A DNA stretch of 64,000 nucleotides from Verrucomicrobium sp. Its GTDB lineage: Bacteria; Verrucomicrobiota; Verrucomicrobiia; Methylacidiphilales; UBA1321. Each line of letters starts with the position of its first letter. The stretch's first letter is position 1. Of this stretch, positions 1 to 64,000 are shown piece by piece. The notes beneath the pieces are model-generated. The model had not been told where the DNA came from. It worked only from the letters and a program-made list of their open reading frames with translations, and ran no database searches. Location of the stretch: NCBI GenBank assembly GCA_017849585.1, contig JAFIGT010000030.1, positions 62,001-126,000 on the forward strand. The letters run 5' to 3'. The translations under genes and the position numbers were made by a program.

Positions 1-1
1 C

Positions 2-835
2 GACTGGAAGCCTTTGAAGCGTCCGGAGTTCCTCGCGATCATTTCCTCTTCGACTCTCGCCATGTCCTTGGCCAAGAAAGCCAGCGGCAAGGTGAACGGG
101 TTCATCGTCGAGGGCGCCTGCGCCGGTGGTCACAACGCTCCCCCGCGCGGCCAGTTGCAACTCAACGAGCGTGGCGAGCCGGTCTATGGCCCGCGCGATG
201 AAGTGGATCTCGTGAAGATCCGCGAACTCGGCCTGCCGTTTTGGCTGGCCGGGGCGTATGCTGAACCGGAAAAACTGAAAGAAGCCATGGCGACCGGCGC
301 GGTCGGCGTCCAGGTGGGCACTGCCTTCGCTTTCTGCGAAGAGTCGGGCATCACTCCGGAAATCAAGCATTGCATCCTGAATAAGAGCAAGGCTGGCACG
401 GCCGAGATCTTCACCGATCCCGTGGCATCGCCGACGGGGTTTCCGTTCAAGGTCACGCAGATGGAAGGCACGCTCTCGGAACAGGACGTTTACGCCCAGC
501 GCGAGCGTCTCTGCGACGTCGGCCTGCTGCGCCACTACTACGAAAAAGCGGACGGCGCGCTCGGCTATCGTTGCCCGGCGGAACCGATCGAAGATTACAC
601 CCGCAAGGGTGGCAAGGTCGCGGACACCGTGGGCCGCAAATGCATTTGCAACGGACTTTTGGCGACCATCGGCCTCGGCCAGGTGCGCTCGGATGGCAGC
701 TCGGAAGCGCCGATCATCACGGCTGGTGACGACGTGACTCACATCGCCCGTTTCCTCAAGCCCGGTCAGGACACCTACACGGCCAAGGACGTCATCGATT
801 ACATCATGGCGCCGGTGCCAGTAGCTGTCGGATAG
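2..835 (+). CDS. Nitronate monooxygenase-like flavoprotein (5' partial)
   Basis: The reading frame is open to the left window edge, so only about the last 277 residues are seen and the start lies outside. The sequence matches the nitronate monooxygenase / 2-nitropropane dioxygenase family of FMN TIM-barrel enzymes. A GACAGGHNAPPRG segment early in the visible part corresponds to the family GGH substrate/flavin loop, and GAVGVQVGTAFAF matches the phosphate-binding strand near the barrel end. Known members oxidise alkyl nitronates; a relative (FabK) is an enoyl-ACP reductase, so the exact substrate is open. A Cys-rich patch (KCICNGLL) follows near the C-terminus. It is followed by a 91-bp gap and folA. 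Confidence 0.75.
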   Translation, partial: DWKPLKRPEFLAIISSSTLAMSLAKKASGKVNGFIVEGACAGGHNAPPRGQLQLNERGEPVYGPRDEVDLVKIRELGLPFWLAGAYAEPEKLKEAMATGAVGVQVGTAFAFCEESGITPEIKHCILNKSKAGTAEIFTDPVASPTGFPFKVTQMEGTLSEQDVYAQRERLCDVGLLRHYYEKADGALGYRCPAEPIEDYTRKGGKVADTVGRKCICNGLLATIGLGQVRSDGSSEAPIITAGDDVTHIARFLKPGQDTYTAKDVIDYIMAPVPVAVG

Positions 836-852
836 TGGTCCGCTCTCCGTGA

Positions 853-914
853 TCAGCGGTCAGTTACGTTCAGTAATGGAAAAATCTCGTTTCCAGCTGA
901 AAGCTGACTGCTGA
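853..914. repeat. Imperfect inverted repeat between the first gene and folA
   Basis: TCAGCGGTCAG at 853-863 is matched by CTGACTGCTGA at 904-914 (10 of 11 positions complementary), with a 40-base loop. It fills most of the gap between the two genes. It could be a dispersed palindromic element or part of a terminator; there is no T-run after it. Confidence 0.4.
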
Positions 915-926
915 ATTCCCTTAGCT

Positions 927-1385
927 ATGCCCACCTTCAAAGCCATCGCCGCCATGGCACAGAACCGGGTGATCGGTCATGGGAACAAAATTCCGTGGCA
1001 TCTGCCCGAGGATTTCAAGTGGTTCAAGCAAACCACAATGGGCCATACGCTCTTGATGGGGCGTAAAACGTTTGAGTCGATTGGTCGTCCCCTGCCCGGC
1101 CGCACCACGCTCGTTTTGAGTCGTCAATCGGTGAGCTATCCCGGCACCACCACCATTACCGAATGGCAACACGTTCCCACCGAGTTGATTCAGGGTGATG
1201 TCTTCGTCGCAGGGGGCGCGGAAATTTACGCGCAACTACTTCCCCATTGCCGTGAGCTTTTTCTGACACTGGTGAAACAGGCTCCTGAGGGAGATGTTTT
1301 ATTTCCACCGTTCGAACATTTGTTTTCGACCAAGACGGTCGTGCGCGACACGCCGGAGTTCACGATTTTTCACTACGTGAAGTGA
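927..1385 (+). CDS. folA: Dihydrofolate reductase
   Basis: The 152-residue product has the full length of bacterial DHFR. It reduces dihydrofolate to tetrahydrofolate with NADPH in the cytoplasm. Visible family marks are the N-terminal strand IAAMAQNRVIG, the Met20-like loop with Trp24, the catalytic acid in LPEDFKWF (Asp29), the NADPH-binding MGRKTFESIGRPLPGR block and the VAGGAEIY glycine motif. No thymidylate synthase gene is adjacent. It converges on the cyclase gene with an 8-bp gap. folK, also of the folate pathway, lies about 61 kb downstream in the same window. Confidence 0.95.
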   Translation: MPTFKAIAAMAQNRVIGHGNKIPWHLPEDFKWFKQTTMGHTLLMGRKTFESIGRPLPGRTTLVLSRQSVSYPGTTTITEWQHVPTELIQGDVFVAGGAEIYAQLLPHCRELFLTLVKQAPEGDVLFPPFEHLFSTKTVVRDTPEFTIFHYVK

Positions 1386-1393
1386 GGTCAATT

Positions 1394-2779
1394 TCACACG
1401 ATCCGGTAGACCTGTACCGGGCCGGAGCGACCGCGCACAAACATGTGTTGCATCAGTTCCGCCTCGCGGGCGATTTCACCGGTCTTGCGTTTGACAGCTT
1501 CGGAGATGAGGAGCTGGGAGTCGAACTCCTTGTTCAGTTGCTCGATGCGGAACGCGACGTTGACGGTGTCGCCGATAACGGTGTATTCCCGACGGTCTTC
1601 CGCTCCGACAATGCCCAGCAGCGCGGGCCCCGTGTGAATGCCGATGCCGAGCCGGGTCTCGGGAATGGAGGTGGAAGCATGGAGAGCGGTCATTTCGCCG
1701 AGCAGATTAAGCGCTGACCAGACCGCCTTTTCTGCATGCTGCGGATCTTCAGCTGGAGCGCCGAACACCGCCATGAATCCGTCACCGAGGAACTTGTTAA
1801 TCACGCCGCCGTGGTTGTGCACTACACGAATGCCAGCCCCCCAGATGGTGTTCAGGTAGTCGACGAGGTCGTCCGGCGGGGTGATCTCGGCCAGCGCGGT
1901 GAAGTTGCGGATATCAACCACAAGGATGGTCACTTCCCGGATCTCCGAATTCATGCCATCCGGACGATTGAGAATTTCGTGCGCCACCTGATGGCTGACC
2001 AATTGAGAGAAGATGCCCACGACCTCGCGCTTTTCTTCCACGGCCGCCATGGTGTTGAGCATGTTCTCGCGGACATGACGGGCGACGAGACCGGAAAGAA
2101 CGCCACAGGCTAGGAGAAAGATATCCTTCAAGCCCACGCTCATCACGATCGAGGTATCAAGCGCAGTTCCGTGATGATGTTGGACGAAAAAAAAGAGCGC
2201 GCCGTATCCCACCGCCGCGACGAGTCCGGTAAATAGGCAGATCCAGAAATCCAAGCGTAGCGCCGCAAGCAGGATGAAGAAATAATAAGTGCTCGCCACT
2301 GGACTGGAGAGCGCATGCGCCGCATCCACCATCTGCGCGACGGCAAACAGGCCGAGTGTCGGAAAGCTGGTTTCGATGAGGGCGTTGAGATAGCGCAAAC
2401 TCACCGGAGGCAAACGATTCTCCCGGATGAAACGCCCGCAAACCCAATAACAGTAGAGTTCGAAGAAGGCGGCGGCAGCGATCAGCAGGGCGCCCACCTG
2501 ATAGAGCGGATGAGATTCTTCGCGTAGCAGCTGCGCCACCGGGCCAATGCCCGGCAGGATGAGATGCAAAACGAGAATTACCACCAGCAGGGAAAACAGA
2601 ATCTTGGCCCGCCATTGTTCCGTGGACAAGATACGGTGAGCAAACTCCGATTCCAGATCGGCAACTTCTCCCGCCGACAATGGCGGCGCGTATTCCCGAT
2701 TGACTTCGTGCACGGCAGAATTCCTCGTGGATCTATTAGTTATTTTGGATGAAATGAGGGCTGGCTTATCCAGCGGCAC
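1394..2779 (-). CDS. Membrane-bound class III adenylate/guanylate cyclase
   Basis: The 461-residue protein has an N-terminal membrane region of about six hydrophobic helices (roughly residues 58-230), a short linker and a C-terminal class III cyclase domain (about 280-460). The metal-binding aspartates are visible in VVDIRNF (Asp289) and FLGDGFMAVFG (Asp333). Lys329 and Thr400 occupy the purine-selecting positions, a pairing common in bacterial adenylate cyclases. Asn407 and Arg411 (VNVAFR) are the transition-state residues. All catalytic positions appear intact, so it probably makes cAMP. The start used is a GTG 25 bp from the divergent peroxiredoxin gene; a second in-frame GTG 22 codons later is possible. 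No sensor domain is recognised beyond the membrane part. Confidence 0.88.
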   Translation of the reverse strand: MPLDKPALISSKITNRSTRNSAVHEVNREYAPPLSAGEVADLESEFAHRILSTEQWRAKILFSLLVVILVLHLILPGIGPVAQLLREESHPLYQVGALLIAAAAFFELYCYWVCGRFIRENRLPPVSLRYLNALIETSFPTLGLFAVAQMVDAAHALSSPVASTYYFFILLAALRLDFWICLFTGLVAAVGYGALFFFVQHHHGTALDTSIVMSVGLKDIFLLACGVLSGLVARHVRENMLNTMAAVEEKREVVGIFSQLVSHQVAHEILNRPDGMNSEIREVTILVVDIRNFTALAEITPPDDLVDYLNTIWGAGIRVVHNHGGVINKFLGDGFMAVFGAPAEDPQHAEKAVWSALNLLGEMTALHASTSIPETRLGIGIHTGPALLGIVGAEDRREYTVIGDTVNVAFRIEQLNKEFDSQLLISEAVKRKTGEIAREAELMQHMFVRGRSGPVQVYRIV

Positions 2780-2804
2780 GGTAGTATCTTCCCTTCACCC
2801 CTCT

Positions 2805-3353
2805 ATGCGCACGTTGCAAAAGCCTACTCTATTGTTCGGCATAATCGGAGCTTTACTCATGAGTATTTTCAGCTTTTTAAACATCAGCCAAGCTGCTGAA
2901 CCCCTGAATGTTGGCGATGCCGCTCCGGCGGTTTCCGCGCCGGATCAGGATGGTAAAATGATCGCCCTGTCCGATGCCTATGCGAAGGGACTCACCTTGG
3001 TCTATTTTTACCCGAAATCAGACACTCCCGGGTGCACCGCGCAGGCTTGCAGTCTTCGTGACGCCTTTGCCGACTTGCAAAAGGAGGGCGTCCAGGTTTT
3101 TGGCGTCAGCACGGATGGGGTCGAAGCGCAGAAAAAGTTTAAGGATAAGTATAATCTGCCGTTCACCATCTTGTCCGATAAGGAGAAGCAGGTCACCGCG
3201 GCTTTTGGCGTACCGACCACGGTCGGCTTTGCCAGTCGTCAGTCTTTCCTGATCAAGGATGGCAAGATCGTATGGCGTGACCTGAAGGCATCCACCGCCA
3301 AGCAAGCTGCAGATGTTTTGACTGCGATTCGTTCGTTGCCTGTTTCCAAGTAA
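2805..3353 (+). CDS. Exported BCP/AhpC-type peroxiredoxin
   Basis: The 182-residue protein starts with a signal peptide or anchor of about 30 residues followed by a thioredoxin-fold peroxiredoxin domain. The motif YPKSDTPGCTAQAC holds the peroxidatic Cys77 and a second Cys82 five residues later, the spacing of BCP (PrxQ)-type enzymes with an intramolecular disulfide. It should reduce hydrogen peroxide and organic peroxides outside the cytoplasm. The ATG at 2805 was chosen because it gives a good export signal; a longer in-frame extension to 2700 would overlap the divergent cyclase. A small GCCGT/ACGGC hairpin (3364-3377) follows the gene but lacks a T-run. Confidence 0.9.
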   Translation: MRTLQKPTLLFGIIGALLMSIFSFLNISQAAEPLNVGDAAPAVSAPDQDGKMIALSDAYAKGLTLVYFYPKSDTPGCTAQACSLRDAFADLQKEGVQVFGVSTDGVEAQKKFKDKYNLPFTILSDKEKQVTAAFGVPTTVGFASRQSFLIKDGKIVWRDLKASTAKQAADVLTAIRSLPVSK

Positions 3354-3420
3354 GCGGAAAATGGCCGTAAAAACGGCTTGTCAGCCGGTTGCGGGATGAC
3401 ATTTTCGACAGCTTACGAAA

Positions 3421-3984
3421 ATGTCCACTGCAGCATCTGAACCGAAGGAGATGTGGTTAAATTGGCTCGCGATAACCACAATCATCATGTCCGCGAGCGC
3501 AACCCTGGGTAGTTCCAAAAGCGCCGGTTTCACCTCGGGCGCGATGATGGCGCAAAATAAGGCGTCGGATCAATGGGCCTATTATCAAGCCAAGAGCATC
3601 AAGCAGCATAGCTTCGAATTGCAAAAGGATTTGCTGCAGGCGCAGCTCGCGCAGGCTCCGGCTTCGACGGCGGCAAAATTCGCAGAAAAGCTGAGCGCGT
3701 ATGATGCCAACATTGAGCGCTACACGAAGGAGCGCAAGGAGGTAAAGACCGACGCGGAACGATTCGAACACGAGCGAGATCTCTCCCAGAAGAATGGCAA
3801 ACTGTTTGGCACGTCGATCATATACTTGCAAATTGGCATCACCCTTTCCGCTCTGGCCGCCTTGCTGAAGAAGAAGCCGGTATGGTGGTTGAGTCTGGTG
3901 GTGGGGGCTGCGGGAATGCTTTATTTCCTCAACGGCTTTTATTATGCCTACAAAGGCGCGACGATTCTGATCGGAATGCCGTAG
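3421..3984 (+). CDS. DUF4337 family membrane protein
   Basis: The 187-residue protein has one N-terminal hydrophobic segment (about 12-30), a charged helical middle with probable coiled coil (about 55-125, including KERKEVKTDAERFEHERDL) and two C-terminal helices (about 130-180). This layout and the WLAITTI and NKASDQWAYYQAKSIK segments match DUF4337 proteins. Their function is unknown. It stands alone between the peroxiredoxin gene and the TonB-type cluster. Confidence 0.75.
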   Translation: MSTAASEPKEMWLNWLAITTIIMSASATLGSSKSAGFTSGAMMAQNKASDQWAYYQAKSIKQHSFELQKDLLQAQLAQAPASTAAKFAEKLSAYDANIERYTKERKEVKTDAERFEHERDLSQKNGKLFGTSIIYLQIGITLSALAALLKKKPVWWLSLVVGAAGMLYFLNGFYYAYKGATILIGMP

Positions 3985-3996
3985 GGCTTGACGGCA

Positions 3997-4042
3997 GATG
4001 GTGGGAGAGTCGAGTTAGATTTGACAGCGACCTCCCAACATC
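3997..4042. terminator. Possible hairpin after the DUF4337 gene
   Basis: GATGGTGGGAG at 3997-4007 pairs with CTCCCAACATC at 4032-4042 with one mismatch and a 24-base loop. No clear T-run follows, so this is a weak terminator candidate. Confidence 0.25.
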
Positions 4043-4054
4043 CTAAAACACATC

Positions 4055-4603
4055 ATGCTGCGGAACTCGTTCGCATTGATCATCATCGCTTTTTTTCTCG
4101 CGTTGGCTCAGGCCGAGGAAAAAATCGCCAGCGCCACCTCGGTTGAAACCAAGGAGGAAGCGCGCCCCGCGGTGGAGACCGATTTCAAAAAGGCGCCGTC
4201 CATCGATCCGAATATCAAGATCACCAAGATTCATGAGTTCCGCAACGATGAGCACTACAATCCCGGAGGCAATCCGGCGCTCGAATTTGAACAGCTTTAC
4301 TGGAACCACGGAGCCATTCTGGGTGACGAAATTGAAAGTCGCCGCGGTCATTATTTCGTGATCTCTTGGGCGAATAAGGGCCCGGCAGCCAATTTCACCA
4401 CCCGCTTTGAATACCGACAGGTCAAGACAAAGGATGTCGTGCGCGTCCTGACCATGGATCACTCCAATGTAAAGGGAGCCTCCCGCTCTACATTTGCAGT
4501 GCTGGGCGATGCCTACCGCGCCTACGGGCCGGTGGTTTCCTGGCGCTTCACGGTGCTACAGGGGGGCAAGGTCGTCGGAGAAGAAAAATCCTTTATCTGG
4601 TAA
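4055..4603 (+). CDS. Secreted protein of unknown function
   Basis: The 182-residue protein has a clear signal peptide (about 20 residues ending ALAQAEE). The mature part has no family I recognise. It contains an acidic/lysine-rich stretch and then a beta-rich region with regularly spaced aromatics (HYFVISWANKGPAANFTTRF, VVSWRFTVLQGGKVVGEEKS) that would suit an Ig-like or immunoglobulin-fold domain. It is followed after 5 bp by the ExbB-like gene and is probably co-transcribed with it, so a periplasmic role linked to that system is possible but unproven. Confidence 0.6.
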   Translation: MLRNSFALIIIAFFLALAQAEEKIASATSVETKEEARPAVETDFKKAPSIDPNIKITKIHEFRNDEHYNPGGNPALEFEQLYWNHGAILGDEIESRRGHYFVISWANKGPAANFTTRFEYRQVKTKDVVRVLTMDHSNVKGASRSTFAVLGDAYRAYGPVVSWRFTVLQGGKVVGEEKSFIW

Positions 4604-4608
4604 CTCCC

Positions 4609-5328
4609 ATGTATTCCCTTCTGGCACAGCTCCCCACTCCCCCCCTGCAAGAAAGCGTCGGCCTGTTCGACGTCATGCAAAAGGGCGGGTTGATGATGTG
4701 GTTCATCTTTGCGGCGAGCATTGTCGCCGCGGGCGTTTTTGTGGAGCGGCTTTTGTTTTTTCATCGGTGCCGGTTGCAGGTCGGGGAATTTCTCACAGGC
4801 ATCAAAAGTCTTGTTCGGAGACGTCAATTCGTCGAAGCGCTCGAACGCTGCGATGATGGCTATGGACCGGTTGTTAATGTGGTGCGCGCTGCGATTAGCA
4901 AGCGCAATTACAATCCGTCCGAACTGCGGGAGATCATCAAGGAAAGCGCCCAGCTCGAGATGCCTGCACTCGAGGCGAATTTACCCCTTTTAGCCACGGT
5001 TGGTTATGTGGCTCCACTGTTCGGTCTGCTTGGAACGGTGCTGGGGATGATCGACGCTTTTATTCAAATCAGCCGATCCAGCGGAGCTGCTCCGGTGGGC
5101 GATCTTGCGGGCGGCATCTGGATGGCTCTCGTGGCAACTGCGGCGGGTCTTTCGGTTTCGATTCCGGCTTACGTGGCGTACAATTATCTGGTCTCACGCT
5201 TGAACCATCTCATTTTTGACATGGAGCGGGCTGGAATTGAAATGGTGCATGTGCTGACCGAACCGGCTCAACCGGATATTATCGCGATGCCAGCCAGCGA
5301 GTCACCGGTGGCCAGCAAACAGGCCTGA
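4609..5328 (+). CDS. exbB: ExbB/TolQ-family inner-membrane protein lacking the conserved TM3 glutamate
   Basis: The 239-residue protein has the three-helix MotA/TolQ/ExbB layout: TM1 about 26-50, a cytoplasmic loop about 55-125, TM2 about 126-155 and TM3 about 165-195. The family normally forms a pentamer that powers TonB with ExbD. Pore threonines are kept: Thr143 in LLGTVLGM and Thr177 in VATAAGL. The glutamate five residues before the second threonine (Glu176 in E. coli ExbB) is Met172 here, in GIWMALVATAAGL (codon 5122-5124). The gene follows the secreted protein gene by 5 bp and is followed after 10 bp by a polysaccharide lyase gene rather than by exbD. The family is certain; whether it conducts protons is not. 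Confidence 0.88.
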   Translation: MYSLLAQLPTPPLQESVGLFDVMQKGGLMMWFIFAASIVAAGVFVERLLFFHRCRLQVGEFLTGIKSLVRRRQFVEALERCDDGYGPVVNVVRAAISKRNYNPSELREIIKESAQLEMPALEANLPLLATVGYVAPLFGLLGTVLGMIDAFIQISRSSGAAPVGDLAGGIWMALVATAAGLSVSIPAYVAYNYLVSRLNHLIFDMERAGIEMVHVLTEPAQPDIIAMPASESPVASKQA

Positions 5329-5338
5329 TCTTCTCCCC

Positions 5339-7378
5339 TTGCATCGCTTTCTCTTGCTGCCATTCCTGCTTCTCCTGGCTTGGTTGGGAGGAACTACGAA
5401 TGTCGTGCGGGCCCAGACGCCGGATGATCCCGCCGCGAAACCGGCATGGACCAAGGGAGGTGAGTCACTGCCGCCGTTTCCGAAGAACGAGCCGGAAAAG
5501 TTTCTGGCCGATTTGAAGCTCCTCCGAAGCGACGGTAAGCGTAACCAAACCGCGCGTGAAGATTGGGACGGGGCGCGGTCGCGTGTCGCCGATTCGTCCG
5601 AGTGGAAAGACTGGCTGGCAAAACGACGCGCGGCGGTGGATCAATGGATGGCCAAACACCAGGATCGCGCCGGATGGAAAGCGGGCTGGCATCATGATTT
5701 CGTGAGTCCGAAGGATGGTTCTTTCCTGGTCTGGACAGAAGCCATTCCGGGCGAGGAAGTGAAGACCTTCACCGACAAATCAGGCGCATCGGTGGAGATT
5801 ACGCCGAAGCTCATGGACGCATGGGTGTATCGTTTTCGGGGCAGGCATCTGGAACAGATGATTGAAGCGGCCCGGCTTTATCGCCTGACAGGCGAAACGC
5901 GCTATGCCGAATGGGCGGCGAGTCAGCTGGACTTCTACGCCACGAATCTCACGCAATGGCCGATCACCAAGGCCAAGGGGAATTATGCCCGTCTTGGCTG
6001 CCAGAGTCTGGATGACGCCATGATGTTGACCAAGTTGACCGAGACAACGCGACTGCTTTTCGACTGGGCGGGACCGGAGCGACGGCAAATGTGGTTCGAC
6101 CAGTTGCTCAAGCCCGAGGTGGAGCTTCTTGATCGCTCGTTTCAAACCATTCACAACATCGCGACGTGGCATCGCTCGGCGCAGGCGAGCGTGGCGTTGC
6201 TGTACAAGGATGAAGAAATGTGGCGGCGCGTGGTCGACGGAAAGTATGGCTTGCGGGCGCAGATCCGACATGGCGTGACGAGTGATTATTTCTGGTACGA
6301 GCAATCGATGGGTTACAATTCGTTCGTCGTACTGGCCACGCTGCCACTTTTTGAATTGGCTGATTTACTGGGAGAACAGGGCCGCGTGTGTGAAGAGTCG
6401 GCCATTATCGAAAACATGATGCTGGCTCCGTTCACGATTCGCTTTCCTGACGGCACCCTGCCCAATCCGGCGGACCAGACCGGACTGCCACGCATCCCCT
6501 ACTCGCTCCTGCAGCAAGCCTCTCGCGTGTGGCCTACTACGATTGGACTCAAGCAAGCGCAAGCCGCCAAGACCTGGGATGCGCTACTCGATCCCCGGTC
6601 TTCACCTCTGGGTGACGACAGCTTGCCCAAGGTGGCCTCGTCGCATCTGGAATCGACCCGCTTTGCGCAACTCGTCAGTGGTCCCTGGCAGGTGTTCTTT
6701 CACTACGGCCAACTCGCCCGTTCTCACGCACAGGACGAGGCGCTCAATTGGTCCGCCTCCTATAATGGCATCGATGTCAGCCACGATGCGGGCACGGTCG
6801 GCTACGGTTCGCCTCTCTCCAGCGGCTACTATCGGCGTGGACTCACCCATAATGTGCCGCTGATGAATGGCGAGGGCGAGGAATCATGGCATCGTGGAGC
6901 GATGGTGCGCTTTGATGCCGAGGCGGCGGTCATGTCTGCCGAGCAACCACAGTATCGACCGAATGCCAGCGCGCGGCGGACCTTGCGCATTGAAGGCGAC
7001 ACGCTGATTGATGAAGCCACCATTGTCTCCACGTCGGAAACTCCCGCCAAACTCGGACTGGCGCTGCATCTTCAGGGCAAGGCGCAACTTGGCGAGGCAT
7101 TTCAACCTGTGGCCAATTTTGCGGAGGGGCGTCCGGAGGCTTTCAACTATTGGAAAGAGGTTCGATCTGCGACATTCAAGGATGGCGCGACCCTGGATGT
7201 GACCTTCCCGAAAAATCTCGTACTGCGTGTGGAGTTTTCCGTGCCCGGCACATTCACGCTTTACACTGGTTCCTCTCCCGATCAACCACCCGCGCGACGC
7301 ACGGGGTTTTATCTGGAGATCCCCGGACGCGAAGCGACATTCGTCACGCGCTTGAGGCCGATCAAATCTTCGCCGTAA
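5339..7378 (+). CDS. Secreted heparinase II/III-type polysaccharide lyase
   Basis: The 679-residue protein starts from TTG with a good signal peptide of about 26 residues. An alpha-helical toroid region (about 100-420) contains HNIATWH (His272, Asn273, His278), which resembles the catalytic loop of alginate-lyase-like and heparinase-II/III-like enzymes. The C-terminal half is beta-rich and carries SHDAGTVGYG (His482) and LTHNVPLMNGEGE (His504), matching the heparinase II/III-like domain. Such enzymes cleave uronic-acid polysaccharides by beta-elimination; the substrate cannot be told from sequence alone. It sits between the ExbB-like and ExbD-like genes, an unusual place that suggests co-expression with an uptake system. 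No sulfatase or other lyase is near. Confidence 0.8.
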   Translation: MHRFLLLPFLLLLAWLGGTTNVVRAQTPDDPAAKPAWTKGGESLPPFPKNEPEKFLADLKLLRSDGKRNQTAREDWDGARSRVADSSEWKDWLAKRRAAVDQWMAKHQDRAGWKAGWHHDFVSPKDGSFLVWTEAIPGEEVKTFTDKSGASVEITPKLMDAWVYRFRGRHLEQMIEAARLYRLTGETRYAEWAASQLDFYATNLTQWPITKAKGNYARLGCQSLDDAMMLTKLTETTRLLFDWAGPERRQMWFDQLLKPEVELLDRSFQTIHNIATWHRSAQASVALLYKDEEMWRRVVDGKYGLRAQIRHGVTSDYFWYEQSMGYNSFVVLATLPLFELADLLGEQGRVCEESAIIENMMLAPFTIRFPDGTLPNPADQTGLPRIPYSLLQQASRVWPTTIGLKQAQAAKTWDALLDPRSSPLGDDSLPKVASSHLESTRFAQLVSGPWQVFFHYGQLARSHAQDEALNWSASYNGIDVSHDAGTVGYGSPLSSGYYRRGLTHNVPLMNGEGEESWHRGAMVRFDAEAAVMSAEQPQYRPNASARRTLRIEGDTLIDEATIVSTSETPAKLGLALHLQGKAQLGEAFQPVANFAEGRPEAFNYWKEVRSATFKDGATLDVTFPKNLVLRVEFSVPGTFTLYTGSSPDQPPARRTGFYLEIPGREATFVTRLRPIKSSP

Positions 7379-7536
7379 TTCTCGCATTGAGTGTGGCTTA
7401 AGCAGCCCCCATTTCGATCGCTTCATTTTCCCTCTAGCCATCTCAAAATCCTTTTGGTATATCCAACTATGGGTCAATTAACGTCACCACAGTCTCCGCT
7501 TTTTCCCCTGCGGACAAGTCATCGAGGTGACCGGTC

Positions 7537-7998
7537 ATGATCAAACTGCCCCGCCACTTTCAACCGCTCCGTGGTCCCATCGATATGGCTCCGCTCATCG
7601 GAGTGGTACTGCTTCTGCTGCTCTTTTTCATGCTTGGCTCCACGTTTGTCCTGCAGCCCGGCATCCGGGTGGACCCGCCGCGCAGTCTTTATGGCGCGGG
7701 CGCTCCGTCGAATACCTTCATTGTCACTGTCATGCTCGAAGCCGAACGGCGCGATCCCACCACGGGCGTTGCGATGCCCCGGCAACCCGTCATCTTCTTC
7801 AACGACCAGATTCTGGCCTTGCCGGATCTGCAGAAGGCCTTGCAGCAATTGAATAAAAAGCGGACCAATACGCCGCTCGTGCTCAAGGCGGACAAGGATG
7901 TCCCCTTGGGACTGCTCACCGATATTATGAATGCGGCCATGGCAAACGGTCTTTCCGTTGTCATTGCCACGCAGCAAGCCGATGGACCCAATCAATAA
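7537..7998 (+). CDS. exbD: ExbD/TolR-family protein lacking the conserved membrane aspartate
   Basis: The 153-residue protein has the ExbD layout: a short cytoplasmic N-terminus, a single membrane helix (about 18-38) and a periplasmic domain ending in a typical ADKDVPLGLLTDIMNAA helix-strand region. ExbD and TolR normally carry one essential aspartate in the helix (Asp25 of E. coli ExbD, in a PLIDVV context). Here the segment reads IDMAPLIGVVLLLLLFFML with Gly22 (codon 7600-7602, GGA) at that place; the nearest acid is Asp16 at the membrane edge. The periplasmic domain has an extra insertion (about 62-85). A 158-bp gap separates it from the lyase gene, so it may have its own promoter. It overlaps the TonB gene by 17 bp. 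Confidence 0.85.
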   Translation: MIKLPRHFQPLRGPIDMAPLIGVVLLLLLFFMLGSTFVLQPGIRVDPPRSLYGAGAPSNTFIVTVMLEAERRDPTTGVAMPRQPVIFFNDQILALPDLQKALQQLNKKRTNTPLVLKADKDVPLGLLTDIMNAAMANGLSVVIATQQADGPNQ

Positions 7999-8827
7999 GC
8001 TCCCGCAACTGGCCAAGGCACTGACGATCGAACCGCTCTTCGATGTCGTCCCGCCGGAAAAGCGCCGACTTGGGCTTTTCTTGTTGATGGTGGGGTTGGT
8101 GCACGTGGCGGCCTTTTCGTTCATCCAGATCACCTATCCGCAACCACCGATCCGGACGGCTTCGCGTGTGCATGTGACATTGACAGAAACACTCAGTCAG
8201 GCGCCATTGAACCGCGCCAGCCTCCGATTCTGGTACGCGCTGGAAGATCCCAGCCTGTTGATTCGTCCGCGCGATCCGGTCATCGATACGGCCAAGGTTG
8301 AAATCACCCCAATCAAGATTGAAACCATCCCCGCAGTTCAACCTGTGACGTTGCCCCTGCGGGATGACAAAATCAGCTTTCTGCCGGATGGATTACCATC
8401 GCTCACCGAACGGGTTGTGACAATGATGGAGCCACCGCGCCAGGTGTTTTCCTACGCTGATACCAAGGCGGTTGTCGCAAAACCGACAACCACACTTTCG
8501 CTCGATCCCAGCCTCGCCGCGCGAGCCATCACGCCGCTGCCGACTCTACCCAAGCAGGCATCGAGCCTCCTCACCGAGGCTGGGGCGACAATCCTCCGTG
8601 TGGGTGTGAATCCCGATGGTCGCGTCGCGCATGTATTGGTCGAGCAAAGCTGCGGCAAGGCCGCCGTCGATACCGTGGCGCTGCAGGCGCTACGCAAGAC
8701 CCGCTTCCAACCAGCCACCGGAGCCAATCCGGGACTGATGTGGGGGCAAGTGACTGTCTATTGGCAATTTGAACCCGAATCGACTCCCGCCGCAACCCCA
8801 ACCGCCGCTCCGGCTACTGCCCAATGA
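7982..8827 (+). CDS. tonB: TonB-like energy transducer
   Basis: The 281-residue protein has a cytoplasmic N-terminus of about 28 residues, one membrane helix (about 30-50), a proline-containing periplasmic spacer and a C-terminal TonB domain (about 195-265) with the marks NPDGRVAHVLVEQSCG, AALxA-like VALQALRKTRFQPA and a final beta strand. His41 in the membrane helix is in the place of the essential TonB histidine. The C-terminus ends in an Ala/Pro/Thr tail. The ATG at 7982 lies inside the exbD 3' end and fits the domain; upstream codons in frame would read into exbD. Its stop overlaps the next start as ATGA. No TonB-dependent receptor gene is in the window. Confidence 0.85.
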   Translation: MDPINKLPQLAKALTIEPLFDVVPPEKRRLGLFLLMVGLVHVAAFSFIQITYPQPPIRTASRVHVTLTETLSQAPLNRASLRFWYALEDPSLLIRPRDPVIDTAKVEITPIKIETIPAVQPVTLPLRDDKISFLPDGLPSLTERVVTMMEPPRQVFSYADTKAVVAKPTTTLSLDPSLAARAITPLPTLPKQASSLLTEAGATILRVGVNPDGRVAHVLVEQSCGKAAVDTVALQALRKTRFQPATGANPGLMWGQVTVYWQFEPESTPAATPTAAPATAQ

Positions 8828-9057
8828 AACACACGCTGAGCGGAATTTTTTGCTTTTACCTAGCGGTTTTTCTTGCGGTTGTCTTTGGCTCGTGGTTTCT
8901 TTTTTTACGGCGACGCCGCCGGCTTGAACTGAGTGAGCGTCGCATTTTTATTTGCGGGTTCTGTGATTCGGAAATACCGGACGCAAGCCTACGCCAACGA
9001 CTGCGCTGTCCCGAATGTGGGGCAGTCCAGGAACGGCAACAACTAAAGGAGAAATAA
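8824..9057 (+). CDS. Small membrane-anchored zinc-ribbon protein
   Basis: The 77-residue product has one N-terminal membrane helix (about 5-28), a stop-transfer run of arginines, and two CxxC pairs (Cys44/Cys47 and Cys62/Cys65) that form a probable zinc ribbon on the cytoplasmic side. The start ATG overlaps the TonB gene stop (ATGA), which indicates translational coupling. I do not recognise a named family. Its coupling to tonB suggests a role in or regulation of that system, but it might simply be the last gene of the operon. An AAGGAG ribosome site for guaB3 lies near its 3' end. Confidence 0.7.
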   Translation: MKHTLSGIFCFYLAVFLAVVFGSWFLFLRRRRRLELSERRIFICGFCDSEIPDASLRQRLRCPECGAVQERQQLKEK

Positions 9058-9064
9058 AAAGCAT

Positions 9065-10243
9065 ATGGGAATGTGGATTGGTAGAAATCGTAAAGCCCGT
9101 GTTACCTACGGATTTGATGAAATTGCGCTCGTGCCCGGTGAGGTGACCATTAACCCGAACGAAGTCGATACCTCGTTCGAAATCCCGACCCCGTCTGGTG
9201 AGCCGATCAAGTTGAAGATCCCGATCATCGCCAGCGCGATGGACGGCGTCACCGATGTTCGTTTTTGCATCGAAATGGGAAAACTCGGCGGCCTCGGGGT
9301 GATCAACCTCGAAGGCATTCAGACCCGCTACGAGAACCCGCGCGAAGTGTTGGAGAAAATCCTGACTGCCGACAAGGCGCATGTCACGGAGCTGATCCAG
9401 AAGATGTACCTCGAGCCGATCAAGGAGGAATTGATCAGCAAGCGCATCCGTGAATTGAAGGACGCCGGTGTCGTGGCCGCCGTTTCCTCGATCCCGCAGA
9501 AGGCCGACCGTTATGGTGCCATCGCGGCCGAAGCCGGTGTGGATGTGTTCGTCGTGCAGTCGACCGTTTCGACGGTTCGCCATATCGCGACGGAATACAA
9601 GTCCCTCGACCTCGCGGCGTTTTGCAAAAAGATGAAAGCCCCCGTCATGGTGGGTAACGCGGTGACTTACAATGTCGTGCTCGAACTGATGGAATGTGGC
9701 GTGGCCGGCGTTCTCATCGGTGTCGGCCCCGGCGCCGCTTGTACGTCCCGTGGCGTGCTCGGCCTCGGAGTACCCCAGGTCACAGCGACGGTCGATTCCG
9801 CCGCGGCCCGCGACGCCTACTTCAAGAAGACCGGCCGTTATGTGCCGATCATCACCGATGGCGGTATGTCCAAGGGCGGAGACGTTTGCAAGGCGCTTGC
9901 CGCTGGTTCCGATGCAGTCATGGTTGGTTCTGCGTTTGCCCGAGCGGAAGAATCTCCGGGACATGGTTTCCATTGGGGCATGGCCACGCCTCACGCCAAC
10001 CTGCCGCGCGGTACGCGCATTCAGGTGGGCGTCACCGGCTCGCTCAAGCAAGTCTTGTTCGGCCCAGCCACCGTCGATGACGGCTCCCAGAATCTCGTCG
10101 GCGCCATTGCGACCTGCATGGGCTGCGTGGGCGCTTCGACGATTCGCGAGTTCCAGGAAACCGAAATCATCATTGCCCCGTCCATCAAGACGGAAGGCAA
10201 GCTCTTCCAGATGGTGCAAGCCGTCGGGATGGGTACGAAATAA
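9065..10243 (+). CDS. guaB3: GuaB3-family IMP dehydrogenase-like protein
   Basis: The 392-residue protein is a TIM-barrel IMPDH/GMPR-family enzyme without CBS domains. The catalytic loop GPGAACTSRGVLG carries Cys226, and DGG with GSDAVMVGS forms the phosphate site. The N-terminus (RKARVTYGFDEIALVPG) and C-terminus (IIAPSIKTEGK) are those of the GuaB3 subgroup, and the whole resembles the cyanobacterial form more than the actinobacterial one as I recall them. Canonical IMPDH converts IMP to XMP with NAD+. Its position ahead of guaA, which uses XMP, supports an IMPDH role here, but that is inference. A strong terminator follows it, so guaA is probably a separate transcript. Confidence 0.85.
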   Translation: MGMWIGRNRKARVTYGFDEIALVPGEVTINPNEVDTSFEIPTPSGEPIKLKIPIIASAMDGVTDVRFCIEMGKLGGLGVINLEGIQTRYENPREVLEKILTADKAHVTELIQKMYLEPIKEELISKRIRELKDAGVVAAVSSIPQKADRYGAIAAEAGVDVFVVQSTVSTVRHIATEYKSLDLAAFCKKMKAPVMVGNAVTYNVVLELMECGVAGVLIGVGPGAACTSRGVLGLGVPQVTATVDSAAARDAYFKKTGRYVPIITDGGMSKGGDVCKALAAGSDAVMVGSAFARAEESPGHGFHWGMATPHANLPRGTRIQVGVTGSLKQVLFGPATVDDGSQNLVGAIATCMGCVGASTIREFQETEIIIAPSIKTEGKLFQMVQAVGMGTK

Positions 10244-10262
10244 CGGCAAACTCGTTTGACGA

Positions 10263-10295
10263 AATTACCCCCGATACCTAGTGTCGGGGGTAATT
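10263..10295 (+). terminator. Strong hairpin terminator after guaB3
   Basis: AATTACCCCCGATAC at 10263-10277 pairs with GTGTCGGGGGTAATT at 10281-10295 through 14 of 15 positions plus one G:T, around a CTA loop. It is followed by CATTTTA. The stem is nearly symmetric but only guaB3 reads into it. Confidence 0.8.
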
Positions 10296-10379
10296 CATTT
10301 TAAAGCAGAAACCCATATAACTTGTGACGACAAAAAGCGGCGAGCGTAGCAAGCCAGCCAATGCCGTCCGCTAGGACCC

Positions 10380-11921
10380 ATGAGCAACCGCATCTTCATT
10401 CTCGACTTCGGATCGCAATACACGCAGGTCATCGCGCGTCGCATCCGCGAACTCAACGTCTATTCCGAAATCCTGCGGTACGACACCCCCGCCACCGTGA
10501 TCGGCTCTCTTCGCGGCGCAGGCATCATTCTCTCTGGCGGTCCGTCGAGCGTTTACTCGTCGAAGGCTCCCCTGCCCGATCCCCGCATTTTTGATCTGGG
10601 TCTGCCGATCCTCGGTATTTGTTACGGCATGCAGCTCATGGGGCATCTGCTGGAAGGCGGCAAGGTGCAGAAGAGCGAACGCCGCGAGTACGGCTATGGC
10701 GAGCTCAAGCTCGTCGGCAAGTCTCCTCTTTTTAAGAAACTCCCAAAGACGCTCGACATCTGGAACAGTCACGGCGATCACCTGACCAAGATGCCGAAGG
10801 GTTTCGTGGCCATCGGTAAAACCCTGAATGCGCCGCACGCCGCGATTGAGCATCCCTCCAAGAAATTCTTTGGTCTCCAGTTTCACCCCGAAGTGGCGCA
10901 CACGCCGCGCGGCAAGGAAGTCATAGCCAATTTCGTGCTCGGAGTTTGCAAGGCGGAACAGACATGGACGATGAAGTCGTTCATCAAGTCCACCTGCGAA
11001 GAAATCAAGCGCCAGGTTGGCAAGGACAAGGTCATCCTCGGCCTCAGCGGCGGGGTGGACTCCAGCGTCGCGGCCGCGCTCCTGCACAAGGCGATCGGCA
11101 AGCAGCTCGAGTGTATCTTCGTCGACAACGGACTGCTCCGTCACGACGAACGCGCGAAGGTGGAAGAACTCTTCGGCAAGCACATGAAGCTGAATCTCTA
11201 CACCGCCGATGCGGAGAACATTTTCCTGCGGAAGTTGAAAGGCGTCACAGACCCCGAGACGAAGCGCAAGATCATCGGCAATGAGTTCGTTTACGAATTC
11301 CAGCGCGCCACGAAGAAGGTCGGCAAGGCGAAGTTCCTCGCGCAAGGCACGCTATACCCGGACGTGATCGAGAGTGTCGCCATTGGCGATAATCCCGCCG
11401 CCGTCATCAAGAGCCACCACAATGTCGGCGGTCTCCCGAAGAACATGAAGTTCGCCCTCGTCGAACCGCTCCGCCAGCTTTTCAAGGATGAGGTCCGTCT
11501 CGTGGGCGAAGAACTCGGCCTGCCGAAAGAAATGGTCTGGCGTCACCCCTTCCCCGGCCCCGGCCTCGCCGTGCGTTGCCTCGGTGACATCACGAAGGAA
11601 AAGCTGCGCATCCTGCGCGATGCGGACCGCGTCGTGATCGAAGAAATGAAGAAGTCGGGCTGGTACTACAAGGTCTGGCAATCGTTTGCCGTTCTCTTGC
11701 CGGTTCGCAGCGTCGGCGTCATGGGCGACGAGCGTACCTACGATTACACCATCGCAATCCGCATCGTTCAAAGCCAGGACGGCATGACGGCCAACTGGGT
11801 GAAGATCGATCAGGATGTCCTTGGCAACATGTCGAGCCGCATCATCAACGAGGTTAAGGGTGTGAACCGCGTGGTGTATGATATTTCCTCGAAGCCGCCC
11901 GCCACGATTGAGTGGGAATAA
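10380..11921 (+). CDS. guaA: GMP synthase (glutamine-hydrolysing)
   Basis: The 513-residue enzyme makes GMP from XMP, ATP and glutamine. The N-terminal class I glutamine amidotransferase domain has the catalytic Cys81 (GICYGMQ) and the His-Glu pair in FHPEVAHT. The ATP pyrophosphatase domain starts near residue 205 with the P-loop LSGGVDSS (Ser223), and the C-terminal dimerisation domain ends PPATIEWE as in typical GuaA. Length and domains are standard. The 84-base leader after the guaB3 terminator shows no purine riboswitch that I can recognise. Confidence 0.97.
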
Positions 11922-11932
11922 AATAATTTGAA

Positions 11933-11955
11933 ATCTCAAATTTCAAATTTGAGAT
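11933..11955. repeat. Perfect palindrome between guaA and hisD
   Basis: ATCTCAAATTT at 11933-11943 is the exact reverse complement of AAATTTGAGAT at 11945-11955, around one base. It lies just after guaA and 8 bp before the hisD start. It may be a dispersed AT-rich palindrome or a weak transcription signal. Confidence 0.5.
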
Positions 11956-11962
11956 CCTGAGT

Positions 11963-13237
11963 ATGAGCCTGAACATTTCCGAACGCATCGTCCGCTATAC
12001 GGACAAAAACTATGCCGCGACCCTTGCGGCGTTGAATCGTGCCGCGCAGCCTGAAGAAAGCGTGGTGGAAGCGGTGCGCGCCATTGTGAACGAAGTGCGC
12101 GCCAATGGTGACAAAGCCTTGGAAGCGTTCACGGCCAAGTTCGACAAGAAGAACATCAAGGCGAAGGATTTCCTCGTCACACGCAAATCGATCATACCCG
12201 AGGCCAAAGCCAAGGGGGCGCTGAATCATTCCCTCGCGAATGTCACCGCTTTCGCGAAGGCGAATCTGCCGAAGGCGTGGAACCGCAAGAATCGCGAAGG
12301 CGCGACGGTGGGCGAGATTTATCACCCGTTCCAGCGCGTCGGCGTAAATGTCCCCGGCTTTTCCGCGCCGCTTGTGTCGACCGCGATCATGACGGTCGCC
12401 ATCGCCAAGGCGGCGGGCGTGCCGGAGATTGTCGTGGCGACTCCTCCTCCGGTGAATGATCTGATGCTCTACACGCTGCGCCTCGCGGGCGCGACGGAGA
12501 TTTATCAGGTCGGTGGCGCGCATGCCATGGCGGCCCTCGCCTATGGCACAAAGACGATCAAGCGCGTGAACAAGATTTTTGGTCCCGGCAACAAGTACGT
12601 TGTCGAAGCCAAGCGCCAAGTCCTCGGCGCGGTCGCGATCGATCAACTGCCCGGCCCAAGCGAAATCGCCGTGGTCGCCGATGACTCCGCGCGTCCCGAC
12701 TTCATTGCCTCCGATTTGCTCGCGCAAGCGGAGCACGGTCCCGGCAGCCAGATTCTCTTTGTCACTGCCTCCAAGAAACTGCTGGCCGCCGTGGTCGCTG
12801 CTCTCGAAGCGCAGCTTCCGCAATTAGAGCGTCAGGAATATCTCGCGCAGACGCTAAAAAACTCGCGACTGCTTCTTGCCCGCAATCTCAAGGAGGCCGT
12901 TCAGATCGTGGAGGATTTTGCTCCGGAGCACACCAGTCTGGTCGTGAAGAATGGTCGCGCTCTCGCGAAAACCATGCGCAATTCCGGTGCGATTTTTGTC
13001 GGAAATTACTCTCCCGTGGCTGCTGGCGATTACATCGCGGGACCGAGTCATACCCTGCCCACTGGCGGCGCGGCCAAGTCGTTCCCCGGCCTCACCGTCG
13101 ACCAGTTCTACAAGCGCACCAGCATCGTGGAATACTCGAAGGAATCCATCCGCAAAGCCGCGCCGAATATCGCGATTCTGGCCGGGCTCGAAAAGCTTGA
13201 TGCTCATGCCAAGTCGGCGAGCATCCGGGTGGATTAA
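11963..13237 (+). CDS. hisD: Histidinol dehydrogenase
   Basis: The 424-residue zinc enzyme performs the last two steps of histidine synthesis, histidinol to histidine, with NAD+. Visible marks are the GPGNKYV nucleotide-site motif, LLAQAEHGPGSQ with zinc ligands, the catalytic Glu-His pair in APEHTSLV, and GPSHTLPTGG. Length is normal. It begins a his run with hisB, hisH and hisA; an inverted repeat fills the 108-bp gap to hisB, so read-through there may be modulated. Confidence 0.96.
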   Translation: MSLNISERIVRYTDKNYAATLAALNRAAQPEESVVEAVRAIVNEVRANGDKALEAFTAKFDKKNIKAKDFLVTRKSIIPEAKAKGALNHSLANVTAFAKANLPKAWNRKNREGATVGEIYHPFQRVGVNVPGFSAPLVSTAIMTVAIAKAAGVPEIVVATPPPVNDLMLYTLRLAGATEIYQVGGAHAMAALAYGTKTIKRVNKIFGPGNKYVVEAKRQVLGAVAIDQLPGPSEIAVVADDSARPDFIASDLLAQAEHGPGSQILFVTASKKLLAAVVAALEAQLPQLERQEYLAQTLKNSRLLLARNLKEAVQIVEDFAPEHTSLVVKNGRALAKTMRNSGAIFVGNYSPVAAGDYIAGPSHTLPTGGAAKSFPGLTVDQFYKRTSIVEYSKESIRKAAPNIAILAGLEKLDAHAKSASIRVD

Positions 13238-13239
13238 AA

Positions 13240-13338
13240 AGTCCGCAGATTACGCCGATTTACACAGATTTTAGGAGGGCCTAACTTCTGAATAAATTGC
13301 ATTTTATAATCTGCGGCAATCTGCGTAATCTGTGGACT
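13240..13338. repeat. Long imperfect inverted repeat between hisD and hisB
   Basis: The 31-base arm at 13240-13270 matches the reverse complement of 13308-13338 at 26 of 31 positions. Each arm contains the phrase CAGATTACGC or its complement. The loop is 37 bases. The composition resembles dispersed intergenic palindromic repeats built from CAGATT units that I have seen in many bacterial genomes. It fills the whole gap between hisD and hisB. Confidence 0.7.
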
Positions 13339-13345
13339 CTCTCTT

Positions 13346-13948
13346 ATGAAATCACGTACGGCTACTATTTCCCGCAAGACCGGCGAGACCGACATCACGC
13401 TCAAGCTCAATGTCGACGGCTCCGGCAAGTCCACGATCAAGACCGGGATTCCTTTCTTTGACCACATGCTGACGTTGCTGACCAAGCACGCGCTCTTTGA
13501 TCTCGAACTCAAAGTCAAGGGCGACATCGACGTCGATTTTCACCACACCGTTGAAGATACTGGCATTGCCCTCGGTCAAGCGCTGCACAAGGCGCTCGGC
13601 GACAAGAAGGGCATCCGCCGCTATGGATTCTTTTACCTGCCGATGGACGAAACGCTCGTGCGCGTCGCGCTCGATTTCAGCGGTCGTCCGCTTGTGGTCT
13701 TTCGCGTGCCGCCGGGACTGGAAATGATTCGCCTCCGCGCCGGGGAGTTCCCCGCGCAGTTGACGGAGGAATTTCTCCGCGGTCTGGCGCAGCATGCCGG
13801 AATGACCCTCCATGCCGAAGTGCTCTACACGAGCGAAACCCATCACCTGATCGAAGGCGTCTTCAAGGGACTCGCCAAGGCGCTTGATATTGCCGTGCAA
13901 CGCGATCCGCGTGTGAAGGGCATTCCGAGCACCAAGGGCCTGCTTTAG
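13346..13948 (+). CDS. hisB: Imidazoleglycerol-phosphate dehydratase
   Basis: The 200-residue protein is the stand-alone IGPD form, without the histidinol-phosphatase domain fused in enterobacteria. Manganese-binding histidines are visible in FFDHMLTLLTKH, DFHHTVEDTG and ETHHLIEGVFKGLAKAL. It dehydrates imidazoleglycerol phosphate to imidazole-acetol phosphate. The hisH gene follows after 18 bp, so these two are probably co-transcribed. Confidence 0.96.
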   Translation: MKSRTATISRKTGETDITLKLNVDGSGKSTIKTGIPFFDHMLTLLTKHALFDLELKVKGDIDVDFHHTVEDTGIALGQALHKALGDKKGIRRYGFFYLPMDETLVRVALDFSGRPLVVFRVPPGLEMIRLRAGEFPAQLTEEFLRGLAQHAGMTLHAEVLYTSETHHLIEGVFKGLAKALDIAVQRDPRVKGIPSTKGLL

Positions 13949-13966
13949 TGCTATATTGCCAGAGCC

Positions 13967-14587
13967 ATGAGCACTATCGGCATCATTAATTACGAGATCG
14001 GCAATCTGCGCAGCGTCGAGAAGGCGTTTCAGGCCAGCGGCACGAAAACGCGCTGGGTGCGTTCACCACAGGATATGACGGACCTCTCGGGCCTCGTGCT
14101 TCCCGGCGTGGGCGCGTTCGGAGACTGCATCAAGGGACTGCGCGCCATTGGCATGTGGGACGCGGTGAAGGAATGGGTCGCGGCGGACAAGCCGTTCTTC
14201 GGCATTTGCGTCGGCTACCAGATGCTTTTTGAATCGAGCGAAGAAACACCTGGCATCGAAGGTCTTGGTATTTTCAAGGGCCGCGTGGTGAAATTTACCG
14301 ATCCGAAATTGAAAGTGCCGCAGATCGGCTGGAACACGGTCGCGGTCAAACAGAAGTCCCCTTTCCTGAACGAAATCAGCGACGGCACGTTTTTCTATTT
14401 TGTGCACAGTTACTATCCGCAGGGAGTGGACCACTCCATTGCCGCGCTCGAAACCGAGTACGGTGTCACTTTCACTGCGGCTGTGACCAAGGGAAACCTC
14501 GTCGCCACGCAGTTTCACCCCGAAAAAAGTCAGAAAGCCGGACTGCAATTAGTTAAAAACTTCGTCAATCTGACTCAAAAATCCTAA
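13967..14587 (+). CDS. hisH: Imidazole glycerol phosphate synthase, glutaminase subunit
   Basis: The 206-residue class I amidotransferase supplies ammonia to HisF. The nucleophile is Cys81 in FFGICVGYQ, where most homologues read GICLGMQ, and the His-Glu pair is in ATQFHPEKSQ. The PGVGAFGD oxyanion strand is present. The partner gene hisF, usually just downstream of hisA, is not in this window. Confidence 0.95.
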   Translation: MSTIGIINYEIGNLRSVEKAFQASGTKTRWVRSPQDMTDLSGLVLPGVGAFGDCIKGLRAIGMWDAVKEWVAADKPFFGICVGYQMLFESSEETPGIEGLGIFKGRVVKFTDPKLKVPQIGWNTVAVKQKSPFLNEISDGTFFYFVHSYYPQGVDHSIAALETEYGVTFTAAVTKGNLVATQFHPEKSQKAGLQLVKNFVNLTQKS

Positions 14588-14604
14588 CCTCCTTTTTACG
14601 TACT

Positions 14605-15312
14605 ATGAAGATTCTTCCCGCCATCGACCTCCGTGGAGGCAAAGTGGTCCGCCTGCAACAAGGCAAAGCCGACCAGCAAACCACCTACAGCGATGACCCC
14701 ATCGCCGTAGCGAAAGGCTGGGAACAGCAAGGAGCCGAGGAATTGCACATCGTCGATCTCGACGGCGCATTCACCGGCCATCCGCAGAATCTTCACATCG
14801 TCGAGCAGATCGCCAAGGCCATCAATATCCCCATCGAACTCGGTGGTGGAATGCGCAATGAGGAAGCCATTGACGCGGCCCTCGCGGCAGGCGTGGCGCG
14901 GGTCGTGATCGGCACCAAAGCGTGCGACTCGCTCGATTTTGTCCGTTCCGTGGTCGACAAGTTTGGTGGCGAGTCGATCGCCGTGGGCATCGACGCAAAG
15001 AACGGCATCGTGGCCGTCAAAGGCTGGACTGAAGCCAGCAAGTGGACGGCGGTTCAGCTCGCGCAGGCGGTTTCCGTCACCGGTGCCGGCACGATTATCT
15101 ATACCGATATTTCCACGGATGGCATGTTCACGGGCCCCAATATTCCCGCGCTCAAGGAAGTGCTCGAATCGGTGGATCTTCAGGTGATCGCTTCCGGTGG
15201 CGTGGCCACGGTCGAACACATCAATGTCCTGCGCCAGATTCCGAATCTCTACGGAGCCATCGTTGGCAAGGCGCTCTACGACAAAAAAGTCACACTCGCC
15301 GAAATTCTCTAA
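14605..15312 (+). CDS. hisA: ProFAR isomerase (phosphoribosylformimino-AICAR-P isomerase)
   Basis: The 235-residue TIM-barrel enzyme isomerises ProFAR to PRFAR in histidine synthesis. The general base Asp8 lies in PAIDLRGGKVVRLQQG and the second aspartate in YTDISTDGM. ELGGGMR and ASGGV are phosphate-binding loops. It follows hisH by 17 bp and is followed 4 bp later by the helicase gene instead of hisF. Confidence 0.95.
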   Translation: MKILPAIDLRGGKVVRLQQGKADQQTTYSDDPIAVAKGWEQQGAEELHIVDLDGAFTGHPQNLHIVEQIAKAINIPIELGGGMRNEEAIDAALAAGVARVVIGTKACDSLDFVRSVVDKFGGESIAVGIDAKNGIVAVKGWTEASKWTAVQLAQAVSVTGAGTIIYTDISTDGMFTGPNIPALKEVLESVDLQVIASGGVATVEHINVLRQIPNLYGAIVGKALYDKKVTLAEIL

Positions 15313-15316
15313 TCCA

Positions 15317-17317
15317 ATGGGCACCGAATACGTTCTCCAACCCACCGGCGGACGTCCCTCCTCTGCCCACATCGATTACGCCGCCGCGCTCAATGAAGAG
15401 CAGTATAGCGCCGTCACGGCCACGCCCGGACCGATCCTCGTCATCGCCGGCGCGGGCAGCGGCAAGACGCGCACGCTCACTTACCGCGTCGCCTATCTCG
15501 TCGAGAACGGGGTCGAGCCGGAGAACATTCTGCTCCTCACTTTCACCAACAAGGCGGCCAAGGAGATGCTCCATCGGGTGGCGTCCCTGCTGCCGTACGA
15601 TATCTCGCGGCTTTGGGGCGGAACGTTCCATCACGTCGGCCATCGCATCCTGCGGCGTCACGCCAACCTGATCGGGTACGGCAACGACTTCACGATTCTC
15701 GATGCGGACGATTCCGCCGATCTCGCAGCGACGTGCCTCGCGGAAAGTGGACTTCCCACCGATGACAAGCGCCTGCCCAAGGGCGATGTGCTCACGAGTG
15801 TGTTCGGCCTGGCTGTGAACAAGGAAGAGGCGGTCGAAAAGATCATTGAGACGCAATTCCCCTATTTCAGCCAGTTCACCGAAGGTCTCGTCGTCAGCAA
15901 GCGACTCTATCAGGAGCGCAAGCGCCGCAACAACGTCATGGACTATGACGACTTGCTCGAACTCAGCGTGCGCTTGCTCACCGAGCATGAAAACATCCGG
16001 CTCTATTATCAGCAGCAATTCCAGCATGTGCTGGTCGATGAATATCAGGACACCAGCAGCGTGCAGGCCAATCTGACCAATACGCTGGCGGCGGTGCATC
16101 GGCAAATCATGGCCGTGGGTGATGATGCCCAGAGCATCTATTCGTGGCGCGGGGCAAACTTCAAAAATATCCTTTCGTTTCCGGAGCGCTATCCCGATGC
16201 GCGCGTGATTCGCATCGAGACGAATTACCGCAGCAGCCCGGAGATTCTTAATCTCGCCAATGTGGCCATCGCGGCCAATACCCAGCAATTCAAAAAGGAG
16301 CTTCGTTCCACGCGGCCCGCCAATCGCGCTCCGAAACCTGCGCTCGTCTGCCTCGGGAATGGAAACCAACAGGCACAATTTATCGCCCAACGCATTGGCG
16401 AACTTTACGAGGAAGGCGTGGAGCTCAACGAAATAGCGGTACTTTACCGCTCTCACTTCCACTCTCTCGAAGTGCAGATGGAACTCACGCGCCGGAACAT
16501 CCCGTTCGAACTCACCAGCGGATTGCGGTTCTTCGAGCAGGCACACGTGAAGGACGTCAGCTCCTACATCAAGCTCGCTCTCAATCCCAAGGATGAACTC
16601 GCGTTCAAGCGCATCGCCTCCATGCTGCCCGGTGTCGGCGCCAAGACCGCGGACAAACTCTGGCTCAAGATGCAGGACGGTGCCACGCTCGACCAGATCA
16701 AGCCGCCCCTCAAGGCCACGACGACGTGGAAACAATGGGCCGATACGCAAAAGCAGATCGCGGCACCCGAACTGAAGAACAAAACGTCCGAGCAAATCCA
16801 GATCGTCATCGACGCCATGTATCAGGATTACATGCAGGCTAAGTACACGAACTGGCAATCGCGTTTGGAGGATCTGAATCAGCTTCGCGCGTTCTCCGAG
16901 ACATTCGAAACGACAGAGGATTTCCTCGCGCAACTGGCCTTGCTTACCAATGTCGACGTCGGGCCCAAGGCTGAGAATTCCCGAGCTAGCCAGGCCAATT
17001 CCGAACCCAAAATTCGCCTCAGTACCGTCCACCAGGCCAAGGGGCTCGAATGGAAGGCTGTCTTTGTCATCATGCTCTGCGATGGCATGTTCCCCTCCTC
17101 CCGATCCGCTGAAACCGAGGAAGGCGTGGAGGAGGAACGCCGACTGTTTTACGTTGCGGTCACCCGCGCGAAGGATGAACTCTACCTCACTTACCCCGTG
17201 TTGCGCAGTATTGCCGGATCTGAAGAGCGCTGGCAGGAGCCGTCGCGATTCCTTGGGGAGCTGCCTCGCGATTTGACCAATCAATGGAAGATCGTCGCCC
17301 CGTCGGCCTTCCAATAA
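15317..17317 (+). CDS. uvrD: UvrD/PcrA-type SF1A DNA helicase
   Basis: The 666-residue protein has the full set of superfamily 1A helicase motifs: Q motif LNEEQYSAV, motif I AGAGSGKT, Ia TFTNKAAKEM, II DEYQDTS, III GDDAQSIYSWRG, IV ETNYRS, V TVHQAKGLEW and VI FYVAVTRAK. It is a 3'-5' helicase of repair and replication-fork processing. The start at 15317 was chosen because the region upstream is coding sequence of hisA. It is somewhat shorter than E. coli UvrD (720), chiefly at the C-terminus, and could be called PcrA or Rep. Confidence 0.93.
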   Translation: MGTEYVLQPTGGRPSSAHIDYAAALNEEQYSAVTATPGPILVIAGAGSGKTRTLTYRVAYLVENGVEPENILLLTFTNKAAKEMLHRVASLLPYDISRLWGGTFHHVGHRILRRHANLIGYGNDFTILDADDSADLAATCLAESGLPTDDKRLPKGDVLTSVFGLAVNKEEAVEKIIETQFPYFSQFTEGLVVSKRLYQERKRRNNVMDYDDLLELSVRLLTEHENIRLYYQQQFQHVLVDEYQDTSSVQANLTNTLAAVHRQIMAVGDDAQSIYSWRGANFKNILSFPERYPDARVIRIETNYRSSPEILNLANVAIAANTQQFKKELRSTRPANRAPKPALVCLGNGNQQAQFIAQRIGELYEEGVELNEIAVLYRSHFHSLEVQMELTRRNIPFELTSGLRFFEQAHVKDVSSYIKLALNPKDELAFKRIASMLPGVGAKTADKLWLKMQDGATLDQIKPPLKATTTWKQWADTQKQIAAPELKNKTSEQIQIVIDAMYQDYMQAKYTNWQSRLEDLNQLRAFSETFETTEDFLAQLALLTNVDVGPKAENSRASQANSEPKIRLSTVHQAKGLEWKAVFVIMLCDGMFPSSRSAETEEGVEEERRLFYVAVTRAKDELYLTYPVLRSIAGSEERWQEPSRFLGELPRDLTNQWKIVAPSAFQ

Positions 17318-17322
17318 GAATC

Positions 17323-18228
17323 ATGAGCACGAGTGGCCCGGAGATCGTTTTTGTCGTTGGCCCCACCGGAGTCGGCAAAAGCGACATCGCGCTGCAATTG
17401 GCCCGCCGCTTGAACGCTGCCATTCTCGTGATGGACTCAATGCAGGTCTATCGCGGGGCGAATATCGGTACGAGCAAACCTTCCCGAGCCGAACAACAGG
17501 AAATCGCCCACGGTGGTCTCGATCTCGTGGACATCGGCGAATCGTTCGATGTTGGCGGATACCTCAAGCACGCTGATTTCTTTCTCGACCGTTGCAGCCG
17601 GATTGGCCAATCGGTGGTGATCGTTGGGGGCACCGGCCTCTATTATCGCGCGCTCACTCAGGGATTGTGCGAAGCCCCTTCGGCCGCGAACGAGTTGCGG
17701 GAATTACTGGCGCAAATGACGTTGGAGGAATTACAAAAGCGTCTGGCCGAGACCGATCCCGAGATTGTGCCACATCTTGACCTCAAAAATCCCCGTCGCA
17801 TCGCGCGAGCGATTGAGGTGATGGAGACGACGGGAATCTCTTTGCGAAAATGGCAACAGGACACCAAGCCACCCCTCGTTAAGAGCTTTCGCACTTTTTA
17901 CATCGAACGCGACAAGAGCGATCTTCACGCCCGCATCAATCAGCGCGTTGACCACATGTTCGAGGCTGGTTGGGTGGAGGAAGTCCGGACCTTGGTTGAG
18001 CGCCATGGGCTCGACGCCTTACTGAATTTTCCCGCCATCGGCTACCCGGAAATTGCCGCCTGGTTACAATCTGGTGGCGACTTGCATCCGGTCAAGGAAG
18101 CAATCGCCTTGGCCACCCGCCAGTACGCCAAGCGCCAGTTGACATGGTTCCGGCGGGAAAGTAAGCTAATATCCGTACCGATGGCCCCCAACGAACTTTC
18201 CACCGCCTCCGCGGAACGTCTCCTTTGA
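17323..18228 (+). CDS. miaA: tRNA dimethylallyltransferase
   Basis: The 301-residue enzyme isopentenylates A37 of tRNAs reading UNN codons. The P-loop is VVGPTGVGKSD, followed by DSMQVYRGANIGTSKP and GGTGLYYRALTQG, all family marks. The start at 17323 follows the helicase stop by 5 bp. Its stop overlaps the next start (TTGA). The miaA-hflX neighbourhood is common in bacteria. Confidence 0.95.
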   Translation: MSTSGPEIVFVVGPTGVGKSDIALQLARRLNAAILVMDSMQVYRGANIGTSKPSRAEQQEIAHGGLDLVDIGESFDVGGYLKHADFFLDRCSRIGQSVVIVGGTGLYYRALTQGLCEAPSAANELRELLAQMTLEELQKRLAETDPEIVPHLDLKNPRRIARAIEVMETTGISLRKWQQDTKPPLVKSFRTFYIERDKSDLHARINQRVDHMFEAGWVEEVRTLVERHGLDALLNFPAIGYPEIAAWLQSGGDLHPVKEAIALATRQYAKRQLTWFRRESKLISVPMAPNELSTASAERLL

Positions 18229-19568
18229 AGACGCTACACCGCACAGCCCCCGAGCAGACGAAGGAGCGCGCGCTTCTTGTCGGTCTCGAACGCGCCAGCC
18301 TCGACCATTGGGAGCAAGCTGAATCATTGACGGAACTGGGTGAACTCGTCAAAAGCGCCGGAGGCGAAGTCGCCCACACGGCCATCCAGAAACTCGAACG
18401 GCCTACCGCCTCGTGCTACATTGGCAGCGGCAAGGCGGAGGAACTGGCCGGGTATTGCGGCAAAAACAACATCCAGTCCGTTGTGTTTGACGACGAACTC
18501 AGCCCCGCCCAAAGCCGCAATCTCGAGCGCATCATTGGCCGCAAGGTCATTGACCGTACCCAGCTTATTCTCGATATTTTCGCCCAACGCGCCAAATCGC
18601 GCGAAGGAAAGCTGCAGATCGAGCTCGCGCAATTGCAATATCTGCTCCCGCGCCTGACGCGCATGTGGACCCACCTGTCGCGTCAAAGCGGCGGAATTGG
18701 TACCCGTGGCCCCGGTGAAACGCAGTTGGAAGTCGACCGTCGTCGCGTCATGGAAAAGATCGCCCGGCTTGAACGCGAGCTCGAGGAAGTGCGCCAGCAT
18801 CGTAGCGTGCAGCGCGCTGGCCGCCTGCGCCAGCACTGGCCAATCGTATCGCTCGTGGGCTACACGAACGCGGGTAAATCAACCCTGCTCAACCGCCTCA
18901 CCGACGCCGAGGTTTACGCGGCGGATAAGCTTTTCGCTACGCTCGATCCCACCACGCGCCAGTTCACCCTGCCGAACAAGCAGAAGATCCTGCTCTCCGA
19001 TACGGTCGGATTTCTCAAGAAACTGCCGCACCATCTGATCGAATCGTTCAAGGCCACACTCGAGGAAGTGGCCGAGGCTGACTTGTTGCTGCACGTCGTG
19101 GACCTCAGTCATGATCTCTACGAAACGCAGATCACAGCCGTGAATACGGTACTCGAGGAGATCAACGCCTTCGGCAAGCAAACCGTTCTCATTTTCAATA
19201 AGATCGATCAGGTGGAAAATCCCGCGCTGGTCGAGCACGTCCTGCGCACGCATCAGCACTCCGTAGCCATCTCCGCCCAGACGGGCGAGGGCTTGGAGCA
19301 ACTGCTCCATGAAATCGAACATCAGGTCCGCTCATGGCGCTTGCGGGTCAAACTCATCATTCCCAATAACGAAACCGCCTTGCTCGCAGAGCTCCACCGT
19401 ACCGGCCGCGTCATCGACAAGAGCTACATCGACGACACGGTCCATGTCACCGCCCACATACCGCCACAGTTGCAGGGACGCGTGAAAAACTATATGGTCG
19501 AGGATCATGACGACTCAGCTCATTCGGGAAATGGACCCGCAGGAAAGGCCTCGGGAAAGACTGCTTAA
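18225..19568 (+). CDS. hflX: Ribosome-associated GTPase HflX
   Basis: The 447-residue protein starts with TTG overlapping the miaA stop. An N-terminal HflX domain (to about 200) with GSGKAEEL and a glycine-rich GGIGTRGPGETQLE linker precedes a G domain with GYTNAGKST (G1), DTVGFLKKLP (G3) and FNKIDQV (G4). HflX binds 50S subunits and can split or rescue stalled ribosomes. The last 20 codons overlap radC and give a low-complexity tail (HSGNGPAGKASGKTA) beyond the conserved end. Confidence 0.94.
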   Translation: MKTLHRTAPEQTKERALLVGLERASLDHWEQAESLTELGELVKSAGGEVAHTAIQKLERPTASCYIGSGKAEELAGYCGKNNIQSVVFDDELSPAQSRNLERIIGRKVIDRTQLILDIFAQRAKSREGKLQIELAQLQYLLPRLTRMWTHLSRQSGGIGTRGPGETQLEVDRRRVMEKIARLERELEEVRQHRSVQRAGRLRQHWPIVSLVGYTNAGKSTLLNRLTDAEVYAADKLFATLDPTTRQFTLPNKQKILLSDTVGFLKKLPHHLIESFKATLEEVAEADLLLHVVDLSHDLYETQITAVNTVLEEINAFGKQTVLIFNKIDQVENPALVEHVLRTHQHSVAISAQTGEGLEQLLHEIEHQVRSWRLRVKLIIPNNETALLAELHRTGRVIDKSYIDDTVHVTAHIPPQLQGRVKNYMVEDHDDSAHSGNGPAGKASGKTA

Positions 19569-20208
19569 GCAGGGCGCCGAAAGCCTCAAGACATCCGAGT
19601 TGATCGCCATTCTCCTGCGCACTGGCATGAAGGGCGCTTCCGCACTCGATGTCGCGGAAAAAATGCTTAGCCAATACGGCCACTCCCTCGAAGCGCTCAG
19701 CCGCGCTTCGGTCAACGAACTCGCCAGGATCAAGGCCGTTGGCCAGACCAAGGCGATCCAACTTAAGGCTGCCTTTACGCTCGGCGCCCGGTTAAGCCGT
19801 TCCGCCGCTGAATCCCGCACCGTGGAAACCCCGGAGGATGTCTATGCTCTGCTCGGCGAGGAAATGCGCCTGCTTGATTACGAGAGCGTACGCGTCATCT
19901 CGGTGAATACACGCTACAAATTTCTCGCTGTCGATGAGATCTCCAATGGAACGCTCAACTCCAGCGTCTTCCACCCCCGCGAAGCATTTCGTCACGCCAT
20001 CGGACGCCAAGCGTACGGCGTGATTCTCGTGCACAATCATCCCTCCGGTGATCCCTCCCCATCGAAGGCGGATCGCGAGGTCACCCGCCAGTTGAAAGCT
20101 GCCGGTGACGTCTTGCAGATTGAGGTTCTGGACCACATTATTCTCGGAGCCCCACGAGCGAATCAGCCCCAGGCATGGTTCAGCTTCCGACAACAAGGCT
20201 TGCTTTAA
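19507..20208 (+). CDS. radC: RadC family JAB-domain protein
   Basis: The 233-residue protein has an N-terminal helix-hairpin-helix region (about 20-95) and a C-terminal MPN+/JAMM domain with the metalloprotease-like motif HNHPSGDPSPSKAD. RadC is often listed as DNA repair protein, but its biochemical role is unsettled. The core block RERLLKQGAESL lies inside the region that overlaps hflX, so the 62-bp overlap is real even if the start were at the later ATG (codon 9, 19531). Confidence 0.92.
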   Translation: MTTQLIREMDPQERPRERLLKQGAESLKTSELIAILLRTGMKGASALDVAEKMLSQYGHSLEALSRASVNELARIKAVGQTKAIQLKAAFTLGARLSRSAAESRTVETPEDVYALLGEEMRLLDYESVRVISVNTRYKFLAVDEISNGTLNSSVFHPREAFRHAIGRQAYGVILVHNHPSGDPSPSKADREVTRQLKAAGDVLQIEVLDHIILGAPRANQPQAWFSFRQQGLL

Positions 20209-20214
20209 AAATTT

Positions 20215-21015
20215 ATGAACTCGACTCTTATTCATCCCAGCGCCGTCATTGATCCCACGGCGCAACTCGGCCGCAATGTGCGAGTCGGTCCCGGTGCGGT
20301 CATCGAAGCTGGTTGCGTGATCGGCGACGACTGCGAAATCCGCGCGCATGCCATCATCACCGGCGGTGCTCAGCTCGGTGTGGGCAACCAGATCGGCTAT
20401 AGTGCCGTAGTCGGTGCGGAACCGCAGGATCTCGGTTACAAGGGCGCTCCGACACGCGTTGTGATCGGCGACCGCAACATCCTGCGTGAACTGGTGACCA
20501 TTCATCGCGGCACGAAGGAAGGAACCGAGACCGTACTCGGTAACGATAATTTCCTGATGGCAGGAGCGCATGTGGCGCACAATTGCCGTGTTGGCAACCA
20601 TGTCATCATTGTGAATAACGTCCTGCTTGCCGGTCACGTGGAAGTCCACGACCGCGCATTCCTTGGCGGCGGTTCGGTAGTGCACCAATTCACCCGCATT
20701 GGCGAACTCGCCATCATGCGCGGCCTCACGCGCATCGGCAAGGATCTGCCCCCCTATTTCATGGCGGTTACAACCAATCGCGTCTCCGGCCTGAACCGGG
20801 TCGGCCTCAAGCGATCAGGCCATGCCCCCGATGTCCGCCGCAGTATCCAAGAGGCCTACAATACCCTCTATCGTTCCGGCCTCAACATCTCGCAGGCCGT
20901 GGAAAAGCTCGAGAAGGAATCCACCGTTCCGGAAGTGCAAAAGATCCTCGCCTTCATCCGCTCCTCCAAACGCGGCATCTGCACCGCCACCCATCGCGAT
21001 GACGAGGAAGATTAA
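20215..21015 (+). CDS. lpxA: UDP-N-acetylglucosamine acyltransferase
   Basis: The 266-residue left-handed beta-helix protein performs the first step of lipid A synthesis. Hexapeptide repeats run from about residue 8 to 180, with the catalytic His122 in HVAHNCRVGN and the GLNRVGLKR block at the start of the helical C-terminal domain. It shows that the organism makes lipid A, and so has an outer membrane. Other lpx genes are not beside it. Confidence 0.95.
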   Translation: MNSTLIHPSAVIDPTAQLGRNVRVGPGAVIEAGCVIGDDCEIRAHAIITGGAQLGVGNQIGYSAVVGAEPQDLGYKGAPTRVVIGDRNILRELVTIHRGTKEGTETVLGNDNFLMAGAHVAHNCRVGNHVIIVNNVLLAGHVEVHDRAFLGGGSVVHQFTRIGELAIMRGLTRIGKDLPPYFMAVTTNRVSGLNRVGLKRSGHAPDVRRSIQEAYNTLYRSGLNISQAVEKLEKESTVPEVQKILAFIRSSKRGICTATHRDDEED

Positions 21016-21033
21016 ACCCCGATACCCCCCTTT

Positions 21034-21753
21034 ATGTTAAAAGCCGTTATTCTTGCTGCCGGTAAAGGTACCCGCATGAACACCCTCACCGCTGAACTGC
21101 CCAAGCCCATGCTCGCAGTTCAGGGAAAACCGATCCTGCAGCACATCATTGAAGGACTTCGCGATCACGCCCACGTCCGCCATTTTTTCATCATCATCGG
21201 TTATCAGGGAGATGTGATCAAAAAACATTTCGGCGATGGCAGCCAGTGGAAAGTCTCCATCACCTACGGCGTGCAGGAAGTGCAGAACGGCACCGGCAAA
21301 GCTCCCGAACTGGCAGCTTCCTGGATTGGCCGGGAGCGGTTTCTCCTCACCTATGGCGACATCCTAATCGATCCGAGCGACTACGGCTATCTGCACGACC
21401 AGTTTGCCGGCGACGGCGTGATTGCGCTCAAGGCGGGCGAGGATCTATCCAAGGGCGGCGCTGTCGTGCTCGATACGGAAGACTGGATGATTGATCTGGT
21501 CGAAAAATCGACGCAACCACCGCCCAATTCCTATTACAACGCGGGTATCTACCTTTTCACTCCGGGTATTTTCGAATACACTGCCCGGCTGGAGAAATCG
21601 CCCCGCGGAGAATACGAACTGACAGATGCCCTTAAGGCGTTGACCAGTTCGGGTGGTCGCATTCGCGGCGTGCAACTGCGCAAGCGTTGGGTTGATGTGC
21701 GCGATCCGGAAGTTTTGGCTTCATTGAATCAAAAAACGGATTTCGCCCCGTAA
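21034..21753 (+). CDS. Sugar-nucleotidyltransferase (RmlA/GMPP-like)
   Basis: The 239-residue protein is a nucleotidyltransferase of the NTP_transferase family: VILAAGKGTRM at the N-terminus, the Lys in ELPKPML, and the YGDILID metal/nucleotide site. It has no C-terminal hexapeptide repeats. Family members make NDP-sugars such as dTDP-glucose, GDP-mannose or NDP-MurNAc; the specific sugar cannot be told. It follows lpxA by 18 bp and precedes the recombinase gene by 3 bp. Confidence 0.85.
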   Translation: MLKAVILAAGKGTRMNTLTAELPKPMLAVQGKPILQHIIEGLRDHAHVRHFFIIIGYQGDVIKKHFGDGSQWKVSITYGVQEVQNGTGKAPELAASWIGRERFLLTYGDILIDPSDYGYLHDQFAGDGVIALKAGEDLSKGGAVVLDTEDWMIDLVEKSTQPPPNSYYNAGIYLFTPGIFEYTARLEKSPRGEYELTDALKALTSSGGRIRGVQLRKRWVDVRDPEVLASLNQKTDFAP

Positions 21754-21756
21754 GGA

Positions 21757-22695
21757 ATGACCGCCCCTGACTCCCAGCCCGCTCCACTGCTCTGGGGCGA
21801 CGAGATTGAGGACTGTCTCGCTACCCTCGCCACGGAGAAGAGTCACGCGGTCAATACCCAACTCATCAACCGCATCGCCCTGGAGAGTTTCAGCGCGTGG
21901 TGCGAAAAGGGTGGCCTTCGAGACCTAGCTGCCCTGCAGCTCACGGATGTGCAAACCTTCCTGCGTGAGCGCCGACGGGAGCGAGATCTTGCTCCAGCCT
22001 CATTGAAGGTTCTAGTGGTCGCACTCAAACATTTCTTCGGCCATCTCTATCGTGAGAAACGACTTGAGACAAACCTCACGGAGACGCTTGATATACCGAA
22101 GCTGCCGCAGCATTTGCCGGAAACATTGAGCGAGGAAGAAGTCGACCAACTGCTGGGTGTCAACTTTCCAGAGACACCCCTCGGCCTCCGAGACCATGCG
22201 ATCATCGAGCTACTCTACTCCAGTGGATTGCGCGCTTCCGAAATGGTCAATATCCGGCTGGAGAATTATTTGCCCACCGAGAAATTCATCCGCGTTATCG
22301 GCAAGGGCAACAAGGAACGATTGGTCCCAGTCGGCACCAAGGCGGCGGAAGCCATCGACCACTATCTGGATCAAGGCCGTCCCCGGCTCGTTGGCCCGCG
22401 CACTGGAGGAGAAATATTCCTCGGTCAGCATGGCCGCAAGCTGACAACTGCTCGATTGTGGCAGATCGTAAAGGATATTTTCCAGCTCTCCGGACTACAA
22501 AAGAATGTTTATCCCCACGCCCTGCGCCATTCTTTTGCCACACATTTGCTATCGCATGGCGCGGATTTGCGCGCTATTCAGGAAATGCTCGGTCATGCGA
22601 GCCTGGCCACCACACAAATCTACACCCATGTCGATCAGATCCGATTGCGCCAAATTCATCAGCAATTTCATCCCCGCGCCAAGTTAACGTCATGA
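21757..22695 (+). CDS. Tyrosine recombinase of the XerC/XerD type
   Basis: The 312-residue protein has an N-terminal SAM-like core-binding domain (about 15-110) and a C-terminal catalytic domain. All catalytic residues are visible: Arg159 (SSGLRASE), Lys183 (GKGNKERLVP), His254 and Arg257 (HALRHSF), His280 (MLGHASL) and Tyr289 (TQIYTHV). Such proteins resolve chromosome dimers at dif. Its place in a housekeeping operon argues for a true Xer and not a mobile-element integrase. Whether it is XerC or XerD is not clear. Its stop overlaps the rnc start (ATGA). Confidence 0.92.
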   Translation: MTAPDSQPAPLLWGDEIEDCLATLATEKSHAVNTQLINRIALESFSAWCEKGGLRDLAALQLTDVQTFLRERRRERDLAPASLKVLVVALKHFFGHLYREKRLETNLTETLDIPKLPQHLPETLSEEEVDQLLGVNFPETPLGLRDHAIIELLYSSGLRASEMVNIRLENYLPTEKFIRVIGKGNKERLVPVGTKAAEAIDHYLDQGRPRLVGPRTGGEIFLGQHGRKLTTARLWQIVKDIFQLSGLQKNVYPHALRHSFATHLLSHGADLRAIQEMLGHASLATTQIYTHVDQIRLRQIHQQFHPRAKLTS

Positions 22696-23411
22696 GCCTC
22701 GAACTAATTCAATCCCGCCTCGAATATACCTTCAAACATCCCGAGCTTCTGCAGGAGGCACTAACCCATCCGTCTTACGGTCACGAATTGCGGCAACAAG
22801 CGCCGGACAATCAGAGGCTTGAATTTCTCGGCGATGCCGTACTGCAGTTGGCTATCACACAACGCCTTTTCGATCTTTTTCCCAATTTGCCGGAGGGCCA
22901 GCTCACCATGTTGCGTGCCCGGTTGGTCAACCGCGTTCAGTTGCAGACACTCGCGGAGTCGTTGGAATTGGGAGCTTCGCTTGTTCTGGGCAAGGGCGAG
23001 GAAATGAATGCGGGGCGTACCCGCAGTTCCAATCTAGCTGATGCCATGGAAGCGGTCTTCGGCGCGGTTTTTCAGGATGCCGGATGGGAAATTGCCCGCG
23101 ATGTGGTTTTACGGCTATTGAATCCCGCCATTGCGGCCATTGACCGAAAAAACACCTCGGAAAATCCAAAGGGCGATCTGCAAGAATTTCTGCAAACGAC
23201 CGGCGGCGAACCGCCCGAGTACCGTTGCGAATCCGAACAAGGTCCGGCCCATGCCCGCCAGTTCGAAGTCTCCGTGCACTGGAAGGGAAGCGAACTCGGC
23301 CGTGGTGTCGGCCAGAGCAAGAAGGAGGCGGAAATCAGCGCGGCACGGGCGGCATTAGCGTCTCGTAGCCGGCTCGAATCCGTGCGCGAGTCTGATCATA
23401 AAACTCCTTGA
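22692..23411 (+). CDS. rnc: Ribonuclease III
   Basis: The 239-residue protein has a catalytic domain with the signature NQRLEFLGDAVL (Glu44, Asp48) and second metal site NLADAMEAVFGA (Asp117, Glu120), followed by a double-stranded-RNA-binding domain (about 160-230, ending QSKKEAEISAARAAL). It cleaves dsRNA in rRNA processing and mRNA decay. The ATG at 22692 overlaps the recombinase stop. The last 77 bp overlap the 3' end of glnE on the other strand. Confidence 0.95.
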   Translation: MSLELIQSRLEYTFKHPELLQEALTHPSYGHELRQQAPDNQRLEFLGDAVLQLAITQRLFDLFPNLPEGQLTMLRARLVNRVQLQTLAESLELGASLVLGKGEEMNAGRTRSSNLADAMEAVFGAVFQDAGWEIARDVVLRLLNPAIAAIDRKNTSENPKGDLQEFLQTTGGEPPEYRCESEQGPAHARQFEVSVHWKGSELGRGVGQSKKEAEISAARAALASRSRLESVRESDHKTP

Positions 23412-25977
23412 ACGCGGCGGCATCGACAAAACCCATTCGTTGGGCCAGCCGGGTAAATTCCTTTTCGTCCTTCGGTAGTTTGGAAACACCACTGTTTTGA
23501 TCGCAACGCAGAATCGATTCAATCTTGCGCAAAAAGAGATAATCAGTTCGCCATGATTCCGCCAGTTCCGGCATGTCCTCGCTGAGCCACGACAAGGCAC
23601 TCCACGTACGTGGCTCGCGCAGATGACGCTTCATCAAATAAGCTTGAAGCCCGAACTCAACGTCGATCATTCCTCCCACGCCCGTCTTGAATTCCAAATC
23701 CTTGTGCGCCGCGTCGACACGTTCCGTCTCAATGCGATAGCGCATCTTGGCCACATCCATTGTCAAATCGGTATTCCTGACCTTCTCCTGCCAGATCGGA
23801 TCGATGGCATCCATGAAAGCATCACCCAATGCCTTGTCACCCGCCACGACTCGCGCACGAGTGAAGGCTTGAATCTCCCAGGAGTGCGCCTTGTTTTGGT
23901 AATAATCGCGGTAGGCTTCGAGCGGCACGCAGATTGGTCCCTCGCCATTGGGGCGCAACCGGAAATCAACCGGGAAGAGAATACCCGTTGGAAGAATTTC
24001 CGCCATGAACTTGCTGATTTCCCGGCCTGCGTTTTCATCTTCCCCGACCATGAGGCAATCCAGATCCGAGCCGTAGCTGAGTTCCGCGCCGCCGAATTTG
24101 CCCATGCCGATGATCACGATCGGACTACAAGGCTTTACCTGCTTCACAGCGTAGTCGAGGCAGGCGCGGGCGAGAGCGCTGTATTCGCGTTGAATGATGT
24201 GCAGCTCATCCAAGGCCAGGATATCGCGCAGGAAGATCCGCAGCAATTCGGCCCTCCGATAGCGTCGCGATTCCAAGGCAGGATCGCCTTTCAGGTTCCC
24301 CAGTTCGCGGATGTACTCCTCGGATTTCTTACGGAAATCGAGTGTGCCGGATCGCGCTGCCTCCTCGAAAAGTTCGGGTCGGGCCAGCAACAGTTCCGTG
24401 TAAAATTGGCTCCGGTCAAAAATTTTCAGCAGCAATTCGAGTGCCTTCGGATTGTTTGCCAAGCTCTCGTAGAGCAGGCTGTGCGCGCCGTAGACATCGA
24501 CAAAGCGGACCAACCGGGTGAGACTTAAATCCGGGTCAACACACCGGCGCAGGCTGTTCTCCAGCTCATTGCAAAAACGCTGGAACGAGCGACGCGTCCG
24601 CGGTGAGACATGCCGCTCGCTCTTGCCGGAAGGTTCCAGCGCATCCATGTCCTTGCGCGCATGCTCGGGATCAGTAAAGAAATCGGTGGCAATCATTTCC
24701 CCGCTGCCCGCCACGACGGTTTTGTGCTCAGAAAAGACTTCGTCGAAAATATCCCGTACATTGCGCCGGTGGTGCGCGATTAATTCCTCAAACTCCGACA
24801 GGCCGAGCCCCAGTGTTTCCGCCACTTGCGCGCGTCGGGCCGGATCACGTGGCAGCGAATGCGTTTGCAGATCGGCGACCATTTGCAGGCGATGCTCCAC
24901 CGTGCGCCACCACAGGTAGGCTTCCTTCAAAACCTTGACCTTGGCGGCGGGAAGAATATCGAGCGTCACGGCGGCCGCGAGCGCGGGAAGAGTGGAGCGA
25001 TGCTGGAAATAGGGCAGGCGCGCACCGTTCAAAACCTGAAGCGCCTGCACGATGAATTCGATCTCGCGAATGCCCCCCGTGCCGAGTTTGACGTGCAGAT
25101 CGAGATTCTCCACGCCAACCACTTCGCGTTCGATGCGTTCCTTGATGGCGGCAATTTCTTCGATGATTTCCAGAGAAAGACTGCGGGGGTAGCAAAATGC
25201 CGTGCGCATCTGCTCGAATTCGTAACCGAGTCCTTTGTCGCCCGCCGAGGGACGCGCTTTCAATAGCGCCATGCGCTCCCACGTTTCGCCATAGGCGGCA
25301 TAATAATTCTCACAGGCCTCCAGAGAACTCGCCAACGCACCCGAGTCTCCTTCGGGTCGCAACCGCAGGTCGATGCGGAAAAGATTGCCGTCGCCGGTTT
25401 GCGTGCTGAACGCGCCAATGATCTTTTGCGCAAGACGAATGAAATACTCGCTATAGGTGAATTGCCGGTTGAGTTGGCCTTCCGCACCAAAGAGAAAGAT
25501 GACGTCGATGTCCGAACTGTAATTCAGCTCCTGCCCGCCCAGCTTGCCCATGCCGAGCACGGTGAATTCAGTTTCCGGCTTCCCCCAGCGCTCGATTAAC
25601 GGTTGCTGTGCCACATCGAGAACCACCTGCAAGCAGAAGTCGGCGAGGTCGGATACCTGCCGCATGGTATCCTCCACCGTGATGTAACCCGAAAAATCGT
25701 GAAGGCCGATGCGCAGATATTCGCGCTGCTTCAATTGCCGCAATGCCCGCACTGCAGCTTCGAACGAATTGGCCCCATCACCGGCCAACGTCAACCAGTC
25801 CTGCTTCCACTTGCCGGGCCCGCGTAATTGACGTGGATCGCTGATCTCTGGACTCAGCAGCCATTCGCGCCATTCGGGATGTGCATCGACCTTGGTTCGG
25901 GCTTGTGAGGCATAAGCGATAAAATCAGCATACGCATCGACCGGTTTGGAGTAAGACTTGGCATAAGGCATAAGCAA
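23335..25977 (-). CDS. glnE: Bifunctional glutamine synthetase adenylyltransferase/deadenylylase
   Basis: The 880-residue protein has the two nucleotidyltransferase domains of GlnE. The N-terminal adenylyl-removing domain carries GMGKLGGQELNYSSDID (Asp156, Asp158) and the C-terminal adenylylating domain carries GMGKFGGAELSYGSDLD (near residue 637). Both aspartate pairs are intact, so both activities are expected. It tunes glutamine synthetase I to nitrogen status, usually under PII control; no glnB or glnA is in the window. It is slightly shorter than E. coli GlnE (946), mainly at the N-terminus. Its 3' end overlaps rnc by 77 bp in antisense. Confidence 0.95.
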   Translation of the reverse strand: MLMPYAKSYSKPVDAYADFIAYASQARTKVDAHPEWREWLLSPEISDPRQLRGPGKWKQDWLTLAGDGANSFEAAVRALRQLKQREYLRIGLHDFSGYITVEDTMRQVSDLADFCLQVVLDVAQQPLIERWGKPETEFTVLGMGKLGGQELNYSSDIDVIFLFGAEGQLNRQFTYSEYFIRLAQKIIGAFSTQTGDGNLFRIDLRLRPEGDSGALASSLEACENYYAAYGETWERMALLKARPSAGDKGLGYEFEQMRTAFCYPRSLSLEIIEEIAAIKERIEREVVGVENLDLHVKLGTGGIREIEFIVQALQVLNGARLPYFQHRSTLPALAAAVTLDILPAAKVKVLKEAYLWWRTVEHRLQMVADLQTHSLPRDPARRAQVAETLGLGLSEFEELIAHHRRNVRDIFDEVFSEHKTVVAGSGEMIATDFFTDPEHARKDMDALEPSGKSERHVSPRTRRSFQRFCNELENSLRRCVDPDLSLTRLVRFVDVYGAHSLLYESLANNPKALELLLKIFDRSQFYTELLLARPELFEEAARSGTLDFRKKSEEYIRELGNLKGDPALESRRYRRAELLRIFLRDILALDELHIIQREYSALARACLDYAVKQVKPCSPIVIIGMGKFGGAELSYGSDLDCLMVGEDENAGREISKFMAEILPTGILFPVDFRLRPNGEGPICVPLEAYRDYYQNKAHSWEIQAFTRARVVAGDKALGDAFMDAIDPIWQEKVRNTDLTMDVAKMRYRIETERVDAAHKDLEFKTGVGGMIDVEFGLQAYLMKRHLREPRTWSALSWLSEDMPELAESWRTDYLFLRKIESILRCDQNSGVSKLPKDEKEFTRLAQRMGFVDAAAFKEFYDQTRARIRAGYETLMPPVPR

Positions 25978-26088
25978 CAGAGGGGCAAGAGATTACCGAG
26001 TGAGGCGCAGTCTACGAAATTTTTTGCTACGACGCACTCATATTCGCACACTTGATTGCACTCCGCTTATGCTCCAGATTGAACGTTC

Positions 26089-26442
26089 ATGTTTGTGCAA
26101 CTTCTTTTGGCGTTTGTCCTGTTGACCTGCTCCAACGCGTTTATGACTTACGCGTGGTATGGACATCTCCGCATGAATCAATTCGTAATGTGGCAGGCGG
26201 TGCTTTTCAGTTGGGGCATTGCGTTTTTCGAATATTGTCTGCAGGTGCCCGCCAATCGCCTTGCCTATGGGACGTTCAGCGGGTACCAGTTGAAAATCAT
26301 GCAGGAAGCCATCTCGCTTTCGGTTTTCATGATCTTCGCGTTTTATTATCTCGGTGAACCGCTCAAATGGAAGTATGCGATCTCGCTGAGCTTGATTGCT
26401 CTTGCGGTGGGCATTGCCTTCAGCGACCTTGGGGGAAAATGA
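26089..26442 (+). CDS. DUF486 / DMT-superfamily small membrane protein
   Basis: The 117-residue protein has four hydrophobic helices spaced through its length, and the conserved core NAFMTYAWYGHL, WGIAFFEYCLQVPANR and YLGEPLKWKYAIS matches DUF486, a family related to small drug/metabolite transporters. Its substrate is unknown. Its stop overlaps the rhomboid start as ATGA, so the two are translationally coupled. The 111-bp region to the divergent glnE gene must hold promoters for both; none stands out. Confidence 0.85.
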   Translation: MFVQLLLAFVLLTCSNAFMTYAWYGHLRMNQFVMWQAVLFSWGIAFFEYCLQVPANRLAYGTFSGYQLKIMQEAISLSVFMIFAFYYLGEPLKWKYAISLSLIALAVGIAFSDLGGK

Positions 26443-27137
26443 CGCCGGATCAATCCGACCCCATTCCCTCCATGGCGGCCTGGCATTGGGAGCAGATGTA
26501 CCCGCCTTACCGGCGCTACAACGCCCCAGCCACCATCGTCATCGTCGCCACCACGATTGCTGTCTTTTTTGTTCAGCTCTACTTCCATTACTTCCACCAC
26601 TCCGAATGGGTGGCGAACCTGCTGGCATTTAGTCCGGAGACTTTTGAGGAAGGTGACTATTGGCGAATCGTTACTTACGCGTGGATTCACTCCGAGGAAC
26701 TCCCCATTCACATCCTCTTCAACATGCTAATGGTCTGGGCTCTGGGTGGCGAAATCGAACGCATTCTGGGCAGTCTTCGCTTTCTCATCCTCTATTTTGG
26801 CGGGGTTATTGCGGCTGCTCTCGTTTTTTGGATGTGGTCGCCGTTCGATTCCGAAGCGGTCGCCGGGGCCAGCGGTGCGGCCTTTGCCCTATTGACCTCC
26901 CTCGCCGTGCTTTGCCCGACGCGAAGGTTGAATGTCCTGTTGCTCCTCGTAATTCCGATGCGGATGAAGGTGGTGACGCTCGCGTGGGTCACCTGCGCCG
27001 TCGAACTGATCTGTCAGATCTTCGGCTTTCTGGATTTTATCAGTCATACAGCCCATCTCGGCGGAGCGCTTTTTGGAGTCATACTCACGTTTCTGCTGAA
27101 ACCCAAGCGGCCCAAACCGATGGTTTTTCCGATTTAG
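26439..27137 (+). CDS. Rhomboid intramembrane serine protease
   Basis: The 232-residue protein has about six membrane helices. The catalytic serine is Ser145 in AGASGAAFA, the histidine partner is His206 in SHTAHLGGALFG, and the oxyanion-side residues His91 and Asn95 are in HILFNMLMVW. All active-site positions are intact, so it should cleave membrane protein substrates; which ones is unknown. The ATG at 26439 overlaps the DUF486 stop. It has no extra N- or C-terminal domain beyond a 30-residue cytoplasmic lead. Confidence 0.92.
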   Translation: MTPDQSDPIPSMAAWHWEQMYPPYRRYNAPATIVIVATTIAVFFVQLYFHYFHHSEWVANLLAFSPETFEEGDYWRIVTYAWIHSEELPIHILFNMLMVWALGGEIERILGSLRFLILYFGGVIAAALVFWMWSPFDSEAVAGASGAAFALLTSLAVLCPTRRLNVLLLLVIPMRMKVVTLAWVTCAVELICQIFGFLDFISHTAHLGGALFGVILTFLLKPKRPKPMVFPI

Positions 27138-27176
27138 GCATTGGCCTTTTCTCTTCGACTTGATACTCTCTATCGC

Positions 27177-27599
27177 ATGGTAACTCAGCGGATGATCGCT
27201 TTGATCGGAGTTCTGCTTCTGGCCGGATGCGCGGCCGATCCCCAACGTCAAAAGGACATGGCCGTTGTTTCCTCCAGCGGTGTACCGACGATTACGTCGG
27301 CCAAGATGGAGTATAATCAGCCCCTCGATCTGGACGACATCATCGCGCTTTCTAAGCAAAAAGTTAGCGATGAGATCATCATCCGGTACCTGAAAGCCCG
27401 CCGGACCATTTATTCACCCGATCCCCAGGCACTCGAACGACTGCGCGCCGCCGGTGTCAGCCAGGGAGTCATCAATTATATCCTCTCCACCCCCTCCCTG
27501 TACGCCATGGACCGTGACCGGCAGATTCACATAAACCAATCCACGGAGCCGGTTCGTGACCCTCTCCTGAACGGACAGGTCGCCCCACGAGGGCACTGA
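27177..27599 (+). CDS. Small lipoprotein of unknown function
   Basis: The 140-residue protein has a lipoprotein signal peptide ending in the lipobox LLAGC (Cys18). The mature part has a helical motif LDLDDIIALSKQKVSDEI followed by LRAAGVSQGVINYIL, a pattern of paired helix units seen in several lipoproteins of PVC bacteria as I recall. No function is known. The ATG at 27177 was chosen because it fits the signal peptide. It lies between the rhomboid gene and the pseudouridine synthase gene and is read in the same direction. Confidence 0.7.
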   Translation: MVTQRMIALIGVLLLAGCAADPQRQKDMAVVSSSGVPTITSAKMEYNQPLDLDDIIALSKQKVSDEIIIRYLKARRTIYSPDPQALERLRAAGVSQGVINYILSTPSLYAMDRDRQIHINQSTEPVRDPLLNGQVAPRGH

Positions 27600-27602
27600 A
27601 AA

Positions 27603-28403
27603 TTGGCAGCCACTATTTCCCTGCATCCGTTCATGCCGTTTTTTTCCACTCATTTGGCGCCGCCATCGTCGCCTCACGTGGTTGCTGCGACGGAAGATTT
27701 TGCGGTGATCGCCAAGCCGGCCCACCTGCTGATTCACCCCACACGACCCGATGGCCAGTTCACTCTCCTCGAGTGGTTGCGCAAGCATTATCCCGATCGC
27801 GAGGTCTCTCTGGTCAACCGACTCGATCGCGAGACGACCGGCCTTGTCCTTGCGGCGTTGAATCCGGCAGCTGCCTCCGCATTGGGGCAGATGACGATGC
27901 GCCGGGAGATTCACAAGGAATACCTGGCCCTAGTCAAGGGTTGCCCCGAGATGGCGGAAGCGATCATCGACATGCCCATCGGCCGGATGGGGTTGGACGA
28001 AACCAACCCCGTGCACGTGCGCCAATGCGTCCGCGATGACGGTGCTCCGGCGCAAACCGAATACCGGGTACTTTCGTCCAGTGGGGGGTACAGCCTTCTC
28101 CGGGTCAAGACCATGACGGGGCGCCTGCACCAGATTCGCGTCCATCTTGCCTCGATCGGGACACCCGTGGTGGGCGATAAAATTTACGGCCCCGATCCCA
28201 CGCTTTATCTGAAATTCATTGCTGAGGGTTGGACGCCCGAACTCGAACAGGTGCTCAGCCTGAATCATCACGCCCTGCACGCCTATTCCATGAGCTTTAG
28301 CTGGCAGGGGGAAACCCTCCGTTGGAGCTATCCCCTGCCCGACGATCTGGCTGACTTCATTATTGCCCGCATGAGTTCGGCCGAATCACTGCTGCTGGGC
28401 TGA
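27603..28403 (+). CDS. RluA-family pseudouridine synthase
   Basis: The 266-residue protein lacks an S4 domain and consists of the RluA catalytic domain. The catalytic Asp is in NRLDRETTGL, where most homologues read HRLDxxTSG, and GRLHQIRVHLASIG is the second conserved block. It isomerises uridine in rRNA or tRNA; the target site is not predictable. The listed start is a TTG three bases after the lipoprotein stop; an ATG at 27633 is equally possible. The last 18 bp overlap the convergent transglutaminase gene. Confidence 0.9.
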   Translation: MAATISLHPFMPFFSTHLAPPSSPHVVAATEDFAVIAKPAHLLIHPTRPDGQFTLLEWLRKHYPDREVSLVNRLDRETTGLVLAALNPAAASALGQMTMRREIHKEYLALVKGCPEMAEAIIDMPIGRMGLDETNPVHVRQCVRDDGAPAQTEYRVLSSSGGYSLLRVKTMTGRLHQIRVHLASIGTPVVGDKIYGPDPTLYLKFIAEGWTPELEQVLSLNHHALHAYSMSFSWQGETLRWSYPLPDDLADFIIARMSSAESLLLG

Positions 28404-29297
28404 AGATTGCTGCGACAGCATCGCATCCAGCGGATGCACCGATACACCGACGCGCAGACTGTGCTGGCCGCCACCTAAAATAACACCTCGAAGCGGACTC
28501 ACATCGCCATAATCGCGCCCCCAAGCCACGGTGATGTGGCGGTCGGAAACCATCAGGTTGTTTGTCGGATCCATATCGATCCAGCCCTGACCGGGAACGA
28601 AGACTGAAATCCAGGCGTGGGAGGCGTCCGTGCCGTGCAATTTTTCCTGTCCCGGCGGCGGATCAGTTTCGATGTAACCGCTGACATAACGCGCCGCCAA
28701 CCCCATCGAACGCAGACAGCCAATTTGCAGATGAGCGAAGTCCTGACAGACGCCCCGGCGCGAAGTAAGCACCGTCCGCAACGGCGTGCTGACTGTCGTC
28801 GCAGTGGGATCAAAAGTGAAATCCTCGTAGATACGGCGCGTTAAATCGAGCGCACCCTCCAGCAGAGGGCGGTCCTTTGGAAACGACGGGCGGGCGTAGT
28901 CCTCCAGTTCACGGGAGCATTTCACGAGCATGGAATCGAACAGGAGCTGATAGATATCCAGCCCCTCTGCACTCAGATCATTCGGTAACGATTCCCGAAC
29001 GGTTTCCCATGGCGGTGTCTGCGCCGGAACCAACGGCAGCCGCGTCAGCACCTCCACATCGCTCGTGGCTTCCACCTGAAAATATTGATGCGTTTCCTGC
29101 AGGATAAAGATAGCCGTCGTATTACCGAAGGAATCGACACGGTCATGCAGTACCGCCGGTTGCGGACTCACCCGGAGCGAGTGCCGTCGCGTCCGCTGGC
29201 TCGGAGTCGAACGCGGCGACAAATGGGCCAGGTGATGCGCCAGCGTGACCGGTGCGCTGTAATGATATTCCGTTAGGTGCGAAATGCGGTAAATCAT
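28386..29297 (-). CDS. Transglutaminase-like cysteine protease of the ATP-grasp/alpha-E cluster
   Basis: The 303-residue protein has the N-terminal beta domain common to this group (YRISHLTEYHYSAPVTLAHH) and a transglutaminase-core domain with Cys184 (RRGVCQDFAH), His227 (DASHAWISVF) and Asp243 (DMDPTNN). It has no signal peptide and is probably cytoplasmic. Its start overlaps the stop of the ATP-grasp/alpha-E gene (ATGA-type junction at 29294-29297), so it is translated after it. In this gene family it is predicted to cleave or transfer peptides made or modified by the ligase; no member has a settled function that I know. Confidence 0.88.
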   Translation of the reverse strand: MIYRISHLTEYHYSAPVTLAHHLAHLSPRSTPSQRTRRHSLRVSPQPAVLHDRVDSFGNTTAIFILQETHQYFQVEATSDVEVLTRLPLVPAQTPPWETVRESLPNDLSAEGLDIYQLLFDSMLVKCSRELEDYARPSFPKDRPLLEGALDLTRRIYEDFTFDPTATTVSTPLRTVLTSRRGVCQDFAHLQIGCLRSMGLAARYVSGYIETDPPPGQEKLHGTDASHAWISVFVPGQGWIDMDPTNNLMVSDRHITVAWGRDYGDVSPLRGVILGGGQHSLRVGVSVHPLDAMLSQQSSAQQQ

Positions 29298-31870
29298 TGG
29301 CTCTGGATTTGCATACCGAGGGCGTTCAGTTCGCGCGCCGTCGCGGCGTGACTGAAATAGCGCAGGGTCAATTGATCCGAAAATTGCGGCAGACTGCGCC
29401 CGATCGAATCGAGTAATTGAGAGAGATTGGTTCGGTGATTCTCATTGTGGGAATTCGCATGCGAAAGCGAGTCCAGATCAGCGAGCCGCACATTAGCCAG
29501 CGCGCCAAGCACGATCTTTTTCGCCTGACTCGGTAGCACATCTTCTGGTTCATGCGGCAGGTAATCCATATGATGTAAAATCTCCGCCAATTGAAAAGCC
29601 AGCGACCGGGGATTATCCTCGTCGGTCAGCAATAAATCGAGCACGCCCGTCAGGTGTGCGGTGCCAAAATAACGCGAACGATACGTCATCGTGCTATCGC
29701 CGATGTCCAGTAAGGCTTCATGCAGCGATGACTCTTCGTCCTGTGCCTTGGTGACGGTAGCCTGCAGCAGGCGCACCAGGAAAAGCGAGCGTTCCAGCCG
29801 GCGTCCAATATCCAGGAAACGCCACCCGGGCCCGCGCACCATGTTCTCCATTTCCATTCCGCCGAAGGCGGCGAGAATCGTGACGATATTATTGAGCAGC
29901 ACGATGCCTTCGCCTGGTTGGAAAGAGGCGGACGCACCCGCAGGCAACGCCTCGTGCACAAGGTAGTTGAGAATGCGCCACACATCGGGCGAAATACGAT
30001 CCCGCAACGACGAGGCAATCCAATGCACTCGCCCGATCATGTCGCGCAAGCCTCCGGGATTATCCTTCGCGAACACGGAGGACATCACATCCTGTTGCAA
30101 CCGCGCCAGCTCATCAGGATCAGACAAATCGCGCGGAGGTGTCGCAATCAGGCCCATCATTTGTGGCGCGGAGATCAGTTGCCCCAGGCAGGGAGACGAA
30201 CGCAAGGCGGATTCATCGGAAAGATTTTGCAGTACCGTGCGCAACAGGCGGACGGAGGCGTCGCACCGTTCCGTATAACGCCCTAGCCAGAAGAGATTGT
30301 CCGCTACGCGGCTGGCCAGATCGTTGCCACCCCGGCGCAATTCCAACCGCGCCAACTGGGCGCGAGCCACGGCCGTTTCTTCCTCCGAGCAACCACCGAG
30401 AATCCAGGTGTCCTTGCTGCCATCGCCTCGCTGCATGGAAACCATGCCTTGATCGGGCGAGGCGGCCACGCGGGTGAGCCCTCCGGGCAATACGTGATAA
30501 CTGCCGTTGCGGGCGACGAGGAAAACGCGCACGACGACCGGACGCGATTCCAGCTTGCCGTTGACGAGGGCCGGAGCGCTCGACATGGCGATTTGTTCGT
30601 GGCCCGTGAAATCGTGCGGCCGGAACCGCATGCGCTGGATGAGTTCGTTTTTTTCCTCCCGCGATAGCGTCGAGCGAATGAACGGGCCCGCCCGTTCCGG
30701 ACCGAAGGTGGGACGCACCGTGAGGTCGTCCAAATGATCGCAAACATACTCGAACGCTTTTTTATGGCCACACCACCACGTTGCCACGGAGGGCATTTTC
30801 AGATCCTCACCCAACAAGTGACGGCAGAGTGGATTCAGGAACGCGCGTAACGCGGGAATTTCAATCAGCCCGCTCCCCAGCGCGTTGACAACCGCCACAT
30901 GCCCTGCGGCAACTGCCTGCAGCAGTCCCGCCACGCCAAGCGTGGAATCACTTCGCAGTTCGAGCGGATCGCAAAAGTCTTCATCGAGTCGGCGCAGAAT
31001 GACGTCGACCTGCTGTAGCCCGCCGAGCGCCTTCAGATAAACCCGGTTGTCGCGTACAGTGAGATCTCCTCCTTCAACCAGTGTATAACCGAGGTACCGC
31101 GCCAGGTAGACATGCTCGTAATAGGTTTCATTGTAGGGGCCGGGGGTAAGCAACACCACGCGGGGGTTGTCTTTTCCGTGGGGGGCCTGCCGCTCAATGG
31201 TCTCGCGCAGCATGACGAAGAAACTGTGCAATCGCTTTACATCGCAATCACGAAAGGCTTCCGAAAGCATGCGCAGAACGACCATACGATTCTCCAGCGC
31301 GTAGCCTGCGCCGGAAGGCGATTGTGTACGGTCATTCACCACCCACCATTGACCATCCGGGGAGCGAGCCAGATCGGCGGCATAGAGATGCAAATAGGTA
31401 TCCTCGGCCACCGGTACCCCGACACAGGGGCGCAAAAAATTGGGGTGCCCGAGGACGAGTGCCGGAGGAAAAAAGCCTTCGCGCAGTAATCTCTGAGGAC
31501 CATACAAATCCCGCAAAATCAGGTTTAACAACGTTGCTCGCTGAATCAGCGCCTCGCCAATCCGTTTCCACTCCTCACCGTCAATGATAAACGGAATTGG
31601 ATCCAACTGCCAGGGCCTCTCCATGCCTTGCGGATCGCCGTAGACATTATAGGTCATGCCCTGCTGCTGCATCAGTCGCGCGGCAGATTCCCAGCGTCGT
31701 GTGATTTCCGGCAATCCGATTGACTGCAGATCCTTCATGAATGTCATCCATTGCGGACGCATTGCTCCAGAGCCATCCATCAATTCATCAAACGACGACG
31801 AAGACGCTGCGTAGCTTTCGGAGAGCGACGACAGGTTCTCGGTGGAATCGGCAACGGCGGAATCGGACAT
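29294..31870 (-). CDS. Fused circularly permuted ATP-grasp ligase and alpha-E domain protein
   Basis: The 858-residue protein joins two parts often found as separate genes. Residues about 40-510 match the circularly permuted ATP-grasp-type proteins (DUF404/DUF407), with VVNDRTQSPSGAGYALENR, LTPGPYNETYYEHVYLAR and LRRLDEDFCDPLELR blocks. Residues about 520-850 match the alpha-E domain (DUF403), starting ASRVADNLFWLGRYTERCD. The ATP-grasp half should activate a carboxylate and form an amide bond; the alpha-E half is helical and of unknown role. The ATG at 31870 (MSDSAVADS) fits; upstream codons in frame would extend into the neighbouring gene. An acidic, Ser-rich lead of about 35 residues precedes the domain. 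Confidence 0.88.
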   Translation of the reverse strand: MSDSAVADSTENLSSLSESYAASSSSFDELMDGSGAMRPQWMTFMKDLQSIGLPEITRRWESAARLMQQQGMTYNVYGDPQGMERPWQLDPIPFIIDGEEWKRIGEALIQRATLLNLILRDLYGPQRLLREGFFPPALVLGHPNFLRPCVGVPVAEDTYLHLYAADLARSPDGQWWVVNDRTQSPSGAGYALENRMVVLRMLSEAFRDCDVKRLHSFFVMLRETIERQAPHGKDNPRVVLLTPGPYNETYYEHVYLARYLGYTLVEGGDLTVRDNRVYLKALGGLQQVDVILRRLDEDFCDPLELRSDSTLGVAGLLQAVAAGHVAVVNALGSGLIEIPALRAFLNPLCRHLLGEDLKMPSVATWWCGHKKAFEYVCDHLDDLTVRPTFGPERAGPFIRSTLSREEKNELIQRMRFRPHDFTGHEQIAMSSAPALVNGKLESRPVVVRVFLVARNGSYHVLPGGLTRVAASPDQGMVSMQRGDGSKDTWILGGCSEEETAVARAQLARLELRRGGNDLASRVADNLFWLGRYTERCDASVRLLRTVLQNLSDESALRSSPCLGQLISAPQMMGLIATPPRDLSDPDELARLQQDVMSSVFAKDNPGGLRDMIGRVHWIASSLRDRISPDVWRILNYLVHEALPAGASASFQPGEGIVLLNNIVTILAAFGGMEMENMVRGPGWRFLDIGRRLERSLFLVRLLQATVTKAQDEESSLHEALLDIGDSTMTYRSRYFGTAHLTGVLDLLLTDEDNPRSLAFQLAEILHHMDYLPHEPEDVLPSQAKKIVLGALANVRLADLDSLSHANSHNENHRTNLSQLLDSIGRSLPQFSDQLTLRYFSHAATARELNALGMQIQSQ

Positions 31871-31902
31871 GATACAAAGACCAAAAGGCTTTGATTTCTC
31901 TT

Positions 31903-34900
31903 CTACTCCGGTAGCTTGCGGAAATCCAGTGTCATCGGGTAATCCAGATTCTGCTCTTCTTTTGGTGTCGGATAATTGCCCGGAGTGTGGCCAAACGCAT
32001 AGAATCGCGCCAGACGACGACTCTCCGCCTCGTAAGCGTTCACCGGAAACCGCGTCAAATTCATGCCGCCGGGATGCGAGACATGGTAGGTGCAACCGCC
32101 CAAGGCCCGTTCGGACCATGTATCGAGCAGATCAAACACCAGCGGGGCATCCACCGTGATCGTTGGATGCAAGCATTGCGGTGGCTGCCAGGCGCGGTAA
32201 CGCACTCCCGCCACGTATTCTCCAACCTTGCCAGTGGGATGCAGCGGCACGCGGCGACCGTTGCAGGTGACGACATGCCGCGAGTCGATGAGCCCCTGCA
32301 CTTTCACCTGCAGGCGTTCGACGGATGAATCGACATAGCGGACCGTGCCGCCGGAAGAACCTTCCTCACCGAGCACGTTCCAAGGTTCCAGCGCCTGACG
32401 CAATTCCATGTGAATACCGCGCCCGGTGATTTCGCCGTAGTACGGGAATTTGAATTCGAAATGCGGCGCGAACCATTCATTGCGTACCGGGTAACCCGAC
32501 TCCTGCAAGTCCCGCGTCACATCCTCGAAGTCCTGCTGCACGAAGTGCGGCAGCATGAACCGGTCGTGCAATTCCGTACCCCACCGCACCAACTTTTGCT
32601 TATAGGGCTGCTCCCAGAAACGGGACAGCAACGAGCGCAGCAGTAATTGCTGCGTCAAGCTCATGCGCTCATGAGGAGGCATTTCAAACGAACGCATTTC
32701 AAGCAAACCGAGCCGACCTGAGCTGGAATCGGGATTGTACAACTTATCAATGCAGAACTCGGCGCGATGGGTATTGCCGGTCACATCGATGAGCAGATTG
32801 CGGTAAATGCGGTCCACGAGCCACGGCGGACAATGACCCGCGAGCGGGGTACGCTTGAATGCGATTTCCAGCTCGTAAAGCGAATCGTTGCGGGCTTCGT
32901 CCACACGTGGCGCCTGGCTGGTCGGTCCAATAAACATTCCCGAAAAGAGGTACGAAAGCGACGGGTGATTATGCCAGTAGTTGAGCAGGCTTCGCAGCAA
33001 GTCGGGACGGCGCAGGATGGGGCTGTCCGCTGGCGTGGCTCCGCCTACGATGATGTGATTACCCCCACCCGTGCCAGTGTGGCGACCGTCGATCATGAAT
33101 TTTTCGGCACCAAGCTTGATCTGCCGGGCCTCGTCGTAAAGCGTCGTCGTATTCTTGACCAATTCGTCCCAGCTATGTGCGGGGTGCAGGTTAACCTCGA
33201 TGACGCCGGGGTCAGGAGTCACCTTGAAGACATTCACACGCGGATCGTGCGGCGGGGTATACCCTTCCAGCATCACCGGCATGTCGAGTTCGGCCGCAGT
33301 TGCCTCAACGTTTTCGACGAGATCAAGATAATCCTCCATCGAATGCGTGGGCGGCATGAAGACAAAGAGCTTGCCATCGCGCGGCTCGACGCAAAGCGCG
33401 GTGCGGATCAGGAAATTCGTCGAATAGCCGGGCGGCGGCCAGACTTCTCCTTCGAGAGGCGCTTCCGGTGGACGCGGTGGCAGAGTCTGCGCGCGGGAGC
33501 GGCGTTGCATCGGTCCGCCCTCGCCCCAACCTTCCTGTCCGGGCTCCAGCCCTTCGCCACCGTACACGGAACGGAACGCCTGCCCGGGGCGCTTGCGACG
33601 GTCGGGGAGCGACTCGCGTTTCTCCATCGGGTCCTGCTCGAAAATTTCTGGGCGGTCTCCCGCCGCGGCCCAAGGAAGTGAATCCAGCGGCAGACGGAAG
33701 CCCACCGGCGAATCACCAGGAATCAAATACATGCGCTCCGGCCGTACAAACCACGGACCGGTCGCCCAATAGGGACCTTGCGCGCCAATCCAACGTTGCA
33801 CCGGCAGCACGCTGCCAACGACCTTGTCGAGTCCCTGCTCAAAAATCCGCGCCAGCCGGGCGCGTTCTTCCTTATCTCGCAATTTCGAGTCGAAAGGATC
33901 AACATTGACCGGCAGGCGGCGTTCCTTCCACAAATAATAGAACGCATCCTCGTAGGCCTGAATGACGAATTTCGGATCGAGCCCCAATCGAAGTGCCAGT
34001 TCAGTCGAAAACGCCTGCGCATCGGCATCGGTGTACCCGTAATTCTTATGCTCGTCGGCGATGAGATCGTGATTCTCCCAGATCGGCACGCCGTCCTTGC
34101 GCCAGTAACAGCCAAAGGCCCAGCGCGGGAGCGATTCGCCCGGATACCATTTGCCCTGTCCAAAATGCAACATGCCTCCGGGGGCGTAACGCTTCTGGAG
34201 ACGCTTGAGCAACTGCGAGCCAAGCTCACGCTTTTTCGGACTCAGTGCGGTAAAGTTCCACTCTTCGCCGTCCATGTCGACACTCGACACGAACGTCGGC
34301 TCGCCGCCCATGGTGAGCCGGACATCGTTGGCCTTGAGCTTCTCGTCCACCTTGTGGCCGAGCGCCTCGATTTCAGCCCACTGCTCTTCGGTGTATGGCT
34401 TGGTCGTGCGTGGACTCTCGTGTACCCGCTGCACACTCATTTCGAAGGAGAAATCGCATTTGCACTCCTCCACCCCGCCGGAAATAGGCGCCGCACTGGT
34501 CGGATCCGGTGTGGCCGCCAAGGGAATATGTCCCTCGCCCGCCATCAGGCCCGAGGTCGGATCGAGGCCGATCCAGCCCGCACCGGGAAGATACACTTCC
34601 GTCCAGGCGTGCAAATCGGTAAAATCCTTTTCCGGACCACTGGGGCCATCAATCGCCCGCACATCGGGAGCAAGCTGAATCAGATAACCCGACACAAAGC
34701 GCGATGCTAATCCAAGATGTCGCAGCAATTGCGCCAGCAACCACGCCGAGTCGCGGCACGAACCGGAACGCAATTGCAAGGTCTCCTCGCAGGTTTGCAC
34801 ACCCGGCTCCATGCGGATCGTGTAGCGGATCATCTCCTGCAATTTTCGATTCAGGTCGACCAGAAAATCGACCGTACGCATTTTCGAGCGATCAATCGAT

Positions 34901-35294
34901 TTCACCCACTCCGCGAACAGCGGTCCCGGCTTTTGCTTCAAGAGGAACGGGGCAAGCTCGTGATCCAACTTGGCGTCGTAGACAAAAGGATATTCCTTGG
35001 CATCGTCCTCCAGGAAGAAATCGAACGGATTGATCACCGACATCTCGGCCACCACATCGACCTCGATTTTAAACTCCATCGTCTTCTCAGGGAAAAAGAG
35101 GCGCGCCTGATAATTACTTTGTGGGTCCTGCTGCCAATTGATGAAGTAATCCTTCGGCGTCACGCGCATGCCATAGCTCACGATCGGCGTGCGGCAATGC
35201 GGGGCCGGGCGCAGGCGAACTATCTGAGGCGAGAGCGAGACCGGGCGATCGTATTGGAATGCGTGACGTGAGTAAGTGCGACATGAATAGACAT
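31903..35294 (-). CDS. Giant transglutaminase/DUF2126 protein with a probable frameshift near the start
   Basis: The protein would be about 1130 residues. The N-terminal third is a transglutaminase-like domain (RSGSCRDSAW, Cys codon at 34756-34758; TDLHAWTEVY; GLDPTSGL). The rest is DUF2126, with DPGVIEVNLHPAHSW and GRHTGTGGGNHI resembling a glutamine-synthetase/glutamate-cysteine-ligase-like carboxylate-amine ligase. A family-type start MSIHVALTHVTH is encoded at 35294-35259, but the rest of the gene is in the next frame from QYDRPVSLSPQ (CAA at 35256-35254): two bases stand where one codon is expected. Without that base the only long frame starts upstream at 35370 with unrelated residues. 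It ends 32 bp before the ATP-grasp gene. A Pro/Arg-rich linker lies near 33420-33520. Confidence 0.82.
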
Positions 35295-35429
35295 AATGGA
35301 GAAGTTTCAGGCACCTCCACGGCAGTTTCCATGCCAAGCCGGACCTTGTCACGCGGAATAGATTATTCAAACGTCTACAAATTGGGCTTTCCCATTTACC
35401 CCCTTCAGCCGTAAAGTATTAGAAAGCTT

Positions 35430-36092
35430 ATGTCCCACACCACCCTTCCCCTCTCCGACAGGCTTTACGAATACTACCAAGCCGTGGCTACCCGCGAGAC
35501 CGAACTGCTCGCCGCCCTGCGTGAAGAGACTGCCAAGCGCCCCGACGGGACGATCCAGATTTCGCCAGAAGTTGGCCAGTTTTTCGGCCTTCTCATTGAA
35601 CTCATGGGCGCCCAAAAAGCGCTCGAAATCGGAGTCTTCACCGGTTACAGCGGCCTCTGCATTGCCCAAGCCCTACCCTTTGATGGCAAACTCATCGCCT
35701 GTGAAATCAATCAGGACCATGCCAAAACCGCACTGCGCTACTGGCGGGAAGCCGGGCTCGAACGCAAAATCGAGATTCACATCGCTCCCGCTTGGGAAAC
35801 CCTCGATACCTTGCTCGAAAACGGCCACGCCAATACCTTCGACTTCCTTTTCATCGATGCCGACAAGGAGAACCTCGACCGTTACTACGAACGCTGCCTC
35901 CTCCTCGCCCGTCCAGGCGGCCTTATCGCCATCGACAACGTCCTCTGGAAAGGTCGCGTTGCCGACCCTGAGGATGTCGACCTCGATACCCAGGCCATCC
36001 GCGCCCTCAACGAGAAAATCCACGAGGACGCCCGCGTCTCCCTCTCCATGATCCCCATCGGAGACGGACTCACCCTCGCCCGCAAGCGATAA
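35430..36092 (+). CDS. SAM-dependent O-methyltransferase (CCoAOMT-like)
   Basis: The 220-residue protein matches the class I O-methyltransferase 3 family. SAM-binding motif I is LEIGVFTGYSGL, the acidic metal site is in FLFIDADKENL, and IAIDNVLWKG is the following strand typical of caffeoyl-CoA-type enzymes. These methylate catechols or similar small molecules with a divalent metal; the substrate here is unknown. It is divergent from the DUF2126 gene and followed after 17 bp by an FkbM gene. Confidence 0.9.
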   Translation: MSHTTLPLSDRLYEYYQAVATRETELLAALREETAKRPDGTIQISPEVGQFFGLLIELMGAQKALEIGVFTGYSGLCIAQALPFDGKLIACEINQDHAKTALRYWREAGLERKIEIHIAPAWETLDTLLENGHANTFDFLFIDADKENLDRYYERCLLLARPGGLIAIDNVLWKGRVADPEDVDLDTQAIRALNEKIHEDARVSLSMIPIGDGLTLARKR

Positions 36093-36109
36093 GACAGACT
36101 CAGCTGATT

Positions 36110-36847
36110 ATGATTCGATCTTTAATTCGAGATTTAGTTCGTGGTTGTCTCTCTCCTTTTGGAATCGAGATCTTTCTTAGACAAACCATGTCCCGTGAGA
36201 TGGCGCTCTCTGTTGACCTTCCGCGAATTTTCGCCGGGAGAGAACTCCGAACGATTCTTGATGTTGGAGCTAATTTCGGGCAAACGGCGGAGAGATTTCA
36301 CCGCATTTTCCCCAAGGCATCCATCCATTCTTTTGAGCCCATCACCACAACTTTCAACGCCCTTGTTGCCAATACTAAGTCACTTACGAATGTACATTGC
36401 CACAAAATAGCCATTGGCGACCGTGACGGCAGTGCTACAATGGTTCTTTTTGAAGATTCCGCGTGGAATAAAATTTCTGTAGGCGGAGAGCCGACTTCCG
36501 GTCGTAACGAGATTGTACCACTCAAAACCCTTGACACTTTTTGCAGTGAGCAACATATCGAGCGGATTGATTTATTGAAGACAGATTGCGAAGGCTTCGA
36601 TTTCGAGGTGCTTTTAGGAGCGGAGAAGCTTTTTCAATCTGGTCGGATAGGAGCCATTTACTGCGAAATTGAATTACTGCGGAGTCAGGCTCACGCCGAC
36701 TTTTTTGCGATTGAGAATTTTTTACGTGACCGCGGGTACCTTTTCTATGGATTCTATGATTATTCACCTTGGAATGAGCATCTTCCCACTAAAGCATACG
36801 CCAACGCACTCTTCGTACCCGTTTCATTTTGGCCAGAGAGTTCCTAA
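36110..36847 (+). CDS. FkbM family methyltransferase
   Basis: The 245-residue protein has the FkbM methyltransferase core: LDVGANFGQTAERF (SAM motif I), HSFEPITTTF, and LLKTDCEGFDFEVLLGAE. Members methylate hydroxyls on sugars or polyketides, often in surface polysaccharide clusters, which fits the glycosyltransferases beside it. Its base composition is clearly lower in G+C than the flanks: I count 22 G+C in bases 36121-36180 against 34 in 35821-35880. This suggests horizontal acquisition. Confidence 0.88.
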   Translation: MIRSLIRDLVRGCLSPFGIEIFLRQTMSREMALSVDLPRIFAGRELRTILDVGANFGQTAERFHRIFPKASIHSFEPITTTFNALVANTKSLTNVHCHKIAIGDRDGSATMVLFEDSAWNKISVGGEPTSGRNEIVPLKTLDTFCSEQHIERIDLLKTDCEGFDFEVLLGAEKLFQSGRIGAIYCEIELLRSQAHADFFAIENFLRDRGYLFYGFYDYSPWNEHLPTKAYANALFVPVSFWPESS

Positions 36848-36890
36848 TACTAAGTAGCTGCTAGTCTCCGCCGTATCAATTTTACGTCCT

Positions 36891-37850
36891 ATGCCTCAAA
36901 CCGTCTGTGTCGCCATCATCACCTACGAACGCAAGCAGCTCCTGCGCGAAGCGCTTCGCTCCGTCCAAGCCCAAACACGTCGCCCCGACGTGGTATTCAT
37001 CAGTGATAACTCCAAAGAGCCGGACTACGAGGTGGTAAAGGAGTTTCCCGATCTTCCTATTCAGTATCACTTCCATGACCGTCGACTGACTATCGGCGAG
37101 CACTGGGTCTGGTGTCTGACTCAACCGCAAACCGACCTCATCGCCCTGCTGGAAGATGATAATCTTTTTCGCCCTCGACATATCGAGGTCCTTGCCAAGG
37201 CCATGGAGGAACATCCTGAAGCCGCCCTAGCCGGGTCCAGTACGATTATTTTTTACGACAATCTGCAGGCCCCTCATCCTCATGACATCTTTTGTCCACC
37301 TTGGCCATGCGACTTGATGAATCTCACTCCCGTCGTTCAGAGTGCGGAGGTTGGTCTGGCCACCTACTTGTTCGGTTCTCCCTTTGCCTCTTCAGCCATG
37401 ATGGTCAGACGTAATGCGTTTCCCAAAGAAGGCTTCGTCCAAAGCGGACTTCGCATTTCACACGATCGCTGGATGTGGGCGCAAATCGCCGCTAATGGAA
37501 GCGCTATTTTCTGCCCGGAAACTACCATGCTTTATCGCGATCATGCCGTGCAGGTGGTCAAGAATTTCAACCGATCCTTTCATCGTAACGATACCGCGCG
37601 TTGCAATCGTCTCATATGGGATCTCACGCTTCAGATGGGCTACGATCCCGAAAAAGCGGTGGCCGCTCTCGCGGCTCAACTGACTCCCTCAACCAGGCGC
37701 TGCTATTCCTTTCTGACCTTCCGATCGCGAACCTTTGAAATCTGGCGCAAGATCATCCCCGTGCTACGACCAGAGGTTTCCACCTGCAAAGCCGCGTTTC
37801 AAGCTCTCCTCGATATTGTCATGCGACGCTTACTCGCCCGCTGGCGTTAG
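36891..37850 (+). CDS. Family 2 glycosyltransferase
   Basis: The 319-residue protein is a GT-A glycosyltransferase of family 2. The nucleotide-binding strand is CVAIITYERKQLLREAL, followed by FISDNS and the metal-binding acid cluster LLEDDNLFRP. There are no membrane helices. It probably adds a sugar to a surface glycan or lipid-linked acceptor. It follows the FkbM gene and converges on a second family 2 glycosyltransferase gene with a 17-bp gap. Confidence 0.86.
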   Translation: MPQTVCVAIITYERKQLLREALRSVQAQTRRPDVVFISDNSKEPDYEVVKEFPDLPIQYHFHDRRLTIGEHWVWCLTQPQTDLIALLEDDNLFRPRHIEVLAKAMEEHPEAALAGSSTIIFYDNLQAPHPHDIFCPPWPCDLMNLTPVVQSAEVGLATYLFGSPFASSAMMVRRNAFPKEGFVQSGLRISHDRWMWAQIAANGSAIFCPETTMLYRDHAVQVVKNFNRSFHRNDTARCNRLIWDLTLQMGYDPEKAVAALAAQLTPSTRRCYSFLTFRSRTFEIWRKIIPVLRPEVSTCKAAFQALLDIVMRRLLARWR

Positions 37851-37867
37851 TCGGAAACCGATTTACA

Positions 37868-38932
37868 CTATACCCACGATAAGTTCTGCTTCTCCAAGGC
37901 ATCGTTCAGGGGATACAGCTGTGGGTGGCGGCGCAGGGCTACTAGCTTTGTCAGAACACGTAGGAAAATACCGGCGAGAAAAAAAACAGTCGGCAATTTC
38001 ATGGCCGCGATGAGTCTTCGCTGTCGATCACTCATCTTTTTGTCGGATTGTAGAATCGCCGCCGTGGCGCACTCCAAGTCCCGATTCCCCGTCGCCACTA
38101 CTTTGAGGTAGGAACGAAATCGACTACGCACCACCTGATCTGCTAGTTGTTGCCGACGCGACGCTTTTTCCGCATCACCCACTCCCTCCACCGTCTCCAA
38201 CCATTCCAGCTCCATCACGGAAGGATTCTTCTGCTCGAAATACCGGCGCAGATACCGCGCTGAACCGACGGTGTTCTGCGGATGCATGCAATAGGTATGC
38301 AGCAAACGCGTGGAACAGGCCGTCCGTCCGAGTTGTGCCAGCCGCATGAGCCATTCGAAATCAAATTGTTCGTAGTCGGGATTGAACGCCCCGGCCTTGC
38401 GCGCGGCTTCGCGGGTGGCGAGATACCCATTCGTGGCAAAGTGGCGCCCGTCGAAAAGACACAGTCGCTTGAGGTCGTTCCCGGTATAAAGACCATCCGG
38501 AATCTGGTCGGCGCGCTTGTAGTATTGAGGTTCCCCGCGACGGGCATCGATCACGACTGTCCCGACTTGCGCCATGACGATCGGCGTCCCATCGGGTGTG
38601 GGCTGCAGCATCATCCCCACCAGCGTTTCGAGCCATTCCGGCGCGTAGACCTCGTCGTCGTGCGCGAGGGCAATCCAATCCTCGGTCGCCTCAGCATAAA
38701 GCGCGCTGAAGTGTTCGGCGATGCCGGAAAATTTTTCGGTACGCCGAATCCAGTGGATTTTTAGGCTGGGAAATGAACTTGCGTCGTGATCCTTCGTTTC
38801 GTCTGTGGAAAGATCGTCCGACACATAGACCGTGAAGTCCTTGTAGGTTTGCTGCTCCAGCGAGCGCAAGGTTCGTTTCAGCAGTGCGAAACGATTACAG
38901 GTCGGGAGAATGACGGCTAGAGAAGAAGCCAC
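37868..38932 (-). CDS. Family 2 glycosyltransferase
   Basis: The 354-residue protein begins with the GT-A strand LAVILPTCNRFALLKRTL, then VYVSDDLSTDET and the metal site ALAHDDEVYAPEW. The C-terminal 100 residues are helical and basic with a weak hydrophobic segment (VFFLAGIFLRVLTKLVAL) that may associate with the membrane. It is a second probable surface-glycan transferase and is not close in sequence to the one that converges on it. The donor and acceptor are unknown. Confidence 0.86.
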   Translation of the reverse strand: MASSLAVILPTCNRFALLKRTLRSLEQQTYKDFTVYVSDDLSTDETKDHDASSFPSLKIHWIRRTEKFSGIAEHFSALYAEATEDWIALAHDDEVYAPEWLETLVGMMLQPTPDGTPIVMAQVGTVVIDARRGEPQYYKRADQIPDGLYTGNDLKRLCLFDGRHFATNGYLATREAARKAGAFNPDYEQFDFEWLMRLAQLGRTACSTRLLHTYCMHPQNTVGSARYLRRYFEQKNPSVMELEWLETVEGVGDAEKASRRQQLADQVVRSRFRSYLKVVATGNRDLECATAAILQSDKKMSDRQRRLIAAMKLPTVFFLAGIFLRVLTKLVALRRHPQLYPLNDALEKQNLSWV

Positions 38933-38986
38933 AGCAACCAGTATCTTACTGGAAGCGTCGCCTGCTTGGCACGTCCTAAATGAAGA

Positions 38987-40327
38987 TCAGGTGACTTTGA
39001 GCGTAAAATCTCCGCTAGCTGCTTTACCCAGATGGATCGCGTGCGTTTTTACAATACCTTTGTATTCGGTCGTGATCTCGTATCGTCCGTAGAACCCATG
39101 GAACCGGGCCTCCCGGTCAGCCTCCATTTCAAATCGAGTCCCCCATTCCTCTTGAATCAGTTGTTTCAAGACGAGGTAAGAGAGTTTCGGTTTCAATTCG
39201 GCATCGAGTAAACCACCCAGAAGCTTACCTTCGTCTCCGTGCGCCCCACCGTCCGCGAAATTCCACCAATAGATTGCCTCCATTTGGGGATGGCTAAACC
39301 AGAGCCGATACAACTCGCGAAGCAAGTCCGCCTGGAATTGCTCGCCACCGGCCACTTCTTGATACGTCGGCAGCGTGATTTCGGAAATATTCAGCGGCAA
39401 GCCAAAGCGCCCGTACAAATCCATCACCGCCAGCAACCGCTTCGGGTCCAATAACAAATTTTTCTCTCGGGAGAGGGGCTGTACCGAATTCGAAAAAATT
39501 CCATTTTCATAGAAAAACAAATGGTATTGGAACCCTAATCCTCGAGGCGACATGCCGCGCAGCACCAAATTCTGCACAAGTAGATAAAAGTTCGACAGTT
39601 CGCCATAGTACTCGCGCCAAACACCGGTTTGCGCTTCGTTCAGAATCAAGCGGGACTCGGCCGGAAAGAGAGCCTTCGCTTCATTGAATGCCCAGTAGAC
39701 ACAATCTTCCGGCAAATTTTGCACGTGTGCCATAAACCGCTTCTCCATCGGTTCATTGAACACATCCCAGTACTTGATGCGTCGCCCGTAACGTTCCGCT
39801 ATTTGCTGGAAGCGACGCCGTAGATACGGCAGCGCTTCTGTCCGATTTTGGGGCAACCACTCCGGCAAATGGGAATGCCAGAAAAGACAATGTCCTTTCG
39901 GAGTAAGATCGTATTTATCGCAAAAATCGAGAACGCGGTCCGGTGCGGGACGGCGGTACATTTTGGGACTGTCTGCCGCAAAGCGCAACTTGCCCGGTTC
40001 CGGTTCCAGCCCGGACCAGAAAAAGGGAACCACCGCGCTATTCAACACCCCGCCAAAAGCCTGTTCGTACGCCTCGTTTTTCTCAGGCGTGTCATATCCA
40101 TCGAGCATGAAGGCATTCGCACCGAAAAGAAAATCATGCCGCACCAATCGGCCCGATACTCTCGCGCCGCGCACAGCCTTGCCTTCCGAGTCCACGCACT
40201 GCAACCGCGCCCAACCCTGCCGGTGCTGATGAATTCCGGACGTAATCCGGTCCTCGACTTCGGGGTCGCGGCATTCGAAGGAGGAAAGCAGTTCTCGGTA
40301 AGTCTCGTGCATATGTCGTCCGGTCAT
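38987..40327 (-). CDS. Glycoside hydrolase family 10 endo-1,4-beta-xylanase-like protein
   Basis: The 446-residue protein has a short N-terminal beta region and a GH10 barrel. The acid/base glutamate is in YWDVFNEPMEK and the nucleophile in PLNISEITLPT; GHCLFWHSHLPEW is the family substrate-binding block. A small beta domain follows at the C-terminus. No signal peptide is seen, so it may act on xylo-oligosaccharides inside the cell or be exported in another way. The ATG at 40327 is used; 40312 is an alternative, and an upstream extension to 40444 would run into the divergent regulator gene. Confidence 0.85.
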   Translation of the reverse strand: MTGRHMHETYRELLSSFECRDPEVEDRITSGIHQHRQGWARLQCVDSEGKAVRGARVSGRLVRHDFLFGANAFMLDGYDTPEKNEAYEQAFGGVLNSAVVPFFWSGLEPEPGKLRFAADSPKMYRRPAPDRVLDFCDKYDLTPKGHCLFWHSHLPEWLPQNRTEALPYLRRRFQQIAERYGRRIKYWDVFNEPMEKRFMAHVQNLPEDCVYWAFNEAKALFPAESRLILNEAQTGVWREYYGELSNFYLLVQNLVLRGMSPRGLGFQYHLFFYENGIFSNSVQPLSREKNLLLDPKRLLAVMDLYGRFGLPLNISEITLPTYQEVAGGEQFQADLLRELYRLWFSHPQMEAIYWWNFADGGAHGDEGKLLGGLLDAELKPKLSYLVLKQLIQEEWGTRFEMEADREARFHGFYGRYEITTEYKGIVKTHAIHLGKAASGDFTLKVT

Positions 40328-40372
40328 GTATTCAGCTTGGAGTTGCTTCTGATCCCTCTCAATGGTAGGGTT

Positions 40373-40388
40373 ATCGAATCTATTCGAT
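40373..40388. promoter_or_regulatory. Palindromic candidate operator over the LacI-type regulator start
   Basis: ATCGAAT-CT-ATTCGAT is a palindrome with 7-bp arms that covers the A and T of the regulator start codon at 40387. It lies in the 59-bp gap between the divergent xylanase and regulator genes. The size and place suit a LacI-family operator for autoregulation and for control of the xylanase. Confidence 0.45.
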
Positions 40389-41436
40389 GAAAAGAGCCAC
40401 ACCCTGCACCCTTGCCGATGTGGCCCGACATGCCGGGGTGGCAATTTCCACCGCTTCGATTGCCTTGCGCAATGATCTCCGGCTACCGATCGAAACCCGG
40501 CAACGAATCAAGAAAGCCGCCCGGCAGCTCAAATATCGCCCCGATCCTGTACTCGCCGCACTCGTCACCCGTCGACTTCATCGCTCAGGACGTCAATCCT
40601 TCGCCAATGTCGCCGCCGTGATTGATGACCGCTGGCGACAGATTGCACGACGGGAATGGATGGAGAAGTTTCTGAACGGTATGCGCCGGATCTGCGGCGA
40701 GCTTGGCTATCATCTGGATGAGCTGTACATGCAATCCGATCTCGGCGGCAGTCATGGTGCGAACCGCGTGTTGCATACCCGTGGCATTCGCGGTCTGGCC
40801 CTCTTGCCCATGCCGGCGCATCCATTCGATTTGACACTCGATTGGAATGAATTTGCCGTGGTGGCGGTGGGCAATCTGCAAACTCCACACCGTTTTCACC
40901 GCGTGGGCAGCGACGCCTTTGCCTCGATGCAGATTGCGTGCGATCAACTCGTCGCCCATGGATATCGCCGGATCGGGCTGGTTCACACGCTCGAAATCGA
41001 GCGTCGGTTGCGCTACGAATGGCTCGGGGCGATGGCCAAGGAGGCTTATCTGGAGGATAAACGGTTCGAGGTCATTCCGCCGCATCTACCGGAAGTATTG
41101 GAAGAAAAAGCGTTCCGGCGTTGGGTCGAAAAATATCGGCCTGAGGCCCTGATTTCCAACGACGACCGCCCCTATCACTGGCTCGCAGCCATCGGCGCGC
41201 GCATTCCCCGAGACATGGGGTATGTATCGCTCAATCGCGAAGTGACACCCCGCCCTGACACCAGCGGCATCGCCCAGCATCTCGACATCATGGGCGAGAA
41301 CGCGGCGGAACTGCTCCACACAATGCTCTCGCGCGGCGAGACGGGCATTCCCCGTCATGCCAAGGAAGTGCTCGTGTATCCCCACTGGGTGGATGGCAAG
41401 ACGATCCGTCGGCAGAAGTCCGTCGCTATGCCTTGA
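40387..41436 (+). CDS. LacI-family transcriptional regulator
   Basis: The 349-residue protein has an N-terminal LacI helix-turn-helix (TLADVARHAGVAISTASIAL, about residues 8-27), a hinge helix region (PDPVLAALVTRR), and a periplasmic-binding-like sensor domain (about 75-335) with the GYRRIGLVH strand. It probably binds a sugar that releases the operator. It is divergent from the GH10 gene and its last 11 bp overlap the LarA-like gene from the other side, so control of both neighbours is plausible. Confidence 0.9.
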   Translation: MKRATPCTLADVARHAGVAISTASIALRNDLRLPIETRQRIKKAARQLKYRPDPVLAALVTRRLHRSGRQSFANVAAVIDDRWRQIARREWMEKFLNGMRRICGELGYHLDELYMQSDLGGSHGANRVLHTRGIRGLALLPMPAHPFDLTLDWNEFAVVAVGNLQTPHRFHRVGSDAFASMQIACDQLVAHGYRRIGLVHTLEIERRLRYEWLGAMAKEAYLEDKRFEVIPPHLPEVLEEKAFRRWVEKYRPEALISNDDRPYHWLAAIGARIPRDMGYVSLNREVTPRPDTSGIAQHLDIMGENAAELLHTMLSRGETGIPRHAKEVLVYPHWVDGKTIRRQKSVAMP

Positions 41437-42709
41437 CCATCGGAATGACGTACGGCCCCTCGGGAATCACCGCCACCTCGGTGGCTGATCCGACGACCGT
41501 TTGCACGGCTTCCTCCCACGACGCATGGCAATGCAGTCCCGTGGCGTGCTGCTCTTTGCCATTCAACCTCGGGGAGTAGAGATGGATCTCGCCCCGGCGC
41601 AACGCCTCCGCCAGTTTCACCGTCTGCCATTCGTCAATGTTTGCCAGCGGCCGTTGTCGCGCCTCGTCCATGAATTTTTCCACGCCGAGCCGCACGAGCG
41701 TTTCCTGCGCCTCCATGAACTCCTCGGAACCGAGTCCCTCGGAACATGCTGAGGCGATGAGCAGCCGCCCGCCCGGTTGCAACGCGTTCAGCGCCCCGAC
41801 AATGCCCTTGATCGTCTGGTAATAAGTCTTATCGAGTGGATACCCGGCGCAACTGGTAATCACTACGGGATATTGCTTCGGAATGGGCGCTTCGGCGTAG
41901 CGACGGACGAAGGAAACCGCCGATTCGTGACTGGCGAGGATGTCGCCAAAATTGACATGAGCGAGACGGCGTTCGTCGTCGAGCACGGTATTCACCGCGT
42001 AGATCTGGCCGAGTTTGCGCACGATTTCGAGTTGCTCGTCATGAAGTGGGTTTCCCTCGAGATTACAATTGCGCGCGAGTGGATTCTCCATGAAGACGGT
42101 GTTATGAAAGGTGCGGATTGTGTCGGCGTGCGCAATGCCGGGGGAGATCACCTTGCGGCCGCCGGAGTAACCCGCCATGAAGTGCGGCTCGACCAAGCCC
42201 GTCACGATTTTCAAATCCGCTTCCACGAAACGGCGGTCAATGCCCACCCGCGTGCCGCGCGGCGTGGTGCCGAGAAAAGCGTGTTCCTCGTCGCGACGCG
42301 CGTAGTGATTCTCCACCGCAACCGTCTCCAGCACCCAATCGCTGCCCACGAGTTCGCGGAGTTCCTCGCCGAGATTGGGCCGGTGCAGACCCGTGGCAAC
42401 CAACACATTGATCTTTTCCTTCGGAATTCCCGCATCGAGTAATGTGCGGATCATCGGCGGCAAAAGGAGGCCATTTGGCACGGGTCGGGTGATGTCGCAA
42501 ATCACGATGGACGCCGATTTTGCCGACTGCACCAACTCCCGGAGCGACGGAGATTTCACCGGCTGCGCCAGGGCTTTACCTACTGCCGCTTTGGGATCGG
42601 ACTCAACTGGCATGGAGGGTTTGCGAATGACCAGCGGCTTCACCGTCGCGGGAAGCGAAACCGGCAGTGTGGTCTTGCCAAAAAGGACATCAACAGAAGA
42701 CATAGGCAC
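41426..42709 (-). CDS. LarA-family (nickel-pincer lactate racemase-like) protein
   Basis: The 427-residue protein matches the LarA/DUF2088 family. Visible marks are ICDITRPVP, ATGLHRPN, and EPHFMAGYSGGRKVISPG, whose lysine is in the place that binds the nickel-pincer nucleotide in LarA, and a C-terminal domain with SCAGYPLDKTYYQTIKG and ASACSEGLGS. LarA itself racemises lactate, but many homologues act on other 2-hydroxy acids. No larB, larC or larE is present in the window. Its place beside a xylanase and a sugar regulator hints at a sugar-acid substrate. The start may be either of two near ATGs. Confidence 0.85.
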   Translation of the reverse strand: MPMSSVDVLFGKTTLPVSLPATVKPLVIRKPSMPVESDPKAAVGKALAQPVKSPSLRELVQSAKSASIVICDITRPVPNGLLLPPMIRTLLDAGIPKEKINVLVATGLHRPNLGEELRELVGSDWVLETVAVENHYARRDEEHAFLGTTPRGTRVGIDRRFVEADLKIVTGLVEPHFMAGYSGGRKVISPGIAHADTIRTFHNTVFMENPLARNCNLEGNPLHDEQLEIVRKLGQIYAVNTVLDDERRLAHVNFGDILASHESAVSFVRRYAEAPIPKQYPVVITSCAGYPLDKTYYQTIKGIVGALNALQPGGRLLIASACSEGLGSEEFMEAQETLVRLGVEKFMDEARQRPLANIDEWQTVKLAEALRRGEIHLYSPRLNGKEQHATGLHCHASWEEAVQTVVGSATEVAVIPEGPYVIPMVKA

Positions 42710-42837
42710 AGTCTACGCCTATAAGCGATGGTTGCCAATCCCGGGAATTCCATAAAGCATTGCTCATTACGCACCGCCAGCCGCAATAATTTCTTGTCGT
42801 ATTCGAGGCATCCTGTGTTAAGTTCTCCCCCTTAATT

Positions 42838-44223
42838 ATGGACTACGATCTCATCGTGATTGGCGGCGGCCCGGCGGGTTATGTCGGGGCGATTCGTGCA
42901 GCCCAACTTGGCAAGAAAGTCGCCTGCGTGGAAATGGAACGCGCCGGAGGCACCTGCTTGAATTGGGGCTGTATTCCCACCAAGGCGTTGCTCAAGAATG
43001 CCGAAGTTTACCGCAGCATTCAGGATGCCGCCGACTTCGGTCTCACTGTGGGCGATGTGAAGGTCGATTTCCCCAAGGTCATTGCCCGCAGCCGCGGCGT
43101 CTCCGACCGCATGGCCAAGGGCATCGAGTTCCTTTTTAAATCCAAAAAGGTGGATTATATCATTGGCCAAGGCCAGATCACGAAGGACAAGAAAGTCCTC
43201 GTCACCAAGGCCGACGGCACCAAAGAAACCCATGGTGCCAAGAACATTCTTGTCACCACCGGCGCGAAAGCGCGTCCCCTGCCCGGACTCGAAGTCGATG
43301 GCAAGCGCGTCCACACCAGTCGCACGATTCTCGAAGTCAAGGAACAGCCCAAGTCGCTCATCGTCATCGGCGCGGGTGCCATTGGCGTCGAGTTCTCCTA
43401 TTTCTTCAACGCCTTCGGCACCAAGGTCACCCTCGTGGAAATGCTCCCGCAGATTCTTCCGGTGGAAGACACCGAAGCGGCCGAGTTGCTGAAAAAGCAA
43501 TTCATCAAGGACGGCATCGACGTCCACACCGACACAAAAGTCGAATCGCCGGAAGTCACCCCCAAGGGCGTTAAGGTCACCCTCGTTGGCAAGGAAAAGA
43601 AAGTCCTCGAAGCCGATGCACTCCTCGTCTCAATTGGCGTCCAGCCGAACCTCGACGGTCTACTCGCGGACGGCGTGAAGCTCGATCTCGATCGTGGCTA
43701 CATCAAGACGAATGACCGTTACGAGACCAGCCTGCCGGGCGTCCTCGCCGCGGGCGATATCATTGGACCGCCCTGGCTGGCGCACGTCGCGTCACACGAA
43801 GCCATCGAGGCCGTGGAAGGTCTTTACGTCAAGGGCAAGAAACCGCACAAGGTCACCCTCTTCCCCGGTTGCACCTATTGCCAACCGCAAGTCGCCAGTA
43901 TCGGCGTCACGGAAAAGAAGGCAGCTGAACTCAAATTGAAGTATAAGGTCGTCAAGTTCCCCTACCGCGCCGTCGGCAAGGCCGTCGCAGCGGCGGAGCC
44001 GGAAGGCTTCCTCAAGCTCATCGTAGGTCAGCCGCATGGGGAAATCCTCGGCGCCCACATCATCGGCTTGGAAGCGACGGAACTCATCGCGGAACTTGGT
44101 CTCGCCATGAATTTGGAAGCGACTCTCGACGAATTGATCGCCACGATCCACGCGCATCCGACCCTCTCGGAGATTATCCACGAGGCAGCTCTCGCGGGTC
44201 TGGATCGTCCGATCCACATGTAA
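42838..44223 (+). CDS. lpdA: Dihydrolipoyl dehydrogenase
   Basis: The 461-residue flavoenzyme is the E3 of 2-oxoacid dehydrogenase complexes and the glycine cleavage system. The FAD site GGGPAGYVGAIRAAQLG leads to the redox pair Cys40/Cys45 (GGTCLNWGCIPTK). The NAD site is GAGAIGVEFSYFF and the C-terminal active-site base is in HAHPTLSEIIHE. No E1 or E2 genes are adjacent. It is divergent from the LarA-like gene with a 128-bp gap and ends at a strong hairpin terminator. Confidence 0.95.
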   Translation: MDYDLIVIGGGPAGYVGAIRAAQLGKKVACVEMERAGGTCLNWGCIPTKALLKNAEVYRSIQDAADFGLTVGDVKVDFPKVIARSRGVSDRMAKGIEFLFKSKKVDYIIGQGQITKDKKVLVTKADGTKETHGAKNILVTTGAKARPLPGLEVDGKRVHTSRTILEVKEQPKSLIVIGAGAIGVEFSYFFNAFGTKVTLVEMLPQILPVEDTEAAELLKKQFIKDGIDVHTDTKVESPEVTPKGVKVTLVGKEKKVLEADALLVSIGVQPNLDGLLADGVKLDLDRGYIKTNDRYETSLPGVLAAGDIIGPPWLAHVASHEAIEAVEGLYVKGKKPHKVTLFPGCTYCQPQVASIGVTEKKAAELKLKYKVVKFPYRAVGKAVAAAEPEGFLKLIVGQPHGEILGAHIIGLEATELIAELGLAMNLEATLDELIATIHAHPTLSEIIHEAALAGLDRPIHM

Positions 44224-44232
44224 TCCGCCCAA

Positions 44233-44265
44233 CCGGAAGATCAAAGTCCCCCTTTGATCTTCCGG
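44233..44265 (+). terminator. Hairpin terminator after lpdA
   Basis: CCGGAAGATCAAAG at 44233-44246 is perfectly complementary to CTTTGATCTTCCGG at 44252-44265 with a 5-base loop. A T-rich stretch (GGTTCTTTT) follows a few bases later. Confidence 0.75.
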
Positions 44266-44343
44266 AGTTCCGGTTCTTTTGCGGACAAATTTTCTCAAAA
44301 AATTTCTGGTATCCGCAATGCCGACGTAGTCTGATAGTAGCGT

Positions 44344-45018
44344 ATGGCTTTAAACCTCAACGAATGGAACATCCAGTCCCGCGCGACCCATTGCGCCACG
44401 ACAGGGCGCTCCTTTGTCGAGGGGGAAACCGTTCACACCGCGCTCTACTGGAAAGCGGGCGCGTATCAACGGCTCGACGTGTGCGAAGATGCCTGGGCTC
44501 AACGCAACGAAAACATAGCCCCCCTTTCCTCGTGGAAATTCGCCTACGAACCGCCCCCCCCGCCGCCACCCGAAGCGCTGAAGAAGGACGATGCAGAAAG
44601 CCTCCTGCGCCACCTGATGCAGGAGAATGATCCCGCCAAACGCAACGCCCGCTACATTCTCACGCTCATGCTCGAGCGCAAAAAGATCCTGAAGATGCTC
44701 GACCGCCAGAAGAATGGCGACGCAACCATCCTGATCTACGAACATCTCCCCACCGGCGAAACGTGGTTCATTGAAGATCCCCATCTTCGACTCGCTGAAC
44801 TCGAACCGGTGCAGATGGAAGTCGCAGCGCTCCTGCACTCTGGTGGACTTGGCGCTTCAACATCGACTACCTCAGAGGAACCTACCTTGACGGCGGTCGC
44901 ATCTGAAACTCCCGAGGCCTCTACCGACAGCGCACCAGAAACCTCTACCGAACCAGTCGAGGAAGATCCAGCTCCCGAGAACACTGAAGAAACGACGGAA
45001 GAAGAACGCCAGTCGTAG
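44344..45018 (+). CDS. Uncharacterised cytoplasmic protein
   Basis: The 224-residue protein is not one I recognise. The N-terminal part reads THCATTGRSFVEGE with a W/Y-rich strand (HTALYWKAGAYQRLDVCEDAW), followed by a run of prolines (about 69-75), a charged helical section (about 80-140) and an acidic Thr/Ser/Glu-rich tail from about residue 165 (for example EDPAPENTEETTEEE). There is no signal peptide or membrane helix. The conserved look of the middle suggests a real gene. It lies between lpdA and the deaminase gene, with an intergenic hairpin after it. Confidence 0.65.
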   Translation: MALNLNEWNIQSRATHCATTGRSFVEGETVHTALYWKAGAYQRLDVCEDAWAQRNENIAPLSSWKFAYEPPPPPPPEALKKDDAESLLRHLMQENDPAKRNARYILTLMLERKKILKMLDRQKNGDATILIYEHLPTGETWFIEDPHLRLAELEPVQMEVAALLHSGGLGASTSTTSEEPTLTAVASETPEASTDSAPETSTEPVEEDPAPENTEETTEEERQS

Positions 45019-45028
45019 GGCGGCCTCC

Positions 45029-45053
45029 AAATTCCAATCTCGATTGGCAATTT
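45029..45053. terminator. Bidirectional hairpin between convergent genes
   Basis: AAATTCCAATC at 45029-45039 pairs with GATTGGCAATTT at 45042-45053 with one bulged base and a 2-base minimal loop. It lies between two genes that run towards each other, so it can serve both. No long T-run follows. Confidence 0.5.
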
Positions 45054-45061
45054 GACAATCC

Positions 45062-45508
45062 CTACACCCCGATATCCTCGTTCCACAGCTCCGGCCTGTC
45101 GCGGATAAAGTCTTCCATCAGTTTCACGCATTCCGGGTGATTCACCACCTCATACTGCACACCCTGACCACGCACATACGCTTCCGGTCCTTGGAACGTC
45201 TTGTTCTCACCAACCACGACACGAGGAATGCCGTACAAGAGAATCGCGCCACTGCACATCGGGCACGGTGAAAGCGTGGAATAGATCGTGCATTTTTGAT
45301 AAACGGACGCCTTCTGCCGACCGGCATTTTCCAAGCAATTCATCTCGGCATGATGAATCACGCTCCCATGCTGCACCCGTTGATTGTGCCCTCGGCCGAT
45401 GATCTTTCCATCGCACACCAGCACCGAACCGATCGGAATGCCTCCTTCGGCCAAACCTTTCTTTGCTTCCTCGATTGCCGCTTCCATAAAGGGATCTGTT
45501 GCGCTCAT
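45062..45508 (-). CDS. Yeast-type cytosine deaminase
   Basis: The 148-residue protein is a CDA-fold zinc deaminase with His53, Glu55 (HHAEMNCLENAG) and Cys82/Cys85 (TLSPCPMCSGAIL). The block YSTLSPCPMCSGAILLYGIP and the C-terminal RPELWNEDIGV follow the yeast cytosine deaminase Fcy1 closely from memory, where the end reads RPQDWFEDIGE and Asp155 contacts the base. Bacterial CodA is a different fold, so this is a eukaryote-like type found in some bacteria. It would convert cytosine to uracil. The ATG at 45508 fits the family N-terminus. It is divergent from msrP with about 95 bp between starts. Confidence 0.82.
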   Translation of the reverse strand: MSATDPFMEAAIEEAKKGLAEGGIPIGSVLVCDGKIIGRGHNQRVQHGSVIHHAEMNCLENAGRQKASVYQKCTIYSTLSPCPMCSGAILLYGIPRVVVGENKTFQGPEAYVRGQGVQYEVVNHPECVKLMEDFIRDRPELWNEDIGV

Positions 45509-45603
45509 GCGACTGCTATAACCGACTTCCCATTCGCTTTCGACCTTTTTTCGTGTATGTTGAAATTCCGTTGGCCGTCGCATTTCGAAAATCCACACCG
45601 CCT

Positions 45604-46590
45604 ATGCCCGACCGCTCCCCCTACTCCCTGCCTGCGTCGATGATCACGCCGGAATCGGTCTTTAAAAATCGGCGTCAATTCCTCCGCCAACTGGGATTTC
45701 TCGGGGCTGCCGCCATGATCGGCGGGTGTGACTCCCGCACGACCGCCAGCGCCGCACCGGGTGGGGCTGCTTCCGGCTTCAACCTCCCCCCGCGACCCTC
45801 GGACAAGTTTTACCCCGCCAAGCGCAATCCCATTTACCAAGTCGCCGACCGCCCCGAAACCCCGCTCAAGATCGCCGGAAATTACAACAATTACTACGAG
45901 TTTTCCACCGACAAGGAAGCGGTCAATCCACTCAGTGCGCGGTTGACGATTGATCCATGGACCCTTGAAGTCGGCGGTCTGGTGGCCAAGCCGTTCAAGA
46001 TCGGCTTTGAGGATCTCGTCGCGAAATTTCCCCTGCAGGAACGCGTCTACCGCATGCGCTGCGTGGAAGCTTGGTCGATGGTTGTCCCATGGATCGGATT
46101 TCCCATGCGAGACTTCATCGATTTCTGCCAGCCACTCGGCTCGGCCCGTTACGTCCGTTTTCTTTCGTTTATGAAGCCCGCCGAAGCACAGGGTCAGGAG
46201 ACAAATCAATTCTCCTGGCCGTATTTCGAAGGTTTGCGTCTGGACGAAGCCCGCCACGAACTCAGCCTCTTCGTGACGGGAATTTACGGCAAGCCGCTCC
46301 CGAAACAAATGGGCGCACCCCTGCGGGCCGTTGTGCCGTGGAAATATGGTTACAAGGGCGCCAAAGGCATTGTCAAAATCGAGTTTGTCGAGAAACAACC
46401 ACCTACGTTCTGGAATGAACTTGCCCCGGACGAGTACGGCTTCTACTCCAACGTTAACCCCGACCGCCCGCACCCGCGCTGGTCGCAGGCCACCGAACGC
46501 GACATCACCAATGGCGACCGCATTGCCACGCTGCCTTACAACGGCTATGCCTCGCTGGTCGCGTCGATGTACAAGGGCGATGAATTTTAG
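45604..46590 (+). CDS. msrP: Protein-methionine-sulfoxide reductase catalytic subunit
   Basis: The 328-residue protein is a molybdopterin enzyme of the sulfite oxidase fold. A Tat signal is seen (NRRQFLRQLGFLG, arginines 23-24), so it is exported folded. The molybdenum-binding cysteine is Cys153 in YRMRCVEAWSMVVPWIGF, identical in key positions to E. coli MsrP (YedY). It repairs methionine sulfoxide in periplasmic proteins. The usual partner, the heme-containing membrane protein MsrQ, is absent; a PepSY-type membrane protein follows after 24 bp. The start at 45604 fits the Tat signal. Confidence 0.93.
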   Translation: MPDRSPYSLPASMITPESVFKNRRQFLRQLGFLGAAAMIGGCDSRTTASAAPGGAASGFNLPPRPSDKFYPAKRNPIYQVADRPETPLKIAGNYNNYYEFSTDKEAVNPLSARLTIDPWTLEVGGLVAKPFKIGFEDLVAKFPLQERVYRMRCVEAWSMVVPWIGFPMRDFIDFCQPLGSARYVRFLSFMKPAEAQGQETNQFSWPYFEGLRLDEARHELSLFVTGIYGKPLPKQMGAPLRAVVPWKYGYKGAKGIVKIEFVEKQPPTFWNELAPDEYGFYSNVNPDRPHPRWSQATERDITNGDRIATLPYNGYASLVASMYKGDEF

Positions 46591-46614
46591 CCGTGTGAAC
46601 TGCATCTCCAGCCC

Positions 46615-47034
46615 ATGAAAAAACTGCTCCGCCGCCTCCATCTTTACCTTGGCGTTTTCTTCGCCCCGCTCCTGCTTCTCTTCGTCATCACCGGCTGGTG
46701 GCAGACGGTCACCATCAACCGCAACAAGGGACTCGGCTTCGGTCAAACCGTCATCGAGAAGCTCTCCACTGTCCATATCGACCAATATTATCCCGTCCCC
46801 GGCACCAAGAAATACCGGACCGACGCCTTCAAAATCCTCACGGTCGCCCTCTGTATTGGACTGATCCTCGCCATCGTGCTCGGCATCTGGATGGGGTTCC
46901 AGACACCCGGCCATCGTCTGGGCAGTCTCATCGCGCTCCTGCTCGGTATTGCCGTACCGATAGCCATCCTCGCGCTTGCACCCCATCGTGGCCCGCCCAG
47001 TCCGGCTCCTACGGCGGTTTCCACATCCCCTTAA
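46615..47034 (+). CDS. PepSY-associated membrane protein next to msrP
   Basis: The 139-residue protein has an N-terminal membrane helix with the PepSY-associated pattern (RRLHLYLGVFFAPLLLLFVITG) and a further two hydrophobic helices in the C-terminal half (about 75-122). A short periplasmic segment lies between them. Many such proteins belong to redox or iron-reductase complexes, and histidines such as His9 could bind heme, but I see no MsrQ-like heme pair. The place directly after msrP suggests a role in electron delivery to it; this is inference. Confidence 0.65.
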   Translation: MKKLLRRLHLYLGVFFAPLLLLFVITGWWQTVTINRNKGLGFGQTVIEKLSTVHIDQYYPVPGTKKYRTDAFKILTVALCIGLILAIVLGIWMGFQTPGHRLGSLIALLLGIAVPIAILALAPHRGPPSPAPTAVSTSP

Positions 47035-47097
47035 AGTATCTGGAAATAAGCCTCTTAACACTCGACAGCGCACTGGAATTTGCGTTAATTCCCTCTC

Positions 47098-47571
47098 ATG
47101 CTCTTTTCATTGGGTAAGAAGAAGAATCCCCGTCTGGCGCAACTCAAGGGCGTCTCGCTCTTCAATGACCTGAAGCTGAGCCAGCTTCGCATCGTGAACA
47201 GCCTTCTGCATGAGCGGAACTACCTCGAAAGCGAGCTCATCTTCGACCAGGGCGACGAGGGACAGGCGCTCTATATCGTCGCCAGCGGCAAGGTCCGCAC
47301 CCATCGCGATAATCAGCCGGAAGACAAGTTCGTCGAGTTCGGTCCTGGCGACTTCTTCGGTGAACTCGCCCTCCTCGAGGACGCCCCGCGCTCAACCTCA
47401 GCCCGGGCGGTGGAGGACACGGTGCTGCTCGCGCTCTTTCGCACGGAATTCCTCGCCTTGCTGGAACTCCATTCCTCCATCGGTTCGATGATCTCATACG
47501 CACTGGCTCGCGACCTGTCGCGCAAGCTGCGCAAGGCCATCGTCTCCAATGAGAATCCGACCAACCTATGA
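47098..47571 (+). CDS. Cyclic-nucleotide-binding domain protein
   Basis: The 157-residue protein is a single cNMP-binding domain. The phosphate-binding cassette FGPGDFFGELALLED continues into APRSTSARAVEDT, with the Glu and Arg expected for cyclic-nucleotide contact. There is no helix-turn-helix, so it is not a CAP-type transcription factor. Its stop overlaps the next start (ATGA) and it is therefore coupled to a transporter gene. A class III cyclase is encoded about 45 kb away in this window and may be its signal source, which is speculative. Confidence 0.85.
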   Translation: MLFSLGKKKNPRLAQLKGVSLFNDLKLSQLRIVNSLLHERNYLESELIFDQGDEGQALYIVASGKVRTHRDNQPEDKFVEFGPGDFFGELALLEDAPRSTSARAVEDTVLLALFRTEFLALLELHSSIGSMISYALARDLSRKLRKAIVSNENPTNL

Positions 47572-48695
47572 GCGATAACCAGTCATCTGGTCCCTTGGTC
47601 TGGCTTGGCACCGTTTTGGCGACCTGCATCACGCTCTATTTGTTTCAAGGCATCCTCTGGCTGGTCGTCCCGATTCTGCTTTCGATCATTCTCTATTATG
47701 TGACCGAGCCACTCGTCTATCGCCTCACCCATCACGGCTGGAGCCGGGAAAGCGCCGCCGGGTTGGTCATGGGTGGTCTCGTCCTGCTTCTCCTCGCCAT
47801 CACCGCCGTTACCCTTCCCCGCTTCGCCAGCAAAGTAACCACTTGGAACGAGCAAAAAATCATCTCCAACTACGTCCAGCATGGGGCGGACTTCGTTGAA
47901 AGCACCCTCCGCACCGTGGAGAAATATGTTCCCTTTATCGATGAATACATGATGAGCAAGGCGCGCGACAATGCCAACTGGGACGAGCAACTCGCCAAGT
48001 GGGCCGCGGACAACAGCAGCCACACCATCATGGGACTGCTCCACTGGATTCCCTCACTACTGCTGATTCCCTACCTCACCTATTTCATCCTCGTCGATGG
48101 TAGCCAGTTCAAACGCTTCCTCGTTCGCGCCATTCCCAATGCCTACTTCGAGAAATCCCTCCTCCTCCTCCATCGCATCGATGATCAGGTGCGCCGCTAT
48201 TTTCAGGGATTGATGGCACTCACCGTCATCGACGCCGCCTGCCTCGGCATCGGCTTGAAGCTCATGGGCATCTCCGGCGCGTTCGTTCTCGGCTTGGTCA
48301 TTGCCGTGTTGTCGTGGATTCCCTATGTCGGCTCCATTGTAGGCTGTCTGCTGGTCGTGCTCGTGGCCGCAACCGATTATGCATCGCAAACGTGGATGAC
48401 CTACGGCGCAGTCGCCCTCTTCCTCGGAGTACGCCTGCTCGACGATTTCGTCTTCATGCCGATGACCATTGGCCGCAGCCTGCAAATCCATCCAGTAGTG
48501 ACCGTTCTCATGATCTTCGTCGGCGGAGCCGTATCGGGGATCAGCGGTCTCCTCCTCGTCATGCCGGTGCTGGGCGTGATGATGGTCCTCGGCCAGATTC
48601 TCGGTCAGCTCGCCACCAACGATCGTCTCACCGCCCGCTATCAATTCCGCAAAGCCCTCCTTCGCGCTCGCGCCCAGAAAGGCTTGGAAGCGTAA
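47568..48695 (+). CDS. AI-2E-type (UPF0118) membrane transporter
   Basis: The 375-residue protein has the AI-2E/UPF0118 layout of about eight helices, with a hydrophobic N-terminus (about 10-40), a soluble loop (about 90-155) and four to five C-terminal helices. The conserved block GLVIAVLSWIPYVGSIVG is the signature region. Members have been tied to autoinducer-2, sodium or proton transport, so the substrate is not known. Translational coupling to the cNMP-binding protein suggests regulation by a cyclic nucleotide, but that has not been shown. Confidence 0.88.
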   Translation: MSDNQSSGPLVWLGTVLATCITLYLFQGILWLVVPILLSIILYYVTEPLVYRLTHHGWSRESAAGLVMGGLVLLLLAITAVTLPRFASKVTTWNEQKIISNYVQHGADFVESTLRTVEKYVPFIDEYMMSKARDNANWDEQLAKWAADNSSHTIMGLLHWIPSLLLIPYLTYFILVDGSQFKRFLVRAIPNAYFEKSLLLLHRIDDQVRRYFQGLMALTVIDAACLGIGLKLMGISGAFVLGLVIAVLSWIPYVGSIVGCLLVVLVAATDYASQTWMTYGAVALFLGVRLLDDFVFMPMTIGRSLQIHPVVTVLMIFVGGAVSGISGLLLVMPVLGVMMVLGQILGQLATNDRLTARYQFRKALLRARAQKGLEA

Positions 48696-48699
48696 TCCG

Positions 48700-50460
48700 A
48701 TGAACAAAGGCGACATTGCTGAAATTCTGAACGAGATCGCCGTCCTCCTCGAATTAAAGGGCGAGAACATCTTCAAGACGCGCGCCTACACCAGTGCCGC
48801 GCGAACGCTCGACTTGCTCGATGAAGACCTCGGCGTGATCATCGCGGAGAATCGCCTCGGTTCGATCAAGGGCATTGGCACGGCTTTGCAGGAAAAAATC
48901 GCTGAGCTCTACACCACTGGAAAACTCGCTTATTACGACGAACTCAAGAAATCGCTGCCTCCTGTCCTGCTGGAATTGTTGAACATCCCCGGCGTCGGCC
49001 CGAAGAAAGCCAAGGCGCTCCACGACCAACTCCAAATCCAGAGCCTCGCCGATCTGGAAACTGCCTGCAAAGATGGGCGCGTGGCCGCACTCACCGGTTT
49101 TGGCGAGAAGACCGCCACCCGTATTCTCGAAGGCATCACCCAGTATCACTCCTACCAATCACAGCATCTCTACGCCGACGTCATTCTGATCGCGACCGAA
49201 CTCGTCGACACACTGCGCACGCACCCCGAGGTCACCCGCTGCAGCATCGCGGGCAGCCTTCGACGCGGAAAGGAAGTCGTCAAAGACATCGATCTCCTCG
49301 TCTCGTCGAAAGCGCCGGAGCAAGTCATGCGAGACTTCATCACGCTGCCGGAGATCGAGCGTGTCGTGGGCCAAGGCCCGACCAAGGCGAGCGTCGTGCT
49401 CAAAGGCGGCTTGCCGTGCGATCTACGCGTCGTCAGCGACAAGGAATTCGCCACCGCACTGCACCACTTCACCGGCAGCAAGGAGCACAATGTCGCGATG
49501 CGCCAGCGCGCCATTGCGGAAGGCAAGAAGCTCAGCGAGTGGGGACTTTTTCTTACCAGCAACAAAAGCGAAAGTGCCGACGGCGAAAAAGAGTCCGCCA
49601 AACCGCAGGGCGAACTGATTCCGTGCCGCACGGAGGAAGAACTCTTCGAGAAGCTCGGCCTGCAATACATCCCGCCGGAACTTCGCGAGAACATGGGAGA
49701 GATCGAAGCCGCTGCAGAGTGCAAAATCCCGCGACTCCTCGAGTGGAGCGATCTCCGCGGCACATTCCACAATCACACCACATGGAGCGACGGCAAAAAC
49801 ACGCTCCAGGAGATGGCCGAAGCCGCGCAAACTCTCGGGCTCGAATACCTCGGCATCGCGGATCACTCCAAGTCCTCCTTTCAGGCCAACGGCCTCAGCG
49901 AGGCCCGTCTGCTCGCGCAGATCGAGGAGATTGCAAAGCTGAATCACACTCTCGAAGACATCCATCTCTTCAGCGGTTGCGAAGTCGATATTCTCAAGGA
50001 CGGCCAGCTTGATTTCGGCGATGAGATTCTGCAGCAGCTCGACTACGTCGTCGCCAGCGTGCACAACGCCATGCAGCAACCGGAAGACGAGATCACCCGC
50101 CGCGTTATCCGCGCGATGGAAAATCCTTACGTCACCATGCTCGGGCATCCCACCGGGCGCCTGCTTCTCTCCCGCGCTCCCAGCGCGATCAATCTCGGCA
50201 AGATCATCGATTGCGCGGCGGAGACCGGCACGTGGATTGAACTCAACGCCAGCCCCTACCGCCTCGATCTCGACTGGCGCTGGTGGCATCGAGCCCGAGA
50301 CAAAGGCGTCAAATGTTCAATCAATCCCGATGCCCATCGCGTCGGCCAGCTTGGTTATCTCCGGCTTGGAGCTACCGCCGCCCGCAAGGGCTGGCTCCGC
50401 AAGGAAGACGTGGTCAATACCTTGAAGCTCGATAAAATCCGTCAGTTACTCGATCTTTAA
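48700..50460 (+). CDS. polX: DNA polymerase X family protein with PHP domain
   Basis: The 586-residue protein has an N-terminal helix-hairpin-helix region with GSIKGIG and NIPGVGPKKAK, a polymerase X core with GSLRRG, the metal pair Asp196/Asp198 (VVKDIDLLV) and third Asp241 (GLPCDLRVV), and a C-terminal PHP exonuclease domain from about residue 350 with HNHTTWSDG (His357, His359). All catalytic residues of the polymerase are present. PolX acts in gap filling during base excision repair, and the PHP domain has 3'-5' nuclease activity. It follows the AI-2E gene by 4 bp. Confidence 0.94.
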   Translation: MNKGDIAEILNEIAVLLELKGENIFKTRAYTSAARTLDLLDEDLGVIIAENRLGSIKGIGTALQEKIAELYTTGKLAYYDELKKSLPPVLLELLNIPGVGPKKAKALHDQLQIQSLADLETACKDGRVAALTGFGEKTATRILEGITQYHSYQSQHLYADVILIATELVDTLRTHPEVTRCSIAGSLRRGKEVVKDIDLLVSSKAPEQVMRDFITLPEIERVVGQGPTKASVVLKGGLPCDLRVVSDKEFATALHHFTGSKEHNVAMRQRAIAEGKKLSEWGLFLTSNKSESADGEKESAKPQGELIPCRTEEELFEKLGLQYIPPELRENMGEIEAAAECKIPRLLEWSDLRGTFHNHTTWSDGKNTLQEMAEAAQTLGLEYLGIADHSKSSFQANGLSEARLLAQIEEIAKLNHTLEDIHLFSGCEVDILKDGQLDFGDEILQQLDYVVASVHNAMQQPEDEITRRVIRAMENPYVTMLGHPTGRLLLSRAPSAINLGKIIDCAAETGTWIELNASPYRLDLDWRWWHRARDKGVKCSINPDAHRVGQLGYLRLGATAARKGWLRKEDVVNTLKLDKIRQLLDL

Positions 50461-50481
50461 CCGATAAAGACATTGCTGATC

Positions 50482-51303
50482 ATGATGTCGCTGCCGCACC
50501 GCCTGCTTCCGCTTCTGGTCTGGAGCGCGATCCTCGCCGTGTCGCGCGCCAGTGATCCCAAGCTTGTGGACAAGGCCTGGGATGATGCCTCCATGCTTCT
50601 CGTGCAGGAGTCGTACACCAAATTCACCACGGCTCAAGAGGTGAAAGGGGGGGGCGCCCGCGAGATTGAATACGGTATCGGCGTAAACCTCCTCAACCTG
50701 CAACCCAAGACAGTCCGGAATATTAATCGAGCCGAAGCCATCTTCACCCGTCTCATCGCCTCCAATCCGAATGACGAAGTCGGCATTGCCTCCCTCTATT
50801 ACCTCGCCCGGCTTGAGCAGATTCACCGCAACGATCCCAACGTGCCCAAGGCCTTGCAACTTTACGCGCAGCTGATTGCCGAGCATCCCGATCATTTCTA
50901 CGCCCAGAGCGCAATAGCAAAGGTCGCCATCCTGAAACTTTGCGCCACACCCACTACGGCCGATAAAAGGCAAGCGCTGGCCGAAGTTGAAAAATTGGCT
51001 CATCTGCTCAATGAACCCGCCGCGCGCTGCAATTTCAATCTCGTCGTGAGCACCGCCTGCATCCAGTACAACCTCGGTGACGAAAAAGCGCTCCGCTACC
51101 TGATCGAAGCCGATACCATCGGTATTCCGATCCAGTTTTCCGAGGCCAACGTTCTCATCCGCATTGGCAACCTCGCCCTGCGTCTCGGCAAGCGCGACAT
51201 CGCCATCACCTACTTTGAACGCTTTCTCAAGGAATTTCCCCGCAGCACGCGCGCCTTCACGGTTCAACAAAAGGTCAAGGAACTGAAAGGGGCCAAATCG
51301 TGA
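50482..51303 (+). CDS. Exported tetratricopeptide-like protein
   Basis: The protein is 273 residues from ATG 50482 (a second ATG follows at 50485). It has a signal peptide (LPHRLLPLLVWSAILAVSRAS) and several TPR-like helix pairs, clearest in the last third (LVIRIGNLALRLGKR-type, YFERFLKEFPRSTRAF). It has no catalytic motif. Its stop overlaps the substrate-binding protein start as GTGA, so it belongs to the ABC importer operon. It might bind the importer or cell-envelope partners in the periplasm; the role is unknown. Confidence 0.7.
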   Translation: MMSLPHRLLPLLVWSAILAVSRASDPKLVDKAWDDASMLLVQESYTKFTTAQEVKGGGAREIEYGIGVNLLNLQPKTVRNINRAEAIFTRLIASNPNDEVGIASLYYLARLEQIHRNDPNVPKALQLYAQLIAEHPDHFYAQSAIAKVAILKLCATPTTADKRQALAEVEKLAHLLNEPAARCNFNLVVSTACIQYNLGDEKALRYLIEADTIGIPIQFSEANVLIRIGNLALRLGKRDIAITYFERFLKEFPRSTRAFTVQQKVKELKGAKS

Positions 51304-52892
51304 AACGCGAGACCATTTTCCAGTTCATCGGTTTTGGCCTCGTGGCCATTGGGTATCTCGCCTCCACTTTCTTCGTGCTCCAACGCAAGACCGCCAATCT
51401 CGAGAAGCCGAACCAGATCACGCTTCGCATCGCCCACTGGCAATTGGAGCAGGGACTACATCATGCCTTCGACGAGCTTGCCGCCGAATTCACTCGTCAG
51501 CACCCCGATATCCGGGTCGAACAACTCCTCGTCCCGGAACGCATCTTCCCCAACTGGCTCGTCACGCAGCTCATCGGCGGCACCGCGCCCGATCTCATCG
51601 AAGTCGGCTACGGCATCGATGACGAACGTCTCGCCCGCTATTTCGTTCCGCTCAGCCTCTGGGTCGAGCGGCCTAATCCCTACAACCGGGGCACGACCCT
51701 CGAAAAAATCCCCTGGCGCGACACGTTCCTCGACGGCATGTACAGCAGCTACAGTTCTACGCTGCAGGATTACTACTCCGCCGGCCTCAACATGCACACG
51801 GTCCGGCTCTATTATAACCGCGGCCTCTATGAAAAGATCATGGGCCTGGGGGCTCCGGCGCCGAAAAACTTCCGGGAATTCGAAGCCGTCTTCCGCAAGC
51901 TGGCCGACTACAACCGCACGCGCGTCAACAAAGTCGTGGCCATTGCCGGGTCCGATTACAACGGCCCGCTTCTGCTCGATCAATTCCTCAGTAACCAGAC
52001 CCAAAAGCTGCTCCTGCGGCTCAATGACCTCCTCGACTTCACCGTCAGCAAGCCGGACACGCAACTGGCCTATCTTGCGGGCCGATGGAACTTCACCTCA
52101 CCCGAAGTACGCAGCGGACTTGAGCTACAGCATGAAGTCGGTCGCAATCTCCCCCCCGGTTTCCAATCCCTGCGCCGCGAAGACGCCACCTTCTATTTTC
52201 TTCAGGAACGCGCACTCATGATCGTCAGCGGTAGTTGGGACGTCCGCACCCTCAAGGCTCAAGCCCCCTTTCCCATCGACATCGTTTCGATCCCGCTGCC
52301 CACCCCGGAGAATCCCGAATACGGCAAATACGTCCTTGGCGCTTTCGCGGAGAACAACGACGTCGCCACCCGCTTTGGCATCACACGCCTTTCCAAGCAC
52401 CCCAAGGCCGCGCTCGCGTTCCTCCAGTTCATGACCTCGCAACGTGGCAATCAGATGTTCGTCGACACCAGCTATTGGCTGCCCTCCATCATCGGCGTCA
52501 CCATTCCTGAACCAATCCGCGCCTTTCAACCCATTACGGAAGGCTACACCCAGGGCCTTGCCTTCAACTCCTTCGGAGCCGACGGACGCCTCGTGATCAA
52601 TCAAAACCTCTATCAGCTCTACAGCGATCACGAACCGGTCAGCACCTTCACCCGCTCCCTCGAAGAGGATTTGCGCCCCGCCGTTCGGCGTGATTTGTTA
52701 CAGGAAATCAAAACCCGCCGCCACGCCATCGCCCACGACGACACCACGCTCGCCGCACTCCAGTGGAAACAATACCGCGGCAAAACTTCCAGCGAAACGC
52801 TGCGTAAAATTTCCGCCACCCGCTTGAATCAGGACCTGATGGAATGCGGCGCATACACGCTCGAAACCTCGCTCGATTCCATCCAGAAATAA
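51300..52892 (+). CDS. Membrane-anchored ABC sugar-type substrate-binding protein
   Basis: The 530-residue protein is an extracellular solute-binding protein family 1 member. It starts with GTG and an uncleaved-looking helix (FIGFGLVAIGYLASTFFVL, no lipobox cysteine), so it is probably tethered to the inner membrane instead of being a lipoprotein. The binding domain begins ITLRIAHWQLEQGLHHAF and shows LIGGTAPDLIEVGYG and the SWDVRTLKAQAPF block typical of the group. It is about 100 residues longer than usual. The ligand is likely a sugar or oligosaccharide by family. Confidence 0.85.
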   Translation: MKRETIFQFIGFGLVAIGYLASTFFVLQRKTANLEKPNQITLRIAHWQLEQGLHHAFDELAAEFTRQHPDIRVEQLLVPERIFPNWLVTQLIGGTAPDLIEVGYGIDDERLARYFVPLSLWVERPNPYNRGTTLEKIPWRDTFLDGMYSSYSSTLQDYYSAGLNMHTVRLYYNRGLYEKIMGLGAPAPKNFREFEAVFRKLADYNRTRVNKVVAIAGSDYNGPLLLDQFLSNQTQKLLLRLNDLLDFTVSKPDTQLAYLAGRWNFTSPEVRSGLELQHEVGRNLPPGFQSLRREDATFYFLQERALMIVSGSWDVRTLKAQAPFPIDIVSIPLPTPENPEYGKYVLGAFAENNDVATRFGITRLSKHPKAALAFLQFMTSQRGNQMFVDTSYWLPSIIGVTIPEPIRAFQPITEGYTQGLAFNSFGADGRLVINQNLYQLYSDHEPVSTFTRSLEEDLRPAVRRDLLQEIKTRRHAIAHDDTTLAALQWKQYRGKTSSETLRKISATRLNQDLMECGAYTLETSLDSIQK

Positions 52893-52893
52893 T

Positions 52894-53844
52894 ATGGCCG
52901 CCTTCATTCCAACCAAAAAAGCCCTGCACGAATGGCGACTCTACTTGTTCGTTATTCCCTCCCTCGTGCTCATTGCAGTCTTTGCCTATTTTCCCGCCAT
53001 CAGCGCCGTCTACCACAGCTTCTTCGACTGGCAGGGCGGCAACTACAAGGAATTCATCGGCTGGGATAATTTCATCCAGGCCTGGACCGACGACGTCCTC
53101 TGGCAATCCTTCGGCACCGTCTTTATTCTCATTGTCGCCAATCTCTTCAAGATGATCCCCTCCATCGCCGTCGCGGTGGTGATTCACCGTCTCGTCAGCG
53201 ACCGCTGGCAATACTGGTATCGCGTTCTCGTCGTCGTGCCGATGATCGTCCCGGAACTCGTCCGCCTCTTCATCTGGAAATTTTTCTACGACCCCACCTT
53301 TGGCCTGCTCAACAAAATCCTCGACTGGATCGAGCTCAAGCCGATTCTCGTCTCGCTCGATACCTACGTGCTCCACTGGAATGTCTTTCGCGAAGGTTTC
53401 CCCATCCCCTGGCTGAGCGAACCGCATCTCATTGTCCCCTCGCTCATCTTCTGGGGTTTTCCATGGATTGGTGCGGTCGGCGTGCTCATTTTCCTCGCCG
53501 GACTCGAATCGATTGGTCGTGAAGTTTATGAAACCGCCGAGCTCGATGGCGCGAACGGCTTTCAGAAATTCCTCTACATTGAATTTCCCCTTATCCTCAC
53601 CCAGATCCGCCTCATGCTCATCCTCATGGTCATTGGCACCATTCAGGGCTATGGACTGCAACTCCTGCTGCTCGGTCAGGACGGTGGCGCGGGCGGGGCC
53701 GGCATGGTTCCCGGACTCTGGATGTTCAACCGCGCTTTCTCTGCCGGGCAATTCGGCTACGCCTGCGCCATTGGCATGGTTCTTTTCGTCTTCATTCTCG
53801 TGCTGACCCTGATCAACAACAAATACATCCGGATTCAGCGATGA
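52894..53844 (+). CDS. ABC transporter permease, MalF/UgpA type
   Basis: The 316-residue protein is a CUT1-type permease with six helices. The EAA loop that contacts the ATPase reads EVYETAELDGANGFQKFLYI. It follows the binding protein by one base. With the next gene it forms the membrane part of a sugar importer. The periplasmic loop between about residues 130 and 180 is a little longer than in UgpA. Confidence 0.9.
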   Translation: MAAFIPTKKALHEWRLYLFVIPSLVLIAVFAYFPAISAVYHSFFDWQGGNYKEFIGWDNFIQAWTDDVLWQSFGTVFILIVANLFKMIPSIAVAVVIHRLVSDRWQYWYRVLVVVPMIVPELVRLFIWKFFYDPTFGLLNKILDWIELKPILVSLDTYVLHWNVFREGFPIPWLSEPHLIVPSLIFWGFPWIGAVGVLIFLAGLESIGREVYETAELDGANGFQKFLYIEFPLILTQIRLMLILMVIGTIQGYGLQLLLLGQDGGAGGAGMVPGLWMFNRAFSAGQFGYACAIGMVLFVFILVLTLINNKYIRIQR

Positions 53845-54704
53845 GACTGACTACTCCCACCACTGTCACCGTCAAAGCCGTGGGCCGCGAGAAACTCGAG
53901 TTGCCCAAGCACCTCTTCGTTCTCGCCGTGCTGGCCATTGAACTCCTGCCGTTCTACATGATGCTGCAAATCAGCTTCAAAAATAACGTCATGTTCAACG
54001 CCAACCCGTGGCTTCCCATCCTTCCCGGTGCCACGTTGGTCGAAAACTTCCGCTTCGCTTATCACCTTATTCTCCCCTACGCGGCCAACACCATTTTTGT
54101 TTCCGTCACCGCCGCCACGGCCAATCTCTTCTTCGCCATTCTCGCCGCCTACTTTTTCGCCCGCTACAAAATGCCGTTCAGCAACGTCCTCTGGTCCGCG
54201 TTCCTCACGCTCATGCTGATTCCGAGCGTCACCAACATCGTTCCCCTCTTCACGCTCCTCAAAAAACTCAACCTCCTTAACTCGCTCTGGGGTCTCATCG
54301 CCGTCGCGGTCGCCAGCGGACAGGTGTTCAACATCTTTGTCCTGCGCAATTTCATTGAGGACCTTCCGCGCGATTTATTTGAAGCGGCCGAGATGGACGG
54401 GGCCGGTCACTGGAAACAAATCATCCACATCGTCATTCCGCTCAGCGGCCCCATCATCGGCACGCTTTTCATTCTCTCGTTTCTCGGTTGCTGGAATGAC
54501 TTCCTCATGCCGCTCATCATTCTTCGTGACCCACAGCTTTTCACCCTCGGCGTCGGTTTGATCTACCTCGACGGCGACTACGCCAAGGACTGGGGCCATA
54601 TCATGGCCGCGTTCTTCATGGCCAGCCTCCCGCTCCTCATCATGTTCCTCTTCACAATGAAACTCTTCATCCGGGGACTGAGCGCGGGGGCGCTGAAGGG
54701 CTAG
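53841..54704 (+). CDS. ABC transporter permease, MalG/UgpE type
   Basis: The 287-residue protein is the second CUT1 permease. Six helices are visible, and the EAA loop reads DLFEAAEMDGAGHWKQIIHI. Its start overlaps the previous stop by 4 bp (ATGA). No ATP-binding subunit gene is present in the operon or window, so a shared MsmK/UgpC-type ATPase encoded elsewhere is expected, as is common for this class. A hairpin overlaps the stop codon. Confidence 0.9.
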   Translation: MRLTTPTTVTVKAVGREKLELPKHLFVLAVLAIELLPFYMMLQISFKNNVMFNANPWLPILPGATLVENFRFAYHLILPYAANTIFVSVTAATANLFFAILAAYFFARYKMPFSNVLWSAFLTLMLIPSVTNIVPLFTLLKKLNLLNSLWGLIAVAVASGQVFNIFVLRNFIEDLPRDLFEAAEMDGAGHWKQIIHIVIPLSGPIIGTLFILSFLGCWNDFLMPLIILRDPQLFTLGVGLIYLDGDYAKDWGHIMAAFFMASLPLLIMFLFTMKLFIRGLSAGALKG

Positions 54705-54723
54705 CAGGACTGAACCCTGCTAG
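54701..54723. terminator. Hairpin between the ABC operon and uvrB
   Basis: CTAGCAGG at 54701-54708 pairs with CCTGCTAG at 54716-54723 around a 7-base loop, covering the permease stop codon. It lies between convergent genes and could act for both. There is no T-run on either side. Confidence 0.4.
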
Positions 54724-54730
54724 TGTAAAA

Positions 54731-56779
54731 TCACACCGCCTTTTTCGCTTTCTTCCCGCCCTTACGATAACTGATGGGCTTGGTCGACGCCGACTTCGGT
54801 TCGATCTTGTCAATACCCGCGCGTTGCTTCAGCTCCAGCATTTGATCCCGCAACAACGCCGCCTTCTCGAACTCCAGCGAATTACTCGCCGCGATCATCT
54901 CCTCTTCCAATTCCCGCAGCACGTCGAGCGTATCCAGATCGCCGCCAGACTCCCGCACGACGCTCGCCTCGATTTCCTTGCCCTTCAATAAATTCGCCAA
55001 GCTCTCCTGTACGGCACGTTGCACCGTCTTCGGCGTGATCTTGTGTTCGACATTATAAGCGAGCTGTTTTTCACGCCGCTTCTTCGTCACCTCGATCAGT
55101 TTCTTGATCGATTGCGTCAGCGTGTCGGCATAGAGAATCACCTTGCCGTTCACGTGACGCGCCGCGCGGCCCGCCGTCTGGATCAGCGATGTCTCCGAGC
55201 GGAGGAAACCCTCCTTGTCCGCGTCCAGAATGGCCACCAGCGACACCTCGGGCAGATCGAGACCTTCGCGGAGCAGATTGATCCCCACCAATACATCGCA
55301 TTTGCCTTGGCGCAATTCGCGCAGAATCTCCACCCGCTCGATCGTGTCGATTTCGGAATGCAGATAGCGCACGTTGATTTTCAAATCGCGCAGATAATCG
55401 GTCAGATCCTCCGCCGTGCGCTTCGTCAAGGTGGTCACCAGAACGCGCTCCTGTTTCTCCACCCGCAACCGAATCTGCTCGATCAGATCATCGATCTGGC
55501 CATTGAGCGGCTTCATCTCGATCTCCGGATCGATCAGGCCCGTGGGCCGGATCACCTGTTCGATCACCACTCCGCCCGCCGCCTTCACTTCATACGGTGC
55601 CGGTGTGGCGGACACATAAATACGCTGCCCCACGAGTTCGTCGAACTCCGGGTATTTCAGTGGCCGATTATCCAGCGCCGACGGCAGCCGGAACCCGTGT
55701 TCCACCAGCACTGTTTTGCGCGAACGATCCCCCTCGTACATGCCGCCGATCTGCGGCACGGTCACATGCGACTCGTCGAGCACGGTCAGAAAGTCATCCG
55801 GGAAAAAGTCGATCAACGTGAACGGCCGCGAGCCGGGTGGGCGACCGCTCAGATGGCGCGAATAATTCTCGATGCCATTGCAAAATCCCATCTCCTCCAT
55901 CATCTCCAGATCATACGTCGTGCGCATCTTCAACCGTTGCGCCTCCAACAATTTTCCGGTCTTCTCCAATTCCTGAATGCGCTCATCGAGTTCCTGGCGG
56001 ATCGAGATTTGCGCCAGCTTCATCTTTTCGTGCGGTGTCACGTAATGCTTTGCCGGGAAGAGAATCAGCTCCTCCATGTGCGCCTCCACCTCACCTGTGA
56101 GTGGATCAAACCGGCTCATCCGCTCGACCTCATCACCGAAAAATTCCACGCGAATCGCATCCTCCGTATAGGCCGGGCAGATCTCCACCACGTCGCCCCG
56201 CACGCGGAATTGACCCCGCTGCAGCGCCACGTCGTTGCGCGAATACTGCATCTCCACGAGCTTCGCGAGCAATTGCTCCCGCGTCAGGAATTCGCCCTTC
56301 GTCACGCGGAACATCATGTTCTCGTAATCCTCCGGTGAACCCAAGCCGTAGATGCACGACACGCTCGCCACGACAATCACATCCCGACGCGATAGCAGTG
56401 AACTCGTCGCCGCCAGCCGCAAACGCTCAATCTCCTCGTTCACACTCGAATCCTTCTCAATGTACGTATCGCTGCGCGGAATGTACGCCTCGGGCTGATA
56501 GTAATCGAAGTAGGAGACAAAATATTCCACCGCGTTCTCGGGAAAGAACTGCTTGAACTCGCTGTAGAGCTGAGCTGCGAGGGTCTTGTTGTGGGATAAA
56601 ACCAGAGTGGGCCGCCCCAGGTTCTTAATCACGTTGGCAATCGTGAAGGTCTTGCCCGAGCCGGTCACACCGAGCAGCACATTGTGCTTGTCACCGGTCT
56701 TCAACCGCTCCGTCAGCGCCTGGATCGCGGTCGGTTGATCGCCTTGCGGCGGATAGGGGCTATTCAGTCGGAAATCCAT
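54731..56779 (-). CDS. uvrB: UvrABC system protein B
   Basis: The 682-residue protein is the nucleotide excision repair helicase-like subunit that verifies damage and recruits UvrC. The Walker A motif is [14 protein letters not shown], the beta-hairpin region is [14 protein letters not shown], and motif II-like DESHVT follows. The C-terminal UVR domain ([16 protein letters not shown]) is the UvrC contact. The ATG at 56779 ([11 protein letters not shown]) is chosen since the 25 codons upstream are not family-like. A Lys-rich tail ends the protein. Confidence 0.96.
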
Positions 56780-56862
56780 AGAACTTATCTCGATACGAAA
56801 AAAACGTTTCTTGGTTTTGCCAAGAGGCCGATTATTGATAAACCTATAGCACACATTTTGCC

Positions 56863-58215
56863 ATGGACATCCTCTTTCTCTTTATCGGTTTGATTCTCGG
56901 TGCCGCCGCCGCGTGGATGATCCAATCCTACCGCCTCTCCTCCCTGCGCGTCCGGGCCGAGGAACGCGCCATCCTGCTGGAATCTGCCCGGCTGAAGAGC
57001 GAAGACACCCTGCTCACCGAGCGCAACCAGGTGCTCGAACTCAGCAAGCAACTTGCCAGCGCCCAAGTCTCACTGGCCGCCGCGCAGGAACAACTCAAGC
57101 TCCGCAACACCGAGATCGCCGAAACGCAGACCCGCCTCAAGACCGAGTTCGAAAACCTCGCCAACCGCATTTTCGAGGAAAAGAGCAACACCCTTGCCAG
57201 CCAGAATCAGAGCAAGCTCGGCTCACTCCTCGCTCCGTTCCAGCAGCAGATCGCCGACTTCCGCCAGCGCATCGACACCATCTACGCGCAGGATTCCGCC
57301 GACCGCGTTGCGCTGAAGACGCAGATCGAAACCCTCACCCTCCTCAACCAGCAGGTCACGCAGGAAGCCAACAACCTCACCCTCGCGCTCAAAGGCCAAT
57401 CCAAGACCCAGGGCAACTGGGGCGAACTCATCCTCGAGACAATTCTCGAGCGCTCCGGCCTGACCAAGGGCTCCGAGTACGTCGTTCAGGCCAGCATGAC
57501 CACCCCCGACGGTCGCCGCCTGCAACCCGACATCGTCATCAACCTCCCCGAGGGCAAGCACCTCATCATCGATTCCAAAGTCTCGCTCACTTCCTACGAA
57601 CGTTTCTGCTCTAGCGAGAATCCCGCCGAGCAAACCGCGGCCCTCGCCGCGCACATCGCCTCGATCCGCGGACACATCGAGGAACTCAGCGCCAAGGATT
57701 ATCCCTCGCTCTACCAGATCGACAGCCCCGACTTCGTCCTCATGTTCGTGCCGGTGGAGCCCGCCTTCAGCGTCGCCTTGCAGAATGCTCACGACCTCTA
57801 CAACGAGGCGTTCGAGCGCAAGATCATCCTCGTTACCGCCTCCACCCTGCTTGCCACGCTTCGCACCGTCGCCCAGATCTGGAAGCAGGAAAAGCAAACC
57901 CGCAACGCCCTCGAAATCGCCCGCAAGAGCGGCGATTTGTACGACCAATTCGTCCGCTTCTACGAAAGTCTGGAAGAGATTGGTGGCTGTTTAGGTAAGA
58001 CGACGCGCGCGTATGATGACGCCATGGGTCGGCTCAAAACCGGTCGAGGCAACCTCGTCAAACGGGTGGAAGATCTCCGCAAACTTGGCGCCAAAGCCTC
58101 CAAAAATCTCCCCACCGCACTCACGGAAGAAGCCGAATCGGAAGAATCCACTCCCGCTGCGCTTCCCCTCGAGACCACGTCACCGCCCGCCAGCGATAAG
58201 ACGTCATCGCCCTAA
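56863..58215 (+). CDS. rmuC: DNA recombination protein RmuC
   Basis: The 450-residue protein has an N-terminal membrane helix (about 2-22), a long coiled coil (about 25-170) and the RmuC nuclease-like domain (about 175-390) with [17 protein letters not shown] and [15 protein letters not shown]. It limits inversions at short inverted repeats in E. coli; it has a restriction-endonuclease-like fold. The tail is a Ser/Glu-rich low-complexity stretch. The divergent uvrB gene is 83 bp away, so the two may share a promoter region. Confidence 0.93.
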
Positions 58216-58291
58216 TTGGCGCGCATCCCCTTGTATTACAATAGGTAAAGCGTAGATGAGGTCCACTTACAATGGAGCCCCATCCTGATTT

Positions 58292-58332
58292 TAAGCCTTG
58301 ACCCGAGCCGCCATTGGAGTAAGGCTTGACCC
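58292..58332 (+). repeat. Two direct 13-base repeats upstream of a glycosyltransferase gene
   Basis: TAAGCCTTGACCC at 58292-58304 and TAAGGCTTGACCC at 58320-58332 differ at one base and start 28 bases apart. The second contains TTGACC, a good -35 match, but no convincing -10 stands 17 bases on (CTTAAC). They lie 45-85 bases before the start of the cellulose-synthase-like gene. Confidence 0.4.
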
Positions 58333-58376
58333 AATTTTATTTCATCTGCTTAACGCTTTTCCGCTTTAAAATACCC

Positions 58377-59852
58377 ATGTTCACGGCTTTCTGGTTTGTT
58401 GCATACGCTTTGGTTGTTCTCGGTCTCTCCATTTATGGAGCCCACCGCTATGTGATGGTCTATCTCTACTACCGTCACAAAAAGCAACTTTCCGTCGTTC
58501 CTCCCGCCCCCGCTGTCTGGCCCGTCGTCACGGTTCAGTTGCCGATTTATAATGAATTCCACGTGGTCGAACGCCTTATCCGCTCCGTCGCGGCTTTGGA
58601 TTACCCGATGGACAAAATGGAGATTCAGGTCCTCGACGATTCAACGGACGAAACCGCGGAGATTGCCGCGCGCGTCACCGCCGAACTGGCCGCCAAAGGC
58701 TACCAGATTGAACACCTTCGCCGCCCGAACCGTCACGGTTTCAAGGCCGGAGCGCTCGCCTACGGCATGGAACGCGCCCACGGCGAATTCTTCGCCATCT
58801 TTGATGCCGACTTCCTGCCGTCGCCCGAGATTCTCCGCCAGACCATCCCCTATTTCCTTGCGGACAAAAAAATCGGCCTGATCCAAACCCGCTGGGGCCA
58901 TCTCAACTCCCGCTCCAGCCTCCTCACCCGCTTGCAAGGGCTCTTCCTCGACGGCCACCTTCTCATCGAACAAACCGCCCGTTGCCGCAGCGGCCGCTTC
59001 CTCAATTTCAACGGCACCGCCGGAATCTGGCGCAAGGAAACCATCCTCAGCGCCGGCAACTGGCAGCACGACACGCTTACCGAGGATCTCGACCTCAGCT
59101 ACCGCGCCCAGATGAAGGGCTGGCAATTCCTCTTCCTCCCGAATCTCGTCACACCCGCGGAACTCCCCATCGACATGAACGCCTTCAAGACCCAGCAGCA
59201 CCGCTGGGCCAAGGGCTCCATCCAGACCTGCAAAAAGCTCCTCCCCCGCATCTTGCGCAGCAACCTTCCGTTCAAGGTCAAAGTCGAAGCCATCTTCCAC
59301 CTCACCTCCAACTTCGCCTACCTGCTGCTCGCCTTCCTGATCTTCCTGCTGCAACCGATGCTCAGCGCGCCGCACCACGCCCCGAATTACTTCTGGCTCA
59401 TCGACGTTCCGATCTTCGGACTCACCTCACTCTCGGTCATCCTCTTCTACGCCACCGCCATTCGCGAGCAGAAGGAAAACAAGCTCAAGGACCTACTCTA
59501 CCTCCCCGGCCTTCTCGCCCTCGGCGTCGGCATGTCGATCAACAACGGCAAAGCCGTGCTCGAAGCCGTCTTCAACCACGAATCCGAATTCACCCGCACA
59601 CCGAAATACGGCGTCATCGGCAAGCAACAAGCCAAGCGCCAGTTCAAGTACATCTCCCTCAAATCGATCCTCCCTTGGTTCGAGGGTGCGCTCGCGTTCT
59701 ACTTCCTCTACTTCATCTCCATGGCCTGCACCAAGGGACAATGGAGCTCCATCCCGTTCCTCGTCCTCTTCCTCATGGGCTTCGCCTACGTCGCCGTGCT
59801 CTCCATCTGGCCCCAGGCCGCCATGAGCAACGCCAAAGCCGAGCAGGATTGA
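58377..59852 (+). CDS. Cellulose-synthase-like family 2 glycosyltransferase
   Basis: The 491-residue protein has two N-terminal helices, a GT2 catalytic domain and four or so C-terminal helices. The processive D,D,D,QxxRW set is complete: [26 protein letters not shown] and QQHRWAKGS. It should extrude a beta-linked glucan or mannan-type polysaccharide across the inner membrane. There is no PilZ domain, so c-di-GMP control as in BcsA is not expected. The ATG at 58377 was preferred over an in-frame upstream start at 58326 because it begins the first helix properly. No bcsB- or export-type partner lies beside it. Confidence 0.88.
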
Positions 59853-60172
59853 GCTCGGAGAGTGAAAAGCTTCCCCATCTGCAAAAAATATCGCACACGC
59901 AGCTCACGTAGCGAACCTAACGCAAACGGTCCCGCGTGGTTTCTGCTATAACTTACGGCATGCAAGGCATTCCCGTATTTGAAAGCTCAAGTCCGAAATT
60001 TCTCGTCGACACTCACGCGACACCCAACAGAGGCGGTCGATTCTTGTAGCGCTTTGTCGACGATATTTTTTCTCGCGCCGCCACAGAGCTGGCATCTCGA
60101 AGGCTAGGCCGAGAGTTTGCTTTTCATTTGCCGCGACGTACCGTAACTTTAACCCTTTCCCGCTGTAAAACC
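59853..60172. other. 320-bp stretch without a recognised gene
   Basis: I find no tRNA, riboswitch or credible reading frame here. A minus-strand frame of 79 codons (59946-60185) overlaps the dapF start and resembles nothing. The region may contain the promoter of dapF; a lysine riboswitch, which would suit a dap operon, is not recognisable. Confidence 0.5.
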
Positions 60173-60982
60173 ATGAAGCTTGCATTCACCAAAATGACCG
60201 GAGCCGGCAACGACTTTGTCGTGGTCGACAATCGCCACAAGACCCTCAACCTCAGCCGCGAGCAGATTGAGAAACTGTGTGATCGTCATTTTGGCATTGG
60301 CGCGGACGGACTCCTCGCGGTCGAACCCGGCGAAAACGGGGCCGACTTCCGCATGCGCTACTACAACTCCGACGGCGGCGAAGCCGAAATGTGCGGCAAC
60401 GGCGCGCGCTGCTTTGCCCGCTACGCCCGCTCCTTCAAGGCCAATGCGGACGCCCTCAGCTTTGACACCCCCGCCGGTCGCATACACGCCCGCTTCATCG
60501 ACAACGATGTGGAGATCAACCTCACCGCGCCGCAGGGATTGGATCTCGGCCGCAAGGTGAAGACCGCCCATGGCGTCGTCTCCGTCGACAGCGTCAATAC
60601 CGGCGTCCCGCATGCCGTCCTCTTCGTCGACAATGCCGCCGAAGTTCCGATCGTGGAATGGGGCCGCGAACTGCGCCGACACGAAGCCTTCGCGCCGAAG
60701 GGAACGAACGTCAATTTCGCCCAGCTCACGCCCAGCGGCGAAATCCTCGTCCGCACCTACGAGCGTGGCGTCGAAGACGAAACCCTCGCGTGCGGCACTG
60801 GTGTCACCGCCGTCGGTATCATCTCCCACCTCGCTCACAACGCGCCACTGCCCGTTCGCATCAAGGTCAAGGGCGGCGACACGCTGCAGGTGAATTTCAA
60901 ACGCGAGGGTGACACCCTCCGCGACGTCACCTTGCGCGGACCGGCCACCATCGTTTTCCAAGGTGAAATCGACCTCGCCTAA
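60173..60982 (+). CDS. dapF: Diaminopimelate epimerase
   Basis: The 269-residue cofactor-independent racemase turns LL-diaminopimelate into meso-diaminopimelate for lysine and peptidoglycan. The two catalytic cysteines are Cys74 (EMCGNGARC) and Cys207 (TLACGTGVT), both in the expected motifs. Length is normal. The ATG at 60173 (MKLAFTKMTGAGND) fits the family N-terminus. dapA follows after 26 bp and dapB after it, making a small dap operon. Confidence 0.96.
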   Translation: MKLAFTKMTGAGNDFVVVDNRHKTLNLSREQIEKLCDRHFGIGADGLLAVEPGENGADFRMRYYNSDGGEAEMCGNGARCFARYARSFKANADALSFDTPAGRIHARFIDNDVEINLTAPQGLDLGRKVKTAHGVVSVDSVNTGVPHAVLFVDNAAEVPIVEWGRELRRHEAFAPKGTNVNFAQLTPSGEILVRTYERGVEDETLACGTGVTAVGIISHLAHNAPLPVRIKVKGGDTLQVNFKREGDTLRDVTLRGPATIVFQGEIDLA

Positions 60983-61008
60983 AACCCAACTTACCCCCTC
61001 TTTATTCC

Positions 61009-61896
61009 ATGAGCACTTATCCCCGTTTCCACGGCGCCTACACCGCGCTGGTCACCCCGTTTCGCAATGATCAAGTTGATGACGCTGCGCTCGTCAAGCT
61101 GATCGAGCATCAGATCAAGGGCGGCATCGACGGTCTCATCCCCGTCGGCACCACCGGCGAATCGCCCACCCTCTCGACGGAAGAACACATCGGCGTCATC
61201 GCCCGCACCGTTGAAGTCTCCAACAAGCGCGTCCCCGTCATCGCCGGGACCGGCTCCAACTCCACATGCGAAGCTGTCCACCTCACGCAGGAAGCGGAAA
61301 AGGTTGGAGCGGATGCCGTGCTCCTCGTTGCCCCGTACTACAACAAGCCGAGCCAGACCGGACTCATCGCCCACTTCTCCAAGATCGCCGATGCCACCAA
61401 GCTCCCGATCATTCTCTACAGCATCCCTGGTCGCTGCGGCATCGAGATCAGCGTCGACACCGTAGCCGCGCTCGCCGCCAGCAAGCCGAACATCGTCGCC
61501 ATCAAGGAAGCGGGCGGTTCCTCCGAACGCGTGAATCAACTGCGGCAGGTCTTGCCAGACACATTCACCATTCTCAGCGGTGACGACTCGCTCACGATTC
61601 CATTCATGAGCCTCGGCGCGAAGGGCGTCATCAGCGTCGCCTCCAACCTCCTGCCCGCCGAAGTCTCCGCCATGGTGCACGCCGCCAATGAAGGTCACTT
61701 CGCCAAGGCCGAAGCCATTCACCACAAGTTTTATCCGCTCTATCGCGACCTCTTCATCGAGCCGAATCCCGTGCCGATCAAGATGGCCCTCGCCCGCGCT
61801 GGCTTCATGACCGAGGACGTCCGACTGCCGCTCGTCGGCATGCAACCCGCCACCCGCGCCAAGCTCGAGAAGACTCTCGCGTCCTTGAATCTCTAG
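61009..61896 (+). CDS. dapA: 4-hydroxy-tetrahydrodipicolinate synthase
   Basis: The 295-residue TIM-barrel enzyme condenses pyruvate with aspartate semialdehyde. The Schiff-base lysine is Lys166 (AIKEAGG), Tyr137 lies in ILYSIPGR, and Thr48/Thr49 are in PVGTTGESPT. All three parts of the catalytic set are present. It is the first committed enzyme of lysine synthesis and is often feedback-inhibited by lysine in Gram-negative bacteria; the sequence alone does not show that here. Confidence 0.95.
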   Translation: MSTYPRFHGAYTALVTPFRNDQVDDAALVKLIEHQIKGGIDGLIPVGTTGESPTLSTEEHIGVIARTVEVSNKRVPVIAGTGSNSTCEAVHLTQEAEKVGADAVLLVAPYYNKPSQTGLIAHFSKIADATKLPIILYSIPGRCGIEISVDTVAALAASKPNIVAIKEAGGSSERVNQLRQVLPDTFTILSGDDSLTIPFMSLGAKGVISVASNLLPAEVSAMVHAANEGHFAKAEAIHHKFYPLYRDLFIEPNPVPIKMALARAGFMTEDVRLPLVGMQPATRAKLEKTLASLNL

Positions 61897-61924
61897 ACTC
61901 CATTCCGTCACCTTTCACACACAT

Positions 61925-62659
61925 ATGACCAAGGTTATCATCGTCGGCGCCAAGGGGCGCATGGGGCAGGCTCTCATCAGGCTCGCCCAACCCGAAGCTG
62001 GTTACACGCTCGTGCGCGGCATTGATGTCGGCGACAACATCGCCACCGATCTGCCCGCCACTGATGCCATCATCGAGTTCAGCCACCACAGCGTCACCGT
62101 CCCGCTCGCACAGCAGATCGCCGCGCAAAAGAAGGCGCTCGTCATTGGCACCACCGGCCATTCCGAAGCCGACAAGGCGACGATCACAGAACTCTCGAAG
62201 ACCATTCCCATCGTTTTCGCTCCCAATTTCTCCATTGGAGTGAATCTCCTCTTCTTCCTCACCCGCAAGACCGCCGAAATTCTCGGCCCGGAATACGATC
62301 AGGAAGTCGTCGAAATGCACCACCGCCTCAAGCTCGATGCTCCCAGCGGCACCGCGCGTCGTCTCGGTGAAATTCTCGCCGAAGTGCAGGACGCTCCCTA
62401 CGACGAACTCATCCGCAACGGTCGCGTTGGCGAAGTCGGCAAGCGCACCAAGCGCGAGATCGGCATGCACGCGCTGCGCGGCGGCGATGTCGTCGGCGAC
62501 CACACCGTCCACTTCGCCACCATCGGCGAACGCGTGGAACTCACACACCGCGCCTCCAGCCGCGACACCTTTGCCTCGGGAGCACTCCGCGCTGCCGCTT
62601 GGGCGACCAAGCAGTCCCCCGGCCTCTACGACATGCAGGATGTTCTCGGCTTGCGCTAG
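61925..62659 (+). CDS. dapB: 4-hydroxy-tetrahydrodipicolinate reductase
   Basis: The 244-residue enzyme reduces HTPA to tetrahydrodipicolinate. The Rossmann loop is VGAKGRMGQAL, GTTGHSEADK is the nicotinamide region, and the catalytic His-His/Lys site is EMHHRLKLDAPSGTA. It is a little shorter than E. coli DapB (273). It follows dapA by 28 bp and precedes folK by 25 bp, so folK and panB are likely in the same transcript. Confidence 0.95.
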   Translation: MTKVIIVGAKGRMGQALIRLAQPEAGYTLVRGIDVGDNIATDLPATDAIIEFSHHSVTVPLAQQIAAQKKALVIGTTGHSEADKATITELSKTIPIVFAPNFSIGVNLLFFLTRKTAEILGPEYDQEVVEMHHRLKLDAPSGTARRLGEILAEVQDAPYDELIRNGRVGEVGKRTKREIGMHALRGGDVVGDHTVHFATIGERVELTHRASSRDTFASGALRAAAWATKQSPGLYDMQDVLGLR

Positions 62660-62684
62660 GGCCTGTTAACACTAAAGGGAAACT

Positions 62685-63152
62685 ATGAAAACCGGCATTG
62701 CTCTCGGCTCGAATCTCGGAGACCGCGCCGCCAGTATGGACGCCGGTTTCGCCTTCCTGCGTTCCCTCTCGCAGAATGGCTACCTGTTGCAGTCCTCGGT
62801 CATTGAAACCGATCCCGTCGATTGTCCACCCGGTTCCGGGGCGTTTTTTAACGCCGTCGCGGAAATTGATTACGAAGGCTCGCCACTACAACTCCTCGGC
62901 CAGCTCCAAAACTTCGAGCACACTATGGGCCGCCAGCCCAATCGCGCGATCAACGCCCCGCGCCCGCTCGATCTCGATATTCTTTATTTCGGCGACACCA
63001 AGCTCAATACACCCGATCTCATCATTCCTCACCCCCGCATTGCTCAACGCGAATTCGTCCTCAAGCCCCTGGCCGAAATTTACCCGGACCTCATTCTCCC
63101 CGGTCAAACGCACAGCGTGCAAAATCTCCTCAATCATTTGACCTCGAAATGA
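62685..63152 (+). CDS. folK: HPPK, hydroxymethyl-dihydropterin pyrophosphokinase
   Basis: The 155-residue protein transfers pyrophosphate from ATP to 6-hydroxymethyl-dihydropterin in folate synthesis. Visible marks are ALGSNLGDR, the pterin-binding central region and the metal site PRPLDLDILYFGD. It is the stand-alone form. Its stop overlaps the panB start (ATGA at 63149-63152), a common folK-panB pairing. Confidence 0.95.
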   Translation: MKTGIALGSNLGDRAASMDAGFAFLRSLSQNGYLLQSSVIETDPVDCPPGSGAFFNAVAEIDYEGSPLQLLGQLQNFEHTMGRQPNRAINAPRPLDLDILYFGDTKLNTPDLIIPHPRIAQREFVLKPLAEIYPDLILPGQTHSVQNLLNHLTSK

Positions 63153-63922
63153 ACGCCCCCACCAAAATCACTCCCCAGTGGATTCGCGATGCGAAAAAAC
63201 GCGGCGAACGGCTGCCCACGCTCACGGCCTACGATTATCCGACCGCAAAGTTGCTCGATGAAAGCGGCATCCCACTCCTCCTCGTTGGCGATTCCCTCGG
63301 CATGGTCATGCTCGGCTATCCCGACACCACGGAAGTCACGATGGAGGACATCCTTCACCACACCCGCGCCGTGGCCCGCGCCAAGACGAACGCACTCGTG
63401 GTCTCCGATCTGCCAATCCATTCCTACGACACCCCCGAGCTTGCCGTCGCGAATGCCAAGCGGCTCGTCGCTGCCGGAGCGGAAGCAGTCAAACTCGAAG
63501 GCGGCGCGCAACGTATCGCCCAGGTCAACGCCATCATCGCGGCAGGCATTCCCATGTTCGGCCATCTCGGCATGCTGCCGCAGGCCGTGCGCGAAGAAGG
63601 CGGTTACAAGATCAAGGGACGAGTCGCGGAAGAACGCGAGCGACTGCTCTCTGATGCCAAGGCGTTGGAAAAAGCTGGTGCCTTCGCCATCGTCTTGGAA
63701 CTCGTCCTGCCGGAAGTCGCCGCTGAAATCTCCCGCTCCATTTCCATCCCCACCATCGGCATTGGTTCCGGTCCCGACTGCGACGGCGAAATCATGGTCG
63801 TCCACGATCTCCTCGGCACATTCCCCTGGTTCCGCCCCAAGTTCGTGAAGGAAAAGAACGAACTCGGCGAAGCCATCCGCACTGCCGCGCGTGCTTACGC
63901 CAGCCGCGTCAAGCAGAGCTAG
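63149..63922 (+). CDS. panB: Ketopantoate hydroxymethyltransferase
   Basis: The 257-residue enzyme makes ketopantoate from 2-ketoisovalerate and methylene-tetrahydrofolate in pantothenate synthesis. Family marks are LTAYDYPTAKLLDESG, LVGDSLGMVMLGY, the active-site acid in KLEGG and the GIGSGPDCDGEIMV stretch. It ends 6 bp before a convergent gene. No panC or panD lies next to it in the window. Confidence 0.95.
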   Translation: MNAPTKITPQWIRDAKKRGERLPTLTAYDYPTAKLLDESGIPLLLVGDSLGMVMLGYPDTTEVTMEDILHHTRAVARAKTNALVVSDLPIHSYDTPELAVANAKRLVAAGAEAVKLEGGAQRIAQVNAIIAAGIPMFGHLGMLPQAVREEGGYKIKGRVAEERERLLSDAKALEKAGAFAIVLELVLPEVAAEISRSISIPTIGIGSGPDCDGEIMVVHDLLGTFPWFRPKFVKEKNELGEAIRTAARAYASRVKQS

Positions 63923-63928
63923 CCCAGC

Positions 63929-64000
63929 TTACGCCGGGAACCACTTCGTCCACGTCTCGGGCGAAATCGCATCGAGCCGATCCACTATCAGATCCGCCTC
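63929..64000 (-). CDS. 3' end of a probable HAD-superfamily hydrolase gene (partial)
   Basis: The last 23 codons of a minus-strand gene are visible, ending WTKWFPA before a TAA at 63929-63931. The visible part (ADLIVDRLDAISPETW) looks like the C-terminal tail of phosphoglycolate-phosphatase-like HAD proteins (ADxVIDxLxEI). The rest lies outside the window, so the call is tentative. Confidence 0.45.
   Translation of the reverse strand, partial: EADLIVDRLDAISPETWTKWFPA

Follow-up and report, generated by a model that had tools for sequence, protein, structure and literature searches.

Repeated loss of the membrane aspartate of ExbD at an exbB-exbD-tonB locus linked to guaB

The window (the whole stretch of 64,000 nucleotides analysed here) contains an exbB-exbD-tonB gene set whose ExbD has lost the aspartate of its membrane helix, and the same loss recurs at the orthologous locus across the class. 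The Asp-less proteins are under purifying selection, and the gene set probably has a function that is not driven by protons. Judging from sequence comparison, we put at about even the chance that it encodes a repeatedly evolved ExbB-ExbD-TonB complex without the Asp proton cycle, which would most likely be a passive or signalling tether in the envelope.

Results

Genes of the locus and their families

The genes and the two codons at issue are listed in Table 1. The local proteins belong to the ExbB and ExbD families by sequence and by fold. ExbB scores 110.3 bits against Pfam MotA_ExbB (PF01618; curated cut-off 22.9) and ExbD 70 bits against PF02472 (ExbD/TolR; curated cut-off 25.4), and the TonB-like protein exceeds the cut-offs of both Pfam TonB_C (PF03544; 31.6 bits against 24.6) and TIGR01352 (45.4 against 27.1). 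The AlphaFold model of ExbD (mean pLDDT 78) has a helix at residues 18-38 and keeps the periplasmic ExbD/TolR fold, and the top Foldseek matches of this model are ExbD 8pek, ExbD 8vgc and TolR 5by4. For the tonB-like gene, an alternative in-frame ATG further upstream, at 7931, is a possible start.

Table 1. Features of the exbB-exbD-tonB-guaB locus (positions in the window)
Feature	Position	Strand	Description
Gene for secreted 182-aa protein	4055..4603	+	signal-peptide-like N terminus, predicted beta-sandwich; directly upstream of exbB
exbB-like gene, 239 aa	4609..5328	+	MotA_ExbB family
Met172 codon ATG of ExbB	5122..5124	+	position of E. coli ExbB Glu176; variable in the family
Alginate lyase / heparinase II-III-like gene, 679 aa	5339..7378	+	between exbB and exbD
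exbD-like gene, 153 aa	7537..7998	+	one membrane helix (18-38) and periplasmic ExbD/TolR domain
Gly22 codon GGA of ExbD	7600..7602	+	position of the essential Asp25
tonB-like gene, 281 aa	7982..8827	+	TonB_C domain, membrane His41
guaB-like gene	9065..10243	+	IMP dehydrogenase, named from sequence; syntenic marker in most families of the class

When aligned with solved structures, ExbB has its Met172 (within GIWMALVATAAGL) at the position of E. coli Glu176, and its pore threonines 143 and 177 correspond to Thr148 and Thr181. Gly22 of ExbD (within PLIGVVLLLLLFFM) aligns with Asp25 of the solved ExbD 7ajq. Codons and alignments agree, so that the two substitutions reported in the initial annotation are confirmed, as is its observation that the pore threonines and the membrane His of the TonB-like protein are retained; this His is kept in 40 of the 41 readable orthologues. 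A complex with ExbD Gly22 alone would be unable to run the Asp25 proton cycle. As the proton-binding Asp of the inner-subunit membrane helix, which defines the proton-driven 5:2 motors (ExbBD, TolQR, MotAB), is replaced here by Gly22, we do not class the complex as such a motor.

Loss of the ExbD aspartate is the exceptional half of the observation

At the loci compared in genomes of the same class, 54 of the 98 other ExbBs carry Glu at position 172, while 23 carry Gln, 13 Gly and 4 Ala. The position of E. coli Glu176 is thus freely variable in ExbBs, and Met172 is ordinary. In ExbD paralogues with a readable Asp25 position, Asp was found in 108 of 108 (17 genomes of the order, this one included), and Asp is likewise present in all paralogues observed in 7 genomes from other families; this control for invariance covers genomes of this class only. 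Glu in ExbB and Asp in ExbD had both been taken as family residues. That holds for the Asp (108/108) and not for the Glu, which at 54 of 98 is no invariant. Loss of Asp25 in ExbD is therefore the exceptional half of the observation, and the ExbB half is ordinary.

We also noted a paralogous class of ExbBs with Val at the pore Thr181 position, whose ExbD partner still has Asp (loci L113, L117, L127, L130-L132, L143, L160, L163, L165, L166 and L177). In the genome of the window, an ExbB/MotA-family match lies at G000:C2:55206-55499, on a contig with no ExbD match.

The locus across the class

The locus has matches, mostly orthologues, in 58 of 60 relatives. Orthologues were tabulated for 47 genomes within the order and for genomes from additional orders of the class; many of these genomes are drafts. 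The gene order exbB-exbD-tonB-guaB recurs across families of the class, and this recurring synteny with guaB supports the orthology of the locus. Within the order, ExbB172/ExbD22 is Glu/Asp in families f4, f5 and f6 and in genus f2_g4, Thr/Asp in f3 and Glu/Asn in genus f2_g12. Family f1 has Met, Leu or Thr at ExbB172 together with Gly, Asn, Thr, Ser or Met at ExbD22, the exception being genome G001 with Met/Asp. Thr or Ala is combined with Asn or Thr in family f8, and Met, Val or Ala with Thr or Asn in family f9, some of whose genomes are single contigs. Outside the order, Asn is the most frequent residue at ExbD22 in the class, Thr and Ser also occur, and some families have Asp. Class-wide, most families have Asn, Thr, Ser, Gly or Met at this position, and some have Asp.

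These combinations do not bear out the idea that the two acids were lost as a pair. G001, of the same genus as the genome of the window, has Met172 with Asp22, which separates the ExbB change from the ExbD change; f2_g12 shows Glu172 with Asn22 and f3 Thr172 with Asp22, and residue 172 also varies among the ExbB partners of Asp-bearing ExbDs. Independent pairs on the tree, few in number, likewise gave no support for linked losses of Glu in ExbB and Asp in ExbD.

Of the genomes compared, only this one (G000) and G002 have the lyase gene inserted between exbB and exbD; the locus lacks it in the remaining relatives, and the proposed link of the complex to the lyase is accordingly abandoned. G000 and G002, the two genomes with the lyase insertion, are also the two with Gly22, and their sister G001 has neither. 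The secreted 182-aa protein belongs to no Pfam or NCBIfam family. Some of its residues are invariant and its C-terminal SFIW is conserved; in families f1, f2, f3, f5, f6, f8, f9, f21 and f24 its gene immediately precedes exbB. Its predicted beta-sandwich (pLDDT 83) matched GH2 domains (Z ~9) and Amuc_1102 in a fold search, with no clear functional match. We rejected it as an obligate partner of the complex, since its relatives lie away from exbBD in other families.

Recurrence, selection and the question of error or decay

That the missing Asp could come from a sequencing or assembly error, or from a wrong start or alignment, is hardly credible. Gly22 is coded GGA in the genome of the window (43 contigs) and GGG in its near relative G002, which was assembled separately, and the use of different Gly codons in two independent assemblies shows that it is no sequencing error. 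The two ExbDs are 98% identical (dN 0.009, dS 0.273); G001 has Asp (GAC). Losses of the same kind are found in single-contig genomes, and the ExbD alignment is gap-free around P19 and F30-F31. What favours error is that apparent frameshifts occur at exbD in G035 and G036, which were excluded from the trees. The frameshifts (loci L060 in G035 and L058 in G036) fall within the membrane helix and may be sequencing errors or broken genes.

The number of losses was estimated on a tree built from ExbB and ExbD with the trait columns removed, which has long branches, and the direction of change was assumed from the universal Asp of the paralogues. At least 7 changes between Asp and non-Asp are forced by supported branches, and 10 occur on the best tree; if Asp is never regained, 12 losses are counted. 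Close homologues with the canonical acids had been named as evidence that would overturn the variant. For one of the two acids such a homologue exists, in G001 with its Asp; since the loss is recurrent, an Asp-less variant is not refuted by it.

ExbD dN/dS is 0.03-0.29 in Asp-less pairs compared with 0.05-0.11 in Asp-keeping pairs, and ExbB dN/dS in Asp-less pairs (0.03-0.22) overlaps that of Asp-keeping pairs. The Asp-less proteins remain under purifying selection, and this overlap speaks against a locus that has lost its function and is becoming a pseudogene, a reading that we regard as very unlikely. Its support comes from genus g3, where exbB is separated from exbD-tonB, from the 0.9 Mb genome G074, where exbB and a Ser22 exbD are intact beside guaB and the tonB-like gene is cut to ~70 codons, and from the faster evolution of TonB than of ExbBD. 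Set against these are the low dN/dS and the open frames maintained over many families and long branches, with retention across the depth of several families. With the Asp-less form spread over many families under purifying selection, and with the two Gly codons, error and simple decay are both unsupported as explanations.

Search for a replacement acid

No acid has been gained in the Asp-less lineages in any column of the ExbD helix, the ExbB helices or the TonB helix, and the core helix spans are without any acid in 30 of 45 Asp-less complexes, that of the window included. It had been suggested that Asp16 of ExbD, at the start of the helix, could substitute. Position 16 is Asp or Glu in all Asp22-keepers of the order; it is Asn or Leu in several Asp-less members of the order and Gly or Phe in some outside it. 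Position 16 is thus acidic where Asp22 is kept and unconserved where it is lost, and we discarded Asp16 as a substitute. An acid at position 149 of ExbB looked promising as compensation within the order and failed outside it. The membrane His of TonB is equally kept in Asp-keepers and in Asp-less lineages, and so does not compensate as a proton carrier for the loss.

In ExbB, Thr143 is invariant at the locus. Six losses of Thr177 are counted, all of them in Asp-less lineages, with a chance of ~0.08 estimated from branch lengths, so that the association with Asp loss is suggestive only. We do not take it as proof of pore decay, given this chance and the paralogous ExbB class that lacks this Thr too.

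The proteins could still use ions by another path, through a polar residue 22, Thr143 and Thr177, a water wire or the ExbB149 acid. We consider this quite unlikely. The commonest replacements at ExbD22 are Asn, Thr and Ser, Thr143 is invariant, and ExbB149, near the end of helix 2, is Asp or Glu here and in many Asp-less relatives. A key acid in the outer subunit is known from GldL-GldM, the 5:2 motor of type IX secretion, where GldL E49 is reported to be essential (PMC8986121). However, Gly and Met also occur at ExbD22, which argues against a conserved ion ligand; ExbB149 is Lys, Ser, Gln or Ala in other Asp-less lineages and Asp or Glu in some Asp-keepers; and Thr177 is gone from six Asp-less lineages. 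GldLM is a precedent for a relocated acid, but the ExbB helices of Asp-less lineages hold no equivalent conserved acid.

Discussion

The complex resembles the Ton motor of E. coli and Serratia in its homologous subunits, in the exbB-exbD-tonB order found in most relatives, in its pore threonines, in the ExbD membrane helix with its periplasmic domain, and in the membrane His and C-terminal domain of TonB. It differs in having Gly for ExbD Asp25 and Met for ExbB Glu176, in being linked to guaB and not to receptors, and in the lyase gene that splits exbB from exbD. As for the Tol motor, TolQ is the best NCBIfam model and PDB match for ExbB and TolR is the best for ExbD, but scores fall below the curated TolQ and TolR cut-offs, Asp23 of TolR is not kept and no tol-pal genes were seen at the locus. 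Proton cycling in E. coli is attributed to the side chain of Asp25, which is called essential, and ExbD(D25N) is inactive (PMC11658791; PMC12905483). No report of natural ExbDs without Asp25 was found in the literature searched, with most subscription journals outside the reach of the search.

We propose that exbB-exbD-tonB by guaB, a locus that is old in the class and was inherited vertically, may encode a complex of the ExbB5-ExbD2-TonB type. In most lineages of the class, the membrane Asp of its ExbD has been lost, many times independently, to residues unable to carry a proton. Such a complex would assemble like an Exb motor but without the Asp-based proton cycle, and may span the envelope as a passive or signalling tether, a 'pseudo-motor'. 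Asp-bearing Exb systems elsewhere in the genome would power the TonB-dependent receptors. The sequences show the residue states, the orthology, the recurrence of the loss, the purifying selection and the lack of a replacement acid; that the complex assembles 5:2, passes no protons and acts as a tether is what we infer. Of the initial proposal, a stator that does not use protons in the usual way or a degenerate or structural complex tied to the lyase, the part on protons is upheld by the missing ExbD Asp and the part on the lyase falls.

The distribution of the other Exb genes may point to a tether or relay. In the genome of the window, the contig with the match to the TonB-dependent receptor plug also carries a second, separate exbB-exbD-tonB operon, whose ExbD has Asp. 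G022, a draft of 87% completeness in which no plug domain was found, retains the guaB-linked locus. Another ExbD type is present in 15 of 16 plug-bearing genomes and absent from this draft. A counter-point to a passive role is that Thr143 and pore helix residues are kept, although a tether would not obviously need a pore.

The paralogues also allow a different reading, in which one ExbD of the pair is Asp-less and its partner, encoded in another operon, has the Asp; with one working Asp, such a mixed complex would restore the use of protons. Asp-bearing ExbDs do occur in every Asp-less genome whose ExbDs were examined, and even G074, the smallest genome with the locus, encodes one beside its Ser22 ExbD, so that it offers no case of a sole ExbD. 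We nevertheless think this pairing unlikely, as the other ExbDs of the genome of the window adjoin ExbBs of their own, which leaves no orphan to pair with, the gene for the Asp-less ExbD normally lies beside those for its own ExbB and TonB, and many paralogues are found in Asp-keepers too, so that paralogues do not track the loss. The non-motor tether or relay is therefore the favoured reading, followed by the mixed pairing, another ion route and decay.

The inner-subunit Asp is treated as indispensable in proton-driven 5:2 motors, and here it was removed many times at one orthologous locus at which the other parts of the complex were retained. It is conceivable, with a probability we would put a little short of even, that the whole class carries an Exb-type 5:2 complex in which ion coupling was repeatedly and stably given up and which was reused as a non-motor tether or sensor. 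Asp-less loci with close Asp-bearing sisters would be natural mutants that could reveal the role of the assembly without ion flow, or an alternative ion route. If our reading is true, a non-motor Exb-type complex would be the motor counterpart of a pseudo-enzyme.
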